Shown here: in pieces, positions 1 to 64,000 of the stretch
Layout of the letters: every line of letters starts with the position of its first letter
Position numbering within the stretch: position 1 is the stretch's first letter
Assembly (NCBI RefSeq): GCF_027922305.1
Contig: NZ_BSFK01000005.1
Location: forward strand, 806,001-870,000
Direction of reading: 5' to 3'
Source: Methylopila jiangsuensis
GTDB lineage: Bacteria > Pseudomonadota > Alphaproteobacteria > Rhizobiales > Methylopilaceae
Length of the DNA stretch: 64,000 nt
Made by a program: the position numbers and the translations under genes
Notes under the pieces: model-generated
Database searches by the model: none
Told to the model about the DNA's origin: nothing
The model's input: only the letters and a program-made list of their open reading frames with translations

Positions 1-107
1 CCAGATCAGCCCGGAAACGGCGTTTACGATCCTTATCCTTTCGGCGTATGCAGGTTCAAAGGCTCACGGGTCAATGAGCCGCAGCACGCCGGGGAGGCGC
101 TCAACAC

Positions 108-2159
108 ATGTCCTTCGTCCGCTCCCACCTTCCGTGGGCCATTCTGGCGTTCATCGGAGCGTTCGCGCTCGGAACGGTCGCGCTTCACCGCGGCGAGTCG
201 ATCGGCGCTCTCTGGATCGTCGTGGCGGCGGTCTCCACCTATCTCGTCGCCTACCGCTATTACGCGCTGTTCATCGCCAACAACGTGCTGCGGCTCGATC
301 CGGCCTACGCCACGCCGGCGCAGCGCCTGAACGACGGCCTCGACTACGTTCCCACCAACAAATACGTCCTGTTCGGCCACCACTTCGCGGCGATCGCCGG
401 CGCCGGCCCGCTGGTCGGCCCGGTGCTCGCGGCGCAGATGGGCTACCTGCCCGGCACGCTGTGGATCATCGTCGGCGTGGTTCTCGCCGGCGCGGTGCAG
501 GACTTCCTGGTTCTGTTCCTCTCCACCCGGCGCGACGGCCGCTCGCTCGGCGACATCATCCGCCAGGAGATGGGCGCGACCGCGGGCATCATCGCCCAGA
601 TCGGCATCCTTCTGATCATGATCATCCTGCTGGCGGTGCTGGCGCTGGTGGTGGTGAAGGCGCTGGTGGGCTCGCCCTGGGGCATGTTCACGGTGGCCGC
701 GACCATCCCGATCGCGCTGTTCATGGGCCTCTACAGCCGCTTCCTGCGGCCGGGCCATGTGGGCGAGGTGTCGCTGATCGGCGTCGTGCTGCTGCTCGCC
801 TCCATCGTCTACGGCCAGCACGTGGCGGAAAGCCCGACGCTCGCGCCGCTGTTCACCTTCAAGGGCGAAGCCATCGCGCTGATGATCATCGGCTACGGCT
901 TCGTGGCTTCGGTCATCCCGGTGTGGCTGCTGCTCGCGCCGCGCGACTACCTCTCCACCTTCCTGAAGGTGGGCGCCGTGGTCGGCCTCGCCATCGGCAT
1001 CCTCGTGGTGATGCCGGACGTGAAGATGCCCGCCGTCACCAAGTTCATCGACGGCACCGGCCCGGTCTTCGCCGGCGCCATCTTCCCCTTCCTGTTCATC
1101 ACCATCGCCTGCGGCGCCGTCTCCGGCTTCCACTCGCTGATCGCCTCCGGCACCACGCCGAAGCTGATCGAGAACGAGACCCAGGCCAAGTTCATCGGCT
1201 ACGGCGCGATGCTCACCGAGAGCTTCGTGGCCATCATGGCGCTGATCGCGGCCTCGGTGCTTGAGCCGGGCGTCTATTTCGCCATGAACAGCCCGGCGGC
1301 GCTGATCGGCACGACGCCTGAGACCGCGGCCGCGGCCGTGTCGTCCTGGGGCTTCCAGATCACGCCGGCCGAACTCAGCCTGCTTGCGCAGCAGGTGGGC
1401 GAAAGCACCGTGCTGTCCCGCGCCGGCGGCGCGCCGACCCTCGCCGTCGGCATGTCGCACATCCTGTCCCAGCTCGTGGGCGGCGAAGCGCTGATGGCGT
1501 TCTGGTACCACTTCGCCATCCTGTTCGAGGCGCTGTTCATCCTGACCACGGTGGACGCCGGTACCCGCGTCTGCCGCTTCATGATCCAGGACCTGCTCGG
1601 CAACGTGACCCCGAAGTTCCGCGACACCAAGTCGTGGACCGCCAACGTGATCGCGACCGGCCTCGCGGTCACGGCCTGGGGCTACTTCCTGTATCAGGGC
1701 GTGGTGGATCCGCTCGGCGGCATCAACACGCTGTGGCCGCTGTTCGGCATCTCCAACCAGATGCTGGCCGCGATCGCGCTGACGCTGTGCACCGTGGCGC
1801 TGTTCAAGATGAAGCGCGAGCGCTACGCGTGGGTCACCATCGTGCCGACGGTGTGGCTGCTGATCTGCACGCTGACCGCCGGCTGGCAGAAGCTGTTCCA
1901 CCCGTCGCCGGCGGTGGGCTTCCTCGCCCACGCCAGGAAGTTCGGCGACGCCGCCGCGCAGGGGCAGGTTCTGGCCCCGGCCAAGTCGATCGAGCAGATG
2001 GGCCGCATCGTGTTCAACGACTACGTCAACGCCGGACTGACCGTCGCTTTCATGGCCGTGGTCATCGTCATGGTCGGCTTCGGCATCCGCTGGATTCTCG
2101 TCGCGCTGCGCTCGCCTTCGGCGACGGTGAACGAGATCCACGGCGTGCCGGCGGAGTGA
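108..2159 (+). CDS. cstA: Carbon starvation protein A (CstA family transporter)
   Basis: A 683-residue polytopic inner-membrane protein of the CstA/BtsT family, known as a pyruvate (and possibly peptide) proton symporter induced on carbon limitation. Hydrophobic segments run through the whole length, and family blocks are readable, such as HHFAAIAGAGPLVGPVLAAQ near residue 85 and SGFHSLIASGTTPK near residue 345. Length matches the family (about 690). The ATG at 108 has a GGGGAGG ribosome site ten bases upstream. A YbdD-type partner starts 5 bases after the stop, the usual two-gene arrangement. Family assignment is secure; the exact substrate is not visible. Confidence 0.96.
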   Translation: MSFVRSHLPWAILAFIGAFALGTVALHRGESIGALWIVVAAVSTYLVAYRYYALFIANNVLRLDPAYATPAQRLNDGLDYVPTNKYVLFGHHFAAIAGAGPLVGPVLAAQMGYLPGTLWIIVGVVLAGAVQDFLVLFLSTRRDGRSLGDIIRQEMGATAGIIAQIGILLIMIILLAVLALVVVKALVGSPWGMFTVAATIPIALFMGLYSRFLRPGHVGEVSLIGVVLLLASIVYGQHVAESPTLAPLFTFKGEAIALMIIGYGFVASVIPVWLLLAPRDYLSTFLKVGAVVGLAIGILVVMPDVKMPAVTKFIDGTGPVFAGAIFPFLFITIACGAVSGFHSLIASGTTPKLIENETQAKFIGYGAMLTESFVAIMALIAASVLEPGVYFAMNSPAALIGTTPETAAAAVSSWGFQITPAELSLLAQQVGESTVLSRAGGAPTLAVGMSHILSQLVGGEALMAFWYHFAILFEALFILTTVDAGTRVCRFMIQDLLGNVTPKFRDTKSWTANVIATGLAVTAWGYFLYQGVVDPLGGINTLWPLFGISNQMLAAIALTLCTVALFKMKRERYAWVTIVPTVWLLICTLTAGWQKLFHPSPAVGFLAHARKFGDAAAQGQVLAPAKSIEQMGRIVFNDYVNAGLTVAFMAVVIVMVGFGIRWILVALRSPSATVNEIHGVPAE

Positions 2160-2164
2160 GGCCG

Positions 2165-2401
2165 ATGCGGCGGACGCTGGAGGCGGCGCGGCTCAGGCTC
2201 GACCCGCTGCTCTGCGCCTGTCGCGCGGCGCGCGAGACCGCGCATCTCATGGTCGGGCTGCCCGACTACGAGCGCTATGTGGCCCATGTCCGGGCCAACC
2301 ACCCGGACACGGAGCCCATGGATCGCAGCGCGTTCTTCCGGGACGCCCAGGACCGCCGCTACGGCGGCGGAAACCACACGGGCGTCATGCGCTGCTGCTG
2401 A
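2165..2401 (+). CDS. CstA-associated small protein, YbdD/YjiX family (DUF466)
   Basis: A 78-residue soluble protein that reads as the YbdD/YjiX family: GLPDYERYVAH in the middle, HPDTEPM, then an FFRDAQDRRYGGG block and a C-terminal RCC. Genes of this family almost always follow cstA or btsT, as here, with 5 bases between them, so they form one transcript. Its biochemical role is not established; a role in function or assembly of the transporter is inferred from linkage. A rho-independent terminator follows 28 bases after the stop. The start at 2165 is the only in-frame ATG that fits the family length. Confidence 0.9.
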   Translation: MRRTLEAARLRLDPLLCACRAARETAHLMVGLPDYERYVAHVRANHPDTEPMDRSAFFRDAQDRRYGGGNHTGVMRCC

Positions 2402-2428
2402 CGGCGCACGAGCGGACAAACAAGATAA

Positions 2429-2460
2429 GGGCGCGGAGCCGACCAGCTCCGCGCCCTTTC
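2429..2460 (+). terminator. Rho-independent terminator of the cstA operon
   Basis: A perfect 11-bp GC-rich stem (2429-2439 paired with 2446-2456) with a 6-base loop, followed by TTTC. It lies 28 bases beyond the stop of the YbdD-family gene and ends the cstA transcript. Confidence 0.85.
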
Positions 2461-2510
2461 TCATTCCGCCTTCGCCAAGAGCTCAGACGCTGTCTGGACA
2501 TTCAGTCCGC

Positions 2511-2539
2511 CGTCATGCCCGCGCATCGCAGGCATGACG
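2511..2539. repeat. REP-like extragenic palindrome (CGTCATGCC/GGCATGACG)
   Basis: Nine-base inverted arms CGTCATGCC (2511-2519) and GGCATGACG (2531-2539) around an 11-base centre, between two convergent genes. Palindromes with this kind of core are common intergenic repeats in alphaproteobacteria. A related copy with a GGGCATGACGG end lies at 35050-35072. Function is unknown; mRNA 3' protection or a transposase-derived repeat are possibilities. Confidence 0.55.
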
Positions 2540-2581
2540 TGAGCTTTAATGGCGCGTTGCAGTCATATTCCGAGCGTGCGC

Positions 2582-3130
2582 TCAGACCTTACCGTCGAGG
2601 CCCATCTGGTAGTACTTGTGGGTGATGCTATCCTGGTTCTCCAGCAGCCAGTCGATGGTGGGCTCGTTCGACATGGCCTTGCGGATCGCCTGGGTCATGC
2701 CGCGGCGATGGATGTCGAACAGCACCTTGTGGTCGAGGTTCTCCACGTCGACGATCGTGGGCGCGAGCCAGACCGAGCAGATGATGCCGAGGTCGTTGGC
2801 CTTCTCCTTGGGGATGTAGCCCTCGCGCACCGCGTCCAGCACGCCGTTGGCGATCGCGAACTGCACCGTGCCCATCAGGATGTTCGTGTAGCGCGGATTG
2901 TCGACCGTCACCTTCGACACGCAGAGCGTGATCGGCCGCACCATGATGTCGGTGTTGAGCAGCGCGAACACGCGGGTATGGCCGGCGACCTGATCGCCGG
3001 TCAGGGTCGCGAGCGCGGTCCCGACCGGGCCGTCCAGCTCGCCGATCACCACCTCCGGCTCGGCCGCGGTTCCGGGAGGGCCGCCGGCGACCAGCGCCTC
3101 GCCGGCGCGCAGAACGATGCGGTTGGACAT
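2582..3130 (-). CDS. Formaldehyde-activating enzyme (Fae) family protein, divergent paralogue
   Basis: A 182-residue Fae-family protein. True Fae condenses formaldehyde with tetrahydromethanopterin in methylotrophs. Family features seen: GEALV near the N-terminus, the central KVTVDNPRYTN block, AIANGVLDAVREGYIP and the C-terminal half through SNEPTIDWLLENQDSITH. Compared from memory with the Methylorubrum enzyme, the histidine proposed as general acid/base (in VAHIDL) is replaced by Glu24 in AAEPEVV, so catalysis is doubtful; it resembles the poorly understood Fae2/Fae3-type paralogues. Of two nearby ATGs I chose 3130, which sits 6 bases after GAGGAG; the ATG at 3136 abuts that site. It stands alone, with no other C1 genes in the window. 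Confidence 0.85.
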   Translation of the reverse strand: MSNRIVLRAGEALVAGGPPGTAAEPEVVIGELDGPVGTALATLTGDQVAGHTRVFALLNTDIMVRPITLCVSKVTVDNPRYTNILMGTVQFAIANGVLDAVREGYIPKEKANDLGIICSVWLAPTIVDVENLDHKVLFDIHRRGMTQAIRKAMSNEPTIDWLLENQDSITHKYYQMGLDGKV

Positions 3131-3189
3131 CAACATCTCCTCATGCGTCCACGGCCCTCACGCGAACGGCGCGCGAAGGCCTTTACGTC

Positions 3190-4470
3190 TCAGGCTTCCG
3201 CAGGCTTCGCCGGCGCGCGCTCGGCCGGCAGGCGCAGGCAGAGCAGAAGCGCGGGCAGGCCCGACAGGAAGGTGGCGATGAAGTACGGCCCATAGCCGAC
3301 CGCGTCCACCGCATAACCCGACAATCCGCCCACCAGATGCCCGGGAAGCGCGTAGATCGAACTCAGCACCGCGTAGCGGGTGGCGGAGAACTCCGACGCC
3401 GCGAGCTTCGACATGAATGCGATCAGCGCCGTGCCCGCGATGCCGGACGCCACGTTGTCGAAGCAGATGGCGAGCGCCAGCATCCAGATCTCGTGGCCCA
3501 CGCCATGCAGGGTCGCGAACAGCAGGTTGGTGGTCGAGGACGCCACGATGCCGATCACCAGCACCGCGCGCATGGAGAGCCGCGTCAGCAGGAAACCGCC
3601 GAGGAAGGCGCCGCCGATGGTGAGCGCCACGCCGAACACCTTGGAGACGCTGGCGATCTCCGCCTTGCTGAAGCCGGTGTCCACGTAGAGCGCCTGCGCC
3701 ATCACCCCCGCCAGCAGGTCCGGCATGCGGTAGAGCCCGATCAGGCACAGGATGGCGAGCGGGATCGTGGTGACGAGCAGGATCAGATCGCGGACCGGCG
3801 CCTCGAGCAGCGAGCCTTCGGTCCGGGCGTGCTCCCGGTCCGCGGAGGGCGGAATCAGCAGGACGGTCAGCGCCGCCACCACCAGCATGATCGCCGCCAT
3901 GGCGAGATAGCTGGCGTTCCAGCCGAAGCCCTCGGCGATGAACAGCGCGCCCGCGCCGGAGGTCAGCACCGCCAGCCGGTAGCCGAGCTGGTAGCCGGCG
4001 GCGAGCACGCCCTGCTGCTCGGCTTCGGCCACGTCCACGCGCCAGCCGTCGATCGCCGCGTCCTGAGCCGCCGAGAACAGCGCCGCCGCGAAGCAGGCCG
4101 CCGCCATCACCGGCAGGCTCACCGTCGGGTCGCAGAACGCCATCAGCGCCAGCCCGCCTGAGACGCCGAGCTGAAGCACGAAGATCCATGCCCGGCGCCG
4201 GCCAAGCGCGCGGCCGAGCGGCCCGAGCGCATAGGCGTCGAGGAACGGCGCGATGATGAACTTCAGGCTGTAGGCGATGCTGGCCCAGGACATCAGGCCG
4301 ATCTCGGCTAAGCCTACCCCCGCCTCGCGCAGCCAGATGGCGAGCGTGCCAAGCACCAGCAGGAACGGCAGGCCCGAGGCGTAGCCCAGCACGCCCGCCG
4401 CGAAACGCTTCAGGCCGATCGACGCGCCTGGCGCGCGCGGCGCGGACGGAGCTGCGGCGTGATCGGACAA
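3190..4470 (-). CDS. AmpG-type muropeptide MFS transporter
   Basis: A major facilitator protein of the AmpG group, which imports anhydro-muropeptides for cell-wall recycling. The AmpG signature GYASGLPFLL is near the N-terminus, AAQDAAIDGW in the middle, and SATRYAVLSSIYALPGHLVG toward the C-terminus. About a dozen hydrophobic segments are visible. I place the start at TTG 4470, five bases after a GGGGGAGG ribosome site; an upstream ATG at 4560 would add 30 Arg/Ala-rich residues without a ribosome site. It lies on the same strand as the Fae-like gene, 59 bases upstream of it. Substrate identity is inferred from the family. Confidence 0.85.
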   Translation of the reverse strand: MSDHAAAPSAPRAPGASIGLKRFAAGVLGYASGLPFLLVLGTLAIWLREAGVGLAEIGLMSWASIAYSLKFIIAPFLDAYALGPLGRALGRRRAWIFVLQLGVSGGLALMAFCDPTVSLPVMAAACFAAALFSAAQDAAIDGWRVDVAEAEQQGVLAAGYQLGYRLAVLTSGAGALFIAEGFGWNASYLAMAAIMLVVAALTVLLIPPSADREHARTEGSLLEAPVRDLILLVTTIPLAILCLIGLYRMPDLLAGVMAQALYVDTGFSKAEIASVSKVFGVALTIGGAFLGGFLLTRLSMRAVLVIGIVASSTTNLLFATLHGVGHEIWMLALAICFDNVASGIAGTALIAFMSKLAASEFSATRYAVLSSIYALPGHLVGGLSGYAVDAVGYGPYFIATFLSGLPALLLCLRLPAERAPAKPAEA

Positions 4471-4475
4471 GGCGG

Positions 4476-4483
4476 CCTCCCCC
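4476..4483 (-). promoter_or_regulatory. Ribosome-binding site deciding the ampG-like TTG start
   Basis: On the minus strand this reads GGGGGAGG, five bases before the TTG at 4470. It is the only good Shine-Dalgarno sequence near the 5' end of the gene and argues for the TTG start over the ATG at 4560. Confidence 0.6.
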
Positions 4484-4576
4484 GGGGACGGAACCCTTCG
4501 CGCCGCGCGGCGATTCGCGCGGCCGCGCCCTGTCTTAGCGCCAATCGCAGCCGCCGGCATTCACACCGGAGGCACG

Positions 4577-4635
4577 GAAATTAACTCCACTAAGTTGACA
4601 GGTTATATGGATTGTATAGAAATTACGAAGAACAC
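4577..4635 (+). promoter_or_regulatory. AT-rich promoter/operator region of the sulfonate operon
   Basis: A short AT-rich island in very GC-rich surroundings, 120-180 bases before the first sulfonate gene. It contains TTGACA at 4595-4600, a good -35 match, followed by TATA-like hexamers (TATATG at 4604, TATAGA at 4615), none at an ideal 17-base spacing. A LysR-type sulfur regulator (CysB/Cbl class) would be expected to act here by analogy with ssu operons; no binding site can be proved by eye. Confidence 0.4.
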
Positions 4636-4755
4636 CGCCGGGCCGCCCGGCGCCGATCGGGAGGCCGGACCCATGACGCGCTGTCGATTCCGCCGCTGAC
4701 CACGCCGCCCTAGCCGGCCCTTAGCCTCTCGTTCCCGACGTCAACGGATAATCCC

Positions 4756-5697
4756 ATGCTCACCCGTCGCACCGCGCTCGCCACCCTTTCGGCGGCCGTC
4801 GCCGCGCCCGCCCTGATCCGCTCCGCCCGCGCGGACGCCCGCAAGATCCGCATCGGCCTGCAGAAGAACGGCGTCTTCCTCATCGCCCGCACCCGGCGCA
4901 CGCTGGAGCAGCGCTTCGAGGCCGAAGGCGTCGCGGTCGAATGGCTGGAGTTCACCTTCGGCCCGCCGCTTCTGGAGGCGCTGAACGTCGGCTCCATCGA
5001 CATCGGCACCACCGGCGACGCGCCGCCGATCTTCGCCCAGGCCGCGCGCGGACGCTTCGTCTACGCCGCCACCTATCCCGCCTCCGGCGCCGCCATCCTC
5101 GTGCCGAAGGACTCGCCGCTGAAGACGGTGGCCGACCTCAAGGGCAAGCGCATCGCCATCCCCAAAGGCTCCAGCGCCCACAACGTGGCGGTGCAGCTCA
5201 TCGAGAAGGCGGGCCTCGGCTTCGACGAGGTGAACGCGGCCTATCTGCCGCCGGCGGACGGGCAGGCGGCCTTCGCCCGCGGCTCCGTGGACGCCTGGGC
5301 GGTGTGGGATCCGTTCTTCGCCATCGCGGAGGAGACGCTCGGCGCCCGCGTGCTGTCGTCCAGCGCCGACGCCGGCCCCCAGAACGGCTTCACCCTCGCC
5401 AACCGCGACTTCGCAAACGCCAACGGCGACCTGCTGAAAGGCGTGGTGGACGCGTTCGGCGAGGTCGGCGCCTGGGCCGACGGCCACAAGGACGAGGTGG
5501 CCGAGCTGTTCTCCGCCGCGACCAAGACCCCGATCGAGGCCCAGCGGCGCGCCCAGACCCGCACCGGCTACGCCGTGCGACCCATCACCCCGGAGGTGGT
5601 GGCGACCCAGCAGGCCAACGCCGACCGCTTCCACCGCATCGGCCTGATCCCGAACGCGATCACGGTGGCGGACGCGGTCTGGACCCCCGGCGCCTGA
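4756..5697 (+). CDS. ssuA: Sulfonate ABC transporter substrate-binding protein (first copy)
   Basis: A 313-residue periplasmic binding protein for aliphatic sulfonates or taurine-like compounds. The N-terminus has a twin-arginine-type signal (TRRTALATLS, then an Ala-rich segment ending SARADA). SsuA-family blocks follow: GPPLLEALNVGSIDIGTTGD near residue 75, DLKGKRIAIPKGSSAHN near 135 and SVDAWAVWDPFFA near 180. It opens a seven-gene operon, with the permease 11 bases downstream. A second, diverged copy is the fifth gene. Exact ligand unknown. Confidence 0.93.
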   Translation: MLTRRTALATLSAAVAAPALIRSARADARKIRIGLQKNGVFLIARTRRTLEQRFEAEGVAVEWLEFTFGPPLLEALNVGSIDIGTTGDAPPIFAQAARGRFVYAATYPASGAAILVPKDSPLKTVADLKGKRIAIPKGSSAHNVAVQLIEKAGLGFDEVNAAYLPPADGQAAFARGSVDAWAVWDPFFAIAEETLGARVLSSSADAGPQNGFTLANRDFANANGDLLKGVVDAFGEVGAWADGHKDEVAELFSAATKTPIEAQRRAQTRTGYAVRPITPEVVATQQANADRFHRIGLIPNAITVADAVWTPGA

Positions 5698-5708
5698 AGG
5701 AGACCGAC

Positions 5709-6479
5709 GTGAACCTGTTCAAATCCGGCGATCTGCTCGCCTTCGTCATCCCGGTCGGGCTGATCCTGGTCTGGCAGGCCCTGTCCTCGGCCGGCTATCT
5801 GGCGCCCGAGGTGCTGCCGGCGCCGACCGCCGTCGCCCTCGCCGGCTGGCGGCTCGCCACCTCCGGCGAGCTCTGGACGAACATCGCCATCAGCGCCTGG
5901 CGCGCAGGCGTGGGCTTCCTGATCGGCGGCGGCATCGGCTTCGCGTTCGGCCTCGCCAACGGCCTGTCCAAGCTCTCCGAACGCCTCACCGACCCGACCA
6001 TCCAGATGGTGCGCACCATCCCCCATCTGGCGATGATCCCGCTGGTCATCCTGTGGTTCGGCATCGACGAGACCGCCAAGATCTTCCTGGTGGCGCTCGG
6101 CGTGTCCTTCCCGATCTACCTCAACACCCTGCACGGCGTGCGCACCGTGGACGCCCAGCTCGTGGAGATGGGCCGAGCCTACGGCATGACGCCGGTTGAG
6201 CTGTTCCTCAAGGTGGTGCTGCCGGGCGCCCTGCCCTCCATCTTCGTCGGCCTGCGCTACGCGCTCGGCATCATGTGGCTGACGCTGATCGTGGCCGAGA
6301 CCATCTCCGCTTCCTCGGGCCTCGGCTACATGGCCATGAACGCCCGCGAGTTCATGCTGGTCGACGTCGTGGTGCTGTCGATCCTGATCTACGCCCTGCT
6401 GGGCAAGCTCGCGGACTCCGTCGCCCGCTGGCTGGAACGCGCCACGCTCTCCTGGCACCCCGCCTACATCGCCCGCTGA
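5709..6479 (+). CDS. ssuC: Sulfonate ABC transporter permease
   Basis: A 256-residue inner-membrane permease of the SsuC/TauC type with about six transmembrane segments. The coupling region that contacts the ATPase is recognisable (EMGRAYGMTPVELFLKVVLPG, near residues 155-175). The start is GTG 5709: AAGGAG at 5697-5702 lies six bases upstream and overlaps the end of the preceding gene, whereas the open frame extending further upstream only shadows that gene. It follows the binding protein by 11 bases and precedes the ATPase by 12. Confidence 0.93.
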   Translation: MNLFKSGDLLAFVIPVGLILVWQALSSAGYLAPEVLPAPTAVALAGWRLATSGELWTNIAISAWRAGVGFLIGGGIGFAFGLANGLSKLSERLTDPTIQMVRTIPHLAMIPLVILWFGIDETAKIFLVALGVSFPIYLNTLHGVRTVDAQLVEMGRAYGMTPVELFLKVVLPGALPSIFVGLRYALGIMWLTLIVAETISASSGLGYMAMNAREFMLVDVVVLSILIYALLGKLADSVARWLERATLSWHPAYIAR

Positions 6480-6491
6480 AGGACGCGTCCC

Positions 6492-7373
6492 ATGACCGCA
6501 CGCACTTTCTCCGCTCGCCTGCTGTCGCCGCGCGGCCTCGCCGCGGCCTTCGCCCCCGCCTCCGCGCCGAAGCCGCAACTGCGCGCGGCCGGCGGCCGCG
6601 GCGCCTCGGTGACGCTGCGGGGCTTCTCCAAATCCTTCGGCCCGAAACAGGTGCTGAAGAAGCTCGACCTGCATGCGCCAGCCGGCCAGTTCATCGCCAT
6701 CGTCGGCAAGAGCGGCTGCGGCAAGAGCACCCTGCTCCGGGCCATTCTCGGCCTCGACCAGCCGACGGACGGCGTGGTGACGGTGGCCGACCAGCCGCCG
6801 ACCTCGGACTCGGCCCGCATCATGTTCCAGGAGCCGCGGCTGCTGCCCTGGGCGCGCGTGCTGGACAACGTGCTGGTGGGCGTGCGCGGCCTGGGCAAGA
6901 TCGAGGCTCGCGAGGCGGCGCTGGACGCGCTGCGCAAGGTCGGGCTCGGCGACCGGGCCGGCGAATGGCCCTCCGTGCTGTCCGGCGGCCAGAAGCAGCG
7001 GGTGGCGCTGGCGCGCGCCCTCGTCAGCCGCCCCCGTCTGCTGGCGCTGGACGAGCCGCTCGGCGCCCTCGACGCCCTCACCCGCATCGAGATGCAGAAC
7101 CTGCTGGAGCGCATCTGGCAGAAGCAGGGCTTCACCGCCGTGCTGGTGACCCATGACGTGTCCGAGGCGCTGGCGCTCGCCGACCGGGTGATCGTGCTGG
7201 AGGACGGCGGCGTCTCGCTCGACCTTACCGTCGACCTGCCCCGTCCCCGCCGCCGCGGTTCGCCCGGCATCGCCCGGCTCGAAGGCCAGATCCTCGACCG
7301 CCTGTTCGGCGCCGCCGACCGCGACGCCCCCACCGACCTCCATGGCGACCTGGCGCAGGAGCTCTACGCATGA
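6492..7373 (+). CDS. ssuB: Sulfonate ABC transporter ATP-binding protein
   Basis: A 293-residue ABC ATPase that energises the sulfonate importer. Walker [10 protein letters not shown] is near residue 75, the signature [14 protein letters not shown] near 160, Walker [13 protein letters not shown] near 180 and the H-loop VTHD near 220. An N-terminal extension of about 35 residues, rich in Ala/Pro/Arg, precedes the nucleotide-binding domain. Its last codons overlap the start of the flavin reductase gene by four bases (ATGA), so the two are probably translationally coupled. Confidence 0.93.
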
Positions 7374-7918
7374 CCCGCAAGACCATCGTCGCCATCGCCG
7401 GCAGCCTCGGCCGCCCGTCCCGCACCCGCCGGCTGGTGGAGGACGTCGCCGCCCGCATCCAGGCCCGCTCCGGCGCGGAGCTGATCCTGCTCGACGTGGC
7501 CGATCTCGCGCCCGAGCTTGGCCGCACGCTCGCCCGCGACGCCGCGCCGCCCGCGCTGGACGCCGGTCTTCGCGCCATCGAGGCCGCCGATCTGATCATC
7601 GCCGGATCCCCTGTCTACAAAGGCTCTTACAGCGGCTTCTTCAAGCACCTGATCGACCTAGTGGACTACCGCGCCCTCACCGGCACGCCCGTCGCCCTGC
7701 TCGCCACCGGCGGGTCCGAGCGGCACGCGCTGTCCGTCGAGCACCAGCTCCGGCCTCTGTTCGCCTCTTTCGACGCGCTGACGCTGCCGACGGCGGTGTT
7801 CGCGCTCGACCGCTCCATCGTGGACGGCCGCGTCACCGACGAGCGGGTGGCGGCCCGGCTCGACACGCTGGTGGCCGAAGCCGCTTTCGCCCTGACCCGA
7901 CCGGCGCTCGCCGCCTGA
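7370..7918 (+). CDS. NADPH-dependent FMN reductase (SsuE/MsuE type)
   Basis: A 182-residue flavodoxin-like reductase. It supplies FMNH2 to the alkanesulfonate monooxygenase encoded two genes downstream. The phosphate-binding loop is [13 protein letters not shown] near residue 11 and the conserved [19 protein letters not shown] lies near 78, both typical of SsuE/MsuE. It overlaps ssuB by four bases and precedes the second ssuA by 30. Whether it is nearer SsuE or MsuE cannot be settled by eye. Confidence 0.92.
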
Positions 7919-7948
7919 TCCCCTTATTCCTGACCGGACCCACAGACC

Positions 7949-8905
7949 ATGACCAGCTTCACCCGCCGCGCCGCCGGCAAGACCCTCGCCGCCCTGGCGC
8001 TCGCCGGCGCCTTCGGCGCCGCCGCTCCCGCCGTGGCGCAGGAGCGCGAGTTCCGCGTCGGCTATCAGAAATCGGGCGCCCTCATCCTGCTCAAGGGCAA
8101 GGGAACGCTGGAGGAAAAGCTGAAGCCGCTCGGCGTCCGCGTCAAATGGGCCGAGTTCCAGTTCGGCCCTCCGATGCTGGAGGCCCTGAACGCCGGCGCG
8201 ATCGACTTCGCGACCACCGGCGAGTCGCCCCCGATCTTCGCCCAGCTTGCGAGCCCGAACTTCGCCTACGTCGCCTACGATCCGGACTCGTCGAAGAGCG
8301 AGGCGCTGCTGGTGCAGGGCGACAGCCCGATCACCACCATCGCCGGGCTGAAGGGCAAGACCGTCGCCGTCGCGAAGGGCTCTAACTCGCACTACTTTCT
8401 GGTGAAGGCGCTCGAGAAGGGCGGCCTGAGCTATTCCGACGTCAAGGTGGCGTATCTCGCGCCGGCTGACGCCCGCGCGGCGCTGCAGAACCGCTCGGTC
8501 GACGCCTGGTCGGTGTGGGATCCCTACTATGCGGCGGCCGAGGCCGCCGGCGCCCGCGCGCTCACCGACGGCCAGGGACTGGTCAGGAACTACCAGTTCT
8601 TCCTGTCCGACAAGCGTTTCGTGGAAAAGAACGCCGACATCCTGCGCGTCACGTTCGAGGAGCTGAAGAAGGTCGAGGACTGGGTGCTCAAGGAGCCCAA
8701 GACCGCTGCGGCGGAGCTGGCGCCGATCGTCGGCATCCCGGCCCCCATTCTCGAAAAGGCCATTCTCCGGCAGGGCTTCGGCCTGAAGCCGGTGACGAAG
8801 GAGATCGCCGCCGAGCAGCAGAAGATCGCGGACACCTTCCTCGAACTGAAGCTGCTGCCGAAGCCGATCAATGTGGCCGACGCCATCGTCGAGGTGACCC
8901 CATGA
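7949..8905 (+). CDS. ssuA: Sulfonate ABC transporter substrate-binding protein (second copy)
   Basis: A 318-residue sulfonate-binding protein with a twin-arginine-like signal ([15 protein letters not shown], cleavage after AVAQ). Blocks parallel the first copy: [37 protein letters not shown] and [13 protein letters not shown], but the C-terminal third differs considerably. Only one permease/ATPase pair is in the operon, so the two binding proteins probably share it and widen the ligand range. Its stop overlaps the ssuD start (ATGA). Confidence 0.93.
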
Positions 8906-10083
8906 CCCACGCGAACGCCGCCGCCGCCGAAACCGCCAACGTTCTCTGGTTCCTGCCGACCCACGGCGACAGCCGTTATCTCGGCACCTCCAAGGGCGGC
9001 CGTCAGGTCGATCTCGGCTACCTGCGCCAGGTGGCGCAGGCGGCCGACCAGCTCGGCTATTTCGGCGTGCTGCTGCCCACCGGCCGCTCCTGCGAGGATT
9101 CCTGGGTCGTCGCCTCGGCGCTCGCCCCGCTGACCGAACGGCTGCGCTATCTGGTGGCGGTGCGCCCCGGCCTGCAGTCGCCCACCGTCGCCGCCCGCAT
9201 GACGGCGACCCTCGACCGCATCTCCAACGGCCGCCTGCTGATCAACGTCGTCACCGGCGGCGATCCGGCGGAGAACGCCGGCGACGGCGTGTTCCTGAAC
9301 CACGACGAGCGCTACGCGGTGACGCGGGAGTTCCTCGACGTCTATCGCCGGCTGCTCGCCGGCGAGAGCGTGACCTTCGAGGGCGAACACCTGAAGGTCG
9401 AGGACGGCCGCCTGCTGTTCCTGCCGCATCAGGACAAGGGGCCGCCGCTCTACTTCGGCGGCTCGTCGGACGCGGCCACCGACGTGGCGGCGAAGACCAT
9501 CGACAAGTACCTGACCTGGGGCGAGCCCCCGGCGCAGGTGGCGGAGAAGGTGAACCTCGTGCGCGCCCGCGCCGAGGCCGCCGGCCGCGAGGTCAGCTTC
9601 GGCATCCGCCTGCACGTCATCGTGCGCGAGACCAACGAGGAGGCCTGGGCCGCGGCGGACAGCCTGATCCGCTATCTGGACGACGACACCATCGCCGCGG
9701 CGCAGAAGGTCTACGCGCGCATGGATTCCGTCGGCCAGCAGCGCATGGCCGCGCTCCATGGCGGCCGGCGCGACCGGCTGGAGGTGAGCCCGAACCTGTG
9801 GGCGGGCGTCGGCCTCGTGCGCGGCGGCGCCGGCACGGCGCTGGTGGGCGATCCCGAGACGGTGGCGGCCCGGATCAAGGAGTACATGGCTCTCGGCGTC
9901 GACACCTTCATCCTGTCCGGCTACCCGCATCTGGAGGAGGCCTACCGCTTCGCGGAGCTGGTGTTCCCGCTGCTGCCGCTGTCCACCGCGACCAAGCCCG
10001 CCTCCACCAGCGTCAACATGGGGCCGTTCGGCGAGACCATCGCCAACGACCTGCGCCCGACGCTGCGCGTGTCGCAGTCCTGA
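8902..10083 (+). CDS. ssuD: FMNH2-dependent alkanesulfonate monooxygenase
   Basis: A 393-residue luciferase-like monooxygenase that cleaves alkanesulfonates to the aldehyde and sulfite with FMNH2 and oxygen. Similarity to E. coli SsuD is strong: [18 protein letters not shown] (containing the conserved active-site Cys), [41 protein letters not shown], and [13 protein letters not shown] with the flexible-loop Arg/Lys region. The ATG at 8902 overlaps the ssuA2 stop by four bases. The FMN reductase in the same operon is its partner. Confidence 0.96.
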
Positions 10084-10085
10084 CC

Positions 10086-11516
10086 ATGACGCTGGCGACC
10101 TCCCGTCCGGACCGGCCGACGATCGTGATCGTCGGCGGCGGCGTTTCGGGCGCCGTCACGGCGCACCAGCTTGCGCGCCGCGCGCCGGACGCCTTCCGCA
10201 TCGTGGTGGTGGAGCCCCGGCCCCGCCTCGGCGCCGGCCTCGCCTATTCGAGCGTCGACGCGGCGCATCGCATCAACGTGCCGGCCTCGCGCATGTCGTT
10301 CGTGCCGTCGGACCCGTGCCATTTCGACCGCTGGCTGAAAGCGGACGGCGCGCTGAAGGAGGATCCGGAGGCGCTGACCGCGGACGGGCGCGCCTTTCCC
10401 CGCCGCTCGGTGTTCGGCCGCTACGCCGCGGAAACCATCGAGCCTTACGTGCTCTCGGGCGAGATCGAGCACGTTCAGGCCACGGCGGTCGACGTCTCCG
10501 AGGACGGCGGCCGCTATCGCGTCGGGCTTTCCACCGGCGGCGAGCTGACGGCGGACGGCCTTATCTTCGCCGCCACCCACCCCCGGCCGTCCACGCCCGC
10601 CGCGCTGCGTCCGCTCGATGGCGACGCCCGGCTGATTCAGGACGCCCAGCGGGACGACGCGCTCGGCGCGGTCGCGCCGGACGCCCGCGTGCTGATCGTC
10701 GGCACGGGCCTCACCATGGCCGACATCGTCGCCTCGCTGGAGCGGCGCGGCCATCGCGGCCCGATCCTCGCGGTCTCCCGGCGCGGGCTGACGTCCCGCG
10801 GCCATGACGGCCCGGCGGGGGACGTGGGCGACTTCTCGGACCGGCCGGAACGCCGCGCGTCGCGTCTGCTTCTCCGCATTCGCCGCGCTGTACGCGCCGC
10901 GCGGGCGCAAGGGATTCCGTGGCAGCGGGTGCTGGACGCCGTGCGGACGCAAGTCCCCGTCATCTGGGCCGCGTTGCCGTCGTCCGAGCGGCGGCGCGTC
11001 GTCCGGCGGCTGCGCCCGTTCTGGGACGTGCATCGCTTCCGGGTCGCGCCGCAGGTGGAGGCGGCGATCGCTCGGCGGCAGGCGTCCGGCGCGTTCCGGA
11101 TTCTGAAGGCGGAACCCGTGCGGGCGGAGGCGGACGAGGATGGCCTTGTCGTCACCCTCCGACTGAGCCCCACCCGCTTCGAGACCGTCGCCGTGGACGC
11201 CATCGTGCTGGCCACGGGTCCCGCCCATCGCTCCCTGCTGGAGACGAACGGCTTTGCGGAACGCCTAGCTGAGCTTGGCCTGATCACGCTCGACGACGTG
11301 GGACTGGGCCTCGCGACCGACGGCCAGAGCCGGGCGATCGGCGCAGATGGCCGCTCGGATCATCCGCTCTGGATCGCGGGCCCGCTCGCCCGCGCCGCCT
11401 TCGGCGAACTGATGGGGCTGCCGGAGGTGACCCGGCACGGCGAATTCGTCGCCCGCGAGCTCATCCGCCGCTTCCTGGACGCAGCTTACGACGACGAGCG
11501 CCTGACCGCCGCGTGA
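10086..11516 (+). CDS. FAD/NAD(P)-binding oxidoreductase linked to sulfonate operon
   Basis: A 476-residue flavoprotein with an N-terminal dinucleotide fold (IVGGGVSGAVTAHQLARR, from about residue 14), an FAD-contact segment (RINVPASRMSFVPSD) and a second glycine-rich site (VLIVGTGLTMADIVASL, near 200). This matches the NAD_binding_9-type family (FAD-NAD(P)-binding), whose reaction is mostly unknown. It starts two bases after ssuD and so belongs to the sulfonate operon; a role in oxidising or reducing a desulfonation product is inference. Its last 31 bases overlap the convergent c-di-GMP gene. Confidence 0.82.
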   Translation: MTLATSRPDRPTIVIVGGGVSGAVTAHQLARRAPDAFRIVVVEPRPRLGAGLAYSSVDAAHRINVPASRMSFVPSDPCHFDRWLKADGALKEDPEALTADGRAFPRRSVFGRYAAETIEPYVLSGEIEHVQATAVDVSEDGGRYRVGLSTGGELTADGLIFAATHPRPSTPAALRPLDGDARLIQDAQRDDALGAVAPDARVLIVGTGLTMADIVASLERRGHRGPILAVSRRGLTSRGHDGPAGDVGDFSDRPERRASRLLLRIRRAVRAARAQGIPWQRVLDAVRTQVPVIWAALPSSERRRVVRRLRPFWDVHRFRVAPQVEAAIARRQASGAFRILKAEPVRAEADEDGLVVTLRLSPTRFETVAVDAIVLATGPAHRSLLETNGFAERLAELGLITLDDVGLGLATDGQSRAIGADGRSDHPLWIAGPLARAAFGELMGLPEVTRHGEFVARELIRRFLDAAYDDERLTAA

Positions 11517-13237
11517 TCGGACGCGGCGCCGGCGTTCACGAACAGGCGGCCGAACTCCTCGGCCGGCATGGGCCGGCCGTAGAGGAAGCCCTGCCCTTCC
11601 CGGCAGCCCATGCGGCTCAGATGCTCCTCCTGATCGCGGCGCTCGATCCCTTCCGCGATCACGTCGAGCCCGAAGCGTTTTCCGAGGCTCAGAACCAGAT
11701 CGACGATGGCCTCGTCCTCCGGCGCCTCGGAGATGTTGCGCACGAAGCTGCGGTCGATCTTCAGCCGGGTGATCGGATAGCGCTTCAGCAGGTTGAGCGA
11801 GGCGTAGCCGGTGCCGAAATCGTCGAAGGCGATGCGCACGCCGAGATCGCGCAGCCGGCGCACCCGCGCCACCGCCACGTCGTCGGAGGCGGTGAAGATG
11901 TTCTCGGTGATCTCGATCTCGAGCGAATCCGCCGGCAGCCCGGTCACCCGCAGCGCGCGGGCGACGGCGGTGTCGATGTCCTCGCGGGCGAACTGCGCCT
12001 CGAACAGGTTCACGCCGATCCGGAAATGGCCTCCAAGGGCCGCGCGCCACTGCTCCGCGCGGGCGCAGGCGGTGTTGAGAATCCAGTCGCCCACAGTCGC
12101 CGCCGCGGCGCTGCCCGCCAGCACGTCGAGAAACTGCGCGGGAGACAGCAGCCCGCGCGTCGGGTGCCGCCACCGCAGCAGCGTCTCCGCCCCCGTCAGC
12201 GCGCCATCCTCAAGCCGGACCTGGGGCTGGAAGAACAGCTCGAACTGCCCATGGGTCGCCGCCTGCCGCAGATCCGCGTCGAGAGCGCGGCGCGCCGCCA
12301 CCTCCTGCCGATGGGAGGAGCTGAACATCTGCCGGCAGTCGCAGCCTTCGGACTTGGCGCGGCGGAGAGCGAAATCGGCGTTGGCCATCAGCCGGACGGC
12401 GCTCGATCCATGTTCTGGCGCGACCGCGATTCCGATCGACGCGGTGGCCTTCAGGACGCGATCCCGGATGGCGCAGCCCTGGAGCAGCGCGGACCGGACG
12501 CTCTCGGCGACGGAGAACACCACAGCAAGGTTCGAGGTTCCCGGCAGCAGCAGGCCGAACGCGTTGGAGCCCAGACGCCCGACGACGCCGGGCTCGCCGG
12601 CGGCTTCGCCATGGAACGCCGCCGCGATGCGCTTAAGCTTCAGCGCGGTGTCGCGCAGGATCTCGTCGCCGATCTCATGGCCCTCGATGTCGTTGAGGTC
12701 GGAGAATCGGTCGAGGTCGACCATCAGCAGGGTGGCGGCGCGCCCGCTTCCGGCCAGAGCCTCGTTCAGCCGCTCGATGAAGCGGGTGCGGTTCGGCAGC
12801 AGCGTCAACTGGTCGAACATCGCCAGGCTCTGGAGGCGATCCTCGATGCGGCGGCGTTCGGAGGCGTCGCGCACCACCGCGGCGAAGACCATGTCCTCGC
12901 CCTTGCCCCAGGCGCTGATGCGCATCTCGGTGGGGAAAACCTCCCCGTCCGCGCGCTGCGCCGGCAGCTCCAGCAGCTTGCCGATCAGCCGGGCCGGCTC
13001 GCCGCGGATGAGCCTGCGCATGCCGCCGACATGGTCGTTGCGCATGGCTTCCGGCACGATGATGTCCACCGGCCGTCCGATCGCGTCTTCCGCCGGATAG
13101 CCGAACAGACGGCTCGCCGCATCGTTCCAGACGCGGATCACGCCGGAGGCGTCGGCGCCGACGATGGCGTCGCCGCCGTGAGCCAGCAAGGCCTGCGCGA
13201 AGTGGACGACGCCCTCCGCCGCCTCGTCAGAACTCAT
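11486..13237 (-). CDS. PAS-GGDEF(degenerate)-EAL c-di-GMP phosphodiesterase
   Basis: A 583-residue cytoplasmic signalling protein. It has a PAS sensor (residues about 10-125, LFGYPAEDAIGRPVD), a GGDEF domain (about 140-290) and an EAL domain (about 320-570). The cyclase signature reads GSNAF instead of GGDEF, so synthesis is unlikely and the domain may be regulatory. The EAL part keeps ETLLRW, the DDFGTGYASL loop, KIDRSFV and EGIE, so it is probably an active phosphodiesterase. I start at ATG 13237, with CGGAG upstream; the frame runs 45 residues further without a ribosome site. The 3' end overlaps the convergent flavoprotein gene by 31 bases. Confidence 0.9.
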   Translation of the reverse strand: MSSDEAAEGVVHFAQALLAHGGDAIVGADASGVIRVWNDAASRLFGYPAEDAIGRPVDIIVPEAMRNDHVGGMRRLIRGEPARLIGKLLELPAQRADGEVFPTEMRISAWGKGEDMVFAAVVRDASERRRIEDRLQSLAMFDQLTLLPNRTRFIERLNEALAGSGRAATLLMVDLDRFSDLNDIEGHEIGDEILRDTALKLKRIAAAFHGEAAGEPGVVGRLGSNAFGLLLPGTSNLAVVFSVAESVRSALLQGCAIRDRVLKATASIGIAVAPEHGSSAVRLMANADFALRRAKSEGCDCRQMFSSSHRQEVAARRALDADLRQAATHGQFELFFQPQVRLEDGALTGAETLLRWRHPTRGLLSPAQFLDVLAGSAAAATVGDWILNTACARAEQWRAALGGHFRIGVNLFEAQFAREDIDTAVARALRVTGLPADSLEIEITENIFTASDDVAVARVRRLRDLGVRIAFDDFGTGYASLNLLKRYPITRLKIDRSFVRNISEAPEDEAIVDLVLSLGKRFGLDVIAEGIERRDQEEHLSRMGCREGQGFLYGRPMPAEEFGRLFVNAGAASDHAAVRRSSS

Positions 13238-13492
13238 CCGTCGCTCCGAATTTTTTCCTTTGGAAGGTGATGCGCAGGATCGGAAACAAACTCCTACTCT
13301 CAACGCGGAAAGACGCAAAAACCGGCGCCTGCCCACATGATTTCGCATTCTCGGCCCTCCGTCACGCAACATTGACGCCGGCGCCCGATTGCGGCCCGCG
13401 CCCCGCTGACCTAAGCCCTCTCTGGCCCGCCTCCGACGGTGTGAACGGGCCGCTCGAAACGCGCCATCGACGCTCGCCGAGAGACCTCAGAC

Positions 13493-14470
13493 ATGACCGT
13501 TACGACCCGTCGCCGCCTCATCGCCGCCACCGCCGGCCTCGCCGCCGGCGCGGCGCTGCCCGCCGGAAGGGCCAACGCCGCCGCCCCGGCGGCGGGACGT
13601 CAGGCGCCCGGCGTCTACCGCTACAACGTCGGCGACATTGAGGTCACCGCCCTCACCGACGGCATGACCCGGCGGAAGCTGGACGACGCTTTCGTGCGCA
13701 ACGCCCCCGTCAGCGACGTGCGCGCCGCGCTGCAGGAGGCGTTCCTCGGCCCGGACACCGTGCCGGTCTCCTTCACCACGCTGGTCGTCAACACCGGCCG
13801 CCGGCTGATCCTGATCGACGCCGGCGCAGGCGCGAACCTGGCGCCGACCGCCGGTCAGCTGTCCGAGAGCATGGCGGCCGCAGGCATCGACCCGAAGGCC
13901 ATCGACGCGGTGGTGATCTCGCACTTCCATCCCGACCATATCGGCGGCGTGCGGCTGAAGGATGGCTCCAACGCCTTTCCGAACGCGGAGCTCATGGTTC
14001 CGGAGGCCGAATGGGCGTTCTGGATGGACGACGGCCAGATGAGCCGGGCGCCCGAGGCCATGAAGGGCGCGTTCCGCATGGCACGCCGGGTGTTCGAGCC
14101 CGTCGCCCGCGACGTGGCGCGCTTCGGACGCGAAGAGGAGCTTGCGCCCGGCGTCACCGCCCTGCCCGCCCCGGGCCACACGCCCGGCCACAGCGCCTTC
14201 CGGGTGTCGTCGGGCTCCGAGCAGCTTATCGTCTGGTCCGACACCACCAACCTTCCGGCGCTGTTCGTGCGGCATCCCGGCTGGCACGTCATGTTCGACA
14301 TGGACGCGACCCAGGCGGAGACGACGCGCCGGCGCATGCTCGACATGGCGTCGCGGGACCGGCTCGCCGTCGCGGGCTACCATTTCCCCTTCCCGGCGGT
14401 CGGCCACATCGCCCGGCGCGGGCCGGACGAGTACGCCTTCGTGCCGGACATGTGGAACCCGGCCCTCTGA
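13493..14470 (+). CDS. Exported MBL-fold metallohydrolase
   Basis: A 325-residue metallo-beta-lactamase-fold protein with a Tat-type signal (TTRRRLIAATAGLAAG, cleavage near residues 30-36), so it should fold in the cytoplasm and act in the periplasm. The zinc motif is HFHPDH (His144, His146, Asp148, His149), with a later His in GHTPGHSAF and Asp in WSDTTNL. The arrangement resembles lactonase-like family members (AttM/AidC-like) rather than true beta-lactamases. Substrate unknown. The 255 bases upstream hold no gene. Confidence 0.87.
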   Translation: MTVTTRRRLIAATAGLAAGAALPAGRANAAAPAAGRQAPGVYRYNVGDIEVTALTDGMTRRKLDDAFVRNAPVSDVRAALQEAFLGPDTVPVSFTTLVVNTGRRLILIDAGAGANLAPTAGQLSESMAAAGIDPKAIDAVVISHFHPDHIGGVRLKDGSNAFPNAELMVPEAEWAFWMDDGQMSRAPEAMKGAFRMARRVFEPVARDVARFGREEELAPGVTALPAPGHTPGHSAFRVSSGSEQLIVWSDTTNLPALFVRHPGWHVMFDMDATQAETTRRRMLDMASRDRLAVAGYHFPFPAVGHIARRGPDEYAFVPDMWNPAL

Positions 14471-14563
14471 GGCGCCCGGGCGCGGTGACGCGGACGGCGC
14501 CCGCGGTGTAAAAGGCGAGCAAGCGGCGCGGACGGGCGCGCTTCGCGGAGATCGTTTCGGCGC

Positions 14564-15340
14564 ATGACCGGTCGCGGATTTGAACGGATCGCCTTTGTCG
14601 CAAGCGGCGCGGAGGACGCCCGCGAGGCGCGCGCCGCGCTGACCGCCCGATATGACGGCGTGCCGCTGGACCAGGCCGACGTGGTGGTGGCGCTCGGCGG
14701 CGACGGCATGATGCTGCTCACGCTTCACGACGTCATGGGCCGCAACGTGCCCATCTACGGCATGAACCGGGGCTCGGTCGGCTTCCTCATGAACGACTTT
14801 CGCGAGGAAGGCCTCCGGGAGCGGCTGGCGGCCGCCGAGCGCACCGTCATCCACCCGCTGACCATGCGCGCCCGCGACCGCGACAACAAGGTGCATGTGG
14901 CCAAGGCCATCAACGAGGTGGCGCTCTGGCGCGAGACCTATCAGGCGGCCAAGTTCCGCATCGAGGTGGACGGCAAGCCTCGCATGCCGGAGCTGATCTG
15001 CGACGGCGTGCTGGTGGCGACGCCCGCCGGCTCCACGGCCTACAATCTCTCCGCCCATGGCCCTCTGCTGCCGCTGGCGAGCCCGCTGCTGGCGCTGACG
15101 CCCATCTCCCCGTTCCGCCCCCGCCGCTGGCGCGGCGCCCTGCTGCCGGACCGCGCCGCGGTCGCGATCGACGTGCTGGAGGCTGAGAAGCGGCCGGTGG
15201 CGGCGGTGGCCGACAACATCGAGTTCCGCGACGTGAAGCGGGTCGAGATCGCGCTCGACCGCAAGACCAACCTCGTCATGCTGCACGACGCCGGCCACGG
15301 GCTGGACGAGCGCATCCTCGCTGAACAGTTCGGCTGGTGA
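14564..15340 (+). CDS. nadK: NAD kinase
   Basis: A 258-residue ATP-NAD kinase making NADP from NAD. The signature GGDG ([18 protein letters not shown], near residue 45), the [11 protein letters not shown] block and the later [16 protein letters not shown] loop identify the family. The short alphaproteobacterial form lacks the N-terminal extension of E. coli NadK. It precedes the response regulator by 74 bases on the same strand. Confidence 0.95.
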
Positions 15341-15414
15341 GCCCGTCCGAAACGCGCCGTTAACGCCGTTCGTGACAGCGTGGGGACCGTTCCTTTTCCC
15401 CTCGCGGCCGGCCC

Positions 15415-15960
15415 ATGATCCGCGTCGACTTCGCAAAGCTCCGGATTCTGGTCGTGGACGACAACGCGCATATGCGCCGCATCGTCCGCACCCTGCTGCA
15501 CGGCTACGGCTCGCGCGAGGTCTACGAGGCCGAGGACGGCGCCGCGGGCCTGGAGATGTTCACCACCCACCTGCCGGACATCATCATCGTGGACTGGGCC
15601 ATGCCGATCTTCGACGGCGTGGAGCTGACGCGCATGATCCGGCGCCCCGACAGCGGCATGAACCCTTACGTGCCGATCATCATGCTGACCGGGCACTCCG
15701 AGAAGAGCCGCGTCATCCGCGCCCGGGACGCGGGCGTCACCGAGTTCCTGTGCAAGCCCATTTCCGCCAAGGCGCTGCACCAGCGCCTGCTGAACTGCGT
15801 GCTGAACCCGCGGCCCTTCATCAAGACGCGCGACTATTTCGGCCCGGACCGGCGGCGCTCCACGTCCAACACCTACAGCGGGCCGGAACGACGCTCCAAG
15901 AACGACGCTTACGTGCAGGACGCCGCGCAGCTTCGTCTGCGCGAAAGCGTCGTGTCCTGA
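15415..15960 (+). CDS. CheY-like response regulator with C-terminal GPxRRS tail
   Basis: A 181-residue protein. The receiver domain spans residues 8-130: acidic pair Asp15/Asp16, phosphoacceptor Asp60 in IIIVDWAMP, Thr in MLTGHSE and Lys in LCKPIS. The C-terminal tail has no DNA-binding domain but carries two copies of an arginine motif, GPDRRRS and GPERRS, about 16 residues apart. The Hpt gene begins ten bases downstream, so the two probably form a phosphorelay; no histidine kinase is nearby. Confidence 0.88.
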   Translation: MIRVDFAKLRILVVDDNAHMRRIVRTLLHGYGSREVYEAEDGAAGLEMFTTHLPDIIIVDWAMPIFDGVELTRMIRRPDSGMNPYVPIIMLTGHSEKSRVIRARDAGVTEFLCKPISAKALHQRLLNCVLNPRPFIKTRDYFGPDRRRSTSNTYSGPERRSKNDAYVQDAAQLRLRESVVS

Positions 15961-15969
15961 AGGCCGCCC

Positions 15970-16569
15970 ATGCCCGACCAGCCCCCGATCCTCCCCGCCC
16001 TGTCCGATGACGCGGCGCTGCAGGACCTCACCCTCGAACCGACGCTCGAAGGCATGACGTGGGACGTGCCGGCGGAGACCTTCGCCGACCATGTGGTGCT
16101 CAGGCCGCCGAACGCCCTGAAGGAGCGCTCCGCCCAGCCGGCCACGCGGGGCGACCGGTCCGGCCTCGAAGCGGTCTCGCGCGCGGAGCATGCGCTGGAG
16201 CTGCTGTCCGCCGAGTTCGACGGCTGGATGACAGCGGAGATCGAGCGGCTCGAATCCGCGCGCAAGGCCTACGACGCGCAGCGGGATGCGGCCAACGAAG
16301 CCGCGCTCTACCGCTCCGCCCATGACCTGCGCGGACAGGCCGCGACCTTCGGCTTTCCGCTGGTCGGAGAGATCGCGGACGGGCTCTGCCTGCTGATGGA
16401 GACGCTCGGCCCGGCGGCGCCCCAGCCCCATCTCGACCGCCATGTGGAGGCGATGCGGGCCCTCGTGCGCGAGGACGTGCGGGGCCGCCACCTGCCGCTC
16501 GCGATGGAGATCGTGGACGGCCTGGCGCGGCTCCGCGCCGACATCCTGCCGAAAACGCCGGGCGCCTGA
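15970..16569 (+). CDS. Hpt-domain phosphotransfer protein
   Basis: A 199-residue protein whose C-terminal half matches a histidine phosphotransfer domain: the segment LYRSAHDLRGQAATFGF has the conserved His118 followed by D-L-R-G, then helices ending near residue 195. The first 70 residues are Pro/Ala-rich and look disordered. It follows the response regulator by nine bases and is its likely phosphate partner. Confidence 0.82.
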   Translation: MPDQPPILPALSDDAALQDLTLEPTLEGMTWDVPAETFADHVVLRPPNALKERSAQPATRGDRSGLEAVSRAEHALELLSAEFDGWMTAEIERLESARKAYDAQRDAANEAALYRSAHDLRGQAATFGFPLVGEIADGLCLLMETLGPAAPQPHLDRHVEAMRALVREDVRGRHLPLAMEIVDGLARLRADILPKTPGA

Positions 16570-16742
16570 CCGCCCATCGGGAATGAAGGACGCGCGCGTC
16601 CCCCGCCCTGACGCAGCGTCCGTCCCCAAATCCCGGCCTCGAGCGAAGCTCCAGCCCCGACATCCTGCGCAGCGACGGAGCATCCGGCTCCACGCGCCGG
16701 ACTTCGCCGCGACGGCGGAACCTTGTCATCCGCGAAGCATAG

Positions 16743-16768
16743 AAAAAGGCGCCCGCAGGCGCCTTTTT
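16743..16768. terminator. Bidirectional rho-independent terminator
   Basis: A run of five A, a GGCGCC stem, loop CGCA, and GGCGCC followed by five T. It can end transcription from secG (minus strand, 17 bases beyond its stop) and also from the Hpt gene (plus strand). The 170 bases between the Hpt stop and this hairpin hold no gene I can support. Confidence 0.85.
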
Positions 16769-16784
16769 CAGAAGCTCAGGACCG

Positions 16785-17453
16785 TCACTGCCCGGAGGGA
16801 GCAGGCGTTGCGGGCGGGGTCGCGCCCTCGTCCGGGGTCGCCGGCGGATTGGCCGGGGGCGGGGTGTCGGCGTCGGAATTGCCGCCCGGCGCGGTGGACT
16901 GGGCCGGGGCGTGCTGGGGCGCCTGGGAGTCGGCCGGCGCGGCGCCGGGCTCAGGCTCCTTCGGGTCCGCCGACTGCGGCGTGATCGTGCCGTCGGTCTG
17001 GGTTCCGGGCGCTGCGCCGCCGGACGCGTCCGGCGCGGGCTGCTGCGGGGCCGGCATGGGCGGCTGCGCCGGCTGGGCGCCGCCGCGACGCTCGCTCTCC
17101 TCGCGCAGCTGGTTCAGGATGCCGCCCTGCCCCGTGCCGAGCGGCGCCTGCGGGCCCGCTGCGCCGGCGGGCGCGCCGGCCGGCTGCGGCGAAGCCGCGT
17201 TCGCCGGCTGCAGACGGTCGAGCACCGAGCCGCCGCCGTAGCCGGCGAGGATGGTGAGCGTCAGGCTGGTGACGAAAAAGGCCGCCGCGAGATAGGCGGT
17301 GAGGCGCGTCAGCGGGTTGCTCTGGCCGCGGCCGGCCATGAAGCCGCCGCCGCCGCCGATGCCGAGCGCGCCGCCCTCCGACTTCTGAAGCAGCACCACC
17401 ACGACGAGCGCCAGAACGATCATCAGGTGGATAACGATAAGGACGGTCTGCAT
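16785..17453 (-). CDS. secG: Preprotein translocase subunit SecG with long low-complexity tail
   Basis: A 222-residue SecG. Residues 1-75 are the typical subunit: first transmembrane segment (IVIHLMIVLALVVVVLLQ), the QKSEGGALGIGGGGGFM loop, a PLTRLTAYLA segment and the second transmembrane helix. The remaining 145 residues are Pro/Ala/Gln/Gly-rich and lack domains. SecG is usually 75-130 residues, so the tail is long even for alphaproteobacteria, where extended tails do occur. tpiA lies upstream on the same strand, the usual neighbour. Confidence 0.93.
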   Translation of the reverse strand: MQTVLIVIHLMIVLALVVVVLLQKSEGGALGIGGGGGFMAGRGQSNPLTRLTAYLAAAFFVTSLTLTILAGYGGGSVLDRLQPANAASPQPAGAPAGAAGPQAPLGTGQGGILNQLREESERRGGAQPAQPPMPAPQQPAPDASGGAAPGTQTDGTITPQSADPKEPEPGAAPADSQAPQHAPAQSTAPGGNSDADTPPPANPPATPDEGATPPATPAPSGQ

Positions 17454-17561
17454 GAGGCTCGCGGCGATCTGATGGAATGACGGCGTCGCCGGCCATGCGT
17501 CGGCGACGAAGTGCGGCTGTTTACACCACGCGCTTCCCGCGCGCCAGCGCCGGGGCCGCGA

Positions 17562-18320
17562 TCAGGCGAACGCGGCGCGGGCGATGGCGAGGAACGAGTC
17601 CGCCTTCAGGCTGGCGCCGCCCACCAACGCTCCGTCAACGTCTTCGACCGCAAGCAGTTCCACCGCGTTGCCGGGCTTGACGGAACCGCCGTAGAGCACG
17701 CGGAACGCCCGGCCCGCGTCGCCGAAGCGGCGCGCCAGCTCGTCGCGGATGAAACGGTGCATCTCCGCCACCTCGTCCACGGTGGGGGTGAGGCCGGTGC
17801 CGATGGCCCAGACCGGCTCGTAGGCCACCACGATGGTCTCGGGCGACGATTCGTCCGGCAGGGAGCCCGCGAGCTGGCGGCCCACCACGGCGAGCGCCTG
17901 CCCGCCCTTGCGCTCGTCCTCCGTCTCGCCGACGCAGACCACGCCGACCAGCGAGGCGCGCAGCGCCGCCTTGGCCTTGGCGCGGATGAGCTGGTCGGTC
18001 TCGCGGTGGTCGCTGCGGCGCTCGGAATGGCCGACGATCACCGCCCCGCCCCCGGCGTCGCGCACCATCTCGGCGGAGATGTCGCCGGTGAAGGCGCCGG
18101 AGGCCTCCGGGTGGCAGTCCTGCGCGCCCACGATCACGCCCGCGCCGCGGGTGGCGGTGGCGAAGCTCGTCAGCAGCGTCGCCGGCGGGAACACCATCAG
18201 GTCCACCTTGTCCTTGATGGCCGGATAGGCGCCGACCATCTGGACGAACTCCGGCGCGGAGGACGCAAGACCGTGCATCTTCCAGTTTCCGGCGACGAGG
18301 GGCTTGCGCGCGACGGTCAT
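17562..18320 (-). CDS. tpiA: Triosephosphate isomerase
   Basis: A 252-residue glycolytic enzyme interconverting dihydroxyacetone phosphate and glyceraldehyde 3-phosphate. Visible are the N-terminal AGNWKMHG (substrate Asn and Lys), the catalytic His in VGHSERR, the catalytic Glu in [12 protein letters not shown] and the phosphate loop [10 protein letters not shown]. It is divergent from ppiD across 189 bases and is followed by secG, a common alphaproteobacterial layout. Confidence 0.97.
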
Positions 18321-18509
18321 GCGGGGCGTCTCCTGGCGGTGGTCCGGAAAGTTCTGGCGTCTTTCTCGCCACGCGGGTTAAGCGAAACGCGGCCTGCTGG
18401 CAATTCGCGCGGTCTTGAGATTTGCGACATGCGGCGGGGGCGGCTAAACGTCCGCGTTCCGAGGGTTTCGGCGCGTCCCGCGCCCGACGTCAAAGGCATG
18501 TGATCCGCG

Positions 18510-20402
18510 ATGCTGCAAGTTCTCCGCAAAGGCGCCGCCGGCTGGGTCGCCAAGATCTTCCTTGGCGTTCTCGTGCTGAGCTTCGCGGTCTGGGGCGTGG
18601 CGGACGTGTTTCGCACCGGAGGCTCCGCCAATGTGGCGGCGTCGGTGGGCGAGCAGCAGATTCCGCTGGAGACCTTCCGCCGCGCCTATCAGGGCGAACT
18701 GCGCCGCCTGAGCGAGGAGGCCAAGCGGCCGATCACGCCGGAGATCGCGCGCATGGCGGGCCTCGGCGACCGGGTGCTGAACAACCTCATCAACGAGGCC
18801 GCGCTCGACGAGAGCGTGCGGGCCTTCAAGCTCTCGGTGTCGGACGACGAGGTGGCGCGCGAGATCACCACCGATCCGATCTTCCGCGGCCTCACGGGAA
18901 GCTTCGACCGCGCCCGCTTCACCTCCATCCTCAACGACAACAACCTGCGCGAACAGGATTACGTGATGCTGCAGCGCGGCTTCACCGCCCGCCGCCAGAT
19001 CACCGACGCGCTGACGGACGGCGTGCAGGCGCCGGCGGTGCTGCGCGAGGCGCTGCACGCCTATGAATCCGAAAGCCGCACCCTGTCCTACGTCACGCTG
19101 CCGCTGGAGGCGCCCGCCGCCGTGCCGGCGCCGTCGGACTCGACGCTGAAGAACTTATTCGAGGACAAGAAGGCGAGCTTCGCCGCGCCCGAGTATCGCA
19201 AGCTCGCCACGCTGACGCTGGACGCGGCGGCCATCGCCGCCGACAAGCAGGTCCCCGAGGCGGAGCTGCGCGCCTATTACGACCAGAACCGTCCCCGCTA
19301 CGTGACGGCGGAGAAGCGCTCCATCGAGCAGATCGCCTATCCCTCGCTCGCGGAGGCCAAGGCGGCGTCCGACCGCATCAAGGCCGGCGGCCTGTTCGAG
19401 CAGGAGATGATCGCCCGCAAGATCAGCCCGCAGGACGCCTTCCTCGGCGATCTGACCAAGGCGCAGGTGTTCGACAAGAAGATCGCGGAGGTCGCGTTCG
19501 CGCTGCAGCCGAACACGGTGAGCGAGCCGGTGGAAGGCGCCTACGCCACGGTCCTGCTGCGCGTCACCGGCGTGCAGCAGGAGCAGGTGCGGCGCTTCGA
19601 GGACGTGCGCGGCGACATCCGCAGGGCGATCGCCGAAGCGCAGGCCAAGGACGAGCTGCGCGCCCGCCATGACGCCATCGACGAGGCCCGGCTCGGCGGC
19701 CAGACGCTGGCCGAAATCGCCAAGGCCCAGAAGCTGACGCTGCGCACCATCGACGCCGTGGACGCCAACGGTCTCGATCGCGCCGGCCAGCCGGTGACCG
19801 GTCTCGCCACCCAGGCCGACGTGCTGAAGGCCGCGTTCGAGGCCCAGGCCGGCTCCGAGAACCCCGCCGTCGCCATGGGCGAAGCCTATGTCTGGTACGA
19901 CGTGCTGGAGGTCTCGCCCGCCCGCGAGCGGACGTTCGAGGAGGCGAAGCCGCTCGTGGAGACCCGCTGGCGCGCGGAGGAGACCCGCAAGCGCCTCGTG
20001 GCCCGCGCCGACCAGATCGTCGCCGATCTCAAGGGCGGCAAGACGCTGGAGCAGGCGGCGCAGGCTCACAAGCTCGAGGTCGACCAGACCGAGACCACCC
20101 GTCTCGGCGGCGCGCCGGCCGTGACCCAGGATCAGGCCGCCGCGATCTTCCAGACCCCGGTGGACGGCTTCGGCAAGACGCCGCCCGGCGCGGACGGCTC
20201 CCGGCTCGTCTACAAGGTGACCGCCGAGAACACCCGCCCGTTCGATCCCAAGGCCGCGGACACCACCGGCCAGGCGGCGAAAATCGCGGAAGGGCTCGGC
20301 GGCGACGTCGTAACCTCCTTCGTGCGCCGGCTGCGCGACGACCTCGGCGCGCGCATCGACCAGGGCGCGGTGGCGCGCGTGGTCGGCGCCGGCGAAGGCT
20401 GA
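18510..20402 (+). CDS. ppiD: Membrane-anchored periplasmic folding factor, PpiD family
   Basis: A 630-residue chaperone/peptidyl-prolyl isomerase anchored by one N-terminal transmembrane helix (residues about 13-32, IFLGVLVLSFAVWGVADVF). It is followed by a SurA-N-like region (about 40-200) and a parvulin-like domain (about 250-370). It assists outer-membrane and secreted proteins as they leave the Sec channel, which fits the nearby secG. trpE follows by 33 bases and may be co-transcribed. Confidence 0.93.
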   Translation: MLQVLRKGAAGWVAKIFLGVLVLSFAVWGVADVFRTGGSANVAASVGEQQIPLETFRRAYQGELRRLSEEAKRPITPEIARMAGLGDRVLNNLINEAALDESVRAFKLSVSDDEVAREITTDPIFRGLTGSFDRARFTSILNDNNLREQDYVMLQRGFTARRQITDALTDGVQAPAVLREALHAYESESRTLSYVTLPLEAPAAVPAPSDSTLKNLFEDKKASFAAPEYRKLATLTLDAAAIAADKQVPEAELRAYYDQNRPRYVTAEKRSIEQIAYPSLAEAKAASDRIKAGGLFEQEMIARKISPQDAFLGDLTKAQVFDKKIAEVAFALQPNTVSEPVEGAYATVLLRVTGVQQEQVRRFEDVRGDIRRAIAEAQAKDELRARHDAIDEARLGGQTLAEIAKAQKLTLRTIDAVDANGLDRAGQPVTGLATQADVLKAAFEAQAGSENPAVAMGEAYVWYDVLEVSPARERTFEEAKPLVETRWRAEETRKRLVARADQIVADLKGGKTLEQAAQAHKLEVDQTETTRLGGAPAVTQDQAAAIFQTPVDGFGKTPPGADGSRLVYKVTAENTRPFDPKAADTTGQAAKIAEGLGGDVVTSFVRRLRDDLGARIDQGAVARVVGAGEG

Positions 20403-20435
20403 TCCCACACCCGAAGCGCCCCGGAACCTCGTCCG

Positions 20436-21953
<1,518 letters not shown>

Positions 21954-21978
21954 CGCGAGACGGGCGACCTCAAACGAA

Positions 21979-22002
21979 ACGGGCGCCCCGGAGGGCGCCC
22001 GT
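21979..22002. terminator. GC hairpin between convergent trpE and lipoprotein genes
   Basis: A perfect 10-bp stem ACGGGCGCCC/GGGCGCCCGT with a 4-base loop, 25 bases past the trpE stop. There is no T-run, so it is a probable but not certain intrinsic terminator serving either strand. Confidence 0.55.
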
Positions 22003-22026
22003 CGGAAGGCCGGAACGTCGTTCCGC

Positions 22027-22308
22027 TCAGTACCGGCAGGGAACGCGGTAGCGCTCGCCGTAGCGGTTGGTGGCGTAGCAGCGGCGCGGGCCGCGGGTGT
22101 TCGAACCGACCACCGCGCCGGCGCCGGCGCCGACCACGCCGCCGACCAGCGCGCCGCCGGCCTTGCCGGTGGCGAGGCCGCCAATGGCGGCGCCGGTGCC
22201 CGCGCCGATCAGGGCGCCCGAAAGCGTGCGTTCGTTGCGGGTTTCGCCGCAGGCGGCCAGGCCGAGGCCGAGACCGGCGATCAGAGTGAGAGTGGCGAAC
22301 TTCTTCAT
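22027..22308 (-). CDS. Glycine-zipper outer-membrane lipoprotein
   Basis: A 93-residue lipoprotein: a signal peptide from MKKFATLTLIAG with lipobox LAAC at residues 17-20, then repeated small-residue motifs (GALIGAGTGAAIGGLATG and GALVGGVVGAGAGAVVG) typical of glycine zippers, and a Tyr/Arg-rich end. I use the ATG at 22308, which begins the signal peptide; an upstream start at 22332 would put eight extra residues before it. SlyB/OsmB-like structural or membrane-modulating role by family; not specific. Confidence 0.85.
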   Translation of the reverse strand: MKKFATLTLIAGLGLGLAACGETRNERTLSGALIGAGTGAAIGGLATGKAGGALVGGVVGAGAGAVVGSNTRGPRRCYATNRYGERYRVPCRY

Positions 22309-22410
22309 GGGCGTCCAGGCTCCCGTTACCAATACGGCTTCATTTAGGCGGAAGGTCAGCCTCGGCTAGAGGGACTTCCGCGCTCGCCGGCGCGCGCGAG
22401 GCAACTTTCG

Positions 22411-24048
22411 TCAGCCCGCCTTCGCCATGCGAAGCGGTCCCACATACGGCGACGGCGGGCCCTCGTCCACCGAAGGGGCCTTCTCGCTCGCCGGATGCAT
22501 GGCGTCGGCGAGCTGCAGGAAGGACGCGGCCGGGAGCGGCGGGGCGAACACGTAGCCCTGAGCCACCCGCACGCCCTTCTGGCGCAGGTACTGCAACTGT
22601 TCGAAGGTCTCGACGCCCTCGGCGATCAGCTCCAGCCGCATGTCGGCCGCGAGCTTCACCATGCTGTCCACGATCGCGACCGAGTAGCGCTCCGTGCCGA
22701 TGGCGTCGACGAACATCTTGTCCATCTTCATGACGTCGACGCCCAGCTTGAGCAGGTAGGACAGGCCGCCGTGGCCGGTGCCCACGTCGTCGAGCGCGAC
22801 CCGGGCGCCCAGATGCTGCAGCCGGGAGATCACGACGCGCGCGCGGGCGATGTTCTGCAGCGGCTGCCGCTCGGTGACCTCGAACATGAGCTGGCTCATG
22901 CGGATGGGCGAACCGGCGAAGATGCGCTGCACGTCGTCGACGATGTCGAGATTGTCGAAATGGCCGGCGACCAGATTGAAGCCGAGCTCCAGATGCGGCA
23001 GGCGCCCGTAAAGCGCGCCGAGGTCGTCGCGCGCCCTGGCCATCACGGCGAGCGTCATGGGGTAGATCTCGCCGCTCGCCTCGGCCAGCGCGATGAAGCG
23101 GCCCGGCGGCAGGATGACGCCCTTCCGCCGCCAGCGCACCAGCGCCTCGCAGCCGATCAGCTTGCCGGACACGATGTCGATCACCGGCTGGTAATAGGGC
23201 TCGAACTCGCCGCGCCGGATGCCGTCCGCGATCTCGCGCACCGGCCCCCCGCCGCGGAAGGTCACCATGGCGTAGATCAGCGCGAACAGCAGGCCGAGGA
23301 CGAAGCCGCCGATGTTGGCGTAGACGAACAGCACCCAGTTCGCCGCGATCAGCGCCGATCCCGGCGCGACCACGTCGACGCTGAGAGGGTAGCGCTCGGA
23401 GAAGGCGGTCGAGGACAGAGACCGGATGAACAGCGACGTGGAGCGCGCGCCGTTCGGGTCGCCGATGCGCTCGATCAGCACTCCGCCGTTCGGCACGCTG
23501 ATGCGCATCATGAAATTGGCGGAAACGATGCTGCGCAGCACGGACGGCGAGAGCCTGTCCGCCGACACAACGGCGCGGTAGCCGCCGCCGCCGATGGAGG
23601 CCCGCCAGGTGACCGCGAGGGCGGTCGCGCCCGAGGTGGCCTCCTGGACCGCCGCCACCGTCACGTCCGGCGCGAAGGCGTCATGTTCGGGCGACAGCCG
23701 CCGCAGTGGCCGCACCGTGCCGAAGGCCGAGCACGCCGGCGCGTCGTCCGGACCGATGACCGCGATGTCCGCGGCCCAGCCGGCGCGAAAGGCGGCGTCC
23801 TTGAGCGCGTCGATCCGGACCGGATCGCAGGACGGCGCGCCCCTGGCCGCCACGTCGACCAGCGTCTCCACGATGCTGTCGAGACGGTGCTCGACGATGG
23901 CGAGCACGTCCCGGGACAGCCCGTCGGTCTCGTTCTGCGCGGCCGTGACGAGATTCGCGGCGAGCAGGACGTTGAGCGTCAGAACCGGCGCCGCGATCAG
24001 CGCGAAGCCAACCCCCAGCGCCCGTTTCCACGATGTGACGTCCTGCAA
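22411..24048 (-). CDS. Membrane CSS-motif EAL-domain c-di-GMP phosphodiesterase
   Basis: A 545-residue inner-membrane enzyme. A transmembrane helix (about residues 10-32) and a second (about 240-262) enclose a periplasmic sensor with cysteines in PSCDP and PACSAFG, matching CSS-motif sensors whose disulfide state controls activity. The cytoplasmic EAL domain (about 270-525) keeps CEALVRW, FEVTERQPL, DDVGTGHGGL, MKMDKMFVD and IAEGVE, so it should hydrolyse c-di-GMP. There is no GGDEF domain. Confidence 0.9.
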   Translation of the reverse strand: MQDVTSWKRALGVGFALIAAPVLTLNVLLAANLVTAAQNETDGLSRDVLAIVEHRLDSIVETLVDVAARGAPSCDPVRIDALKDAAFRAGWAADIAVIGPDDAPACSAFGTVRPLRRLSPEHDAFAPDVTVAAVQEATSGATALAVTWRASIGGGGYRAVVSADRLSPSVLRSIVSANFMMRISVPNGGVLIERIGDPNGARSTSLFIRSLSSTAFSERYPLSVDVVAPGSALIAANWVLFVYANIGGFVLGLLFALIYAMVTFRGGGPVREIADGIRRGEFEPYYQPVIDIVSGKLIGCEALVRWRRKGVILPPGRFIALAEASGEIYPMTLAVMARARDDLGALYGRLPHLELGFNLVAGHFDNLDIVDDVQRIFAGSPIRMSQLMFEVTERQPLQNIARARVVISRLQHLGARVALDDVGTGHGGLSYLLKLGVDVMKMDKMFVDAIGTERYSVAIVDSMVKLAADMRLELIAEGVETFEQLQYLRQKGVRVAQGYVFAPPLPAASFLQLADAMHPASEKAPSVDEGPPSPYVGPLRMAKAG

Positions 24049-24131
24049 CGCAGAAACCCTCTCCCGCGAAGCGCGCTCCGATGCCCACGCGCCTCCGGGC
24101 CCATTATCTCCGTGTCGCGCTTAACGCGCCG

Positions 24132-26438
<2,307 letters not shown>

Positions 26439-26609
26439 TCGCGGTCCCTCCCGGGGGCAACGGCTCTACGTCGTTCGTATGGTGCGGCGTTTGCGCACGG
26501 ATTAAGCGTTTGCCTAGGGTGATTTTCAGGAAAATTCAACGACAGCAAGGCGACGGACGCCCGTCCCGCGCTTATTTCCGCTCATCCGGCGCTCAACTTC
26601 ACCGGCGCG

Positions 26610-27350
26610 TCAGCCGCGCCAGTGCTCGGCGATCCACGGCGTCGGGCGCACATGCTTGTAGAGCTTCTTCAGGCCCCTGGCCGGCCAGCGGCCGTCGCGG
26701 GCGTCGTCGGGGTTGGGCTGGCCGGTGAAGCACACCACCCGCGCGTCCGCCGGCAGCTCCACCGGCTTCACGAAGTTCAGCGGCCAGCGCGGCATCAGCG
26801 TGTGCTTGAAGCTGACGCACCACGGCGCGGGCCAGTAGGTCTTCGGGCCGATCATGCGGGAAATGTAGGTCTGGCTGTTGGGATAGGCGTTCACCACCGC
26901 GGCGGGATCGCGCATCAGCCGGTCGTAGATCTCCACATGAGAGCCCACGTCGAAGCGGTAGACCGAAGTGTTGCCGATGTCCTTGCCCTTCTGGGTCCAG
27001 TTCTCGGCCACCACGAAGTCCGCCTCCGGCGCGTAGTCGAAGAAGCCGTCCATGTCGCCGGTGATGACCACGTCGAGGTCGATGAACAGGGCGCGGTCGG
27101 TCAGCCCCTCCAGCGACTTCGCCCACAGCGAGACCTTGCGCCACGGCTTCCACATGTGCGTCGGCGGCAGGTCGATGGGCGGCAGAGGGTGGCACTCCAC
27201 CTCCGGGCGCACGCCGGCGGGATCGTCGGTGTAGCAGACGAGCCGCATGGGGCGCCGGGTGTTGCGCGCGATCATGCCATAGAGCGTGTTGACGTATTCC
27301 GACCCGTAGAGCGCGCCCCAGCGGATGCAGATGAAGGTCTGGGTCGTCAT
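26610..27350 (-). CDS. Glycosyltransferase-like protein (GT8-type DxD)
   Basis: A 246-residue protein beginning TFICIRWGALYGSEYVN, with a metal-binding DxD-type motif in FIDLDVVITGDMDGFF near residue 97, followed by a TQKGKDIGNTSVYRF segment. This pattern is typical of GT-A glycosyltransferase relatives encoded near envelope genes in Hyphomicrobiales. There is no signal peptide or membrane helix. Donor and acceptor are unknown. It is divergent from the large unknown envelope gene; the 170 bases upstream of maeB hold no feature. Confidence 0.7.
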   Translation of the reverse strand: MTTQTFICIRWGALYGSEYVNTLYGMIARNTRRPMRLVCYTDDPAGVRPEVECHPLPPIDLPPTHMWKPWRKVSLWAKSLEGLTDRALFIDLDVVITGDMDGFFDYAPEADFVVAENWTQKGKDIGNTSVYRFDVGSHVEIYDRLMRDPAAVVNAYPNSQTYISRMIGPKTYWPAPWCVSFKHTLMPRWPLNFVKPVELPADARVVCFTGQPNPDDARDGRWPARGLKKLYKHVRPTPWIAEHWRG

Positions 27351-27522
27351 GGAGCCTCGGACGGGGGATCGAGCGCGGGATCGTGAGGCGGCGCACCATG
27401 CCGTCGAACGCCTGCGTCATCAACCCGCCGTCAGGACGGATCGATCCGCGCCGCTCGCTCGTTCACCATGGCGCGCGCCCTCGTCGCCGGCGAATCGAAA
27501 CCATCGGGAGTCCGCCTCCGTC

Positions 27523-29496
27523 ATGAAGCGAAGCCTCGTCATCGCCGCCGGCGTCGTCGCCGGCCTCGCGCTCGTCGGCGTCGCCGCCCTGCCCCGCCTG
27601 GTCGACGGTTACGCCGAGCGGCAGGTGGACAAGGCGCTGAACGACATCCGCGTGCGCAGCACGGCGGTGGCGAACCGCGGCGCGGTCACCGTCGACCTGG
27701 GCTCGCGCACGGTGTTCGTGAACGGGATCACGGTGGAGACGCCGGGCGACGCCGGCGCCAGGGTCAGCATCGACCGGCTCGCGATCGTGCGGCCCACCTC
27801 GCTCGACGAGCGCGTGGCGGCGGAGCTGGTGCGGTTCGAGAACCTCGTCATCGCCATCGGCAACGAGACCGTGCGCGTGCCGGCGATCGAGGTGCGGAAC
27901 TATTCCGGCCCGGCGCAGGGGCTGGTGAGCGCGCCGGGCGGCGGCGACGCCACCCGCACCCAGGCCGACATCGCGGCCGGCGTCTCCGCCGCCGGCGCTT
28001 CGGCGCCGCTGATCGAGATGACCAACGCCCGTATCGGCGTCAAGCGCCAGCTCACTGGCCTCGCCTTCGAGCGCACGGACAGCGGCGTGGTGAGCCGCGC
28101 CACGGCGGATAAGCTCACAGTGGAGGTTCCCGCCCGGCGCAGCGTCGCCAAGGGGGTTCAGGTTTCGACGGGCCGCCAGACCTTCCACGGCGTCAGCCTG
28201 CCCGCCGTGCTGCGGTTCCTCGCCGGCGACGGCGCCGGCCAGCGCGAGCCGGCGATCGACCGGGCGGTGATCGAGCAGGTGGCCGTCACGGCCCCGACGA
28301 AGGTCGGCGGCGACGTGAGCGCCGGCGCCGGTCGGCTGGAGCTGGAGAAGATCAGCATCCGCGCTCTGCTGCACCCGGCCGCGACGCTGGAGCTGGCGCA
28401 GGACAAGGCCCAGCGCGGCGAACCGCTGACGCCGGCCGAGACGCGGCAGCAGGTTCTGTTCCTCACCGACAGCCTGCGGGCGGCGGCCTTCGGCCGGGTG
28501 GCCGCCTTCGACGCGGTGCTTGAGGCCTCGCCGCCGGGTCAGGACCGGGTCTCCGGCTCCGCCGCCCTGATCGAGCTTGCGGGCTACGCCGACGGCGCCC
28601 TGCAGCGCGTCAGCCTGCGGGGGGCGCGGGCGCAGGAGGACGATCGCAGCGCCGGCTTCGACGAGGCCAATCTGGAGCGCATCGACGCCGGCGGGCTGCT
28701 CGCCTACGCCGAGCGCATCGGCCGCGACGAGATCCTGCTGACGACCACGCCGCTGCCCGAGGACATGCTGAAGCTGTTTCCGCGGCTCGGCCGCGCCAAC
28801 CTGACCAACGGCGCCTGGGCCGAAGGCGACTGGGCGCTCAAGGTCGGCGAGATCCGCAGCGGCGCGCGGGGCGACGCGGAGGAGCTGCCGAACCGCGCCG
28901 GCGTCAGGGTGACGAACCTCACCATGCCCGCGCCGCAGGACCGCTGGTACTCGCCCTATCTCAAAGACGCCGGCGTCGAGCGCCTGAACCTCACCTTCCG
29001 CATGGTGGCCTCGCTGGACCCGGGCTCGCAGGTGCTGACGCTGGAAGGGCTCGACTACAGCGATCCCGAGATCGCCGACGTGCATGTGGAGGGCACGCTC
29101 GCCAACGTGGACCCGGCGCTCGCGATCGAGCGGGGCGGCGCGTTCGTGGACAAGCTCTCCCGCGTGGCGCTGCGCCCGATCGCGCTGCGGGTGGTGGACC
29201 ATGGCGGCGTGGCCGCCGCCTTCGCCGCCGGCGCCAAGGCGCGGGGCTCCACGCTGGAGGCGTTCCGCGAGAGCTTCACCCAGGACGCTGAGGCGCGCCT
29301 CACCGCGGTGCTCGGCCCGTCCGCCCAGGCCTCCGCCACCGCGCTCGGCCTGTTCCTGCGCGGCGGCGGCAAGCTGGAGGCCACCATCCTCCCGCGCGCC
29401 GACGCCACGCTGCTCAACCTGATCCAGCTGGCTCGGCTCGGCCCCGAAGGCGTGGCGCAGGCGCTCGACGTCACCATCACCAGCCGCACCAACTGA
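27523..29496 (+). CDS. Large envelope protein of unknown function (AsmA-like?)
   Basis: A 657-residue protein with one N-terminal membrane helix or uncleaved signal (residues about 4-25, SLVIAAGVVAGLALVGVAAL), the rest predicted periplasmic. The body is rich in beta-prone, alternating hydrophobic segments such as VTVDLGSRTVFVNGITVETP, loosely like AsmA/DUF748-type inner-membrane-anchored proteins, but I recognise no specific family motif. The frame opens at 27325, but the ATG at 27523 directly begins the signal-like segment. The neighbouring Mla-type operon makes an envelope role plausible, not demonstrated. Confidence 0.7.
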   Translation: MKRSLVIAAGVVAGLALVGVAALPRLVDGYAERQVDKALNDIRVRSTAVANRGAVTVDLGSRTVFVNGITVETPGDAGARVSIDRLAIVRPTSLDERVAAELVRFENLVIAIGNETVRVPAIEVRNYSGPAQGLVSAPGGGDATRTQADIAAGVSAAGASAPLIEMTNARIGVKRQLTGLAFERTDSGVVSRATADKLTVEVPARRSVAKGVQVSTGRQTFHGVSLPAVLRFLAGDGAGQREPAIDRAVIEQVAVTAPTKVGGDVSAGAGRLELEKISIRALLHPAATLELAQDKAQRGEPLTPAETRQQVLFLTDSLRAAAFGRVAAFDAVLEASPPGQDRVSGSAALIELAGYADGALQRVSLRGARAQEDDRSAGFDEANLERIDAGGLLAYAERIGRDEILLTTTPLPEDMLKLFPRLGRANLTNGAWAEGDWALKVGEIRSGARGDAEELPNRAGVRVTNLTMPAPQDRWYSPYLKDAGVERLNLTFRMVASLDPGSQVLTLEGLDYSDPEIADVHVEGTLANVDPALAIERGGAFVDKLSRVALRPIALRVVDHGGVAAAFAAGAKARGSTLEAFRESFTQDAEARLTAVLGPSAQASATALGLFLRGGGKLEATILPRADATLLNLIQLARLGPEGVAQALDVTITSRTN

Positions 29497-29636
29497 GCCG
29501 ACGGCGCGTCAACGTTCTCCGGGCGCAAAACGGCGGTGAAGCCTCCGGAATTCCTCAAGACAGGCTCTCACGCGCCCCGACAGGACGAAGCCGGCTCCGC
29601 GACCGGCCTTTGTCCCGTGCGCGGATCGGCGCGGCG

Positions 29637-30287
29637 TCAGACGCGCTGGCCGGTCCAGGTCACAAGGCCGGTGAGGACGCGCTTCAGCGCCTGATCCAGC
29701 GCCTGGGTCGCGGAGGGGCCATCCACCGCGCCCGCCAGCGGCTGGCGGGCCTGGAACACCTCGCCGGCGACGATCTTGCCGGTCTTGTCGTTGGTGATCT
29801 TGGCGGTCAGCTCCACCACCGCCTCGCTGGCGGCGGCGTCGATCTGGAACGCGCGCACCTCCGTGACGAGCTGGTAGTCCACCGCGAGCCGGTCGCCCGG
29901 GCGGCCGACGCTGCGCAGCCACGCGGCGTTTTCATACGACTCGATCATGCGGGCCTGCAGCAGCTTCGGCAGCCGGTCCGACCACTGCGACTTGGGCAGG
30001 TAGGTCACCTGCCCGCCGTTGGGCTTCACCACGATGCGCTGGCCGTCGATCACCGCCACCGCCACCGGCTCGGCGACCACCAGCACGCCGCGCCGGGCGC
30101 CGCCGCGCGGCAGGTCCGAGGGCGCGGTCAGATCGTAGGTCGCGTCCGGCGAGCCGGCGATCAGACTGGAGCAGGCCGAAAGCTGGAGGCCGAGCGCGAC
30201 CGCCGCCGCGGCGGGGAGAACGGTCCTGAACGTCAAGCGGGTCAAGGCTTTCTCCGGGCTCGAAGGAAACGGGACGGCGCGGATCAT
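29637..30287 (-). CDS. ABC transport auxiliary lipoprotein (PqiC-like)
   Basis: A 216-residue lipoprotein. Its signal region ends in the lipobox LSAC (residues 36-39), preceded by about 20 charged residues, so the real start may lie a little downstream. The domain fits the ABC_trans_aux/PqiC family: YDLTAPSDLP after the lipidated Cys, then LVVAEPVAV and SQWSDRLPKLLQARMIESYEN. Such outer-membrane lipoproteins partner MCE proteins in lipid transport. It overlaps the MCE gene by four bases and is last in the operon. Confidence 0.85.
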   Translation of the reverse strand: MIRAVPFPSSPEKALTRLTFRTVLPAAAAVALGLQLSACSSLIAGSPDATYDLTAPSDLPRGGARRGVLVVAEPVAVAVIDGQRIVVKPNGGQVTYLPKSQWSDRLPKLLQARMIESYENAAWLRSVGRPGDRLAVDYQLVTEVRAFQIDAAASEAVVELTAKITNDKTGKIVAGEVFQARQPLAGAVDGPSATQALDQALKRVLTGLVTWTGQRV

Positions 30288-31864
30288 CGGCCGCGATACT
30301 CGGGCACGCCGCCGGAGCCGCCGAACAGGAACTGGCGCGGGTTGCGCTCGAGGCTGCGGAGCACGCGCTCCAGCTCGCCCAGCGTACGGCGGCCGTCGGC
30401 GGCGAAGCCCTGCAGGTCACGCACGCCGGAGCTCGACAGCTTGTTGACGCTCGCCGAGATGTCCGCGGTGCGGCCGTCGAGCTTCAGCGCGAGCTGGCGG
30501 ATCGCCTCCGAGGTCTTCTGGAAGTCGGCGATCGCGCCCTGGGTCTGGTCGGAGCCGACCACCCGCTGGGCGTCGGCGATCACGGCGTCGAGCCGGTCGG
30601 CGGTGCCGGTCAGGCGGCCGGAGATCTGCCTGGCGTCCGCCATGATCTGGTCGACCGTCTGGGAGTTGCGGCCGAGCGCGGCCGTGAAGGCGCCCACATT
30701 GTCCACCGCCGCGCGCACCTTCTCGCCGTCGATCGCGGACAGGATGCGGTCGGCGCTCGCCACCGTGCGGTTGATGGTCTGGGCGTCGATCGACGTGGCG
30801 AGGCCGGTGAAGCCGTCCACGGCGCGGTTGATCTTGTCGGCGTCGATCGCGGCGATGGCGCGGTCGGCGTTGCGGGCGGCGCTCTCCACCGAATTCAGCG
30901 TGTTGGTCACCTTGTTCGGGTCGATGGAGTCGAGGATCGCCGCGAAGCGGTCCACCGAGGCCGAGACCTTGGCGGAGTCGATGGACGTGATCATGGTCTG
31001 CACGCCGGCCAGAATGCCGTCGACGCGGGTTCCGGACTTGCGCAGCTCCTCCGCCAGCGCCGCCACGTCGCCCAGCGCCTTCTGCACCTGCGGCGCGCCG
31101 TCCTTCAGCGCCTGCGAGAAGGCGACCACGTTGGACATGGTGGCGTCCACCTTGTTCACGTCCACCGCGCGCACGAGGTTCTGCACGTCGGTGACGAGCG
31201 GCACGAGGTTCTCGGCCAGCGCGCCGATCTGCCGGGCCGCGACGCCGGTGTTCTGCATGAAGCTCTTGAGATCGTCGGAGTTGGCCGCGAGCGCCGCGGT
31301 GAACTGCTCCACGTTCTGCAGCGAGCGCTCCACCGAGCCGCGGCTGTTGCCGATCAGGCCCTGAATGTCGGCGAAGGTGATCTGCGCCTTCTCCAGCACC
31401 GAGCGCGTGCCCTCCAGAATGTCCTGGAACGCGGAAGGCTCGGCCACGATCACCGGGGCGTTGTTGGGGTCGCCCGAGGTGGTCGTCACCTTCGGCAGCG
31501 GTTCGGCGGACTGGGAGCCGCCCGTGAGCTGCACCACGGAGCCGCCCGTGAGGCCGGTGATCTCCAGCCGCGCCTTGGTGTCCTTGCGGATCGGGGTGTT
31601 GGTGAACACCTCGATCCGGGCCACCACCTTGCCGGGGTCCTGCGGATCGAAGTTCAGGTTGGTGACGTCGCCGACGCGGATGCCGTTGAACAGCACCCCG
31701 GAGCCGGGCGTCAGGCCCGACACCGCGCCCTGGAACTGCACGCGGTAGATGGCGCGCGTGCGCTCCTGGCCGGCGGAGGTGAACCACCACACGAACATCG
31801 CGGCGGCGGCCAGCACCAGCAGCGTGAAGGCGCCGACGAGGGCATGATTGGCGCGGGTCTCCAT
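30284..31864 (-). CDS. MCE/MlaD-family lipid-transport protein with helical repeat tail
   Basis: A 526-residue membrane-anchored periplasmic protein. It has a transmembrane helix at residues 8-28, an MCE domain at about 38-118 (YRVQFQGAVSGLTPGSGVLFNG, GLTGGSVVQLTGG) and a long alpha-helical tail. The tail holds a 19-residue repeat beginning Ile-Asp-x-x-Lys-Val/Ile (starts at 295, 314, 340, 359, 378). MCE proteins form rings or tubes that carry phospholipid between membranes, and such tails build the needle. It is the third gene of STAS-permease, ATPase, MCE, lipoprotein; the E. coli MlaD is only 183 residues. Confidence 0.92.
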   Translation of the reverse strand: METRANHALVGAFTLLVLAAAAMFVWWFTSAGQERTRAIYRVQFQGAVSGLTPGSGVLFNGIRVGDVTNLNFDPQDPGKVVARIEVFTNTPIRKDTKARLEITGLTGGSVVQLTGGSQSAEPLPKVTTTSGDPNNAPVIVAEPSAFQDILEGTRSVLEKAQITFADIQGLIGNSRGSVERSLQNVEQFTAALAANSDDLKSFMQNTGVAARQIGALAENLVPLVTDVQNLVRAVDVNKVDATMSNVVAFSQALKDGAPQVQKALGDVAALAEELRKSGTRVDGILAGVQTMITSIDSAKVSASVDRFAAILDSIDPNKVTNTLNSVESAARNADRAIAAIDADKINRAVDGFTGLATSIDAQTINRTVASADRILSAIDGEKVRAAVDNVGAFTAALGRNSQTVDQIMADARQISGRLTGTADRLDAVIADAQRVVGSDQTQGAIADFQKTSEAIRQLALKLDGRTADISASVNKLSSSGVRDLQGFAADGRRTLGELERVLRSLERNPRQFLFGGSGGVPEYRGR

Positions 31865-31885
31865 GGGTCCGTCTCCTCCCGCGCG

Positions 31886-32683
31886 TCAGGCGGCCGTGGC
31901 GCCGATGCCGGCGGCGCGGGCGCGCTCGCCGCGAAAATACTGCTTCATCCAGGGATCGTCGTTCTTGACCATCTCGGACATGGGCCCGACCGCGAGCGCC
32001 TTGCCGCCCTTGAGCGCGCAGATGCGGTCGCAGGCGGTGGTCAGGCTGTCGAGGTCGTGGGTGACCATGTAGACGGTGAGGCCGAGCGAATCCCGAAGCG
32101 TCATGATCAGCTTATCAAAATCCGCGGCGCCGATCGGGTCGAGACCCGCCGTCGGCTCGTCGAGGAACACGATGTCCGGGTCGAGCGCCAGCGCCCGCGC
32201 CAGCGCCGCGCGCTTGATCATGCCGCCGGACAGCTCCGACGGGTAGCGGTCCGCCGCCTCGGGCTTCAGGCCCACGAGGTCGATCTTCAGCCGGGCGATC
32301 TCGTCCCGCAGCTTGGGGCCGAGCGAAGTGTGCTCGCGCAGCGGCATCTCGATGTTCTGCTTCACGGTCTGGGAGGAGAACAGCGCCCCCTGCTGGAACA
32401 GCACGCCCCAGCGCTGCTCGACCGCGAGACGCTCCTTCACCGTGGCCTTGTCCAGATCGACGCCCAGCACCTCGACCCGGCCGGAGCGCTTCGGCAGCAG
32501 CCCGATCACCGCCCGCAGCGTGACCGACTTGCCCGCGCCGGACGGGCCGACGACGCCGAGAATTTCGCCCTTGCGCACGTCGAGGTCGAAGCCGTCGATG
32601 ACGTTGCGGTCGCCGAAGCCGACCACGAGATCCTGCACCCGGATGACCAGCTCGTGCCCGTCCGCCTCTGGGAGCTCGGCCAT
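31886..32683 (-). CDS. mlaF: MlaF-type ABC transporter ATP-binding protein
   Basis: A 265-residue ABC ATPase of the MlaF/Ttg2A group that drives phospholipid transport. Walker A GPSGAGKSVT is near residue 43, the signature LSGGMIKRAALARAL (typical Mla form SGGMxKR) near 150, Walker B DIVFLDEPTAGLDPI near 168 and VTHD near 203. The ATG at 32683 lies two bases after the permease stop; the longer upstream reading frame overlaps the permease gene and is rejected. Confidence 0.94.
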   Translation of the reverse strand: MAELPEADGHELVIRVQDLVVGFGDRNVIDGFDLDVRKGEILGVVGPSGAGKSVTLRAVIGLLPKRSGRVEVLGVDLDKATVKERLAVEQRWGVLFQQGALFSSQTVKQNIEMPLREHTSLGPKLRDEIARLKIDLVGLKPEAADRYPSELSGGMIKRAALARALALDPDIVFLDEPTAGLDPIGAADFDKLIMTLRDSLGLTVYMVTHDLDSLTTACDRICALKGGKALAVGPMSEMVKNDDPWMKQYFRGERARAAGIGATAA

Positions 32684-32685
32684 GG

Positions 32686-33831
32686 TCAGATCCCCATCGA
32701 CGCGAACAGCATGGCGAACACGCCGTCGAGCACGATCACCACGAAGATGGACTTCACCACCGACGAGGTGGTGCGGGCGCCGAGCGATTCCGCCGAGCCC
32801 TGCACCTTCGCGCCCTCGGTGCAGGCGATCAGGCCGATCACCACCGCCATGAACGGCGCTTTCACGATGCCGACCATGAAGGTCTGGAACGTCAGCGCGT
32901 CCTTCAGGCGCTGCAGGAAGGTGATCGGCGTGATGTCGCCATAGAGCCAGGCCACCAGACCGCCGCCCAGCAGCGCCGACATGGAGGCGAGGAAGGACAG
33001 CAGCGGCATGGCGATGACCAGCGCCACCAGGCGCGGCATGGCGAGAATCTCGATCGGATCGAGGCCCATGGTCTTCAGGGCGTCGATCTCCTCGCGCATC
33101 TTCATGGAGCCGATCTCGGCCGTGAAGGCCGAGCCCGAGCGGCCCGCCACCATGATGGCGGTCAGCAGCACGCCCAGCTCGCGCAGCACGAGGATGCCGA
33201 GCAGGTCCACCACGAACAGCGTGGCGCCGAAGTTCTTGAGCTGGAAGATGCTCTGCTGGGCCACGATCGCGCCCACGAGGAACGAGATCAGCGCCACGAT
33301 CGGCGTCGCCGCCAGTCCGACCCGCTGGAGATTCGCCACCGTCGAGGTGAACCGGAAGCGCCACGGCGCGCGCAGCAGCCGCAGCGACGCCATGGTCACG
33401 GCGCCGAGAAAGCTGACCCCCAGCACCACGTCGTCCTTGAGCGACACGACGCCCGCGCCGAAGTCGGCCAGCGTGGCGAAGATCGCGGATTCCTTGGGGC
33501 CCGTGGGCGCCGGCTCCTGTCCGCGCCCGTCGAGCGCGTCGAGCAGGCGCTCGTGCTGGGCGCTCGCGCCCTGGAGCCTCGCCTTGGCGCCCGCGGCCTC
33601 CGCCTGCTCCACCAGCCGCCGGATCAGCACCGCGCCGACGGTGTCGAGACGTCCGAGGTCGGACAGGTCGATGACCAGCGTCTTGCCCTGGGCGTCGCGC
33701 AGGTCGGCCCGATCGACCTGCCGCGCGAGCGGCTCGCCGGCGGAGGCCGTCCAGTCGCCGAGCGGCTTCAGCACCACGCCGTCGTCGACCCGCTCTGTCT
33801 TGAAACTGCCGGACTTGGCTTCAGCCTGCAC
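32686..33831 (-). CDS. mlaE: STAS-MlaE fused ABC lipid permease
   Basis: A permease of the MlaE family, with an N-terminal STAS-like domain (ending near IRRLVEQAEAAGAKARLQG) fused to five or six transmembrane segments (TPIVALISFLVGAIVAQQS, GRSGSAFTAEIGSMKMREEIDAL). The fusion replaces a separate MlaB protein. Start choice is weak: the frame is open to ATG 33948, but that would overlap the dgcN start codon and has no ribosome site; GTG 33831 gives an N-terminus fitting the STAS domain and GTG 33879 is another option. Confidence 0.9.
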   Translation of the reverse strand: MQAEAKSGSFKTERVDDGVVLKPLGDWTASAGEPLARQVDRADLRDAQGKTLVIDLSDLGRLDTVGAVLIRRLVEQAEAAGAKARLQGASAQHERLLDALDGRGQEPAPTGPKESAIFATLADFGAGVVSLKDDVVLGVSFLGAVTMASLRLLRAPWRFRFTSTVANLQRVGLAATPIVALISFLVGAIVAQQSIFQLKNFGATLFVVDLLGILVLRELGVLLTAIMVAGRSGSAFTAEIGSMKMREEIDALKTMGLDPIEILAMPRLVALVIAMPLLSFLASMSALLGGGLVAWLYGDITPITFLQRLKDALTFQTFMVGIVKAPFMAVVIGLIACTEGAKVQGSAESLGARTTSSVVKSIFVVIVLDGVFAMLFASMGI

Positions 33832-33946
33832 GAGAGATCGCTTGGGCTCCGGTACGCGGGGGCTCGCCTTGCGGCGCACAACGTCGGTTCGTATTACTAG
33901 AGCGTAAACGGCGCTGTCGAGGCGATCCAACGACAAGGACCGGCGC

Positions 33947-34954
33947 ATGGAGATCGCGAAGCCCTATCTGTTGTTTCTGGGCGACGCCCCGGACGCCCTC
34001 GCAGCCAAGACCGCGGCCGGCGTGGTGGACTGGCGGCGGGACTGGTGCGTCGGGCAGCTGCGCCTTCCCGGCTGCAAGGCGGACGTGGGGTTGCCGGACC
34101 TCGACGTGGCGGGCGCCGTCGCTGCGGGCGCGAAGACGCTGGTGATCGGAGTGGTGAACGCGGGCGGCGTGCTGCCCGAACGCTGGATCGACCAGATCGT
34201 GCTGGCGCTCGAATCGGGGCTCGACGTGGCGAGCGGACTGCATGGGCGGCTGTCAGGTTTTCCACGCATCGCGGAAGCGGCCGAAACCCATGGCCGGGCG
34301 CTGCACGACGTGCGCCACGCCCGCGAGACCTTCGCCACCGGCAAGGGCGTGAAGCGCCCCGGCCGCCGGCTGCTCACCGTCGGCACCGACTGCTCGGTAG
34401 GCAAGAAATACGCGGCGCTGGCTCTGGAGGCGGAGATGACGGCCCGCGGCCTCGACGCCGAGTTCCGCGCCACCGGCCAGACCGGCGTGCTGATCGCCGG
34501 CCGGGGCGTGGCGGTGGACGCAGTGGTGGCGGACTTCATCTCCGGCGCGGCCGAATGGCTGACGCCCGCCAACTCTCCCGACCACTGGGACGTGGTGGAG
34601 GGCCAGGGCTCGCTGTTCCACCCATCCTTCGCCGGCGTCACGCTCGGCCTGCTGCACGGCGCCCAGCCGGACGCCTTCGTGGTCTGCCACGAGCCGACCC
34701 GAACCACCATGCGCGGCGTCGCCCATCCCCTGCCCTCCATCGGCCAGGTGATCGAAGCGACGGTGGCGGCGGGGCGGCTGACCAACCCGGACATCCGCTG
34801 CGTCGGGATCGCCGTCAACACCGCGGCGCTGGACGAGACCGCGGCCCGCGCTGCGCTGGACGCCGCCGCAGCCGCCCACGGCCTGCCGGCGAGCGACCCG
34901 GTGCGCTTCGGCGTGGGCCCGATCGTGGACCGGCTGATCGCCGAGTTTCCGTGA
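33947..34954 (+). CDS. dgcN: N-acetyltransferase DgcN-type protein (DUF1611)
   Basis: A 335-residue DUF1611 protein with a P-loop-like nucleotide site (VGTDCSVGKKYAALALEAEM, near residue 145). The family was characterised as DgcN, which works with DgcA in D-glutamate catabolism through N-acetylated intermediates. Here dgcA follows after a 184-base gap. Other readable family blocks are VNAGGVLPERW and VVEGQGSLFHPSFAGVTLGL. The start ATG lies next to the divergent mlaE region. Confidence 0.85.
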   Translation: MEIAKPYLLFLGDAPDALAAKTAAGVVDWRRDWCVGQLRLPGCKADVGLPDLDVAGAVAAGAKTLVIGVVNAGGVLPERWIDQIVLALESGLDVASGLHGRLSGFPRIAEAAETHGRALHDVRHARETFATGKGVKRPGRRLLTVGTDCSVGKKYAALALEAEMTARGLDAEFRATGQTGVLIAGRGVAVDAVVADFISGAAEWLTPANSPDHWDVVEGQGSLFHPSFAGVTLGLLHGAQPDAFVVCHEPTRTTMRGVAHPLPSIGQVIEATVAAGRLTNPDIRCVGIAVNTAALDETAARAALDAAAAAHGLPASDPVRFGVGPIVDRLIAEFP

Positions 34955-35049
34955 CGGAACGCTGCGGCGGCCTCCGCGCCCGTCGTGCGCCGGGCATCCA
35001 CGACCTGAACGTTCAAGACTTTGATTTACGCAAAGAAGAATTGTGGACA

Positions 35050-35072
35050 CCCGCCTGCGGCGGGCATGACGG
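35050..35072. repeat. REP-like palindrome in the dgcN-dgcA gap
   Basis: CCCGCC-TGC-GGCGGG hairpin followed by CATGACGG, in a short AT-rich patch (35009-35047 alongside). It resembles the palindrome at 2511-2539 in its GGCATGAC/GGGCATGAC end. It separates dgcN and dgcA, so it may moderate read-through or mRNA decay between them. Confidence 0.4.
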
Positions 35073-35138
35073 AGCTCGAATGACGCGCCGCGGCAGTTTC
35101 CAAACAGTCTCTGAGACGGCATGCGGAGCGAGGGCTCC

Positions 35139-36128
35139 ATGACCGTTGACCTGTCCGTACGCATCGAGCGCTGGCCCGTGGCCGGGGCGTTCACCATCGC
35201 CCGCGGCTCCGTGACCGAGGTGATCACGGTGGTGGCGGAGATCGTCGACGGGCCGTTTCGCGGCCGGGGCGAATGCCGCCCCTACCCCCGCTATGGCGAG
35301 ACGCCCGAGGGCGTGAAGGCCGACATCGAGCGGCTTGGCGCGGCGATCGCGGACGGGCTCGACCGCGACGCCCTGCAGGCGCGCCTGCCGGCGGGCGCGG
35401 CGCGCAACGCCCTCGACTGCGCGCTGTGGGACCTCGAAGCCAAGCGCGCCGGCGCGACGGCGGCCGCGCTCGCCGGCCTGCCCGAACCCGGCCCGCTCGT
35501 CACCGCCTACACGCTCAGCCTGGGCGATCCCGACGCCATGTTCGCCGCCGCGGCCGCCGCCGCCGCGCGCCCGCTGCTGAAGGTGAAGCTCGGGGCGCCG
35601 GACGGGCGCGACCCGGAGCGCATCGCCGCCGTGCGCGCCGGCGCGCCGGACGCGGAGCTGATCGTGGACGCCAACGAAGGCTGGACCGGCGCGGCGCTCG
35701 CCCGCAACCTCGCAGCCTGCGCCGAGGCGAGGGTGACGCTGGTGGAGCAGCCGCTGCCCGCCGGCGACGACGCCCTGCTGGCCGAGATCGCCCGGCCGAT
35801 TCCGGTCTGCGCGGATGAAAGCGCCCATGGCCGCGCCGGCCTGCCGAAGCTCGTCGGACGCTACGACGCCATCAACATCAAGCTCGACAAGACCGGAGGC
35901 CTGACCGAGGCGCTGGCGCTGGCGGAGGACGCCCGCGACGCCGGGCTGACGGTGATGGTGGGCTGCATGCTGGCCTCCTCGCTCGCCATGGCCCCGGCGG
36001 TGCTGGTGGCGCAGCGCGCGGCGGTGGTGGACCTCGACGGGCCGCTGCTGCTGGCGCGGGATCGGGAGCACGGGCTCGTCTTCGACGGCAGCACGCTCCA
36101 TCCGCCGTCGCCGCTGCTGTGGGGATGA
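35139..36128 (+). CDS. dgcA: Enolase-superfamily epimerase (DgcA / dipeptide epimerase type)
   Basis: A 329-residue enolase-superfamily enzyme. Metal ligands and catalytic lysines are present: LLKVKLG (KxK), IVDANEGW (Asp), LVEQPLP (Glu), VCADES (Asp-Glu) and INIKLDKTGG. This is the pattern of L-Ala-D/L-Glu epimerases and of DgcA, the N-acetyl-D-glutamate racemase; the adjacent dgcN favours the latter. I chose ATG 35139, seven bases after GAGG; an in-frame ATG at 35121 would add six residues. Confidence 0.87.
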   Translation: MTVDLSVRIERWPVAGAFTIARGSVTEVITVVAEIVDGPFRGRGECRPYPRYGETPEGVKADIERLGAAIADGLDRDALQARLPAGAARNALDCALWDLEAKRAGATAAALAGLPEPGPLVTAYTLSLGDPDAMFAAAAAAAARPLLKVKLGAPDGRDPERIAAVRAGAPDAELIVDANEGWTGAALARNLAACAEARVTLVEQPLPAGDDALLAEIARPIPVCADESAHGRAGLPKLVGRYDAINIKLDKTGGLTEALALAEDARDAGLTVMVGCMLASSLAMAPAVLVAQRAAVVDLDGPLLLARDREHGLVFDGSTLHPPSPLLWG

Positions 36129-36209
36129 CGGCGCAACCTCCTGCGATTCAGCGCGAATCGACGTACATCTAGGGCTTGGGCGCGGACGATCGCGGCCCGG
36201 AGCCGATCT

Positions 36210-37013
36210 ATGAGCAAGCCGCCCCAGCTCACCCTGGAGGATTACGAGGCCATCGCCTCCGCCGTCATGGAGACGGAGCGGGGCCGCTGGTTCCTCGCCG
36301 AGTTCGCGCGCCGCAACCGCGTCGCCGACACCGCCGAGGTGCTGGAGGCGCTGACGCGGCTGGAGCAGCGGATGGCGCCGCGGACGCCGGACAGCCGGGT
36401 GGACGCCGCCTGCCCCCCGGCGGTGGCGGAAGCCGCGGCGGCGGTGCGCGCGGCGCTGATGGCGCCGAAGCCGGCGGAGCTGCGGGTGGAGCTGGCGCTG
36501 GCGCGGCTCGCCACGCTGGAGCGGCTGGCGAAACCCGGTCCCGACGCTGCGGCGCTGGAAGGTCCGCCCCTGCCTGAACCCCACGTTCCGTCTGTCGCGC
36601 GGCTTCCGGCCACGGAGCGCGCCGCCCAGGTGGCCGCGCTCGAACGCCCTGATCCCGTCGCCGAGCCGGCGAGGGAGCCTCCCGCCGGTCCGGTCCTTGT
36701 GGCCAGCCGTACGGAGCCCGCCGTTCCCCCGCCTCCCGGCGAGCCCGCCACGGTCGAGCCCGATCGGTCGGGAGACGATACGGAGCGCTCGGCCGCCTCC
36801 TCCGCGCGGCCGGCGACCGAAGCCGCGTTGACGACGCTGGAGACGCCGACGCCGGTCTCCGCCGCATCCACGGACAGCCCCGCCGTCCGCCTCGCCGCCG
36901 CTCCGCGCCGTCTCGCGCCCGCCGCAAGGCGCGAGGAGCGCCCCGCGCCGGCGCCGCTGCCGCCCCTGCTGGAGAGCCTGTCGGAGGCCGACAGGGCGCT
37001 GCTGTTCGCCTGA
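36210..37013 (+). CDS. Hypothetical protein with conserved N-terminal module and Pro/Ala-rich body
   Basis: A 267-residue cytoplasmic protein. Residues 5-50 contain a compact block (YEAIASAVMETERGRWFL then EFARRNR) that I recall in uncharacterised alphaproteobacterial proteins, predicted as two helices. The remaining 200 residues are Pro/Ala/Glu-rich, with coiled-coil potential near 85-110 and likely disorder after it. There is no signal peptide or catalytic motif. It lies between dgcA and the XRE-cupin regulator on the same strand, but no functional tie is visible. Confidence 0.6.
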   Translation: MSKPPQLTLEDYEAIASAVMETERGRWFLAEFARRNRVADTAEVLEALTRLEQRMAPRTPDSRVDAACPPAVAEAAAAVRAALMAPKPAELRVELALARLATLERLAKPGPDAAALEGPPLPEPHVPSVARLPATERAAQVAALERPDPVAEPAREPPAGPVLVASRTEPAVPPPPGEPATVEPDRSGDDTERSAASSARPATEAALTTLETPTPVSAASTDSPAVRLAAAPRRLAPAARREERPAPAPLPPLLESLSEADRALLFA

Positions 37014-37134
37014 CCGCGCCGCGGTTGCGCAACCGGCCGACACCGCGGCTCTCGCCTTGCGCCGGACGGCGTTGGCCCGTACATCTCGTCCGATCCATCG
37101 AACGACCGTTCGTCCCAGCAAACGGAGCCACGTC

Positions 37135-37743
37135 ATGGCGCCTCGCGGCCGGCCGGGCCTGGATGACGGCGCGCAGATCGTCTCCGGCCAACTTGGCAAG
37201 ACCATCCAGCGTCTGCGCAAGGCCTACAACCTCTCGCTGTCCGAGCTTGCGGAGCAGTCCGGGGTCGCCAAGTCGATCATCAGCCAGATCGAGCGCAACG
37301 AGACCAACCCGACGCTCGCCACCATCTGGCGCCTGAGCCAGGCGCTGGACGTGTCCATCGACCGCGTTCTGGCCTCGGGCGAGGACGCGCCGTTCTTCGA
37401 AAAGCTGTCCCGCGCCGACACGCCGCTGATCGTGTCCGAGGACGGCAAGGTGCGCCTCGCCATCATCGGCTGGATCAAGACGGTCGAGTGGCTGCAGTGG
37501 TACGACGTGACCGCGGAGCCGGGCGGCGCGCTGGAATCCGACGCCCATCAGCGCGGCTCGATCGAGTGCCTGTCGGTGCTGTCCGGCGAGGCCGAGGTGG
37601 AGGTCGCCGGCCACGCGGAGCGCGTGCGCGCCGGCGAGACCCTGCGCTACCGCTGCGACAGCCCCCATGTGGTGCGCGCCGTGGGCCCGGAGCCCCTGCG
37701 CGCCACCATGGTCTGCATCATGAAGGCCGCCGTGATGGCGTGA
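37135..37743 (+). CDS. XRE-family transcriptional regulator with cupin sensor domain
   Basis: A 202-residue regulator: a helix-turn-helix domain at residues about 20-75 (LSELAEQSGVAKSIISQIE, then NPTLATIWRLSQAL) followed by a cupin domain at about 120-195 (GGALESDAHQRGSIECLSVL, RAGETLRYRCDSPHVV). Such XRE-cupin proteins respond to small metabolites and often control amino-acid catabolism. It could regulate the upstream dgcN/dgcA genes, but this is only proximity. The ATG at 37135 has ACGGAG eight bases upstream; a start at 37057 is less likely. Confidence 0.88.
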   Translation: MAPRGRPGLDDGAQIVSGQLGKTIQRLRKAYNLSLSELAEQSGVAKSIISQIERNETNPTLATIWRLSQALDVSIDRVLASGEDAPFFEKLSRADTPLIVSEDGKVRLAIIGWIKTVEWLQWYDVTAEPGGALESDAHQRGSIECLSVLSGEAEVEVAGHAERVRAGETLRYRCDSPHVVRAVGPEPLRATMVCIMKAAVMA

Positions 37744-37745
37744 AC

Positions 37746-37769
37746 GGGGACGGCCGCTAAGGCCGCCCC
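37746..37769. terminator. Hairpin between convergent regulator and RTX genes
   Basis: A 9-bp stem with a single bulged A (GGGG-A-CGGCC pairing with GGCCG-CCCC), loop GCTAA, lying in the 42-base gap between two convergent stops. A weak T-run follows, so it is a probable shared terminator. Confidence 0.4.
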
Positions 37770-37785
37770 CGCTTGCGTGTCGTGG

Positions 37786-39621
37786 TCAGAGAATGAAGTC
37801 GCCGGCGGAGACCGAGGCGACGTTCTCGAGTTCGATCACGAAGTCCGCGACCCGGTCGCCGTCCACGTCGCCGAACACGGTGGTGGAGCCGTCCGCCGAC
37901 GCCGCGTAAAGCTCGCCGGCGACGCCCGTGAAGCCGTCGGTCCAGACGAAGGACTGGCGGCCTGAAGCGGTCGTGTCAGCGTCCAGTTCCACAAGACGAA
38001 TCCTGTCGCCCTGGGCCGTCGAGAAGTCCGTGATGACGTCATGGGCTGCCGCGAGGCTGTCCGTGACGGCCACGTAGGTGAACAGGTCGGCCCCGAGCCC
38101 GCCGGTGAGCCGGTCCGCTCCGGAGCCGCCGATGATGCGGTCGGAGCCGGTTCCGCCGTCGACGACGTCATCGCCCGCGGCCCCGTTGATGAGATCGCTC
38201 CCGCCGCCGCCGTTGATCACGTTGGCGCCGGCGTCGCCGGCCAGACGGTCGCGCGCCGCGCCGCCGGTGAGGTTCTCGAACTCCGCCACGCCGTCCGCGC
38301 CGGTGGCCCGGCCGGTCTGGAGATTGGCGGTGATGGACCCGCGGTAGGCCTCGTAGGTCAGCGTGTCCTCACCCGCGCCGCCACGGCTCAGGCCTTCGAT
38401 GACGGAGCCGCGCAGCAGCGACAGCGTGTCGTCGCCGGAGCCGAACAGGATGGCCTCGCCGTCGCCGCCGGCGATCAGGCCGGCGTTGGCGATCCTGTCG
38501 CCCTGATCGCTGACCAGCTTGATGGCGTAGCCCGCCTCGCCGCGGATTTCGCCGGTGTTGGCGATGTAGGTGACGAAGGAGGCGTCGCCCTGGGAGCTGT
38601 CGTCGATCAGGATGCCGAGATCCTTGCCGATGATCTCGGCGCCGGAGAAGTTGCGGATGATCCCGCCGCCGGCCGCGATCCCCTCCGAGGTGTTGGGCAG
38701 GCCGTCCGAGCCCGTGCCGCCCGAGCCCTCGCCGCGGATGGAGCCGTAATTGTGGATCACGGCGCGGAAATCGACGTCCACGCCGTCGCCGTCGCCGTCG
38801 TTCACGCCGTCCGGCCCGCCGCCGTCCTCGGCGCCGACGGTGGAGCCGTTCACGTCCGTGCCGTCCAGATCGCTGAAGCGGCCGACGATCTCGCCGCGGT
38901 TGACGACGGTGGCGGTCCCGTCGGACCCGACGCCCGAGCCGTTGAGGCCGACGATGCGGCCGCTGTTGGCGACGGCGATCGTGGTGTCCTCGTCGGCGTT
39001 CACGCCGTGCCGGTCGCCGGTGACGACGCCGCCGTCCGCGTTCGCGACCTGTCCGATCGCGCCGGACTCGAACTGAACGCCGTCCGCCTTGCTCTGGTAG
39101 CCCTCGTCGGAGCCGCCGGTGACGACGCCGGAGTTCCGCAATTCGCCGCGGCCGCCGAAACGCACGCCGTCGTTCTCGTCCGAATCGATCAGGCCGGCGT
39201 TGGTGATCCTGGCCACGAAGGCGCCTGCGCCCGAAGCGAGGTCGAGGCCCTGCCCCGAGCCCGCTTCGATGCGGCCCGACGCGGCGTTCAGGATGGTGAG
39301 GACGCCGGACGAGACCTCGTTCTGGATCTGCACCACGTCGTTCTCGGACGCGATCAGGCCGGAGTTCTCGATGGTCGCGGTGAAGTCGGAGCCCACCGCC
39401 TTGCCGATGCGGATGGCGCGTCCGTCCTCGGCCTCGTTCAGGAGCGCGCCTTCGTTCACGACGCGCGCGCCGTTGGTGACGTCGTTGAACAGCACGCTCG
39501 GGTCGTCGTCGCCGACGATGAAGTCGCCCCCAACGCGCAGTTCGTCCGCGCCCTTCATCTTCAGCGCGTCATCGCGCGTTTCGCCCGAAGCGACCGTGGT
39601 GGTGGTCATGGTGGCGGACAT
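37786..39621 (-). CDS. Secreted RTX-type calcium-binding protein with beta-helix repeats
   Basis: A 611-residue acidic protein with no Sec signal. Residues about 50-400 are imperfect repeats of the kind IANTG-EIRG, ITNAG-LIDS, VVNRG-EIVG, suggesting a right-handed beta-helix. An Asp-rich loop, NDGDGDGVDVDF, interrupts them near residue 275. Residues about 455-510 carry GGxGxDxL calcium nonapeptides, and the extreme C-terminus (FVIELENVASVSAGDFIL) matches the type I secretion signal of serralysin-like proteins. No type I secretion genes are in the window. Function, perhaps adhesion or surface layer, is inferred. Confidence 0.82.
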   Translation of the reverse strand: MSATMTTTTVASGETRDDALKMKGADELRVGGDFIVGDDDPSVLFNDVTNGARVVNEGALLNEAEDGRAIRIGKAVGSDFTATIENSGLIASENDVVQIQNEVSSGVLTILNAASGRIEAGSGQGLDLASGAGAFVARITNAGLIDSDENDGVRFGGRGELRNSGVVTGGSDEGYQSKADGVQFESGAIGQVANADGGVVTGDRHGVNADEDTTIAVANSGRIVGLNGSGVGSDGTATVVNRGEIVGRFSDLDGTDVNGSTVGAEDGGGPDGVNDGDGDGVDVDFRAVIHNYGSIRGEGSGGTGSDGLPNTSEGIAAGGGIIRNFSGAEIIGKDLGILIDDSSQGDASFVTYIANTGEIRGEAGYAIKLVSDQGDRIANAGLIAGGDGEAILFGSGDDTLSLLRGSVIEGLSRGGAGEDTLTYEAYRGSITANLQTGRATGADGVAEFENLTGGAARDRLAGDAGANVINGGGGSDLINGAAGDDVVDGGTGSDRIIGGSGADRLTGGLGADLFTYVAVTDSLAAAHDVITDFSTAQGDRIRLVELDADTTASGRQSFVWTDGFTGVAGELYAASADGSTTVFGDVDGDRVADFVIELENVASVSAGDFIL

Positions 39622-39880
39622 CCCCGTTTATGAGAGCCGCAAACGCCTGCGGCGAAAGGCGGTGGACCCTAAAAACGCTCCATGACGGGCGAACGACAGC
39701 AGGGCCGCTTTCGCCCTGGATGTGGTGCTCCGATGCCACGGTTGCGGCGAAAGCGTGTCCGCCAGCCCTGATCCGATTGCCGAACGGCGGCGGCGCACGC
39801 ACGCTCCGTCAAACGCCGTTCGCGCTTCGCGGGCGGACAAGACCGGCCCAGAGACCGGCGCGCAGTTCGGGAAGAAACGC

Positions 39881-41227
39881 ATGATCACCGCCGCCATTCG
39901 TCGTTCCGCCGCGCCGGCCGTCACGGCGCTGCTGCTCTCGGGCGTCGCGGGCTCCGCCCTCGCCGGCGCCTTCGCGCTGCGCGAGCAGAGCACGGTCGGA
40001 CAGGGGATGTCCTTCGCCGGCGCCGCGGCCGGCGGCGGCGATTCCATCTCCGGCATGTTCTGGAACCCGGCGCTGGTGAACCAGGTCGAGACGTTCCAGA
40101 GCGAGCAGCACGTCACCGGCGTGCTGCCCTCGTCCAAGATCAAGGCGGACGCCTCCACCCGCGCGGGCATCAACGCCATCACCGGCGGCCAAGGCGCGAC
40201 CGGGGACAGCGGCGAGATCGGCCAGGGCGCCCTGCTCGCCTCCGGCTACAACGCCTACCGCATCAACGACCGGGTGGCGGTCGGCCTGTCGGTGACCTCG
40301 CCCTTCGGTCTGGTGACCGACCCGCGCAAGGACTGGGCCGGCCAGTTCGTCGCCCGCTCGTCCAAGGTGCTCACCGTCAACGCCACGCCCACCGTCGGCT
40401 ACATCGTCAACGACTGGATCTCGGTCGCCGCCGGCCTGCAGGTGCAGTATTTCGACATCAGCCTGAAGCGCGCCACGCCGCTGCCGGCGCCCTTCACCCC
40501 CGGCAGCTTCCTCCCCGGCGCGGGCACCACCCGGCTGTCCGGCGACGACATCGGCTTCGGCTTCGTGGCGGGCGTGAACCTGAAGCCGTGGGACGGCGCC
40601 GATCTCGGCGTCGGCTACCGCTCCGCCACCAGCTACACGCTGAAGGGCAAGCTGCGCTCCAACACGCCGCTCGGGTCCAGCGTGCAGGGCATCAAGGCCA
40701 AGGTGGACCTGCCGGACAGCGTGACGGTGGGCTTCCGCCAGCGCGTCACCGAAACCTTCACCGCGCTGGTCGGCTTCGAATGGACCAACTGGGAGCAGTT
40801 CGACAGCTTCGCGGTGAAGAACCGCAGCACCGGCGCCAAGGTCACCGACCTGCCGTTCCACTACAAGGACGGCTACTTCCTGTCGGTGGGCGGCGAGTAC
40901 AAGGTGACCGAGGAGCTGACGGCGCGCGCGGGCGTGGCCTATGAGTGGTCGCCCATCAACAACAAGAACCGCACCGTGCGCCTGCCGGACGACGACCGCT
41001 GGTGGCTCTCCGCCGGCGCGAGCTACGGCGTGACCGACCGCATCGGCATGGACCTCGGCTATTCCTACGTGTTCGTGCCGGGCAAGTCCCGCATCCGCGA
41101 GGAGTTCGCGCCGGGCCTGCCGTTCGATTTCCGCGGCACGTCCAAGTCCGACGTCCACATCGTCAGCGCCGCCATCCGCTACAAGATCGGCGCTGAGGCC
41201 CCGCCGGCGCTCGTCACCAAGTACTGA
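39881..41227 (+). CDS. FadL/OmpP1-family outer-membrane hydrophobic-compound transporter
   Basis: A 448-residue beta-barrel. After the signal peptide (cleavage near SALA), the mature start GAFALREQSTVGQGMSFAGA is the FadL hatch N-terminus. The conserved FWNPALV (NPA) motif follows near residue 65, and the C-terminal part alternates hydrophobic strands. Members import long-chain fatty acids or aromatic hydrocarbons. ATG 39881 has GGAAG upstream; the open frame before it (from 39722) lacks a signal peptide. The 259-base gap to the divergent RTX gene must hold both promoters; nothing clear is seen. Confidence 0.92.
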   Translation: MITAAIRRSAAPAVTALLLSGVAGSALAGAFALREQSTVGQGMSFAGAAAGGGDSISGMFWNPALVNQVETFQSEQHVTGVLPSSKIKADASTRAGINAITGGQGATGDSGEIGQGALLASGYNAYRINDRVAVGLSVTSPFGLVTDPRKDWAGQFVARSSKVLTVNATPTVGYIVNDWISVAAGLQVQYFDISLKRATPLPAPFTPGSFLPGAGTTRLSGDDIGFGFVAGVNLKPWDGADLGVGYRSATSYTLKGKLRSNTPLGSSVQGIKAKVDLPDSVTVGFRQRVTETFTALVGFEWTNWEQFDSFAVKNRSTGAKVTDLPFHYKDGYFLSVGGEYKVTEELTARAGVAYEWSPINNKNRTVRLPDDDRWWLSAGASYGVTDRIGMDLGYSYVFVPGKSRIREEFAPGLPFDFRGTSKSDVHIVSAAIRYKIGAEAPPALVTKY

Positions 41228-41258
41228 CGCGCAGATTTTATGATCCCATGCGAAGGCA

Positions 41259-41285
41259 GGCCGGCCGCCCACGGGCGCGCCGGCC
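41259..41285. terminator. Hairpin between fadL-like and SDR genes
   Basis: An imperfect stem (GGCCGG/CCGGCC plus CGCCC/GGGCG with small bulges) 31 bases past the FadL-family stop, followed on the plus strand by GTCGTCGTTT. It probably acts as a shared terminator for two convergent genes. Confidence 0.4.
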
Positions 41286-41302
41286 GTCGTCGTTTGGGCC
41301 GA

Positions 41303-42082
41303 TCAGAACGCGCCGGGAAAGGCGCCGCCGTCGATCAGCAGGTTCTGACCGGTGAGGTAGCCGGCCTGCGCCGAGCAGAGATAGGCGCAGAGCTCGCCGA
41401 ATTCGGCCGGATCGCCGAAGCGGCGGGCGGGCACGGCCGCCATGCGGGTCGCCGCCACCTCCTCCGGCGTGACGCCGCGCAGGGCCGCCTCCGCCGGGAA
41501 GCCGCCGCGCAGGCGGTCGGTGTCGAACATGCCCGGCAGGATGTTGTTGATGGTGACGTTGCGGTGCGCGACCGTGCGCGCCACGCCCGCCAGAAAGGCG
41601 GTGAGCCCGGCCCGCGCCCCGCTCGACAGGTCGAGCCCCGGGATCGGCGCCTTCACCGAGGCCGAAGTGACGTTGACGATGCGGCCGAAGCCCCGCTCCG
41701 CCATGCCGTCGATCACCCGCTGGATCAGCTCGATCGGCGTAACCATGTTGGCGACCACGCCCGCGAGCATGGCGTCGCGGTCGAGGGTCCGGAAGTCCTT
41801 GCGGGGCGGGCCGGCGTTGTTGGTGACGAGGATGTCCGCCTGCGGCGCGGCGGCGAGGAGCGCGTCCTGCCCCTCCCGGGTCGCCACGTCGGCGGCGACG
41901 GCGATCACCTCCGCGCCGGTCGCCTCGCGAATGGCGGCGGCCGTCGCGTCCAGCCGCGCGGCGTCGCGCCCGTTGACGACGACGCGGGCGCCCTCCCGGG
42001 CCAGGGCCTGGGCGCAGGCGCGACCAAGCCCCTTGCTGGAGGCGCAGACGATGGCGGTGCGGCCGGCGATGCCGAGATCCAT
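41303..42082 (-). CDS. SDR-fold protein with substituted Tyr/Lys active site
   Basis: A 259-residue short-chain dehydrogenase fold: the cofactor motif ASSKGLG (TGxxxGxG variant) near residue 14, NNAG near 88 and the Ser-containing VNVTSAS near 137. Where classical enzymes have Tyr-x-x-x-Lys before A-G-L, this one reads SSGARAGL, so Tyr is Ser and Lys is Arg. I recall an SDR subgroup in alphaproteobacteria with this NGAR/SGAR form, so it is probably not a mutation, but catalysis by the standard mechanism is doubtful. It may be misannotated as 3-oxoacyl-ACP reductase. Confidence 0.85.
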   Translation of the reverse strand: MDLGIAGRTAIVCASSKGLGRACAQALAREGARVVVNGRDAARLDATAAAIREATGAEVIAVAADVATREGQDALLAAAPQADILVTNNAGPPRKDFRTLDRDAMLAGVVANMVTPIELIQRVIDGMAERGFGRIVNVTSASVKAPIPGLDLSSGARAGLTAFLAGVARTVAHRNVTINNILPGMFDTDRLRGGFPAEAALRGVTPEEVAATRMAAVPARRFGDPAEFGELCAYLCSAQAGYLTGQNLLIDGGAFPGAF

Positions 42083-42154
42083 GGGCGTGGCTCCTTGTAA
42101 GGTCCGGCGGACTTTTAAGGCCGCGGGCCTGCGGGTAAAGCCTTTCGGCCGCGC

Positions 42155-42185
42155 AAAAAGAAAGCCGGCGCGACGGCCGGCTTTC
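42155..42185 (-). terminator. Rho-independent terminator of the DUF2852 gene
   Basis: On the minus strand a 9-bp stem GAAAGCCGG/CCGGCTTTC with an 8-base loop is followed by TTTTTGC. It sits 25 bases beyond the stop of the DUF2852 gene and upstream of the SDR gene, separating the two transcripts. Confidence 0.8.
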
Positions 42186-42210
42186 CACCTTTGGGACGTT
42201 GGGTTCAGGT

Positions 42211-42678
42211 TCAGCCCTGACCGCGCTCGCGCATGAAGCGCTCGAACGCCTCGCGCTGGCGGGCGTCGTCGAAGGCGCCGCGCTCGGCCGCGAGATGGGC
42301 CTCGAACGCCGCCGTGGTCTCGTCGACCCTGCGGCGCTCGGCGGCCAGACGCTCCAGCTCGGAAGCGCGCCAGGCGTCGAAGGCGGCGTTGCCGGTGGCG
42401 CGCTCGCGCGCCGCGCCGCCGCAGCCGCCCATGGCGCGGGTGAAGTCGTCCGCGGCCCTGCGGGCGGCGGAGCCGAAGTCGCCGGCGCCGCGCAGCGGGC
42501 TCTGCGCGCTTCTGGCCCAGGCCGCGATCTGCCGGCCCCAGAGCACATAGGCGATCACCGCCAGGCCGAGCGGCCAGAACACGATGAAGCCGATCACCAT
42601 CAGCGCGATGGTGAGGGCGTTCCAGCGGTGGGGGACGCCCGGAATGACGGCGTCGTCCAGGTAGGGGTTGGAAGTCAT
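42211..42678 (-). CDS. DUF2852 membrane protein
   Basis: A 155-residue protein with one or two membrane segments near residues 22-48 (ALTIALMVIGFIVFWPLGLAV), the hallmark of alphaproteobacterial DUF2852. A Gly/Arg-rich linker and a charged helical end (AFEAHLAAERGAFDDARQRE) follow. Function is unknown in the family. It is monocistronic by its own terminator. Confidence 0.85.
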   Translation of the reverse strand: MTSNPYLDDAVIPGVPHRWNALTIALMVIGFIVFWPLGLAVIAYVLWGRQIAAWARSAQSPLRGAGDFGSAARRAADDFTRAMGGCGGAARERATGNAAFDAWRASELERLAAERRRVDETTAAFEAHLAAERGAFDDARQREAFERFMRERGQG

Positions 42679-42901
42679 TCCTCGGTCTCTCCTCGAACGT
42701 TCCCGCGGCGTCCGGCGGAAAAAGCGTTCCGGCGGTAACGGGTTACGGAAGAGGTGGCGATGGCGGGGCCGGCGTTCAAGACGTCGTGGCCCGCGCCTTG
42801 CGCCGCTGGACGCGGGCGCGCGCCGCTCCAGCTTCTCACGGGCGCGTCATAAGAGTGAGACGAAACCAGCTTATGCCGCAGGTTAGGGACCAGCTCGGAG
42901 A

Positions 42902-43723
42902 ATGAACATGTCCGATTCTGAGGAAGGCCGCCGGTTTCGCGCCCTGTTCATCTCCGACGTCCATCTCGGCACCAAGGGTTGCCAGGCGGAACTTCTGCTC
43001 GACTTCCTGAAGCACCACGAAGCGGACACGATCTATCTCGTGGGCGACATCGTGGACGGCTGGCGCCTGCGCCAGAGCTGGCACTGGCCGCAGACCCACA
43101 ACGACGTGGTGCAGAAGCTGCTGCGCAAGGCGCGCAAGGGCGCCAAGGTGGTCTACCTGCCGGGCAACCACGACGAGTTCCTGCGCAGCTACTACGGCTC
43201 GCATTTCGGCGGCATCGAGGTGGTGGAGACCGCGATCCACGAGAGCGCCAACGGCAAGCGCTATCTCGTGATCCACGGCGACATCTTCGACATGGTGGTG
43301 CGGCACGCCAAGTGGCTCGCCTTCCTGGGCGACTGGGCCTACGAGACCGCGCTGATGGTCAACACCTACCTCAATCTGGCGCGGCGCAAGCTCGGTTTCC
43401 CCTACTGGTCGCTGTCGGCCTGGGCCAAGCTGAAGGTGAAGAACGCGGTCAACTTCATCGGCAAGTTCGAGGAGACCCTGTCGGCGGAGGCCCGCAAGCA
43501 GGAGGTGGAGGGCGTGATCTGCGGCCACATCCACCACGCGACCATGCATGACATGAACGGCATCGACTACATCAACACCGGCGACTGGGTTGAAAGCTGC
43601 ACGGCGGTGGCCGAAAACTACGATGGCCGCTTCGAGCTGATCCGCTGGGCGGAGCATGCGGCCGGCCTCGCCGCCCGTCCCGCAGTCGAAGCCGAAGGGC
43701 CCGGCGTCCGCGCCGCCGCCTGA
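42902..43723 (+). CDS. plcP: PlcP-type phospholipase C / LpxH-like metallophosphoesterase
   Basis: A 273-residue calcineurin-like phosphoesterase. Metal ligands are visible: SDVHLG, GDIVDGW, PGNHDEF, VIHGDIFD and GHIHHATMHD. These proteins are often annotated as UDP-2,3-diacylglucosamine hydrolase, but the glycosyltransferase 40 bases downstream marks it as PlcP, which in rhizobia and marine Roseobacter releases diacylglycerol from phospholipids under phosphate limitation. No convincing Pho box is visible upstream. A second in-frame ATG at 42908 is possible. Confidence 0.82.
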   Translation: MNMSDSEEGRRFRALFISDVHLGTKGCQAELLLDFLKHHEADTIYLVGDIVDGWRLRQSWHWPQTHNDVVQKLLRKARKGAKVVYLPGNHDEFLRSYYGSHFGGIEVVETAIHESANGKRYLVIHGDIFDMVVRHAKWLAFLGDWAYETALMVNTYLNLARRKLGFPYWSLSAWAKLKVKNAVNFIGKFEETLSAEARKQEVEGVICGHIHHATMHDMNGIDYINTGDWVESCTAVAENYDGRFELIRWAEHAAGLAARPAVEAEGPGVRAAA

Positions 43724-43763
43724 CATCGTGGTCGCGCCGAACGCGCGTTGAGGTTGCCGCCGA

Positions 43764-44795
43764 ATGCGCGTGCTCGTGGTCACCGATGCGTGGCGGCCCC
43801 AGGTCAACGGGGTCGTCCGCACCATCGAACATCTGATCGAACACGCGCCGGCCTTCGGCGTGGAGATCGCGCTGCTGGCGCCGGACCAGTTCCGCACGCT
43901 GCCCATGCCGACCTATCCGGAAATCCGCTTGTCTCTTGCGCGCCCCGGCGCGGTGGAGAAGCTGATCGCCGACGCGCGCGCCGACCACGTCCACATCTCC
44001 ACCGAAGGCCCGCTGGGGCTCGCCGCGCGGCGAGCCTGCCTGCGCGCGGGCCGGCCGTTCACGACCAGCTACCACACCAAGTTCCCGGAATATGTGCGCC
44101 GCCGGGCGCCGATCCCGGAACGCTGGACCTACGCCTGGCTGCGCCGGTTCCACAACGCCGGCGACGGGATCATGGTGGCCACCGCCTCGCTCAAGCGCGA
44201 CCTCGAGGCGCGGGGCTTCAAGCGGCTGATGCACTGGAGCCGCGGCGTCGACGCCGACCGGTTCAAGCCGGACCCCGACGCTCGCGCCTTCGACCTGCCG
44301 CGGCCGATCTTCCTCTATGTGGGCCGGGTGGCGACCGAGAAGAACATCGAGGCGTTTCTGGCGCTCGACCTGCCGGGCTCCAAGGTGGTGGTGGGCGACG
44401 GGCCGCAGCGGGCGGGGCTTGAGGCCGCTTATCCCGACGCGCATTTCACCGGCACGCTGGAGGGCGAGGCGCTGGCCCGCGCCTACGCCTCGTCGGACGT
44501 GTTCGTGTTCCCGAGCCGCACCGACACCTTCGGCATCGTGGTGCTGGAGGCGCTGGCGAGCGGCGTGCCCGTTGCGGCCTACCCCGTCACCGGCCCGCTC
44601 GACGTGCTGGAGGGCACCGGCGCCGGCGCGCTGGACGAAGACCTGCGCAAAGCGGCGCTCGCCGCGCTCGAGCTGTCCGGCGAGGACGCCCGCCGGGTGG
44701 CCCTGGCCCATGGCTGGCGCGAGGCCACCGCCCTGTTCGTGGAGAACGTGCGCAGCGTGATCGCGAACGCCGACGCCGCCGGACGGGCCGCCTGA
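43764..44795 (+). CDS. agt: Diacylglycerol glycosyltransferase Agt-type (GT4)
   Basis: A 343-residue GT-B glycosyltransferase: the N-terminal TDAWRPQVNGVVRTIEHL is typical of SqdX/Agt-like enzymes. The donor-binding C-terminal half has FLYVGRVATEKNIEAFLAL, VVGDGPQ and the ExxxE-like DTFGIVVLEALASGVPVAAY. Paired with plcP it should glycosylate the diacylglycerol that PlcP releases, making glycolipids that replace phospholipids. The sugar (glucose, galactose or glucuronate) cannot be read from sequence. Confidence 0.8.
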   Translation: MRVLVVTDAWRPQVNGVVRTIEHLIEHAPAFGVEIALLAPDQFRTLPMPTYPEIRLSLARPGAVEKLIADARADHVHISTEGPLGLAARRACLRAGRPFTTSYHTKFPEYVRRRAPIPERWTYAWLRRFHNAGDGIMVATASLKRDLEARGFKRLMHWSRGVDADRFKPDPDARAFDLPRPIFLYVGRVATEKNIEAFLALDLPGSKVVVGDGPQRAGLEAAYPDAHFTGTLEGEALARAYASSDVFVFPSRTDTFGIVVLEALASGVPVAAYPVTGPLDVLEGTGAGALDEDLRKAALAALELSGEDARRVALAHGWREATALFVENVRSVIANADAAGRAA

Positions 44796-44814
44796 ACCGC
44801 GGCCGGCGGAGCGG

Positions 44815-45633
44815 TCAGCGCTCCGCCAACGGCCACCAGGCGTGGAAGTGATGCACCGGCCCGTGGCCGTGGCCGATGTTCAGGTCGTCGGCCTGATCGA
44901 GCGCGGCGCGCAGATAGGCTTTCGCCGCCGCCACCGCATCCTCCAGCCCGGCGCCCTTCGCAAGTCCCGCCGCCACCGCCGACGACAGCGTGCAGCCGGT
45001 GCCGTGGGTGTTGCGGGTGACGCGGCGGGGCCCGATGAAGCGACGCGCTGCGCCCTCCGCGGTTCTGAGCACGTCGACGCTGTCCGGCCCGTCGCCGTGG
45101 CCGCCCTTGACCAGAACGGCGCGGGCGCCGAGCGCCAGCAGCGCCTCCGCCTGCGCCGCCATCTCGGCCTCGTCGCGGGCGATGGCGCGGCCCGTCAGCA
45201 CCGCCGCCTCGGGCAGGTTGGGGGTCAGCAGCGTGGCGAGCGGGATCAGGCGGCGGGTCAGCGTCTCGACCGCATCTTCGCTGAGCAGTCGCGCGCCCGA
45301 ACTCGCCACCATCACCGGATCGACCACCACCGCCTTCGGCGCCCGGCGCGTGAGCGCCTCGGCGATCGCTTCGATGGTGGCGCTCTGGGACACCATGCCG
45401 ATCTTCACCGCGCCGACGGCGAGATCATCGAACACCGCGTCGATCTGCGCCGTCACCATGTCCGCGGGCACGTCGTGGATGGCGGTGACGCCGCGGGTGT
45501 TCTGGGCGGTGAGCGCGACGATGGCGGAGGCGCCGTAGACGCCGAGCGCGGAGAAGGTTTTGAGATCGGCCTGAACGCCCGCGCCTCCCGAGGAATCGGA
45601 GCCGGCGACGGTGAGGGCGATGGGCGTGCTCAT
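44815..45633 (-). CDS. thiD: Hydroxymethylpyrimidine/phosphomethylpyrimidine kinase
   Basis: A 272-residue ribokinase-fold enzyme phosphorylating HMP and HMP-P in thiamine synthesis. It starts IALTVAGSDSSGGAGVQADLK, with later VVDPVMVASSGARLLSEDAV, LLTPNLPEAAVLTG and the anion-hole/catalytic NTHGTGCTLSSAVAAGLA. Length and motifs match ThiD. It lies convergent with agt, 19 bases from its stop; no other thiamine genes are present. Confidence 0.96.
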   Translation of the reverse strand: MSTPIALTVAGSDSSGGAGVQADLKTFSALGVYGASAIVALTAQNTRGVTAIHDVPADMVTAQIDAVFDDLAVGAVKIGMVSQSATIEAIAEALTRRAPKAVVVDPVMVASSGARLLSEDAVETLTRRLIPLATLLTPNLPEAAVLTGRAIARDEAEMAAQAEALLALGARAVLVKGGHGDGPDSVDVLRTAEGAARRFIGPRRVTRNTHGTGCTLSSAVAAGLAKGAGLEDAVAAAKAYLRAALDQADDLNIGHGHGPVHHFHAWWPLAER

Positions 45634-45676
45634 GCCACTGGCATACCGGGCCGCGCGGCGGCGGCCAAGGGGCGCC

Positions 45677-46678
45677 TCACACCGTCGGCGAGGGCGGCGC
45701 GGCCTTGGCGGCGCGGGCGCGCTTCAGGCCGAGCCGCCGCTCCACCCACGCCACCGCCGCCCCCGACGCCACCACCACGGCGCCGCCGGCCGCGACCCAC
45801 GCGGACGGCAGGTCGCCGAACGCGACAAGCCCGATGATCAGCGCCCACAGGATGCTGGTGTATTCGAACGGCGCGATCAGCGAGGCGTCGGCGTGGCGGT
45901 AGCTTTCGGTCAGCAGGATCTGCGCCACGCCGCCCACCAGCCCGACGCCCACAAGCAGCGCCGCCTCGCGCCCGTCCGCCGGCCAGCGCCAGCCGAACAG
46001 CGCGGAGATCACCAGCCCCGTCACCATGCTCCACAGCGTGAAGTAGAACACGATGGCGCCGGTGCCCTCGCTCTGGGTCAGGCGGCGGATCTGGATCATG
46101 GCGCCGGCGGTCAGCACGGTCGCGCCCACGGCGAAGGCGGCGCCCACCGCGGTCTCGCTCGCGCCCTCGGCGCCGCTCAGCGCGCTGGCCAGAGCGCCGG
46201 ACTGAAGCTGCGGCCACAGCATCGCCAGCACGCCGCTGAGGCCCACCGCGATCGCGGCCCAGCGGTGCGGCCCCACATGCTCCCGCAGCAGCAGCGCGGC
46301 GAAGACCACCGTGAACAGCGGCGAGGCGTAGCCGAGCGCCGTCGCGTCCGGCAGCGGCAGGCGGGCGAGGCCCGCGAACATGCAGAACATGGAGGCGACG
46401 CCCACCGCGCCGCGCAGCGCGTGGCCCACGGGCCGCCGCGTCTTCAGCGCGGCCCCCACCCCGCCGCGCCAGACGAGCCACGTCATCAAGGGCGCGAGCG
46501 CGAAGAAGGAGCGCGCGAACACCACCTGCCCCGTGGGCACGTCCGGTCCCAGCGCCCGGATGAGCGCGGCCATGATCGTGAACAGCAGGGCGGAGAGAAC
46601 CTTGAGGCCGACGCCGAGAAACATGAGGAACGAACGGAACCACGCATGCGGGATGTGGGGGCGTGGGCTGCCTACCAC
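45677..46678 (-). CDS. DMT-superfamily EamA transporter
   Basis: A 333-residue permease with about ten hydrophobic segments in two EamA repeats (first near residues 20-150, second near 180-315). Substrate is unknown; members export metabolites or amino acids. The start used is GTG 46678 with GAGG just upstream; ATG at codon 19 is an alternative without a clear ribosome site. Its neighbours, thiD and a PAP2 phosphatase, give no functional clue. Confidence 0.88.
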   Translation of the reverse strand: MVGSPRPHIPHAWFRSFLMFLGVGLKVLSALLFTIMAALIRALGPDVPTGQVVFARSFFALAPLMTWLVWRGGVGAALKTRRPVGHALRGAVGVASMFCMFAGLARLPLPDATALGYASPLFTVVFAALLLREHVGPHRWAAIAVGLSGVLAMLWPQLQSGALASALSGAEGASETAVGAAFAVGATVLTAGAMIQIRRLTQSEGTGAIVFYFTLWSMVTGLVISALFGWRWPADGREAALLVGVGLVGGVAQILLTESYRHADASLIAPFEYTSILWALIIGLVAFGDLPSAWVAAGGAVVVASGAAVAWVERRLGLKRARAAKAAPPSPTV

Positions 46679-46734
46679 GATCCTCGCGGACGCGCGCGAC
46701 GCGCCTCACGACGATCGCGCATGGCCGCCCTGCC

Positions 46735-47469
46735 CTAACCGGGCTCGGCGGCCGCGGCGTCGGTCTCGTCGCCCCTCGGCCGGAGCCAGCGCGCCACAAG
46801 CCAGCACATCAGCGCCCAGGAGGCGCCGAGGCACCAGCCGGCCAGCACGTCGGTCGGGTAATGCACGCCGAGATAGACCCGGCTGACGCCGATCACCAGC
46901 GTCAGCACGACCCCCACCCCGAAGATCAGCGCGCGCACCGAACGACGGCTCTCGGTGCGGGCGAGCAGCGCGCCGAGCGTCAGATAGGTCGCGGCCGACA
47001 GCATGGCGTGGCCGCTCGGAAAGCTGGCGGAGCTGACGTTCACCAGATGGTCGACCAGCTCCGGACGGGGCCGCGCGAAGCCCACCTTCAGCGCCGAGGA
47101 CAGCAGCGCGCCGCCCGCCACCGCGGCCAGCACCAGCGCCGCCGCGCCCCGCCGGGCGGTGATGGCGAGATAGGCCAGAACCACCACGGTCAGCAGGGTC
47201 AGCACCGTCCAGCCGCCGAGCGCGGTGATGTCCACCATGGCGGCCTCCAGCCACCACGGCCCGACCGGCCGCGCCAGATCGCCCGGCTGGCGCAGGGCGA
47301 GCAGGACGGCCTCGTCGAAATGGACCGTCTCGCCTTCCGCCATCTCGTCCGCGATCTTGACGAAGGCGAAGAGCATGCCCGAGATCACCAGGAAGGCGAC
47401 GAGGGTGTTGAACTCCGGCAGACGCCAGGCGGGCGTCCAGCGCGTGAGGGAGAACAAAGGCTTATCCAC
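46735..47469 (-). CDS. PAP2-family membrane phosphatase
   Basis: A 244-residue membrane protein with about five helices and the three lipid-phosphatase motifs: KVGFARPRPE (motif 1, near residue 123), SFPSGHAML (motif 2, near 146) and SRVYLGVHYPTDV (motif 3, near 195). It should dephosphorylate a lipid phosphate such as phosphatidate or undecaprenyl pyrophosphate. Thematically it could join the plcP/agt lipid remodelling nearby; this is inference. Confidence 0.92.
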   Translation of the reverse strand: MDKPLFSLTRWTPAWRLPEFNTLVAFLVISGMLFAFVKIADEMAEGETVHFDEAVLLALRQPGDLARPVGPWWLEAAMVDITALGGWTVLTLLTVVVLAYLAITARRGAAALVLAAVAGGALLSSALKVGFARPRPELVDHLVNVSSASFPSGHAMLSAATYLTLGALLARTESRRSVRALIFGVGVVLTLVIGVSRVYLGVHYPTDVLAGWCLGASWALMCWLVARWLRPRGDETDAAAAEPG

Positions 47470-47564
47470 GACAGCTCGCTGGCAGGTTGGGGTTCGCCGC
47501 GCTCAGATAGCGCGCCGCGCCGTCGCCGCCATGAGGGAACGCGCGGGACAGGCCTTCACAAGCG

Positions 47565-47597
47565 CGAAAGGCCCGCCGGGCGCCGGCGGGCCTTTCG
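47565..47597 (-). terminator. Rho-independent terminator of the transglycosylase gene
   Basis: A perfect 15-bp GC-rich stem (47565-47579 with 47583-47597) and 3-base loop, with CTTTCG/CGAAAG at its base, 22 bases beyond the stop of the MltB-like gene. A poly-U run is absent beyond the stem. Confidence 0.75.
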
Positions 47598-47618
47598 TTC
47601 CTTCGTGCGGGAGACGCC

Positions 47619-48461
47619 TCAGCGCTGGGCGCGCGAGCCGCCCTGGTCGATCTGGGTGGCGGCGTAGGCTATGGCGCGCTGGTAGACGCGGGCCTTGTTC
47701 CACTCCGCGAGCACCGCGAAGTTGGCCGAGCCTTCCTCCCAGCCGCCGCCGGCGCGCCAGCCCTTGGCGCGCAGATAGTTGGCGATGGAGGCCAGCGTGT
47801 CGGCGGAGGAGCGCACCATGTCGCGGCGGCCGTCGCCGTCGCCGTCGACCGCGTATTTCAGGTAGTTGGACGGCAGGAACTGGGCCTGGCCGATCTCGCC
47901 GTGCTCGGCGCCGCGCATCTCGCCCATGGTCAGGTCGCCGCGGTCGACGAGCTGCATGGCGGCGATCAGCTCGCGCTGGAACATCTCCGTGCGGCGGCAG
48001 TCGTAGGCCAGCGTCGCGAGGCCGTTGTAAACGTTCTTCTTGCCCTGGATGGCGCCGAAGGCGGTCTCCATGCCCCAGATGGTGGCGAGGATCGGGGCCG
48101 GGACGCCGTACTGCGCCTCGATGCGGTCGAACAGCGCCTTGTTGCGCTGGATGCGCGAGCGGGCCTGGGAGATCAGCGAGGCCGGCGCGCGCTTGGCGAC
48201 GAACTGCTCGAAGCTGAGCTTGAACGGCTTCTGGGTGCGGTCGTAGGCGATCAGCCGGCTGTCGTAGGACACGCCGGACAGCGCCGCCTGCGCCACGCGC
48301 GGCGAGATGCCCCTGGAGACGGCCTCCCGCTCGAAGTCCTGCACCCAGGCGTTGAAGCCGGAGGGACCGTCGCCGCAGGGCGCGGCCGAGGCGGCGCCGC
48401 CGCCAAGGACCATGCCGAGGCCGACGAGGGCGCCGACAAGACGTTTGTGGGTGGATCGCAT
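47619..48461 (-). CDS. Lytic murein transglycosylase (MltB-like)
   Basis: A 280-residue periplasmic enzyme cleaving peptidoglycan to anhydro-muropeptides. The signal peptide ends at AASA (residues 23-26). The MltB-type catalytic Glu132 is in IWGMETAFGAI, and GEIGQAQFLPSNYLKYAVDGDGDG follows. No C-terminal peptidoglycan-binding domain is present. Its products are what the AmpG-type transporter at 3.2-4.5 kb would import, though the genes are far apart. Confidence 0.93.
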   Translation of the reverse strand: MRSTHKRLVGALVGLGMVLGGGAASAAPCGDGPSGFNAWVQDFEREAVSRGISPRVAQAALSGVSYDSRLIAYDRTQKPFKLSFEQFVAKRAPASLISQARSRIQRNKALFDRIEAQYGVPAPILATIWGMETAFGAIQGKKNVYNGLATLAYDCRRTEMFQRELIAAMQLVDRGDLTMGEMRGAEHGEIGQAQFLPSNYLKYAVDGDGDGRRDMVRSSADTLASIANYLRAKGWRAGGGWEEGSANFAVLAEWNKARVYQRAIAYAATQIDQGGSRAQR

Positions 48462-48716
48462 GGGTGCTCCGCCGCGTTTTTCTGGTTCTGCTGCAGTCGT
48501 TCCGCCTGATGCGAAACGATCGGGGCTTGGAAAAAGACTGTCCGCCCCAAGGACGGGCGGCGCGCCGACTAAGATTGACGCTCCGCGGCATTTTCGTGGT
48601 CGAAGGTTACCGTTTCAATCACGGACGACGTCACTTCAGCGCGCGCCGTGGCGCGGCGGCAACACGTCTGCGTCACCCGACAAGGCGCCGTCTCCCGGCA
48701 GGCCCCGGCGCGCCTT

Positions 48717-50117
48717 CTATCCCCTCCTGCCGAACGCGAACCCGAACCCGCCGGAGAGCAGGCTCCGTTTGCCCGGGGCGGTCGCCGGAGGAGCGACCTC
48801 GGCAGGCGCGGGCGGAACGGTCTCGTTCGGCGCCGCGGCAGGCCGTTTGTCCCGCAGCCTCCTCTTCGCCTGCGCCACGGCGCGCACGTCGGGACCCGCC
48901 GTCTCCGCCAGTTCCATCACCCGCTGCAGGGTCTGCGGCGTGAGCTTGTCGGAAAACGCCAGCGCGAACCGGGCCAGAGCCTCGGGGTCGTGCCTGCGCA
49001 TGGCGAAAGCCGCATCGAGATAGGTCTTGGCGACCGGCCGACGGCCGGCGTCGAGCGCGGCGCCCGCCGCCGCCAGCGCGATCGCCTGGGTCCGCAGGCC
49101 GCCCTGGAACGCGGCCTTCAGAACCTCAAGCGCCTCGTCGTGACGCCCGGCGTCGCCCAGCAGCTTGGCGGTCAGCCGATTGACGCCCGGCGAGGCCGGG
49201 GTCGCGGCGAGACACGCCTGCGCGATCTCCAGGGCGCGGGCGGCCTCGCCCCTGCGCACAAGCGCGCGCGCGTAAGGGCGCAGCAGCGGGACGACGTAAT
49301 GCGCCGGGTCCACCGTTTCGCCTCTGGCGAAGCGGTCCAGCACCACAGCCATGCCCTTCTCCACCGCGCGCTGGTGGAACGCGCCCTTGCGGGCGCGGGT
49401 GGACAGCAGTTGCGCCACGCCCTTCCAGCAGATCACGCTGTCGCGCCGGCGGGCGCGGAACAGTGCGTTCATCCGCCCCACGTCGCCGCCGCCCTTCACG
49501 TAATCGACCACGAAGCCCGACAGGGCCTTCATCTCGGCGAGCGCCGGCGCGGTGGCGTGCTTGCTGAAGGTGGTGCGCACGGTCTCCACGGGCGTCACGG
49601 CGCGAAACGCCTCCAGATGCCGGCGGTCGAACGGATAGGCGGGATCGTACACGACGGTGATGCGGGCGCGGGTCGGGTGGGTGTCCTCATAGCGGTAGAG
49701 CTCGGTCAGCACCGGCCAGTGCCGGGTCCAGACGGCGTTGCGCCCGCCATTGGCGAACTGCGGCGAGAAGGCCAGCGCCTGATTCGCCTCCAGCGGCCCG
49801 GCGAACAGCATCGCGCCGTGCCCGCCCATGCTGGCGCCGTAGGTGGTGATGTGGCGGAAGCGCTGGCGCAGCCCGAGGCTCATGACCACCGCGATGGCCT
49901 CAGCCATCTCCGGCGTCTGCCACCAGTGATTGCTGAGGCCGATGAAGTGGATGGCCGAGACGCCGTGCTTCTCGAACAGCGCCTCGCCATAGCCGCTCTT
50001 GCGCTCGCCGGTGGAGTTGAGCGGCGTGAAGGTGATGACGAGGCAGTCGCTGTCCGGGATCGGGCGCTCGATCACGACGATGTCCTGACCGCGATAGAGT
50101 TCTCGCCGTTCCGTCAT
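48717..50117 (-). CDS. Alpha/beta-hydrolase fused to helical repeats, paralogue 1
   Basis: A 466-residue cytoplasmic protein I do not recognise by name. Residues 1-195 look like an alpha/beta hydrolase: nucleophile elbow GASMGG (Ser96), likely acid Asp158 in VVYDPAYPFDRRH and His187 in FSKHATAPA. From about 230 to 420 are TPR-like helix pairs (EALEVLKAAFQGG), then a Pro-rich tail. It shares HWWQTPEM, ELYRYEDT and FDRRH with the gene upstream, so the pair arose by tandem duplication. Substrate unknown; esterase, acyltransferase or scaffolding roles are open. Its 255-base upstream neighbour region toward the transglycosylase holds no gene. Confidence 0.72.
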   Translation of the reverse strand: MTERRELYRGQDIVVIERPIPDSDCLVITFTPLNSTGERKSGYGEALFEKHGVSAIHFIGLSNHWWQTPEMAEAIAVVMSLGLRQRFRHITTYGASMGGHGAMLFAGPLEANQALAFSPQFANGGRNAVWTRHWPVLTELYRYEDTHPTRARITVVYDPAYPFDRRHLEAFRAVTPVETVRTTFSKHATAPALAEMKALSGFVVDYVKGGGDVGRMNALFRARRRDSVICWKGVAQLLSTRARKGAFHQRAVEKGMAVVLDRFARGETVDPAHYVVPLLRPYARALVRRGEAARALEIAQACLAATPASPGVNRLTAKLLGDAGRHDEALEVLKAAFQGGLRTQAIALAAAGAALDAGRRPVAKTYLDAAFAMRRHDPEALARFALAFSDKLTPQTLQRVMELAETAGPDVRAVAQAKRRLRDKRPAAAPNETVPPAPAEVAPPATAPGKRSLLSGGFGFAFGRRG

Positions 50118-50158
50118 CCCGCAGCCGTCGCTCCCGTTGAGAGGCCATGACTACCGCC

Positions 50159-50188
50159 CGGGCGCCGGCCTGACAATTCCGGCGCCCG
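50159..50188 (-). terminator. Hairpin between the two hydrolase paralogues
   Basis: A perfect 10-bp stem CGGGCGCCGG/CCGGCGCCCG with a 10-base loop, starting three bases after the stop of the upstream paralogue. There is no T-run. It may reduce read-through so the two copies can be expressed at different levels. Confidence 0.5.
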
Positions 50189-50191
50189 CGC

Positions 50192-51478
50192 TCAGGCCGC
50201 CTCGGCGCGCGAAGCCCGCAGGCGCGCCTCCTCGAGCCGCGGGTGATCGGGGGCGATCTCGGCGGCCAGACGGAAGGCGCGTTTGGCGTAGCGATGGTCC
50301 ATGGCGCCGCCATGGGCGAGAATCAGGTTGACCCAGGGCCCAGCCTCCGTCTGCGGCAGACCGAAGGCGATCTTCAGGAAGCGATGGGCCTCCTCCGGCT
50401 GCGCCGCCGCGAAGGCGGCGTCCGCCACGGCCACCGCCGTCTGGACGCGCCGGTTGAAGCGGTAGCCCGCCGCCAGCACGGATAGCGCCTCGCCATGCTC
50501 GCCGGCCCGGCCGAGCTGGCGCGCCAGCAGCGCGTGAGCCTCGTAGGACGACGGATTGAGCTGCAGCAGACGGCGAGCCATGCGCAGCGCGGCCTTGCGG
50601 TCGCCCCTGGCCTCCAGCCTGTCGAAATAGGGCTTTACCACCGAGCGGAACGCCAGTTTCAGCTCCATGGGCGCGCCGGCCTTCAGGCGCTTCTCGAACA
50701 TGTCGCTCACGCGCTTCTGGACCTGTCGGCGCATGGTGCCCTTGGCGCTTCTCCGGTCCAGCCGGTGCAGCAGGCCCGACAGGCAGACGAAGCTCGACCG
50801 CCGACGGCTGCGGATCTCCGCGTTCAGCGCCGCCATGTCGCCGCCGCCCGCAAGAAAGGCCTGCGCGAAGCCGGACAGAAGATCCATCTCCACCAGCGCC
50901 GGCCCCACCGGATGCAGGCTGAACGGAACGCGCACGGCCTCGAACGGCGTCACCGCCCGGATCGCCTCGGCGTGCCGGCGGTCGAAACCGTCGTAAGGGT
51001 CATAGGCCACCGCCACGCGGATGTTGGGCGAGGCCGTGTCCTCGTACCGGTAGAGTTCGGGGAGCGTCGGCCAGCGCCTGCGCCATTCGGCCCCGCGGCC
51101 GTTGACGGCGAACTGGGGCGACAGCGCCAGCGCCTGATCCGCGCCGACCGCGCGCGCGAACAGCAGCGCCCCGTGTCCGCCCATGCTGGAGCCGTAGGTG
51201 GTGACGTGCCGATGGCGGGCGCGCAGCTTCAAGGCCCGGATCGCCTCCAGCGCCGGCTCCATCTCCGGCGTCTGCCACCAGTGATTGCGCTGCGAGATCA
51301 CATGAACCGCGGAGACGCCGCGACCGGCGAGGAAGGTCTCGGCGTAGCCGCCCACCCGGCGGCTGCGGTCGGAGAACGGCGTGAAGGTGACGGCGACGTC
51401 GGCGCTCCCCGGCGCCAGCCGCTCCACCACCACGACGTCCTTGCCCCGATAAAGCTCCCGCCGCTCCTCAGCGCTCAC
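50192..51478 (-). CDS. Alpha/beta-hydrolase fused to helical repeats, paralogue 2
   Basis: A 428-residue protein paralogous to the gene downstream. Hydrolase features: GSSMGG with Ser98, Asp160 in VAYDPYDGFDRRH and His189 in PFSLHPVGP, all in the same relative positions. The C-terminal half is TPR-like (ALRMARRLLQLNPSSYEAHALL, which looks like a true TPR consensus). The GTG start at 51478 has a strong AGGAGG site nine bases upstream. No signal peptide or membrane helix is seen. I do not know the substrate. Confidence 0.72.
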   Translation of the reverse strand: MSAEERRELYRGKDVVVVERLAPGSADVAVTFTPFSDRSRRVGGYAETFLAGRGVSAVHVISQRNHWWQTPEMEPALEAIRALKLRARHRHVTTYGSSMGGHGALLFARAVGADQALALSPQFAVNGRGAEWRRRWPTLPELYRYEDTASPNIRVAVAYDPYDGFDRRHAEAIRAVTPFEAVRVPFSLHPVGPALVEMDLLSGFAQAFLAGGGDMAALNAEIRSRRRSSFVCLSGLLHRLDRRSAKGTMRRQVQKRVSDMFEKRLKAGAPMELKLAFRSVVKPYFDRLEARGDRKAALRMARRLLQLNPSSYEAHALLARQLGRAGEHGEALSVLAAGYRFNRRVQTAVAVADAAFAAAQPEEAHRFLKIAFGLPQTEAGPWVNLILAHGGAMDHRYAKRAFRLAAEIAPDHPRLEEARLRASRAEAA

Positions 51479-51487
51479 GTCGTCCCC

Positions 51488-51493
51488 CCTCCT
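51488..51493 (-). promoter_or_regulatory. Strong ribosome-binding site for the GTG start of paralogue 2
   Basis: On the minus strand AGGAGG, nine bases before GTG 51478. It is a full Shine-Dalgarno match and fixes the start of this gene despite the non-ATG codon. Confidence 0.7.
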
Positions 51494-51723
51494 GACCTCA
51501 CGCAGCGCAGTCTAAGGGCCGACATGGCCGGCCGTCACGGCCTGAGACACTCTGATCGGGAGGGCGCGCAAGCTCGCCCACCAGACGCGCCAAGGTTGTG
51601 GCTTCGCGGAGACAGGCCGCCACGATCGCGCGCGCGGCGGCGCCGGCTAAGTAGTTTCCCGCATGCGGACGACCGTCGCGGACGGTAACCGGCTCCGGCT
51701 CGTTCTCTTAGCCGGAAACCGTC

Positions 51724-52353
51724 ATGCGATTCGCCGCCCTCGCCCCCATCGCGCTGCTCGGCATGGGTCTGTCCGCCTGCGTCTCCCATCCCCCGATCGT
51801 GGAGAACACCGCCCGGGTTCAGCATCTGGAGGTGACGGCTCCGGCGACGGCGAACGCCTCCGGCCACTTCACCGACGCGCTGCGGCTTCGGACGCTGCGG
51901 GAATCCACCCGCTACGGCCGGGCGGACGGCGCGCCGAAGCGGCTGCATGTCGTTGTGACGGACCTGCACTACAAGAACCCCGCGATGGCGCTTCTGGTCG
52001 GCGACGCCAACCGCGCCAGCGCCAAGGTCACCGTGGTGGACGCGGCGACCGGGCGCAGCCAGGGCGAGTTCGACACCGTCGCCATCGACCAGGCCGCCAT
52101 CAACGGCATCGCCGGCGCGGTGATCGCGGTGGCGCAGGACCGGCAGGCGGCGGACCTGCGGCTCGCGGACGGGCTGTCGCGCAACGTGATGGAGCGCGTC
52201 TACGGCTCGGAGGAGTTCAAGCAGGCCCAGCAGCGCCCCCTCGCCCCGATCGAGGTTCCGGCGGCGCGTCCCGCGGAGCAGCCCGCCCCCGCCACGCCTG
52301 CGCCCAAGGCGCCCCGCCGCGCCGAGCCCAAGGTCTCGCTGCTGGCGGAGTGA
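51724..52353 (+). CDS. Uncharacterised lipoprotein
   Basis: A 209-residue protein with a short signal ([14 protein letters not shown]) and lipobox LSAC, Cys19 being lipidated. The middle ([20 protein letters not shown] and VTVVDAATG) resembles small outer-membrane lipoproteins with an alternating beta sheet, but no family is certain. The last 40 residues are Pro/Ala-rich. It is followed by pccB after 118 bases with no terminator seen, so co-transcription is possible. The 245 bases upstream hold no gene. Confidence 0.65.
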
Positions 52354-52471
52354 CGGGGCGCTCCGGGGGCGTCGAGGCGCTGCGCCCCCGGACGTTCGTC
52401 GACATTGCGGCGCCGCAGCGGGCGCGCTACGCCTCGCCTTGCGTTTGCGAAGGGACGGAGCCGCCTCGACC

Positions 52472-53998
<1,527 letters not shown>

Positions 53999-54066
53999 GC
54001 CGGAGACCCTGTTAGTCTCGCGCAAGCGGGACGGCCATGGGGCGGAAGCGATGATGTCATGCGTGT

Positions 54067-54105
54067 GACGGCGGCGGGCGCGGGCTTGGCCGCCGTCGGT
54101 CTTTT
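54067..54105 (+). terminator. Rho-independent terminator downstream of pccB
   Basis: A 9-bp stem GACGGCGGC/GCCGCCGTC with a 13-base loop, followed by GGTCTTTT, 68 bases after the pccB stop and just before the next gene. Confidence 0.65.
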
Positions 54106-54117
54106 GCGCCCCGACGG

Positions 54118-55443
54118 ATGCGACGGAACGGCATGCGCGTTCTGATCGCGGCGGTCGGCACGCTCGGCGACGTGCTGCCCTTCATCGCGCTGGGCCTTGA
54201 ACTCGAACGGCGGGGCCACGAAGCGACGCTGCTCGCGCCCGCCCCGTTCGAGGCCGCCGTCCGGCGCGCCGGCCTCGCGTTCGAACCGCTGCTGTCGGAC
54301 AGGGCTTACGCGCGCAGCTTCGGCCATCCCGCCACGTGGCGGCCGGTGCGCGGCGCGCGGCGCATGTTCCGGGCGCTGCCGAAGACCCTCGATCCGGTGT
54401 TCCGCGTCGCGGAACGCCACGCGGCCGGCGGCCGGCGGCCGGTGATCGTGGCCTCCACGCTCGCCATCGGCGGGCGGCTCGCCTTCGAGGCGCTGGGCGG
54501 CCACCTGATCACGGCGCATCTGTCGCCGAGCGCGCTGCAGAGCCGGTTCGACGCGCCGCGCCTGCCCGGCTTCCCGATCCCGCGGATGCTGCCGCCGGCG
54601 CTGAAATGGTGGCTGCAGCTCGGCGCGGACGACCATCTCATCAACCCCGCGACCCTGCCGCGGCTGAACGCCATCCGCGATCGCCTCGGTCTTGGCCGGG
54701 TCAACCGTCTGCGGCACTGGTGGAACTCGCCGCAGGCGGTGGCCGCGCTGTTCCCGGACTGGTTCCAGGCGCCGCAGGCGGACTGGCCCGCGCGCACGGT
54801 CCAGCTCGGCTTTCCCCGCGTCGGCCATCTGGGCGCCGAGACGGCGGCGCCGGACGACGCGCTGGAGGCGTTTCTCGATGCGGGCGAGGCCCCGGTGGTG
54901 GTGACCTTCGGCTCCACCCGCCGGCGCACGGAGACGCTCTACCGCGCCGCGATGATCGCCTGCGCCAGGGCCGGCCAGCGCTGCCTCGCGCTGTCCCGGA
55001 CGCCGCTCCACATCCCCGCCGAGGCGGCGGGCGCCACCTTCGTCGCGCCCTACGCGCCGCTGGAGCGGGCGCTGCCGCGGGCGCGGGCGCTGATCCACCA
55101 CGGCGGCGTGGGCACCACGGCGCAGGCCTTCGCCGCCGGCGTTCCCCAGATCGTGGCGCCGCTCGCCTTCGACCAGTTCGACCATGCGGGCCGGGTCGCG
55201 GCGCTCGGCTGCGGGCTCTGGTTCCGGCCGGGGCCGTTCGAGGCGCAGCGGCTGCCCCGCGCGCTGGCGCGGCTGCTCGCCTCGGAGACGATCGCGCGGA
55301 ACGCCGCCGGGATCGCGGAGCGGCAGGCGCAGGCGCCGGACCCGATCGCCGCCCTGAGCGATCTGGTGGAGGCGACCGCCGCGGGCCCGGCGCGGAAACC
55401 CCGCCGCAACCTTCCGCCCTACCCTTACGGCCTCAAGGGGTGA
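54118..55443 (+). CDS. GT1-family (UGT/sterol-glucosyltransferase-like) glycosyltransferase
   Basis: A 441-residue GT-B protein. The N-terminal domain starts VLIAAVGTLGDVLPFIALGLEL, and the donor site is HHGGVGTTAQAFAAGVPQIV near residues 330-350, followed by PLAFDQFDHA. This is the layout of bacterial UGT-like enzymes that glycosylate lipids or natural products. The start could be ATG 54118 or ATG 54133. Its end overlaps the convergent LysR gene by 11 bases. Sugar and acceptor unknown. Confidence 0.83.
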   Translation: MRRNGMRVLIAAVGTLGDVLPFIALGLELERRGHEATLLAPAPFEAAVRRAGLAFEPLLSDRAYARSFGHPATWRPVRGARRMFRALPKTLDPVFRVAERHAAGGRRPVIVASTLAIGGRLAFEALGGHLITAHLSPSALQSRFDAPRLPGFPIPRMLPPALKWWLQLGADDHLINPATLPRLNAIRDRLGLGRVNRLRHWWNSPQAVAALFPDWFQAPQADWPARTVQLGFPRVGHLGAETAAPDDALEAFLDAGEAPVVVTFGSTRRRTETLYRAAMIACARAGQRCLALSRTPLHIPAEAAGATFVAPYAPLERALPRARALIHHGGVGTTAQAFAAGVPQIVAPLAFDQFDHAGRVAALGCGLWFRPGPFEAQRLPRALARLLASETIARNAAGIAERQAQAPDPIAALSDLVEATAAGPARKPRRNLPPYPYGLKG

Positions 55444-56359
55444 CGACGCGCGGCGCCGGCCGGCCCTGATACTCCGCCGCCACATGGTCGATGAAGGAGC
55501 GGGTCGCCGGCATCAGCCCGCGGCGGGTCGGGAACACCAGATGGATGATCCCGGCGCGCGGCGTCCACTGAGGCAGCAGCTCCACCAGAGCGCCGGACGC
55601 GAGGTCGCCGTCCACCACCATGGAGGGCAGCTGCACCGCGCCAAGGCCCGCAAGCGCGGCCTGCCTTAGAGTGATCATGTCCTCGGTGACGAGACGGGGC
55701 GCATGGCGGATCGCCGCCGACGCCCCGTCCACGCCGTCGAGACGCCAGTCGTGGTCGCCCTGCCCCCAGCTCCAGGCGAGGCTCGGCAGGCCGGGCAGGT
55801 CCGACGGCGAAGGCTGGGCTCCGAGACGCGCCGCGAGCGCCGGCGCCGCCACCAGCCGCTGGGGGCTCGGCCCAAGCTCCCGCATCACCAGCCCGCTGTC
55901 CTCCAGCGGCGGAAACCGCACCCGGAACGCCACGTCGAACCCTTCGGCGATCACGTCCACCCGCCGGTTGGTGCTCTCCACATGCACCTCCACCTCCGGG
56001 CAGGCCGCCATGTAGCGCACGATCATCTCGCCCACCTGAAACGCCAGCAGCGTCGTCGGGCAGCTCACCCGCACCACCCCGCGCGGCTCCGAGCGGCTGC
56101 GGTCGATGGCCTCCTGCGCGGCCTCCGCCTCCACCAGCATGGCGACGCAGTGGCGATGGTACTCCTGCCCGATGTCGGTGACCTGGAACCGCCGCGTGGA
56201 GCGCTGGATCAGCCGCACGCCCAGCCGCTCCTCCAGCGCTCCGATACGGCGGCTGAGGCGCGAGCGCGGCATGCCGAGATGACGGGCCGCCGCGGCGAAG
56301 CCGCCGTGCTCCACCACCTGCGCGAAGAAGAACAGGTCGTTCAGGTCCTGCATCGGCAT
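55433..56359 (-). CDS. LysR-family transcriptional regulator
   Basis: A 308-residue regulator. The winged helix-turn-helix at residues 5-62 reads FFFAQVVEHGGFAAAARHLG and RLSRRIGALEERLGVRLIQR; the effector domain runs from about 90 to 295. It is divergent from a pirin gene and a YcaC-like hydrolase gene across 114 bases, so it likely controls them in the usual LysR manner. Its own start sits against a TGTCC-N8-GGACA palindrome. Confidence 0.93.
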   Translation of the reverse strand: MPMQDLNDLFFFAQVVEHGGFAAAARHLGMPRSRLSRRIGALEERLGVRLIQRSTRRFQVTDIGQEYHRHCVAMLVEAEAAQEAIDRSRSEPRGVVRVSCPTTLLAFQVGEMIVRYMAACPEVEVHVESTNRRVDVIAEGFDVAFRVRFPPLEDSGLVMRELGPSPQRLVAAPALAARLGAQPSPSDLPGLPSLAWSWGQGDHDWRLDGVDGASAAIRHAPRLVTEDMITLRQAALAGLGAVQLPSMVVDGDLASGALVELLPQWTPRAGIIHLVFPTRRGLMPATRSFIDHVAAEYQGRPAPRVVTP

Positions 56360-56377
56360 TGTCCTACAGATGGGACA
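56360..56377. promoter_or_regulatory. Candidate LysR operator (TGTCC-N8-GGACA)
   Basis: Inverted arms TGTCC (56360-56364) and GGACA (56373-56377) directly beside the LysR start codon, about 100 bases before the pirin start. Symmetry and place suit an autoregulatory LysR site; sequence alone does not prove binding. Confidence 0.45.
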
Positions 56378-56473
56378 GTCCGGTTCATCTAGGCGCCTGT
56401 TTCGCTCTTTGTCTCGCCCCTAACTTCTCCATCACCGACGGCGGCCCCGCCGCCCCCGCTTCAGGAGGTCCTC

Positions 56474-57346
56474 ATGAGACAGGTTCTCGGCATCTACCGC
56501 GCCCCCCGCCCCCACTGGGTCGGCGACGGCTTCCTCGTGCGCACCGCGCTCTCCCATCACGACCACGGCCAGCACATCAGCCCCTTCATCATGCTGGACC
56601 ACGCCGGCCCGAACGCCTTCGAGCCCACCACCCAGCGCCGCGGCGTCGGGGCGCATCCGCACAAGGGCTTCGAGACCGTCACCATCGTCTATGACGGCGA
56701 GGTCGAGCATCGGGACTCCACCGGCGCGGGCGGCGTGATCGGACCGGGCGACGTGCAGTGGATGACCGCCGGCGACGGCATCGTGCATGCGGAGTTCCAC
56801 TCGCCCGCCTACGCCGCCAAGGGCGGGCCGTTCGAGATGGCCCAGCTCTGGGTCAACCTGCCGGCCAGGAACAAGTCGGCGGCGCCCGGCTACCAGTCGC
56901 TGGCGGCCAGTGACATCCCGTCCGTCGAGCTTCCCGACGGCGCCGGCCGCGTCCGGGTGGTGGCCGGCGCTTACGGAACGGCCAAGGGGCCGGCGCGCAC
57001 CTTCACGGCCATGGACATCCTGGACGTGCGGCTGAACGCGGGCGGAACCGTCCCGCTCCACATCGCGGACGGCCGCACGCTGGCGGTGGTGGCGCTTGCG
57101 GGCTCCGTGAAGATCGACGGCCGCGACGAGTTGCGCGCCGGCGAGACGGCGGTGTTCGCCCGCGACGGCGGGGCGGTGAGCCTCACCGCCGAAACGGACG
57201 CCAAGCTGCTGGTCCTGTCCGGCGAGCCCATCGACGAGCCGGTGGTGGCCCATGGCCCGTTCGTCATGAACACGGTGGAGGAGATCCGGCAGGCGATGTC
57301 GGACTTCCAGTCCGGCCGTTTCGGCGGCCTCGCCTCCGCGTCCTGA
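56474..57346 (+). CDS. Pirin family protein
   Basis: A 290-residue bicupin. The N-terminal cupin has the metal ligands in HPHKGFETVTIVYDGEVEH (two His) and in GDVQWMTAGDGIVHAE, as in quercetinase-active pirins. The C-terminal cupin (about 165-285) ends with FVMNTVEEIRQAM, the typical pirin closing segment. Bacterial pirins bind iron and may modulate redox enzymes or have dioxygenase activity. It is divergent from LysR and followed by a YcaC-like gene, probably in one transcript. Confidence 0.93.
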   Translation: MRQVLGIYRAPRPHWVGDGFLVRTALSHHDHGQHISPFIMLDHAGPNAFEPTTQRRGVGAHPHKGFETVTIVYDGEVEHRDSTGAGGVIGPGDVQWMTAGDGIVHAEFHSPAYAAKGGPFEMAQLWVNLPARNKSAAPGYQSLAASDIPSVELPDGAGRVRVVAGAYGTAKGPARTFTAMDILDVRLNAGGTVPLHIADGRTLAVVALAGSVKIDGRDELRAGETAVFARDGGAVSLTAETDAKLLVLSGEPIDEPVVAHGPFVMNTVEEIRQAMSDFQSGRFGGLASAS

Positions 57347-57431
57347 CGCGCCCCGTTCCCGCCCCTCGCGCTCCCAAGGCGCGGGGGGCGGCGAAACCCA
57401 GAACCAACAACCACAGAAGGGAAAAACGCCG

Positions 57432-58058
57432 ATGACGAAACCCTACGTGCGGCTCGACAAGAGCCAGGCCGCGGTGCTGCTGGTCGATCATCAGACCGGC
57501 CTGCTGTCGCTGGTGCGCGACATCGACCCCGACAAGTTCAAGAACAACGTGCTCGCCACCGCGGCGCTGGCCAAGTATTTCAACCTGCCGACCATCCTGA
57601 CCACCAGCTTCGAGGACGGCCCCAACGGGCCTCTGGTCCCGGAGCTGAAGGAAACCTTCCCCGACGCGCCGTACATCGCCCGCCCCGGCCAGATCAACGC
57701 CTGGGACAACGAGGACTTCGTCGCCGCCGTGAAGGCGACGGGTCGGAAGCAGCTCATCATCGCCGGCGTCGTCACGGAGGTCTGCGTGGCGTTCCCGACG
57801 CTCTCCGCCATCGAGGCCGGCTTCGACGTCTTCGTCGTCACCGACGCATCCGGCACCTTCAACCCCATCACCCGCGACGCCGCCTGGAGCCGCATGGCGC
57901 AGGCCGGCGCGCAGCTGATGACCTGGTTCGGCGTCGCCGGGGAACTGCATCGCGACTGGCGCAATGACATCGAGGGGCTCGGCGGGCTGTTCTCGAACCA
58001 CATCCCCGACTACCGCAACCTGATGACCGCTTACGCGACCCTGACCCAGGCGCGCTGA
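57432..58058 (+). CDS. Isochorismatase-family (YcaC-like) cysteine hydrolase
   Basis: A 208-residue cysteine hydrolase. Asp19 in LLVDHQTGLLS and the nucleophile Cys118 in VVTEVCVAFPTLSAIEAG mark the family; the YcaC subgroup is suggested by the close match of these segments and length. Substrate is unknown. It lies 85 bases after pirin, preceded by a GGGAAAAACGCCG ribosome region, and is likely under the divergent LysR. Confidence 0.9.
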   Translation: MTKPYVRLDKSQAAVLLVDHQTGLLSLVRDIDPDKFKNNVLATAALAKYFNLPTILTTSFEDGPNGPLVPELKETFPDAPYIARPGQINAWDNEDFVAAVKATGRKQLIIAGVVTEVCVAFPTLSAIEAGFDVFVVTDASGTFNPITRDAAWSRMAQAGAQLMTWFGVAGELHRDWRNDIEGLGGLFSNHIPDYRNLMTAYATLTQAR

Positions 58059-58079
58059 GCCGGCGTCTCGCCACGACCA

Positions 58080-58105
58080 GCGGCCGCGGCGCCTGTCGCG
58101 GCCGC
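58080..58105. terminator. Hairpin between convergent hydrolase and pcm genes
   Basis: A perfect 9-bp stem GCGGCCGCG/CGCGGCCGC with an 8-base loop in the 49-base gap between two convergent stops. There is no T-run. Confidence 0.4.
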
Positions 58106-58107
58106 GC

Positions 58108-58773
58108 TTACAGCGCGCGGGAAATTCCGTCGAGCAGGGGAGAGACGCGGGCCTCGCCGATGGTGGTCTCCGACAGCGCGCCGTCCGCGGCCTTCACGAA
58201 ACGCGTGATCCTCTGGGTCTTACCCGGCCGCCCCACCGGCGCGATCATCACGCCGCCGGGCTTGAGCTGGTTCAGCAGCGCCGAAGGCGGCGCCTCCACC
58301 GCGGCGGAGACCACGATGCGGTCGAACGGGGCCTGCGCGGACAGGCCCAGCGCCCCGTCGGCGCAGACGATCTCCACGTTCTTGACCCCGCCCAGCGCCT
58401 CCAGCCGCCGCGCGGCCGCGCCGGCGAGGCCGCGCCAGCGCTCCAGGCTCACCACCTTCCGCGCCACGCGGGACAGGATCGCGGTCTGGTAGCCCGAGCC
58501 GGTCCCGACCTCGAGCGCCACGTCGCCCTCGCCGGCGCCCAGCGCGTCGATCACCGCGGCGATGTGGGACGGCGCCTCCAGCGTCTGGCCGCAGGCGATG
58601 GGCAGCGCCCGGTCCAGATAGGCCGAGCCGTGATGCTCCGAGCGCACGAACAGGGTGCGCGGGATGGTCTCGATCGCCTTCAGGGTGCGGGTGTCGCGCA
58701 CGCCGCGCGAGCGCAGCTTCAGCACCAGCTCGGCGCGGCGGGTGCGTTCCTGCTCGTCGGGCGCGCCGCCCAT
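58108..58773 (-). CDS. pcm: Protein-L-isoaspartate O-methyltransferase
   Basis: A 221-residue repair enzyme that methylates isoaspartyl residues using S-adenosylmethionine. Visible are ALPIACGQTLEAPSHIAA (substrate loop), the SAM site ALEVGTGSGYQTAIL near 90, and LKPGGVMIAPVG near 170. It starts four bases after surE ends and is last in the tat-serS-surE-pcm run. No clear ribosome site precedes it, so translation is probably coupled to surE. Confidence 0.94.
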   Translation of the reverse strand: MGGAPDEQERTRRAELVLKLRSRGVRDTRTLKAIETIPRTLFVRSEHHGSAYLDRALPIACGQTLEAPSHIAAVIDALGAGEGDVALEVGTGSGYQTAILSRVARKVVSLERWRGLAGAAARRLEALGGVKNVEIVCADGALGLSAQAPFDRIVVSAAVEAPPSALLNQLKPGGVMIAPVGRPGKTQRITRFVKAADGALSETTIGEARVSPLLDGISRAL

Positions 58774-58777
58774 GGCG

Positions 58778-59545
58778 TCAGCGGTCCGCGAAGGCGGCGC
58801 GCAGGCCGTCGAACATGGCGTGGTCGGTGAGGTCGATGGAGAGCGGCGTCACCGAGATTTTTCGCGCGCGGATGGCGGCGAGGTCGGTGCCGTCCTCCAC
58901 CTTGGACTGGGCGCGGCCGAACAGGATCCAGAAATAGGGATTGCCGCGGCCGTCGGAGCGGGCCTCGATCTCCAGCAGGTTCTGGTCGCGCTTGCCCTGC
59001 CGGGCGACCTCGACGCCGGTCACCTCCTCAACCTCGCAGCCGGGGAAGTTCACGTTCACCAGCCGGTCGGGGGAGAAGCCCGCCGAGACGATGCGGCGCA
59101 CCACGTCCGCGCCGTAAGCGCGGGAGGTGGCGTAAGGGTCCGCGATGGCGCGGATGCGGTCGTAGTTCTGCGACAGCGCGATGGACGGCACGCCCAGCAG
59201 CGTGCCTTCGATGGCGCCGGCGATGGTGCCGGAATAGGTCACGTCCTCGGCGACGTTCTGGCCGCGGTTGACCCCGGACAGGATCAGGTCCGGCCGCTTG
59301 TCCGCCAGCACGTGGCGCACGCCCATGATCACGCAGTCGCTCGGCGTGCCCCGCACCGCGAAGCGCTTGTCGCCGATCTCGCGCAGCCGCAGCGGATCGC
59401 TGAGCGAGATGGAATGCGAGGCGCCCGACTGGTCGGTCTCGGGCGCCACGATCCACACGTCGTCGGTGAGCTCCCGCGCGATCTGCTCCAGCGCCTCCAG
59501 CCCTTCGGCGTGGATTCCGTCGTCGTTGGTGAGCAGGATTCTCAT
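58778..59545 (-). CDS. surE: 5'/3'-nucleotidase SurE
   Basis: A 255-residue survival-protein phosphatase acting on nucleoside monophosphates. The N-terminus [16 protein letters not shown] carries the metal-binding Asp-Asp, followed by [25 protein letters not shown] and the [18 protein letters not shown] block. Length matches SurE. It sits between serS (19 bases upstream) and pcm (four bases downstream). Confidence 0.97.
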
Positions 59546-59564
59546 GGCGCGATGCTCCTCGCCG

Positions 59565-60980
59565 TCAGGCCCGGCCGATGACGGTCAGCCCGCCCATATA
59601 GGGCTGCAGCGCGGCGGGAACGGCGATGGAGCCGTCGTCCTGCTGGTAGTTTTCGAGCACGGCGACCAGCGCGCGCCCGACCGCGACGCCGGAGCCGTTC
59701 AGCGTGTGCACGAAGCGCGGCCCCTTGGCGTCGGCCGGGCGGTAGCGCGCGTTCATGCGCCGGGCCTGGAAGTCGCCGCAGACCGAGCAGCTCGAAATCT
59801 CACGATAGGCGTTCTGCGCCGGCAGCCAGACCTCGATGTCGTAGGTCTTCTGGGACGAGAAGCCCATGTCGCCGGTGCAGAGCGTGATGGTGCGGAACGG
59901 CAGCTCCAGCCGCTTCAGAACCTCTTCGGCGCAACCGAGCATGCGCTCGTGCTCCTCGAGGCTCTTCTCCGGCGTGGTGACGGAGACCAGCTCCACCTTG
60001 GTGAACTGGTGCTGGCGGATCAGACCGCGGGTGTCGCGGCCCGCGGCGCCGGCCTCCGCGCGGAAGCAGGGCGTGCCGGCGGTGACGCGCAGCGGCAGCT
60101 CGTCCTCGCCCAGAATCTGCTCGCGCACGAGATTGGTCAGCGAGACTTCCGCCGTCGGGATGAGCCAAAGGCGGTCCACGCCTCCCACCGAAGAAATAAC
60201 TGCCCTTTCTGAAAGGTATCGATTTTCTTGCGTGTCGTCTAAGCCGTGCGCAGCCCGATACTGGGCACCTGCAATTTTGACGGCTTCGTAGAATTCTTCA
60301 TTTGAAAAGCCCCGACCAGTTTGAAACTGATCGTCTTTAAACTTCGGCAGTTGCGCGGTGCCGAACATGGCCTCGTCGCGCACCAGCAGCGGCGGGGCGA
60401 TTTCGGTGTAGCCGTGCTCGGTGGTGTGCAGGTCCAGCATGAAGCTGGCGAGCGCCCGCTCCAGCCGCGCCACCTGGCCCTTCAGCACCGCGAAGCGCGC
60501 GCCGGACATGCGGGCGGCGGCCTCGAAGTCGATCAGGCCCAGCGCCTCGCCCAGCTCGTAATGGGCCTTGGCGTCGTGGATCGCCCGCGGCTCCCCCACC
60601 ACGTGGAGCTCCACGTTGGCGGTCTCGTCGGGGCCGTCCGGGACGGCGTCGAGCGGGATGTTGGGGATCTCGGACAGCGCCGCCTGCAGCTCCTGCTCGA
60701 TGGCGGTCTGCTCGGCCTCCGCCGCCGGCGCGTCCTGCTTGAGCTGCGCCACCTCGGCGATCAGCGCGGCCGCGCGGGCCTCGTCCTTGGCGGCCTTGGC
60801 CTGGCCGACCTCCTTGGAGGCGGCGTTGCGGCGCTCCTGCAGCGCCTGCAGCCGGCCGATGACCTCCCGGCGCCGCTCGTCGATGGCGATCAGCCGCGCG
60901 CTCTGGGGCGTCAGCCCGCGGCGGGCGAGGCCGCGGTCGAACAGGTCGGGATTGTCCCGGATCAGCCGAATGTCGTGCAT
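59565..60980 (-). CDS. serS: Seryl-tRNA synthetase with an extra insert
   Basis: A 471-residue class II synthetase. The coiled-coil tRNA-binding arm spans about residues 30-105. Catalytic blocks are present: [15 protein letters not shown] (the TAE serine loop), [22 protein letters not shown] (motif 2) and [22 protein letters not shown] (motif 3). Usual length is about 425-430. The excess lies between LPKF (211-214) and LIPTAEV (273-279), where 58 residues replace the roughly 20 of E. coli SerS. This insert has atypical base composition (see separate entry). The catalytic core appears intact, so the gene is likely functional. Confidence 0.96.
60187..60350. other. Low-GC in-frame island inside serS
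   Basis: Counting by hand, 60181-60360 is 89 of 180 G+C (about 49%), while flanking serS is clearly much richer. It encodes about residues 211-264, with codons otherwise scarce here such as TTA, ATT, AAA and AGG. Small palindromes lie inside (CCTTTC-T-GAAAGG at 60204-60216; CAGTTT-G-AAACTG at 60317-60329). Seven-base inverted repeats AACTGCC (60198-60204) and GGCAGTT (60346-60352) sit near its ends. The reading frame is kept. It could be a protein-coding palindromic element, a recombination patch or a foreign insert. Confidence 0.75.
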
Positions 60981-61034
60981 GAGGAACCGTCCGGAAATTC
61001 TTGATGAAACGTCAGAAAATGCACGGACGCGAGA

Positions 61035-61826
61035 TCAGGTCTCAGTTTCCTTCTCCGCCTCCGCCGTGGCGCGCTTCTTCTCGATCATGCGCACCACCAC
61101 GATGGACGCCTCGTACAAAAGGATCGTGGGCACGGCAAGAGCGACCTGGCTGATGACGTCCGGCGGCGTCAGCACGGCCGCCACCGCGAACACCACCACG
61201 ATGGCGTAGCGCCGCTTGTCCGCCAGCCACTTGGCGTCGATGAAGCCCGCGCGCGCCAGCAGCGTCAGGATCACCGGCGTCTGGAAGCAGATGCCGAAGG
61301 CGAAGATCAGCGTCATGATGAGCGAGAGATACTCGCTGGTACGGGCGATCAGCTCGATCGAGGCCTTGCCGTCGCCGCCCGCCTGCTGCATCGACAGGAA
61401 GAAGCGCATGGCGAGCGGCATGGCCGCGAAATAGACGAAGGCCGCGCCCATCAGGAACAGGATCGGCGTGGCGATCAGGTAGGGCAGGAACGCCGAGCGC
61501 TCGTTCCTGTAGAGCCCCGGCGCCACGAACATGTAGATCTGGTTCGCCACGATCGGGAACGAGATGAAGCCCGCGCCGAACATGGCGAGCTTGATCTGGG
61601 TGATGAAATACTCCTGCGGCGCCGTGTACTGCAGCCGGATCGCCTCCGCCGAGCCGGCGGCGATCTCGTAGGGCACGAGCAGGATGTTGAAGATGTGCCC
61701 CGCCACCGAGAAGCACAGCGCGAAGGCGACCGCGAAGGCGAGGATCGACTTGATCAGCCGCGAGCGCAGCTCGATCAGGTGCTCGATGAGCGGCGCCTTG
61801 GTGCTGTCGATGTCTTGCTGAGTCAC
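61035..61826 (-). CDS. tatC: Twin-arginine translocase subunit TatC
   Basis: A 263-residue protein with six transmembrane helices and the Tat signal-recognition surface: APLIEHLIELRSRLIKSIL at the N-terminus, with YEIAAGSAEAIRLQYTAPQE, and the conserved FGICFQTPVILTLLA in the fourth helix. It overlaps tatB by four bases. With TatA and TatB it exports the folded twin-arginine proteins of this genome, such as the ssuA and MBL-fold products. Confidence 0.97.
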   Translation of the reverse strand: MTQQDIDSTKAPLIEHLIELRSRLIKSILAFAVAFALCFSVAGHIFNILLVPYEIAAGSAEAIRLQYTAPQEYFITQIKLAMFGAGFISFPIVANQIYMFVAPGLYRNERSAFLPYLIATPILFLMGAAFVYFAAMPLAMRFFLSMQQAGGDGKASIELIARTSEYLSLIMTLIFAFGICFQTPVILTLLARAGFIDAKWLADKRRYAIVVVFAVAAVLTPPDVISQVALAVPTILLYEASIVVVRMIEKKRATAEAEKETET

Positions 61827-62332
61827 GATGCGGCGCCCGGCTTGTCGGAAGCGGTGGAGGCGGCGGGAGACGCGGAGCCGGGCGCGGCTTCGGCCGGCGC
61901 GGGAACGGCCGGCGCGGCGTCCGCCGAGACGTTCTCCGGTCCCGCTTCAGGCGCGGGAGGCGCGAGCGCGGAGGGAACGCCCTCCTCCGCCGGCGCGGCC
62001 GCAGGGCCGTCGCCCGCCAGCGCCGAAGGGGCGCTGTCGGCGGGTTTGCCGTCGATGGCCTTGCGCAGCTCGTCGCGCGCCAGGGCCATGGGATCGCCGC
62101 CCATGGCCTTGGAGGCCACGTCCTTGAGGCCCGAGACCTCCTTGCGCAGTTCGTCGAGCTCCGCCTCGCGCATGGCGTCGTTGAACTGGGTCTGGAACTC
62201 GCCGGCCATGCGCCGCACGGTGGCGACCATGCGGCCCACGTTGCGCAGCAGGCCGGGCAGGTCCCGCGGGCCGACGACGACCAGCGCCACCACGGCGACG
62301 ATCAGGAATTCGGACCAGGCGATATCGAACAT
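61823..62332 (-). CDS. tatB: Twin-arginine translocase subunit TatB
   Basis: A 169-residue TatB: MFDIAWSEFLIVAVVALVVVGPRDLP (transmembrane helix and the conserved GPxxLP hinge), an amphipathic helix to about 70, then a Pro/Ala-rich tail. The true start is ATG 62332, the standard MFDI; the track-long version starts at a TTG with no family support. It lies 72 bases after tatA. Confidence 0.95.
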   Translation of the reverse strand: MFDIAWSEFLIVAVVALVVVGPRDLPGLLRNVGRMVATVRRMAGEFQTQFNDAMREAELDELRKEVSGLKDVASKAMGGDPMALARDELRKAIDGKPADSAPSALAGDGPAAAPAEEGVPSALAPPAPEAGPENVSADAAPAVPAPAEAAPGSASPAASTASDKPGAAS

Positions 62333-62404
62333 GGACGCACGTCCCTGCAAAGGCGCGGGCGCTCGCCGCGCCGCGCCCGAAGCGCCGCGGACGGCGCCGG
62401 TCGC

Positions 62405-62644
62405 TTAGGACTTGTGAACGTCGTTCGCGCCCACGCCGGTGCGCGCCTGCGCGTCCTGGCGGTGCTCGATGGTCTGGCCGCCGCGGTTCTGCGACATGCC
62501 CTCGGCCACGTCGTCGTCCTCGGCCAGACCCTTCTTGAAGCTCTTGATGCCCTTGGCCATGTCGCCCATCAGCTCCGAGATCTTGCCGCGGCCGAACAGC
62601 AGCAGGACGAGCACGGCGACGACCAACCAGTGCGTGAGGCTCAT
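62405..62644 (-). CDS. tatA: Twin-arginine translocase subunit TatA
   Basis: A 79-residue pore-forming subunit: the N-terminal helix [19 protein letters not shown] with its FGRGKI hinge, amphipathic helix [14 protein letters not shown] and an acidic tail. Length and motifs are typical. It is followed by tatB and preceded by an ABC ATPase gene 76 bases upstream rather than directly by scpB. Confidence 0.96.
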
Positions 62645-62720
62645 GGACGCTTATCCTCGATCGAACGGGCGAAGGCGGCGCCCGTCGCGACCGCCACGGC
62701 TTCGCCGCTTGGTCCGGAAC

Positions 62721-63806
62721 CTAGGTCTCGCGCGCGGCGAACACAAGACTTTCGGTCGGGTCCAGCGTCACGCGGACGTCAGAATCGGGCGCCGGCGCCA
62801 CGCCGGGACGCAGCCGCGCCCGCAAAGGCTGACTTAGACCTTCGACGGAGAGCTCCACGCGCTCGGCGCCGCCCACGAAGCGGCGAGACAGCGCCCGCCC
62901 GGCGGCGCCTTCGCCCGTGGGCGCGATTCGCACGCCCTCGGGACGCAGCGCCACGATCGCCGGCCCGTCCGGGAGGGCCGGCGCCGGCACGCGCCCCAGC
63001 GCGCAGAGCGCCTGCCCGTCCCGCACCTCCGCCTCCAGTTCGTTCAGCTCGGAAAAGAAGCGGGCGGCGTAGAGGGTGTCCGGGGCGCGGTAGAGCGTTT
63101 CCGGCGCCGCGCGCTGGATGACCCGCCCGCGCCGCAGCAGCACGATCTCGTCGGCGACCAGCATGGCCTCCTCCGGGTCGTGGGTCACGATCACGGCGGT
63201 GGCGCCCACGTCCTTTAGGATGGCCAGAGCGTCGTCGCGCACCCGGTCGCGCAGGCGGCGGTCCAGCCCGGAGAACGGCTCGTCCATCAGCAGCGCGCCG
63301 GGCCGGGGCGCGACGGCGCGGGCGAGCGCGGCGCGCTGCTGCTCGCCGCCGGAGAGTTCGCCCGGCAGCCGGTCCGCATAGGCGCCGAGGCCGACGCGCC
63401 TAAGCTCCGCGCGGGCGATCGCCTCCGCCTCCTTCCGCGGCAGGCCCTTGAGGCCGAAGGCGACGTTGCGCAGCAGGGTCATGTGCGGGAACAGCGCGAA
63501 ATCCTGGAACATCAGCCCCACGCCGCGCTTTTCCGGCGCCACGAAGACGCCCGGTCCGGCGACGGTCCGCCCGCCGAGCCGGACCTCGCCGCGGGACGGC
63601 CGCTCCACCCCCGCCGCGACGCGCAAGATGGTGGTCTTGCCCGAGCCGGATTCGCCCAGCAGCGCCGTCACCCCGCCGGCCGGAACCTCGAACGAGACGT
63701 CCTGAACCGCGAGCGCCTCGCCATGGGACAGCCAGACGCCGTCGAACGCGAGGGACAGCGCGCGCGCAGGCTCCGCCGAGGGCGCGTCGTTCCGGCGCAG
63801 CGTCAT
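62721..63806 (-). CDS. ABC transporter ATP-binding protein (FbpC/PotA-like)
   Basis: A 361-residue ATPase. Walker A GESGSGKTT is near residue 52, the signature LSGGEQQRAALARAV near 150, Walker B ALLMDEPFSGLD near 170, VTHDPEEAM near 208, and a TOBE-like domain from about 285. MFQDFALFPHMTLLRNVAFGL is the FbpC/CysA/PotA pattern, so the likely role is import of ferric iron, thiosulfate/sulfate or polyamine. No permease or binding protein is near. It starts four bases inside scpB (ATGA overlap). Confidence 0.9.
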   Translation of the reverse strand: MTLRRNDAPSAEPARALSLAFDGVWLSHGEALAVQDVSFEVPAGGVTALLGESGSGKTTILRVAAGVERPSRGEVRLGGRTVAGPGVFVAPEKRGVGLMFQDFALFPHMTLLRNVAFGLKGLPRKEAEAIARAELRRVGLGAYADRLPGELSGGEQQRAALARAVAPRPGALLMDEPFSGLDRRLRDRVRDDALAILKDVGATAVIVTHDPEEAMLVADEIVLLRRGRVIQRAAPETLYRAPDTLYAARFFSELNELEAEVRDGQALCALGRVPAPALPDGPAIVALRPEGVRIAPTGEGAAGRALSRRFVGGAERVELSVEGLSQPLRARLRPGVAPAPDSDVRVTLDPTESLVFAARET

Positions 63807-64000
63807 GGCGCGGCGTCTCCATCGTCGTCGGGGGACAGCGCCTCGAACGGATCGCCCTCCCCGAGCGGCTCCTCGTCGGGCGCCAGCGCGCCGTCGTCCC
63901 GCGGCGCCGGCAGGTCGAGCCCCGGCGGAAGCCGTCCGTCCAGCAGCCCGGCGCCTTTCAGCTCCTCCAGCCCCGGAAGGTCGGAGACGCTCTCCAGCGC
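63803..64000 (-). CDS. scpB: Segregation and condensation protein B, 3' end (partial)
   Basis: The gene enters from the right edge; only the C-terminal 65 residues are present. The segment LPGLEELKGAGLLDGRLPPG is the typical ScpB C-terminal block, followed by an acidic tail. ScpB is the kleisin-associated subunit of the SMC-ScpAB chromosome-condensing complex. It normally precedes tatA in this order of bacteria. Its stop overlaps the ABC ATPase start. Confidence 0.85.
   Translation of the reverse strand, partial: ALESVSDLPGLEELKGAGLLDGRLPPGLDLPAPRDDGALAPDEEPLGEGDPFEALSPDDDGDAAP

What the first reader, a model, noticed from the sequence alone, without database searches (positions are those of the whole stretch)
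60187..60350. Low-GC in-frame island inserted in an essential tRNA synthetase gene
A roughly 165-base stretch of about 49% GC sits in high-GC serS and codes for the extra residues 215-272, which lie between the LPKF element and the TAE serine loop. The frame is intact and flanking motifs are normal, so it looks like a protein-coding insertion or recombination event tolerated on the enzyme surface. Short palindromes and 7-base inverted repeats near the ends raise the idea of a palindromic protein-coding element, as known in Rickettsia, but these could be chance.
Basis: partly seen in the sequence, partly recalled or inferred. Interest (0 to 1): 0.78.

Follow-up and report, generated by a model that had tools for sequence, protein, structure and literature searches.

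The report
Swapped hypervariable cassette inside seryl-tRNA synthetase
A core, normally conserved enzyme of protein synthesis carries at one fixed spot a small extra domain that is repeatedly replaced by unrelated foreign-looking sequence in closely related bacteria, as if the enzyme were a target in an unseen arms race.

Summary
In detail: the span is the lowest-GC 164-base stretch of the window. It encodes residues 220-271 of SerRS (window 60168-60323, minus strand) in place of a 6-residue loop. It is not a lone event. At this hairpin 5 of 13 congeners have 45-65 residue AT-rich inserts, one has 31 and 7 keep the short loop; the five are mutually unrelated. In the order, 37 of 249 genomes gave a match split there, and all 37 hold 31-95 residues. 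Species with 94-97% identical SerRS cores have unrelated inserts. The inserts are coding: 68 of 68 open, 9.5 expected after shuffling. Insert presence changes at least 40 times on a tree of 176 cores. Retained inserts have dN below dS in 8 of 8 pairs compared. HisRS shows similar swapping inside its insertion domain; ThrRS and ProRS do not. A Rickettsia-type palindromic element is not supported. Best reading: a repeatedly replaced cassette domain. An arms race with an antagonist of the synthetase is inferred, not shown.

The parts
59565..60980 (-). serS, seryl-tRNA synthetase, 471 aa
   Evidence: ORF and translation; Pfam Seryl_tRNA_N and tRNA-synt_2b; closest solved chains are SerRS
60168..60323 (-). 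the insert: residues 220-271, replacing a 6-residue hairpin loop; modelled as three helices on the hairpin
   Evidence: alignment with 12 congeners, composition, AlphaFold2 model, pLDDT about 60-83 in the insert
60324..60341 (-). last six conserved codons before the insert (FKDDQF), part of the AT-rich tract
   Evidence: lowest-GC windows reach 60355; averaged over insert-bearing genes identity and GC3 fall in these codons, but the effect is only suggestive on independent pairs
60144..60167 (-). codons WLIPTAEV that follow the insert, holding the TAE motif; host-like composition resumes sharply here
   Evidence: the name serine loop for TAE is taken from the finding and recall

Best explanation
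SerRS of many Hyphomicrobiales and of some other Alphaproteobacteria carries an exchangeable small domain on the hairpin just before the TAE motif. Shown: the domain is coding, sits at one fixed place, and is replaced wholesale by unrelated, mostly AT-rich sequence while the enzyme around it hardly changes. Shown for the pairs compared: while it is kept, it evolves under purifying selection. Inferred: replacement goes by recombination through the conserved flanking codons with donors not yet seen, and some inserts pass between species. Inferred: the domain is a shield or decoy beside the active-site entrance, kept changing because an antagonist of the synthetase (a phage protein or a rival's toxin) recognises this face. 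The similar swapping inside the HisRS insertion domain fits the same pressure on a second synthetase.
For: Unrelated inserts of 54, 81, 36 and 73 aa on cores 94-97% identical in genus g33; G188 against G088, 96% identical cores, 33 against 6 residues; 0 of 9 pairs with core identity of 0.90 or more have homologous inserts; at least 40 changes on the tree. Coding: 68 of 68 open against 9.5 expected, cysteine 0.2% against 2.9% in shuffled DNA. Upstream tract of about 60 bases replaced together with the insert in two of four g33 species. Second synthetase affected while ThrRS and ProRS are not. Phage contigs that carry their own SerRS exist.
Against: No antagonist, donor or insert homologue outside serS was found. 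Family A inserts show no lower synonymous divergence than their cores in 6 of 8 pairs, so recent transfer between species is not shown; old presence with many losses also fits the scatter. Most genomes of the order lack a long insert (212 of 249 gave no such split). SerRS on viral contigs whose loops were read has short loops. Seven of 68 inserts have higher GC3 than their gene. Position beside the active-site entrance is inferred from sequence and literature, not measured.
Confidence: 0.47

Rival explanations
1. Neutral tolerance: the hairpin tip accepts any soluble in-frame sequence, and recombination with foreign DNA leaves passengers there without benefit.
For: The same hairpin holds Insertion II of human SerRS, which is said to have a negligible role in aminoacylation (PMC10817482, passages; placement from the alignment limits). 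7 of 13 congeners do without an insert. dN in the insert exceeds dN in the core in 6 of 8 pairs.
Against: Very high turnover at one site; dN below dS in 8 of 8 pairs; protein-like composition even in the 44 most AT-rich inserts; no such internal insertions in ThrRS or ProRS of the genus.
Confidence: 0.28
2. Lineage-specific partner domain: each insert docks a protein or nucleic acid of its own host, for regulation or localisation of SerRS, without an arms race.
For: Helical mini-domains in both models and purifying selection; eukaryotic SerRS uses added parts for partners (PMC10817482, passages).
Against: Species with 94-97% identical SerRS would need wholly different partners; congeners lack any insert.
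Confidence: 0.15
3. Non-coding or removed insert: the segment is skipped in translation or spliced out.
For: Inserts interrupt a conserved gene at one place.
Against: 68 of 68 open in frame; codon-position periodicity; longest insert read is 95 residues, with no splicing-domain hit.
Confidence: 0.02
4. Rickettsia-type palindromic protein-coding element.
For: Size and in-frame place inside a conserved gene resemble it (features of that family are recalled).
Against: Single copy in the genome; palindromes at chance; no shared sequence among the 68 inserts.
Confidence: 0.02

Closest known systems
Insertion II of higher-eukaryote cytosolic SerRS (human G254-N261)
   Same: Extra residues in the catalytic domain near the active site; by the alignment limits (query 267 against human 262) in the same hairpin (PMC10817482, passages).
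   Different: Eight residues and fixed in its lineage; here 28-95 residues, unrelated between sister species.
Rickettsia palindromic elements (recalled)
   Same: In-frame insertions in conserved genes.
   Different: Those are repeated and palindromic; this is neither.
Conserved signature indels used in bacterial taxonomy (recalled)
   Same: In-frame indel at a fixed place of a conserved protein.
   Different: Those are conserved within a clade; here presence changes at least 40 times and sisters differ.
Hypervariable or swapped-domain genes such as restriction specificity subunits and immunity proteins (recalled)
   Same: Whole domain replaced between near-identical flanks.
   Different: Here the carrier is an essential aminoacyl-tRNA synthetase, and the selective agent is unknown.

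Membership tests
Rickettsia-type palindromic element | repeated copies in the genome | tested here: not met
   one match, itself, in the own genome
Rickettsia-type palindromic element | palindromic sequence | tested here: not met
   inverted repeats and palindromes at shuffle level
Rickettsia-type palindromic element | in-frame coding insertion | tested here: met
   open frame
Insertion II of eukaryotic SerRS | position in the catalytic-domain hairpin before the TAE motif | tested here: inconclusive
   alignment limits and residue numbers in PMC10817482 agree, no structural superposition was examined there
Insertion II of eukaryotic SerRS | conserved sequence and length | tested here: not met
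   8 residues in human against 52 here and 28-95 in relatives; phmmer of the insert against the PDB finds nothing
VbhA antitoxin (PF18495) | match above the curated cut-off | tested here: not met
   L007 insert 21.1 bits against 25.9; 4 of 68 inserts match weakly, best E 1.3e-4; the window insert matches no family
Intein | size and splicing domain (size limit of about 130 residues is recalled) | tested here: not met
   longest insert read 95 residues; no such Pfam hit in 68 inserts
Translational bypass element | no constraint on the reading frame of the insert | tested here: not met
   68 of 68 open in frame against 9.5 expected
Conserved signature indel | conserved within a clade | tested here: not met
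Hypervariable swapped domain (general kind) | whole replacement between near-identical flanks | tested here: met
Hypervariable swapped domain (general kind) | selection for diversity by an antagonist | not testable with these tools
   no antagonist or donor found

The most novel reading that the evidence does not exclude
Aminoacyl-tRNA synthetases (SerRS, HisRS) are targets of an undescribed antagonist in Alphaproteobacteria, and hosts answer by swapping shield domains beside the active site: an immune-like polymorphism in essential translation enzymes.
Probability: 0.36. Interest if true: 0.93.

Novelty: new variant of a known kind. Interest (0 to 1): 0.79.

Why it matters
Essential translation enzymes are taken to be conserved cores. 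Here SerRS, and to a degree HisRS, carries a segment that turns over between sister species while the rest stays 94-97% identical. If an antagonist drives this, it points to an undiscovered class of anti-synthetase weapons or phage proteins, and the inserts are a ready panel with which to look for it. It also warns that SerRS and HisRS alignments of these bacteria hold recombinant segments.

Tried and rejected
Family searches of the inserts: Pfam, NCBIfam, PHROGs and PADLOC on 68 inserts at E 0.05 gave 8, 6, 13 and 2 families. All but one had a single weak member; about 3.4 hits per library are expected by the nominal E-values, so PHROGs and Pfam are above that. No null control was run and the single hits were not followed up. 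VbhA (4 members) is judged a short helix likeness.

Donor searches: own genome, one copy; 397 order genomes with the window insert, only itself; IMG/VR, phages and plasmids with the window insert, none. Only the window insert was searched in these collections, not the other inserts. SerRS-like frames on 26 viral contigs found by pattern have short loops of up to about 20 residues; one is cut off by the contig end. E. coli plasmid hits: the one region read is chromosome-like, with ftsK, lolA and rarA neighbours.

Site-specific target: CTC as first Leu codon after the insert in 48 of 68 insert-bearing against 25 of 82 short-loop genes, but not significant on independent pairs, median p 0.21; rejected. 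AT-rich codons just upstream: 10.6 against 3.2 pairs, median p 0.09; downstream and control stretches showed nothing; suggestive only.

Random filler DNA: rejected by composition and frame.

General genomic phenomenon: 292 ORFs scanned, 14 islands flagged, 5 judged real by eye (serS four times, hisS once), 9 judged false extensions, wrong frames or a frameshift. The scan is not fully sensitive: it did not flag serS of G008 or hisS of G003. 267 ORFs, mainly from 400 kb of G004: 19 flagged, none judged internal, one doubtful at L334.

Rows dropped: 10 of 30 HisRS domains whose border motifs were not found by script; 5 SerRS not parsed, short loops by eye; five genomes with two matches (G072, G127, G145, G194, G229) were not counted as inserts because their best match was near full score, and were not read; duplicate loci were left out of the tree; one genome counts twice (L163 = L307), so 11 distinct. 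ThrRS was read in 12 of 13 genomes.

Full report
What is there. serS lies on the minus strand at 59565-60980 and encodes 471 residues in an intact frame. The reported span is the lowest-GC 164-base stretch of the window. Alignment with congeners places the extra residues at 220-271, window 60168-60323, between LPKFKDDQF and WLIPTAEV, where 7 of 13 species of the genus have six residues. Insert GC3 is 0.442 against 0.947 for the rest of the gene.

It is a hypervariable site. In the genus (13 genomes, all read) inserts of 52, 60, 52, 65 and 45 residues occur in G000, G004, G008, G007 and G001, and one of 31 in G009. The five long ones are AT-rich, GC3 0.42-0.58 against 0.86-0.92 for their genes, and no pair of them matches at E 0.01. 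In the order, 37 of 249 genomes gave a match split at this loop; all 37 were read and have 31-95 residues there. Shorter inserts that align in one piece are not in that number, for example about 20 residues in Bradyrhizobium. In the class sample of 115 genomes, five outside the order have 44-74 residues; the others were judged from the match coordinates only. Of 88 genomes of the phylum outside the class, none of the listed matches is split there; G443 had no match, and G436 and G461 had weak or partial ones (a capped list). Named relatives with inserts include records of Microvirga, Aquabacter and Mycoplana and MAGs named Afipia and Micropepsaceae. From the named matches the window genome most likely belongs to Hyphomicrobiales; no call names it.

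Swap, not drift. Four species of genus g33 have SerRS cores 94-97% identical and inserts of 54, 81, 36 and 73 residues with 11-19% identity. G188 and G088 have 96% identical cores, one with 33 residues at the loop and the other with six. Of 24 pairs of insert-bearing SerRS with core identity of 0.85 or more, 2 have homologous inserts at E 1e-3; of 9 pairs at 0.90 or more, none. On a quick tree of 176 cores, a set enriched on purpose for insert bearers, insert presence changes at least 40 times.

Where the inserts come from. In g33 the last 60 bases before the insert are also replaced in two of four species, while identity further out is 0.87-1.0. Averaged over 12 pairs (11 distinct genomes), identity falls to 0.58 and 0.80 in the two codon triplets before the insert, against 0.88 and 0.91 in insert-free pairs, and is 0.94 right after it. 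On independent pairs the upstream effect is only suggestive, median p 0.09. A family of 51-residue inserts (family A) occurs in 6 of 397 order genomes, always inside serS, and in named records. Its nine rows change state eight times on the core tree, and holding their cores in one clade is rejected, p-AU 2e-98 (quick tree and simple model; the group was defined by insert similarity beforehand). That fits transfer between species, but also an old insert lost or replaced many times. Synonymous divergence does not decide for recent transfer: the insert's dS is not lower than the core's in 6 of 8 pairs (short inserts, noisy values).

The inserts are real protein. All 68 first read are open in the serS frame, against 9.5 expected after shuffling; the script reported no locus as interrupted. 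GC by codon position is 0.62, 0.41 and 0.58. Cysteine is 0.2% against 2.9% in shuffled DNA for the 44 inserts with the lowest GC3 relative to their gene. In the 8 homologous pairs I chose, dN is below dS in all, while dN exceeds that of the core in 6: purifying selection, looser than on the enzyme. 51 of 68 inserts have GC3 more than 0.1 below their gene and 7 of 68 have it higher, so low GC is common but not universal.

Structure. An AlphaFold2 model of the window protein (mean pLDDT 88.5) makes the insert a three-helix extension of the hairpin, strands 220-224 and 268-273, at pLDDT of about 60-83. A family A protein, L165, also has three helices there, pLDDT about 60-93. The model matches solved SerRS structures as a whole. 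The human enzyme has Insertion II at G254-N261, near the active site and with a negligible role in aminoacylation (PMC10817482, passages only); the alignment limits put it in the same hairpin.

A second synthetase. Among 13 congeners the HisRS insertion domain (its name and place between motifs 2 and 3 are recalled) is 64 residues in 11, but 101 residues in G003 (GC3 0.59 against 0.89) and 72 in G004 (0.40 against 0.91). The middle of the domain differs, while its last 30 or so residues stay recognisable. Similar departures were read in G016, G017, G087 and G205; G088 differs in sequence from three congeners but not in GC3 (20 of 30 genomes parsed). ThrRS (12 genomes) and ProRS (13, one with an end frameshift) show none. 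AspRS has two allele types without a flagged low-GC island. In scans of 292 and 267 ORFs no other gene had an internal island that I judged real.

How it may work. Shown: a coding segment at a fixed place, replaced wholesale by unrelated sequence. Inferred: recombination through conserved flanks with AT-rich donors, and selection by an antagonist that recognises this face of the enzyme. Phage records that carry their own SerRS exist, which shows that phages deal with this step but no more. The main alternatives are neutral tolerance and lineage-specific partners.

Novelty. Ten searches of the held paper library were made. No listing describes a hypervariable or swapped insert in bacterial SerRS; I saw listings and abstract starts, and passages of one paper. 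The library lacks most subscription journals and all bioRxiv preprints. Swapped hypervariable domains are a known kind; their presence in SerRS and HisRS appears new.

Noticed in passing
L284, L286, L352, L353, L373, L376, L369 (hisS of relatives): The middle of the HisRS insertion domain is swapped, often for AT-rich sequence, in several relatives.
   Followed up: partly
L197:4877-5569: A 5.6 kb viral contig with a collagen-like gene carries the start of an alphaproteobacterial-type SerRS without insert, cut off by the contig end right after the loop.
   Followed up: partly
L335, L336, L337 (aspS of G012, G008, G001): AspRS of three congeners is of another allele type with about 19 extra residues and differing flanks.
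   Followed up: no
L273 (proS of G007): The C-terminal part of ProRS reads out of frame in G007, a genome given as 88% complete; possibly an assembly error.
   Followed up: no
G032:C28:4115-5413: A second, distant SerRS-like frame (31-43% identity) with one stop reported in the matched stretch.
   Followed up: no
L007 insert, L007:2092-2244: Weak resemblance to the VbhA antitoxin family, 21.1 bits against a cut-off of 25.9; 4 of 68 inserts match it.
   Followed up: partly
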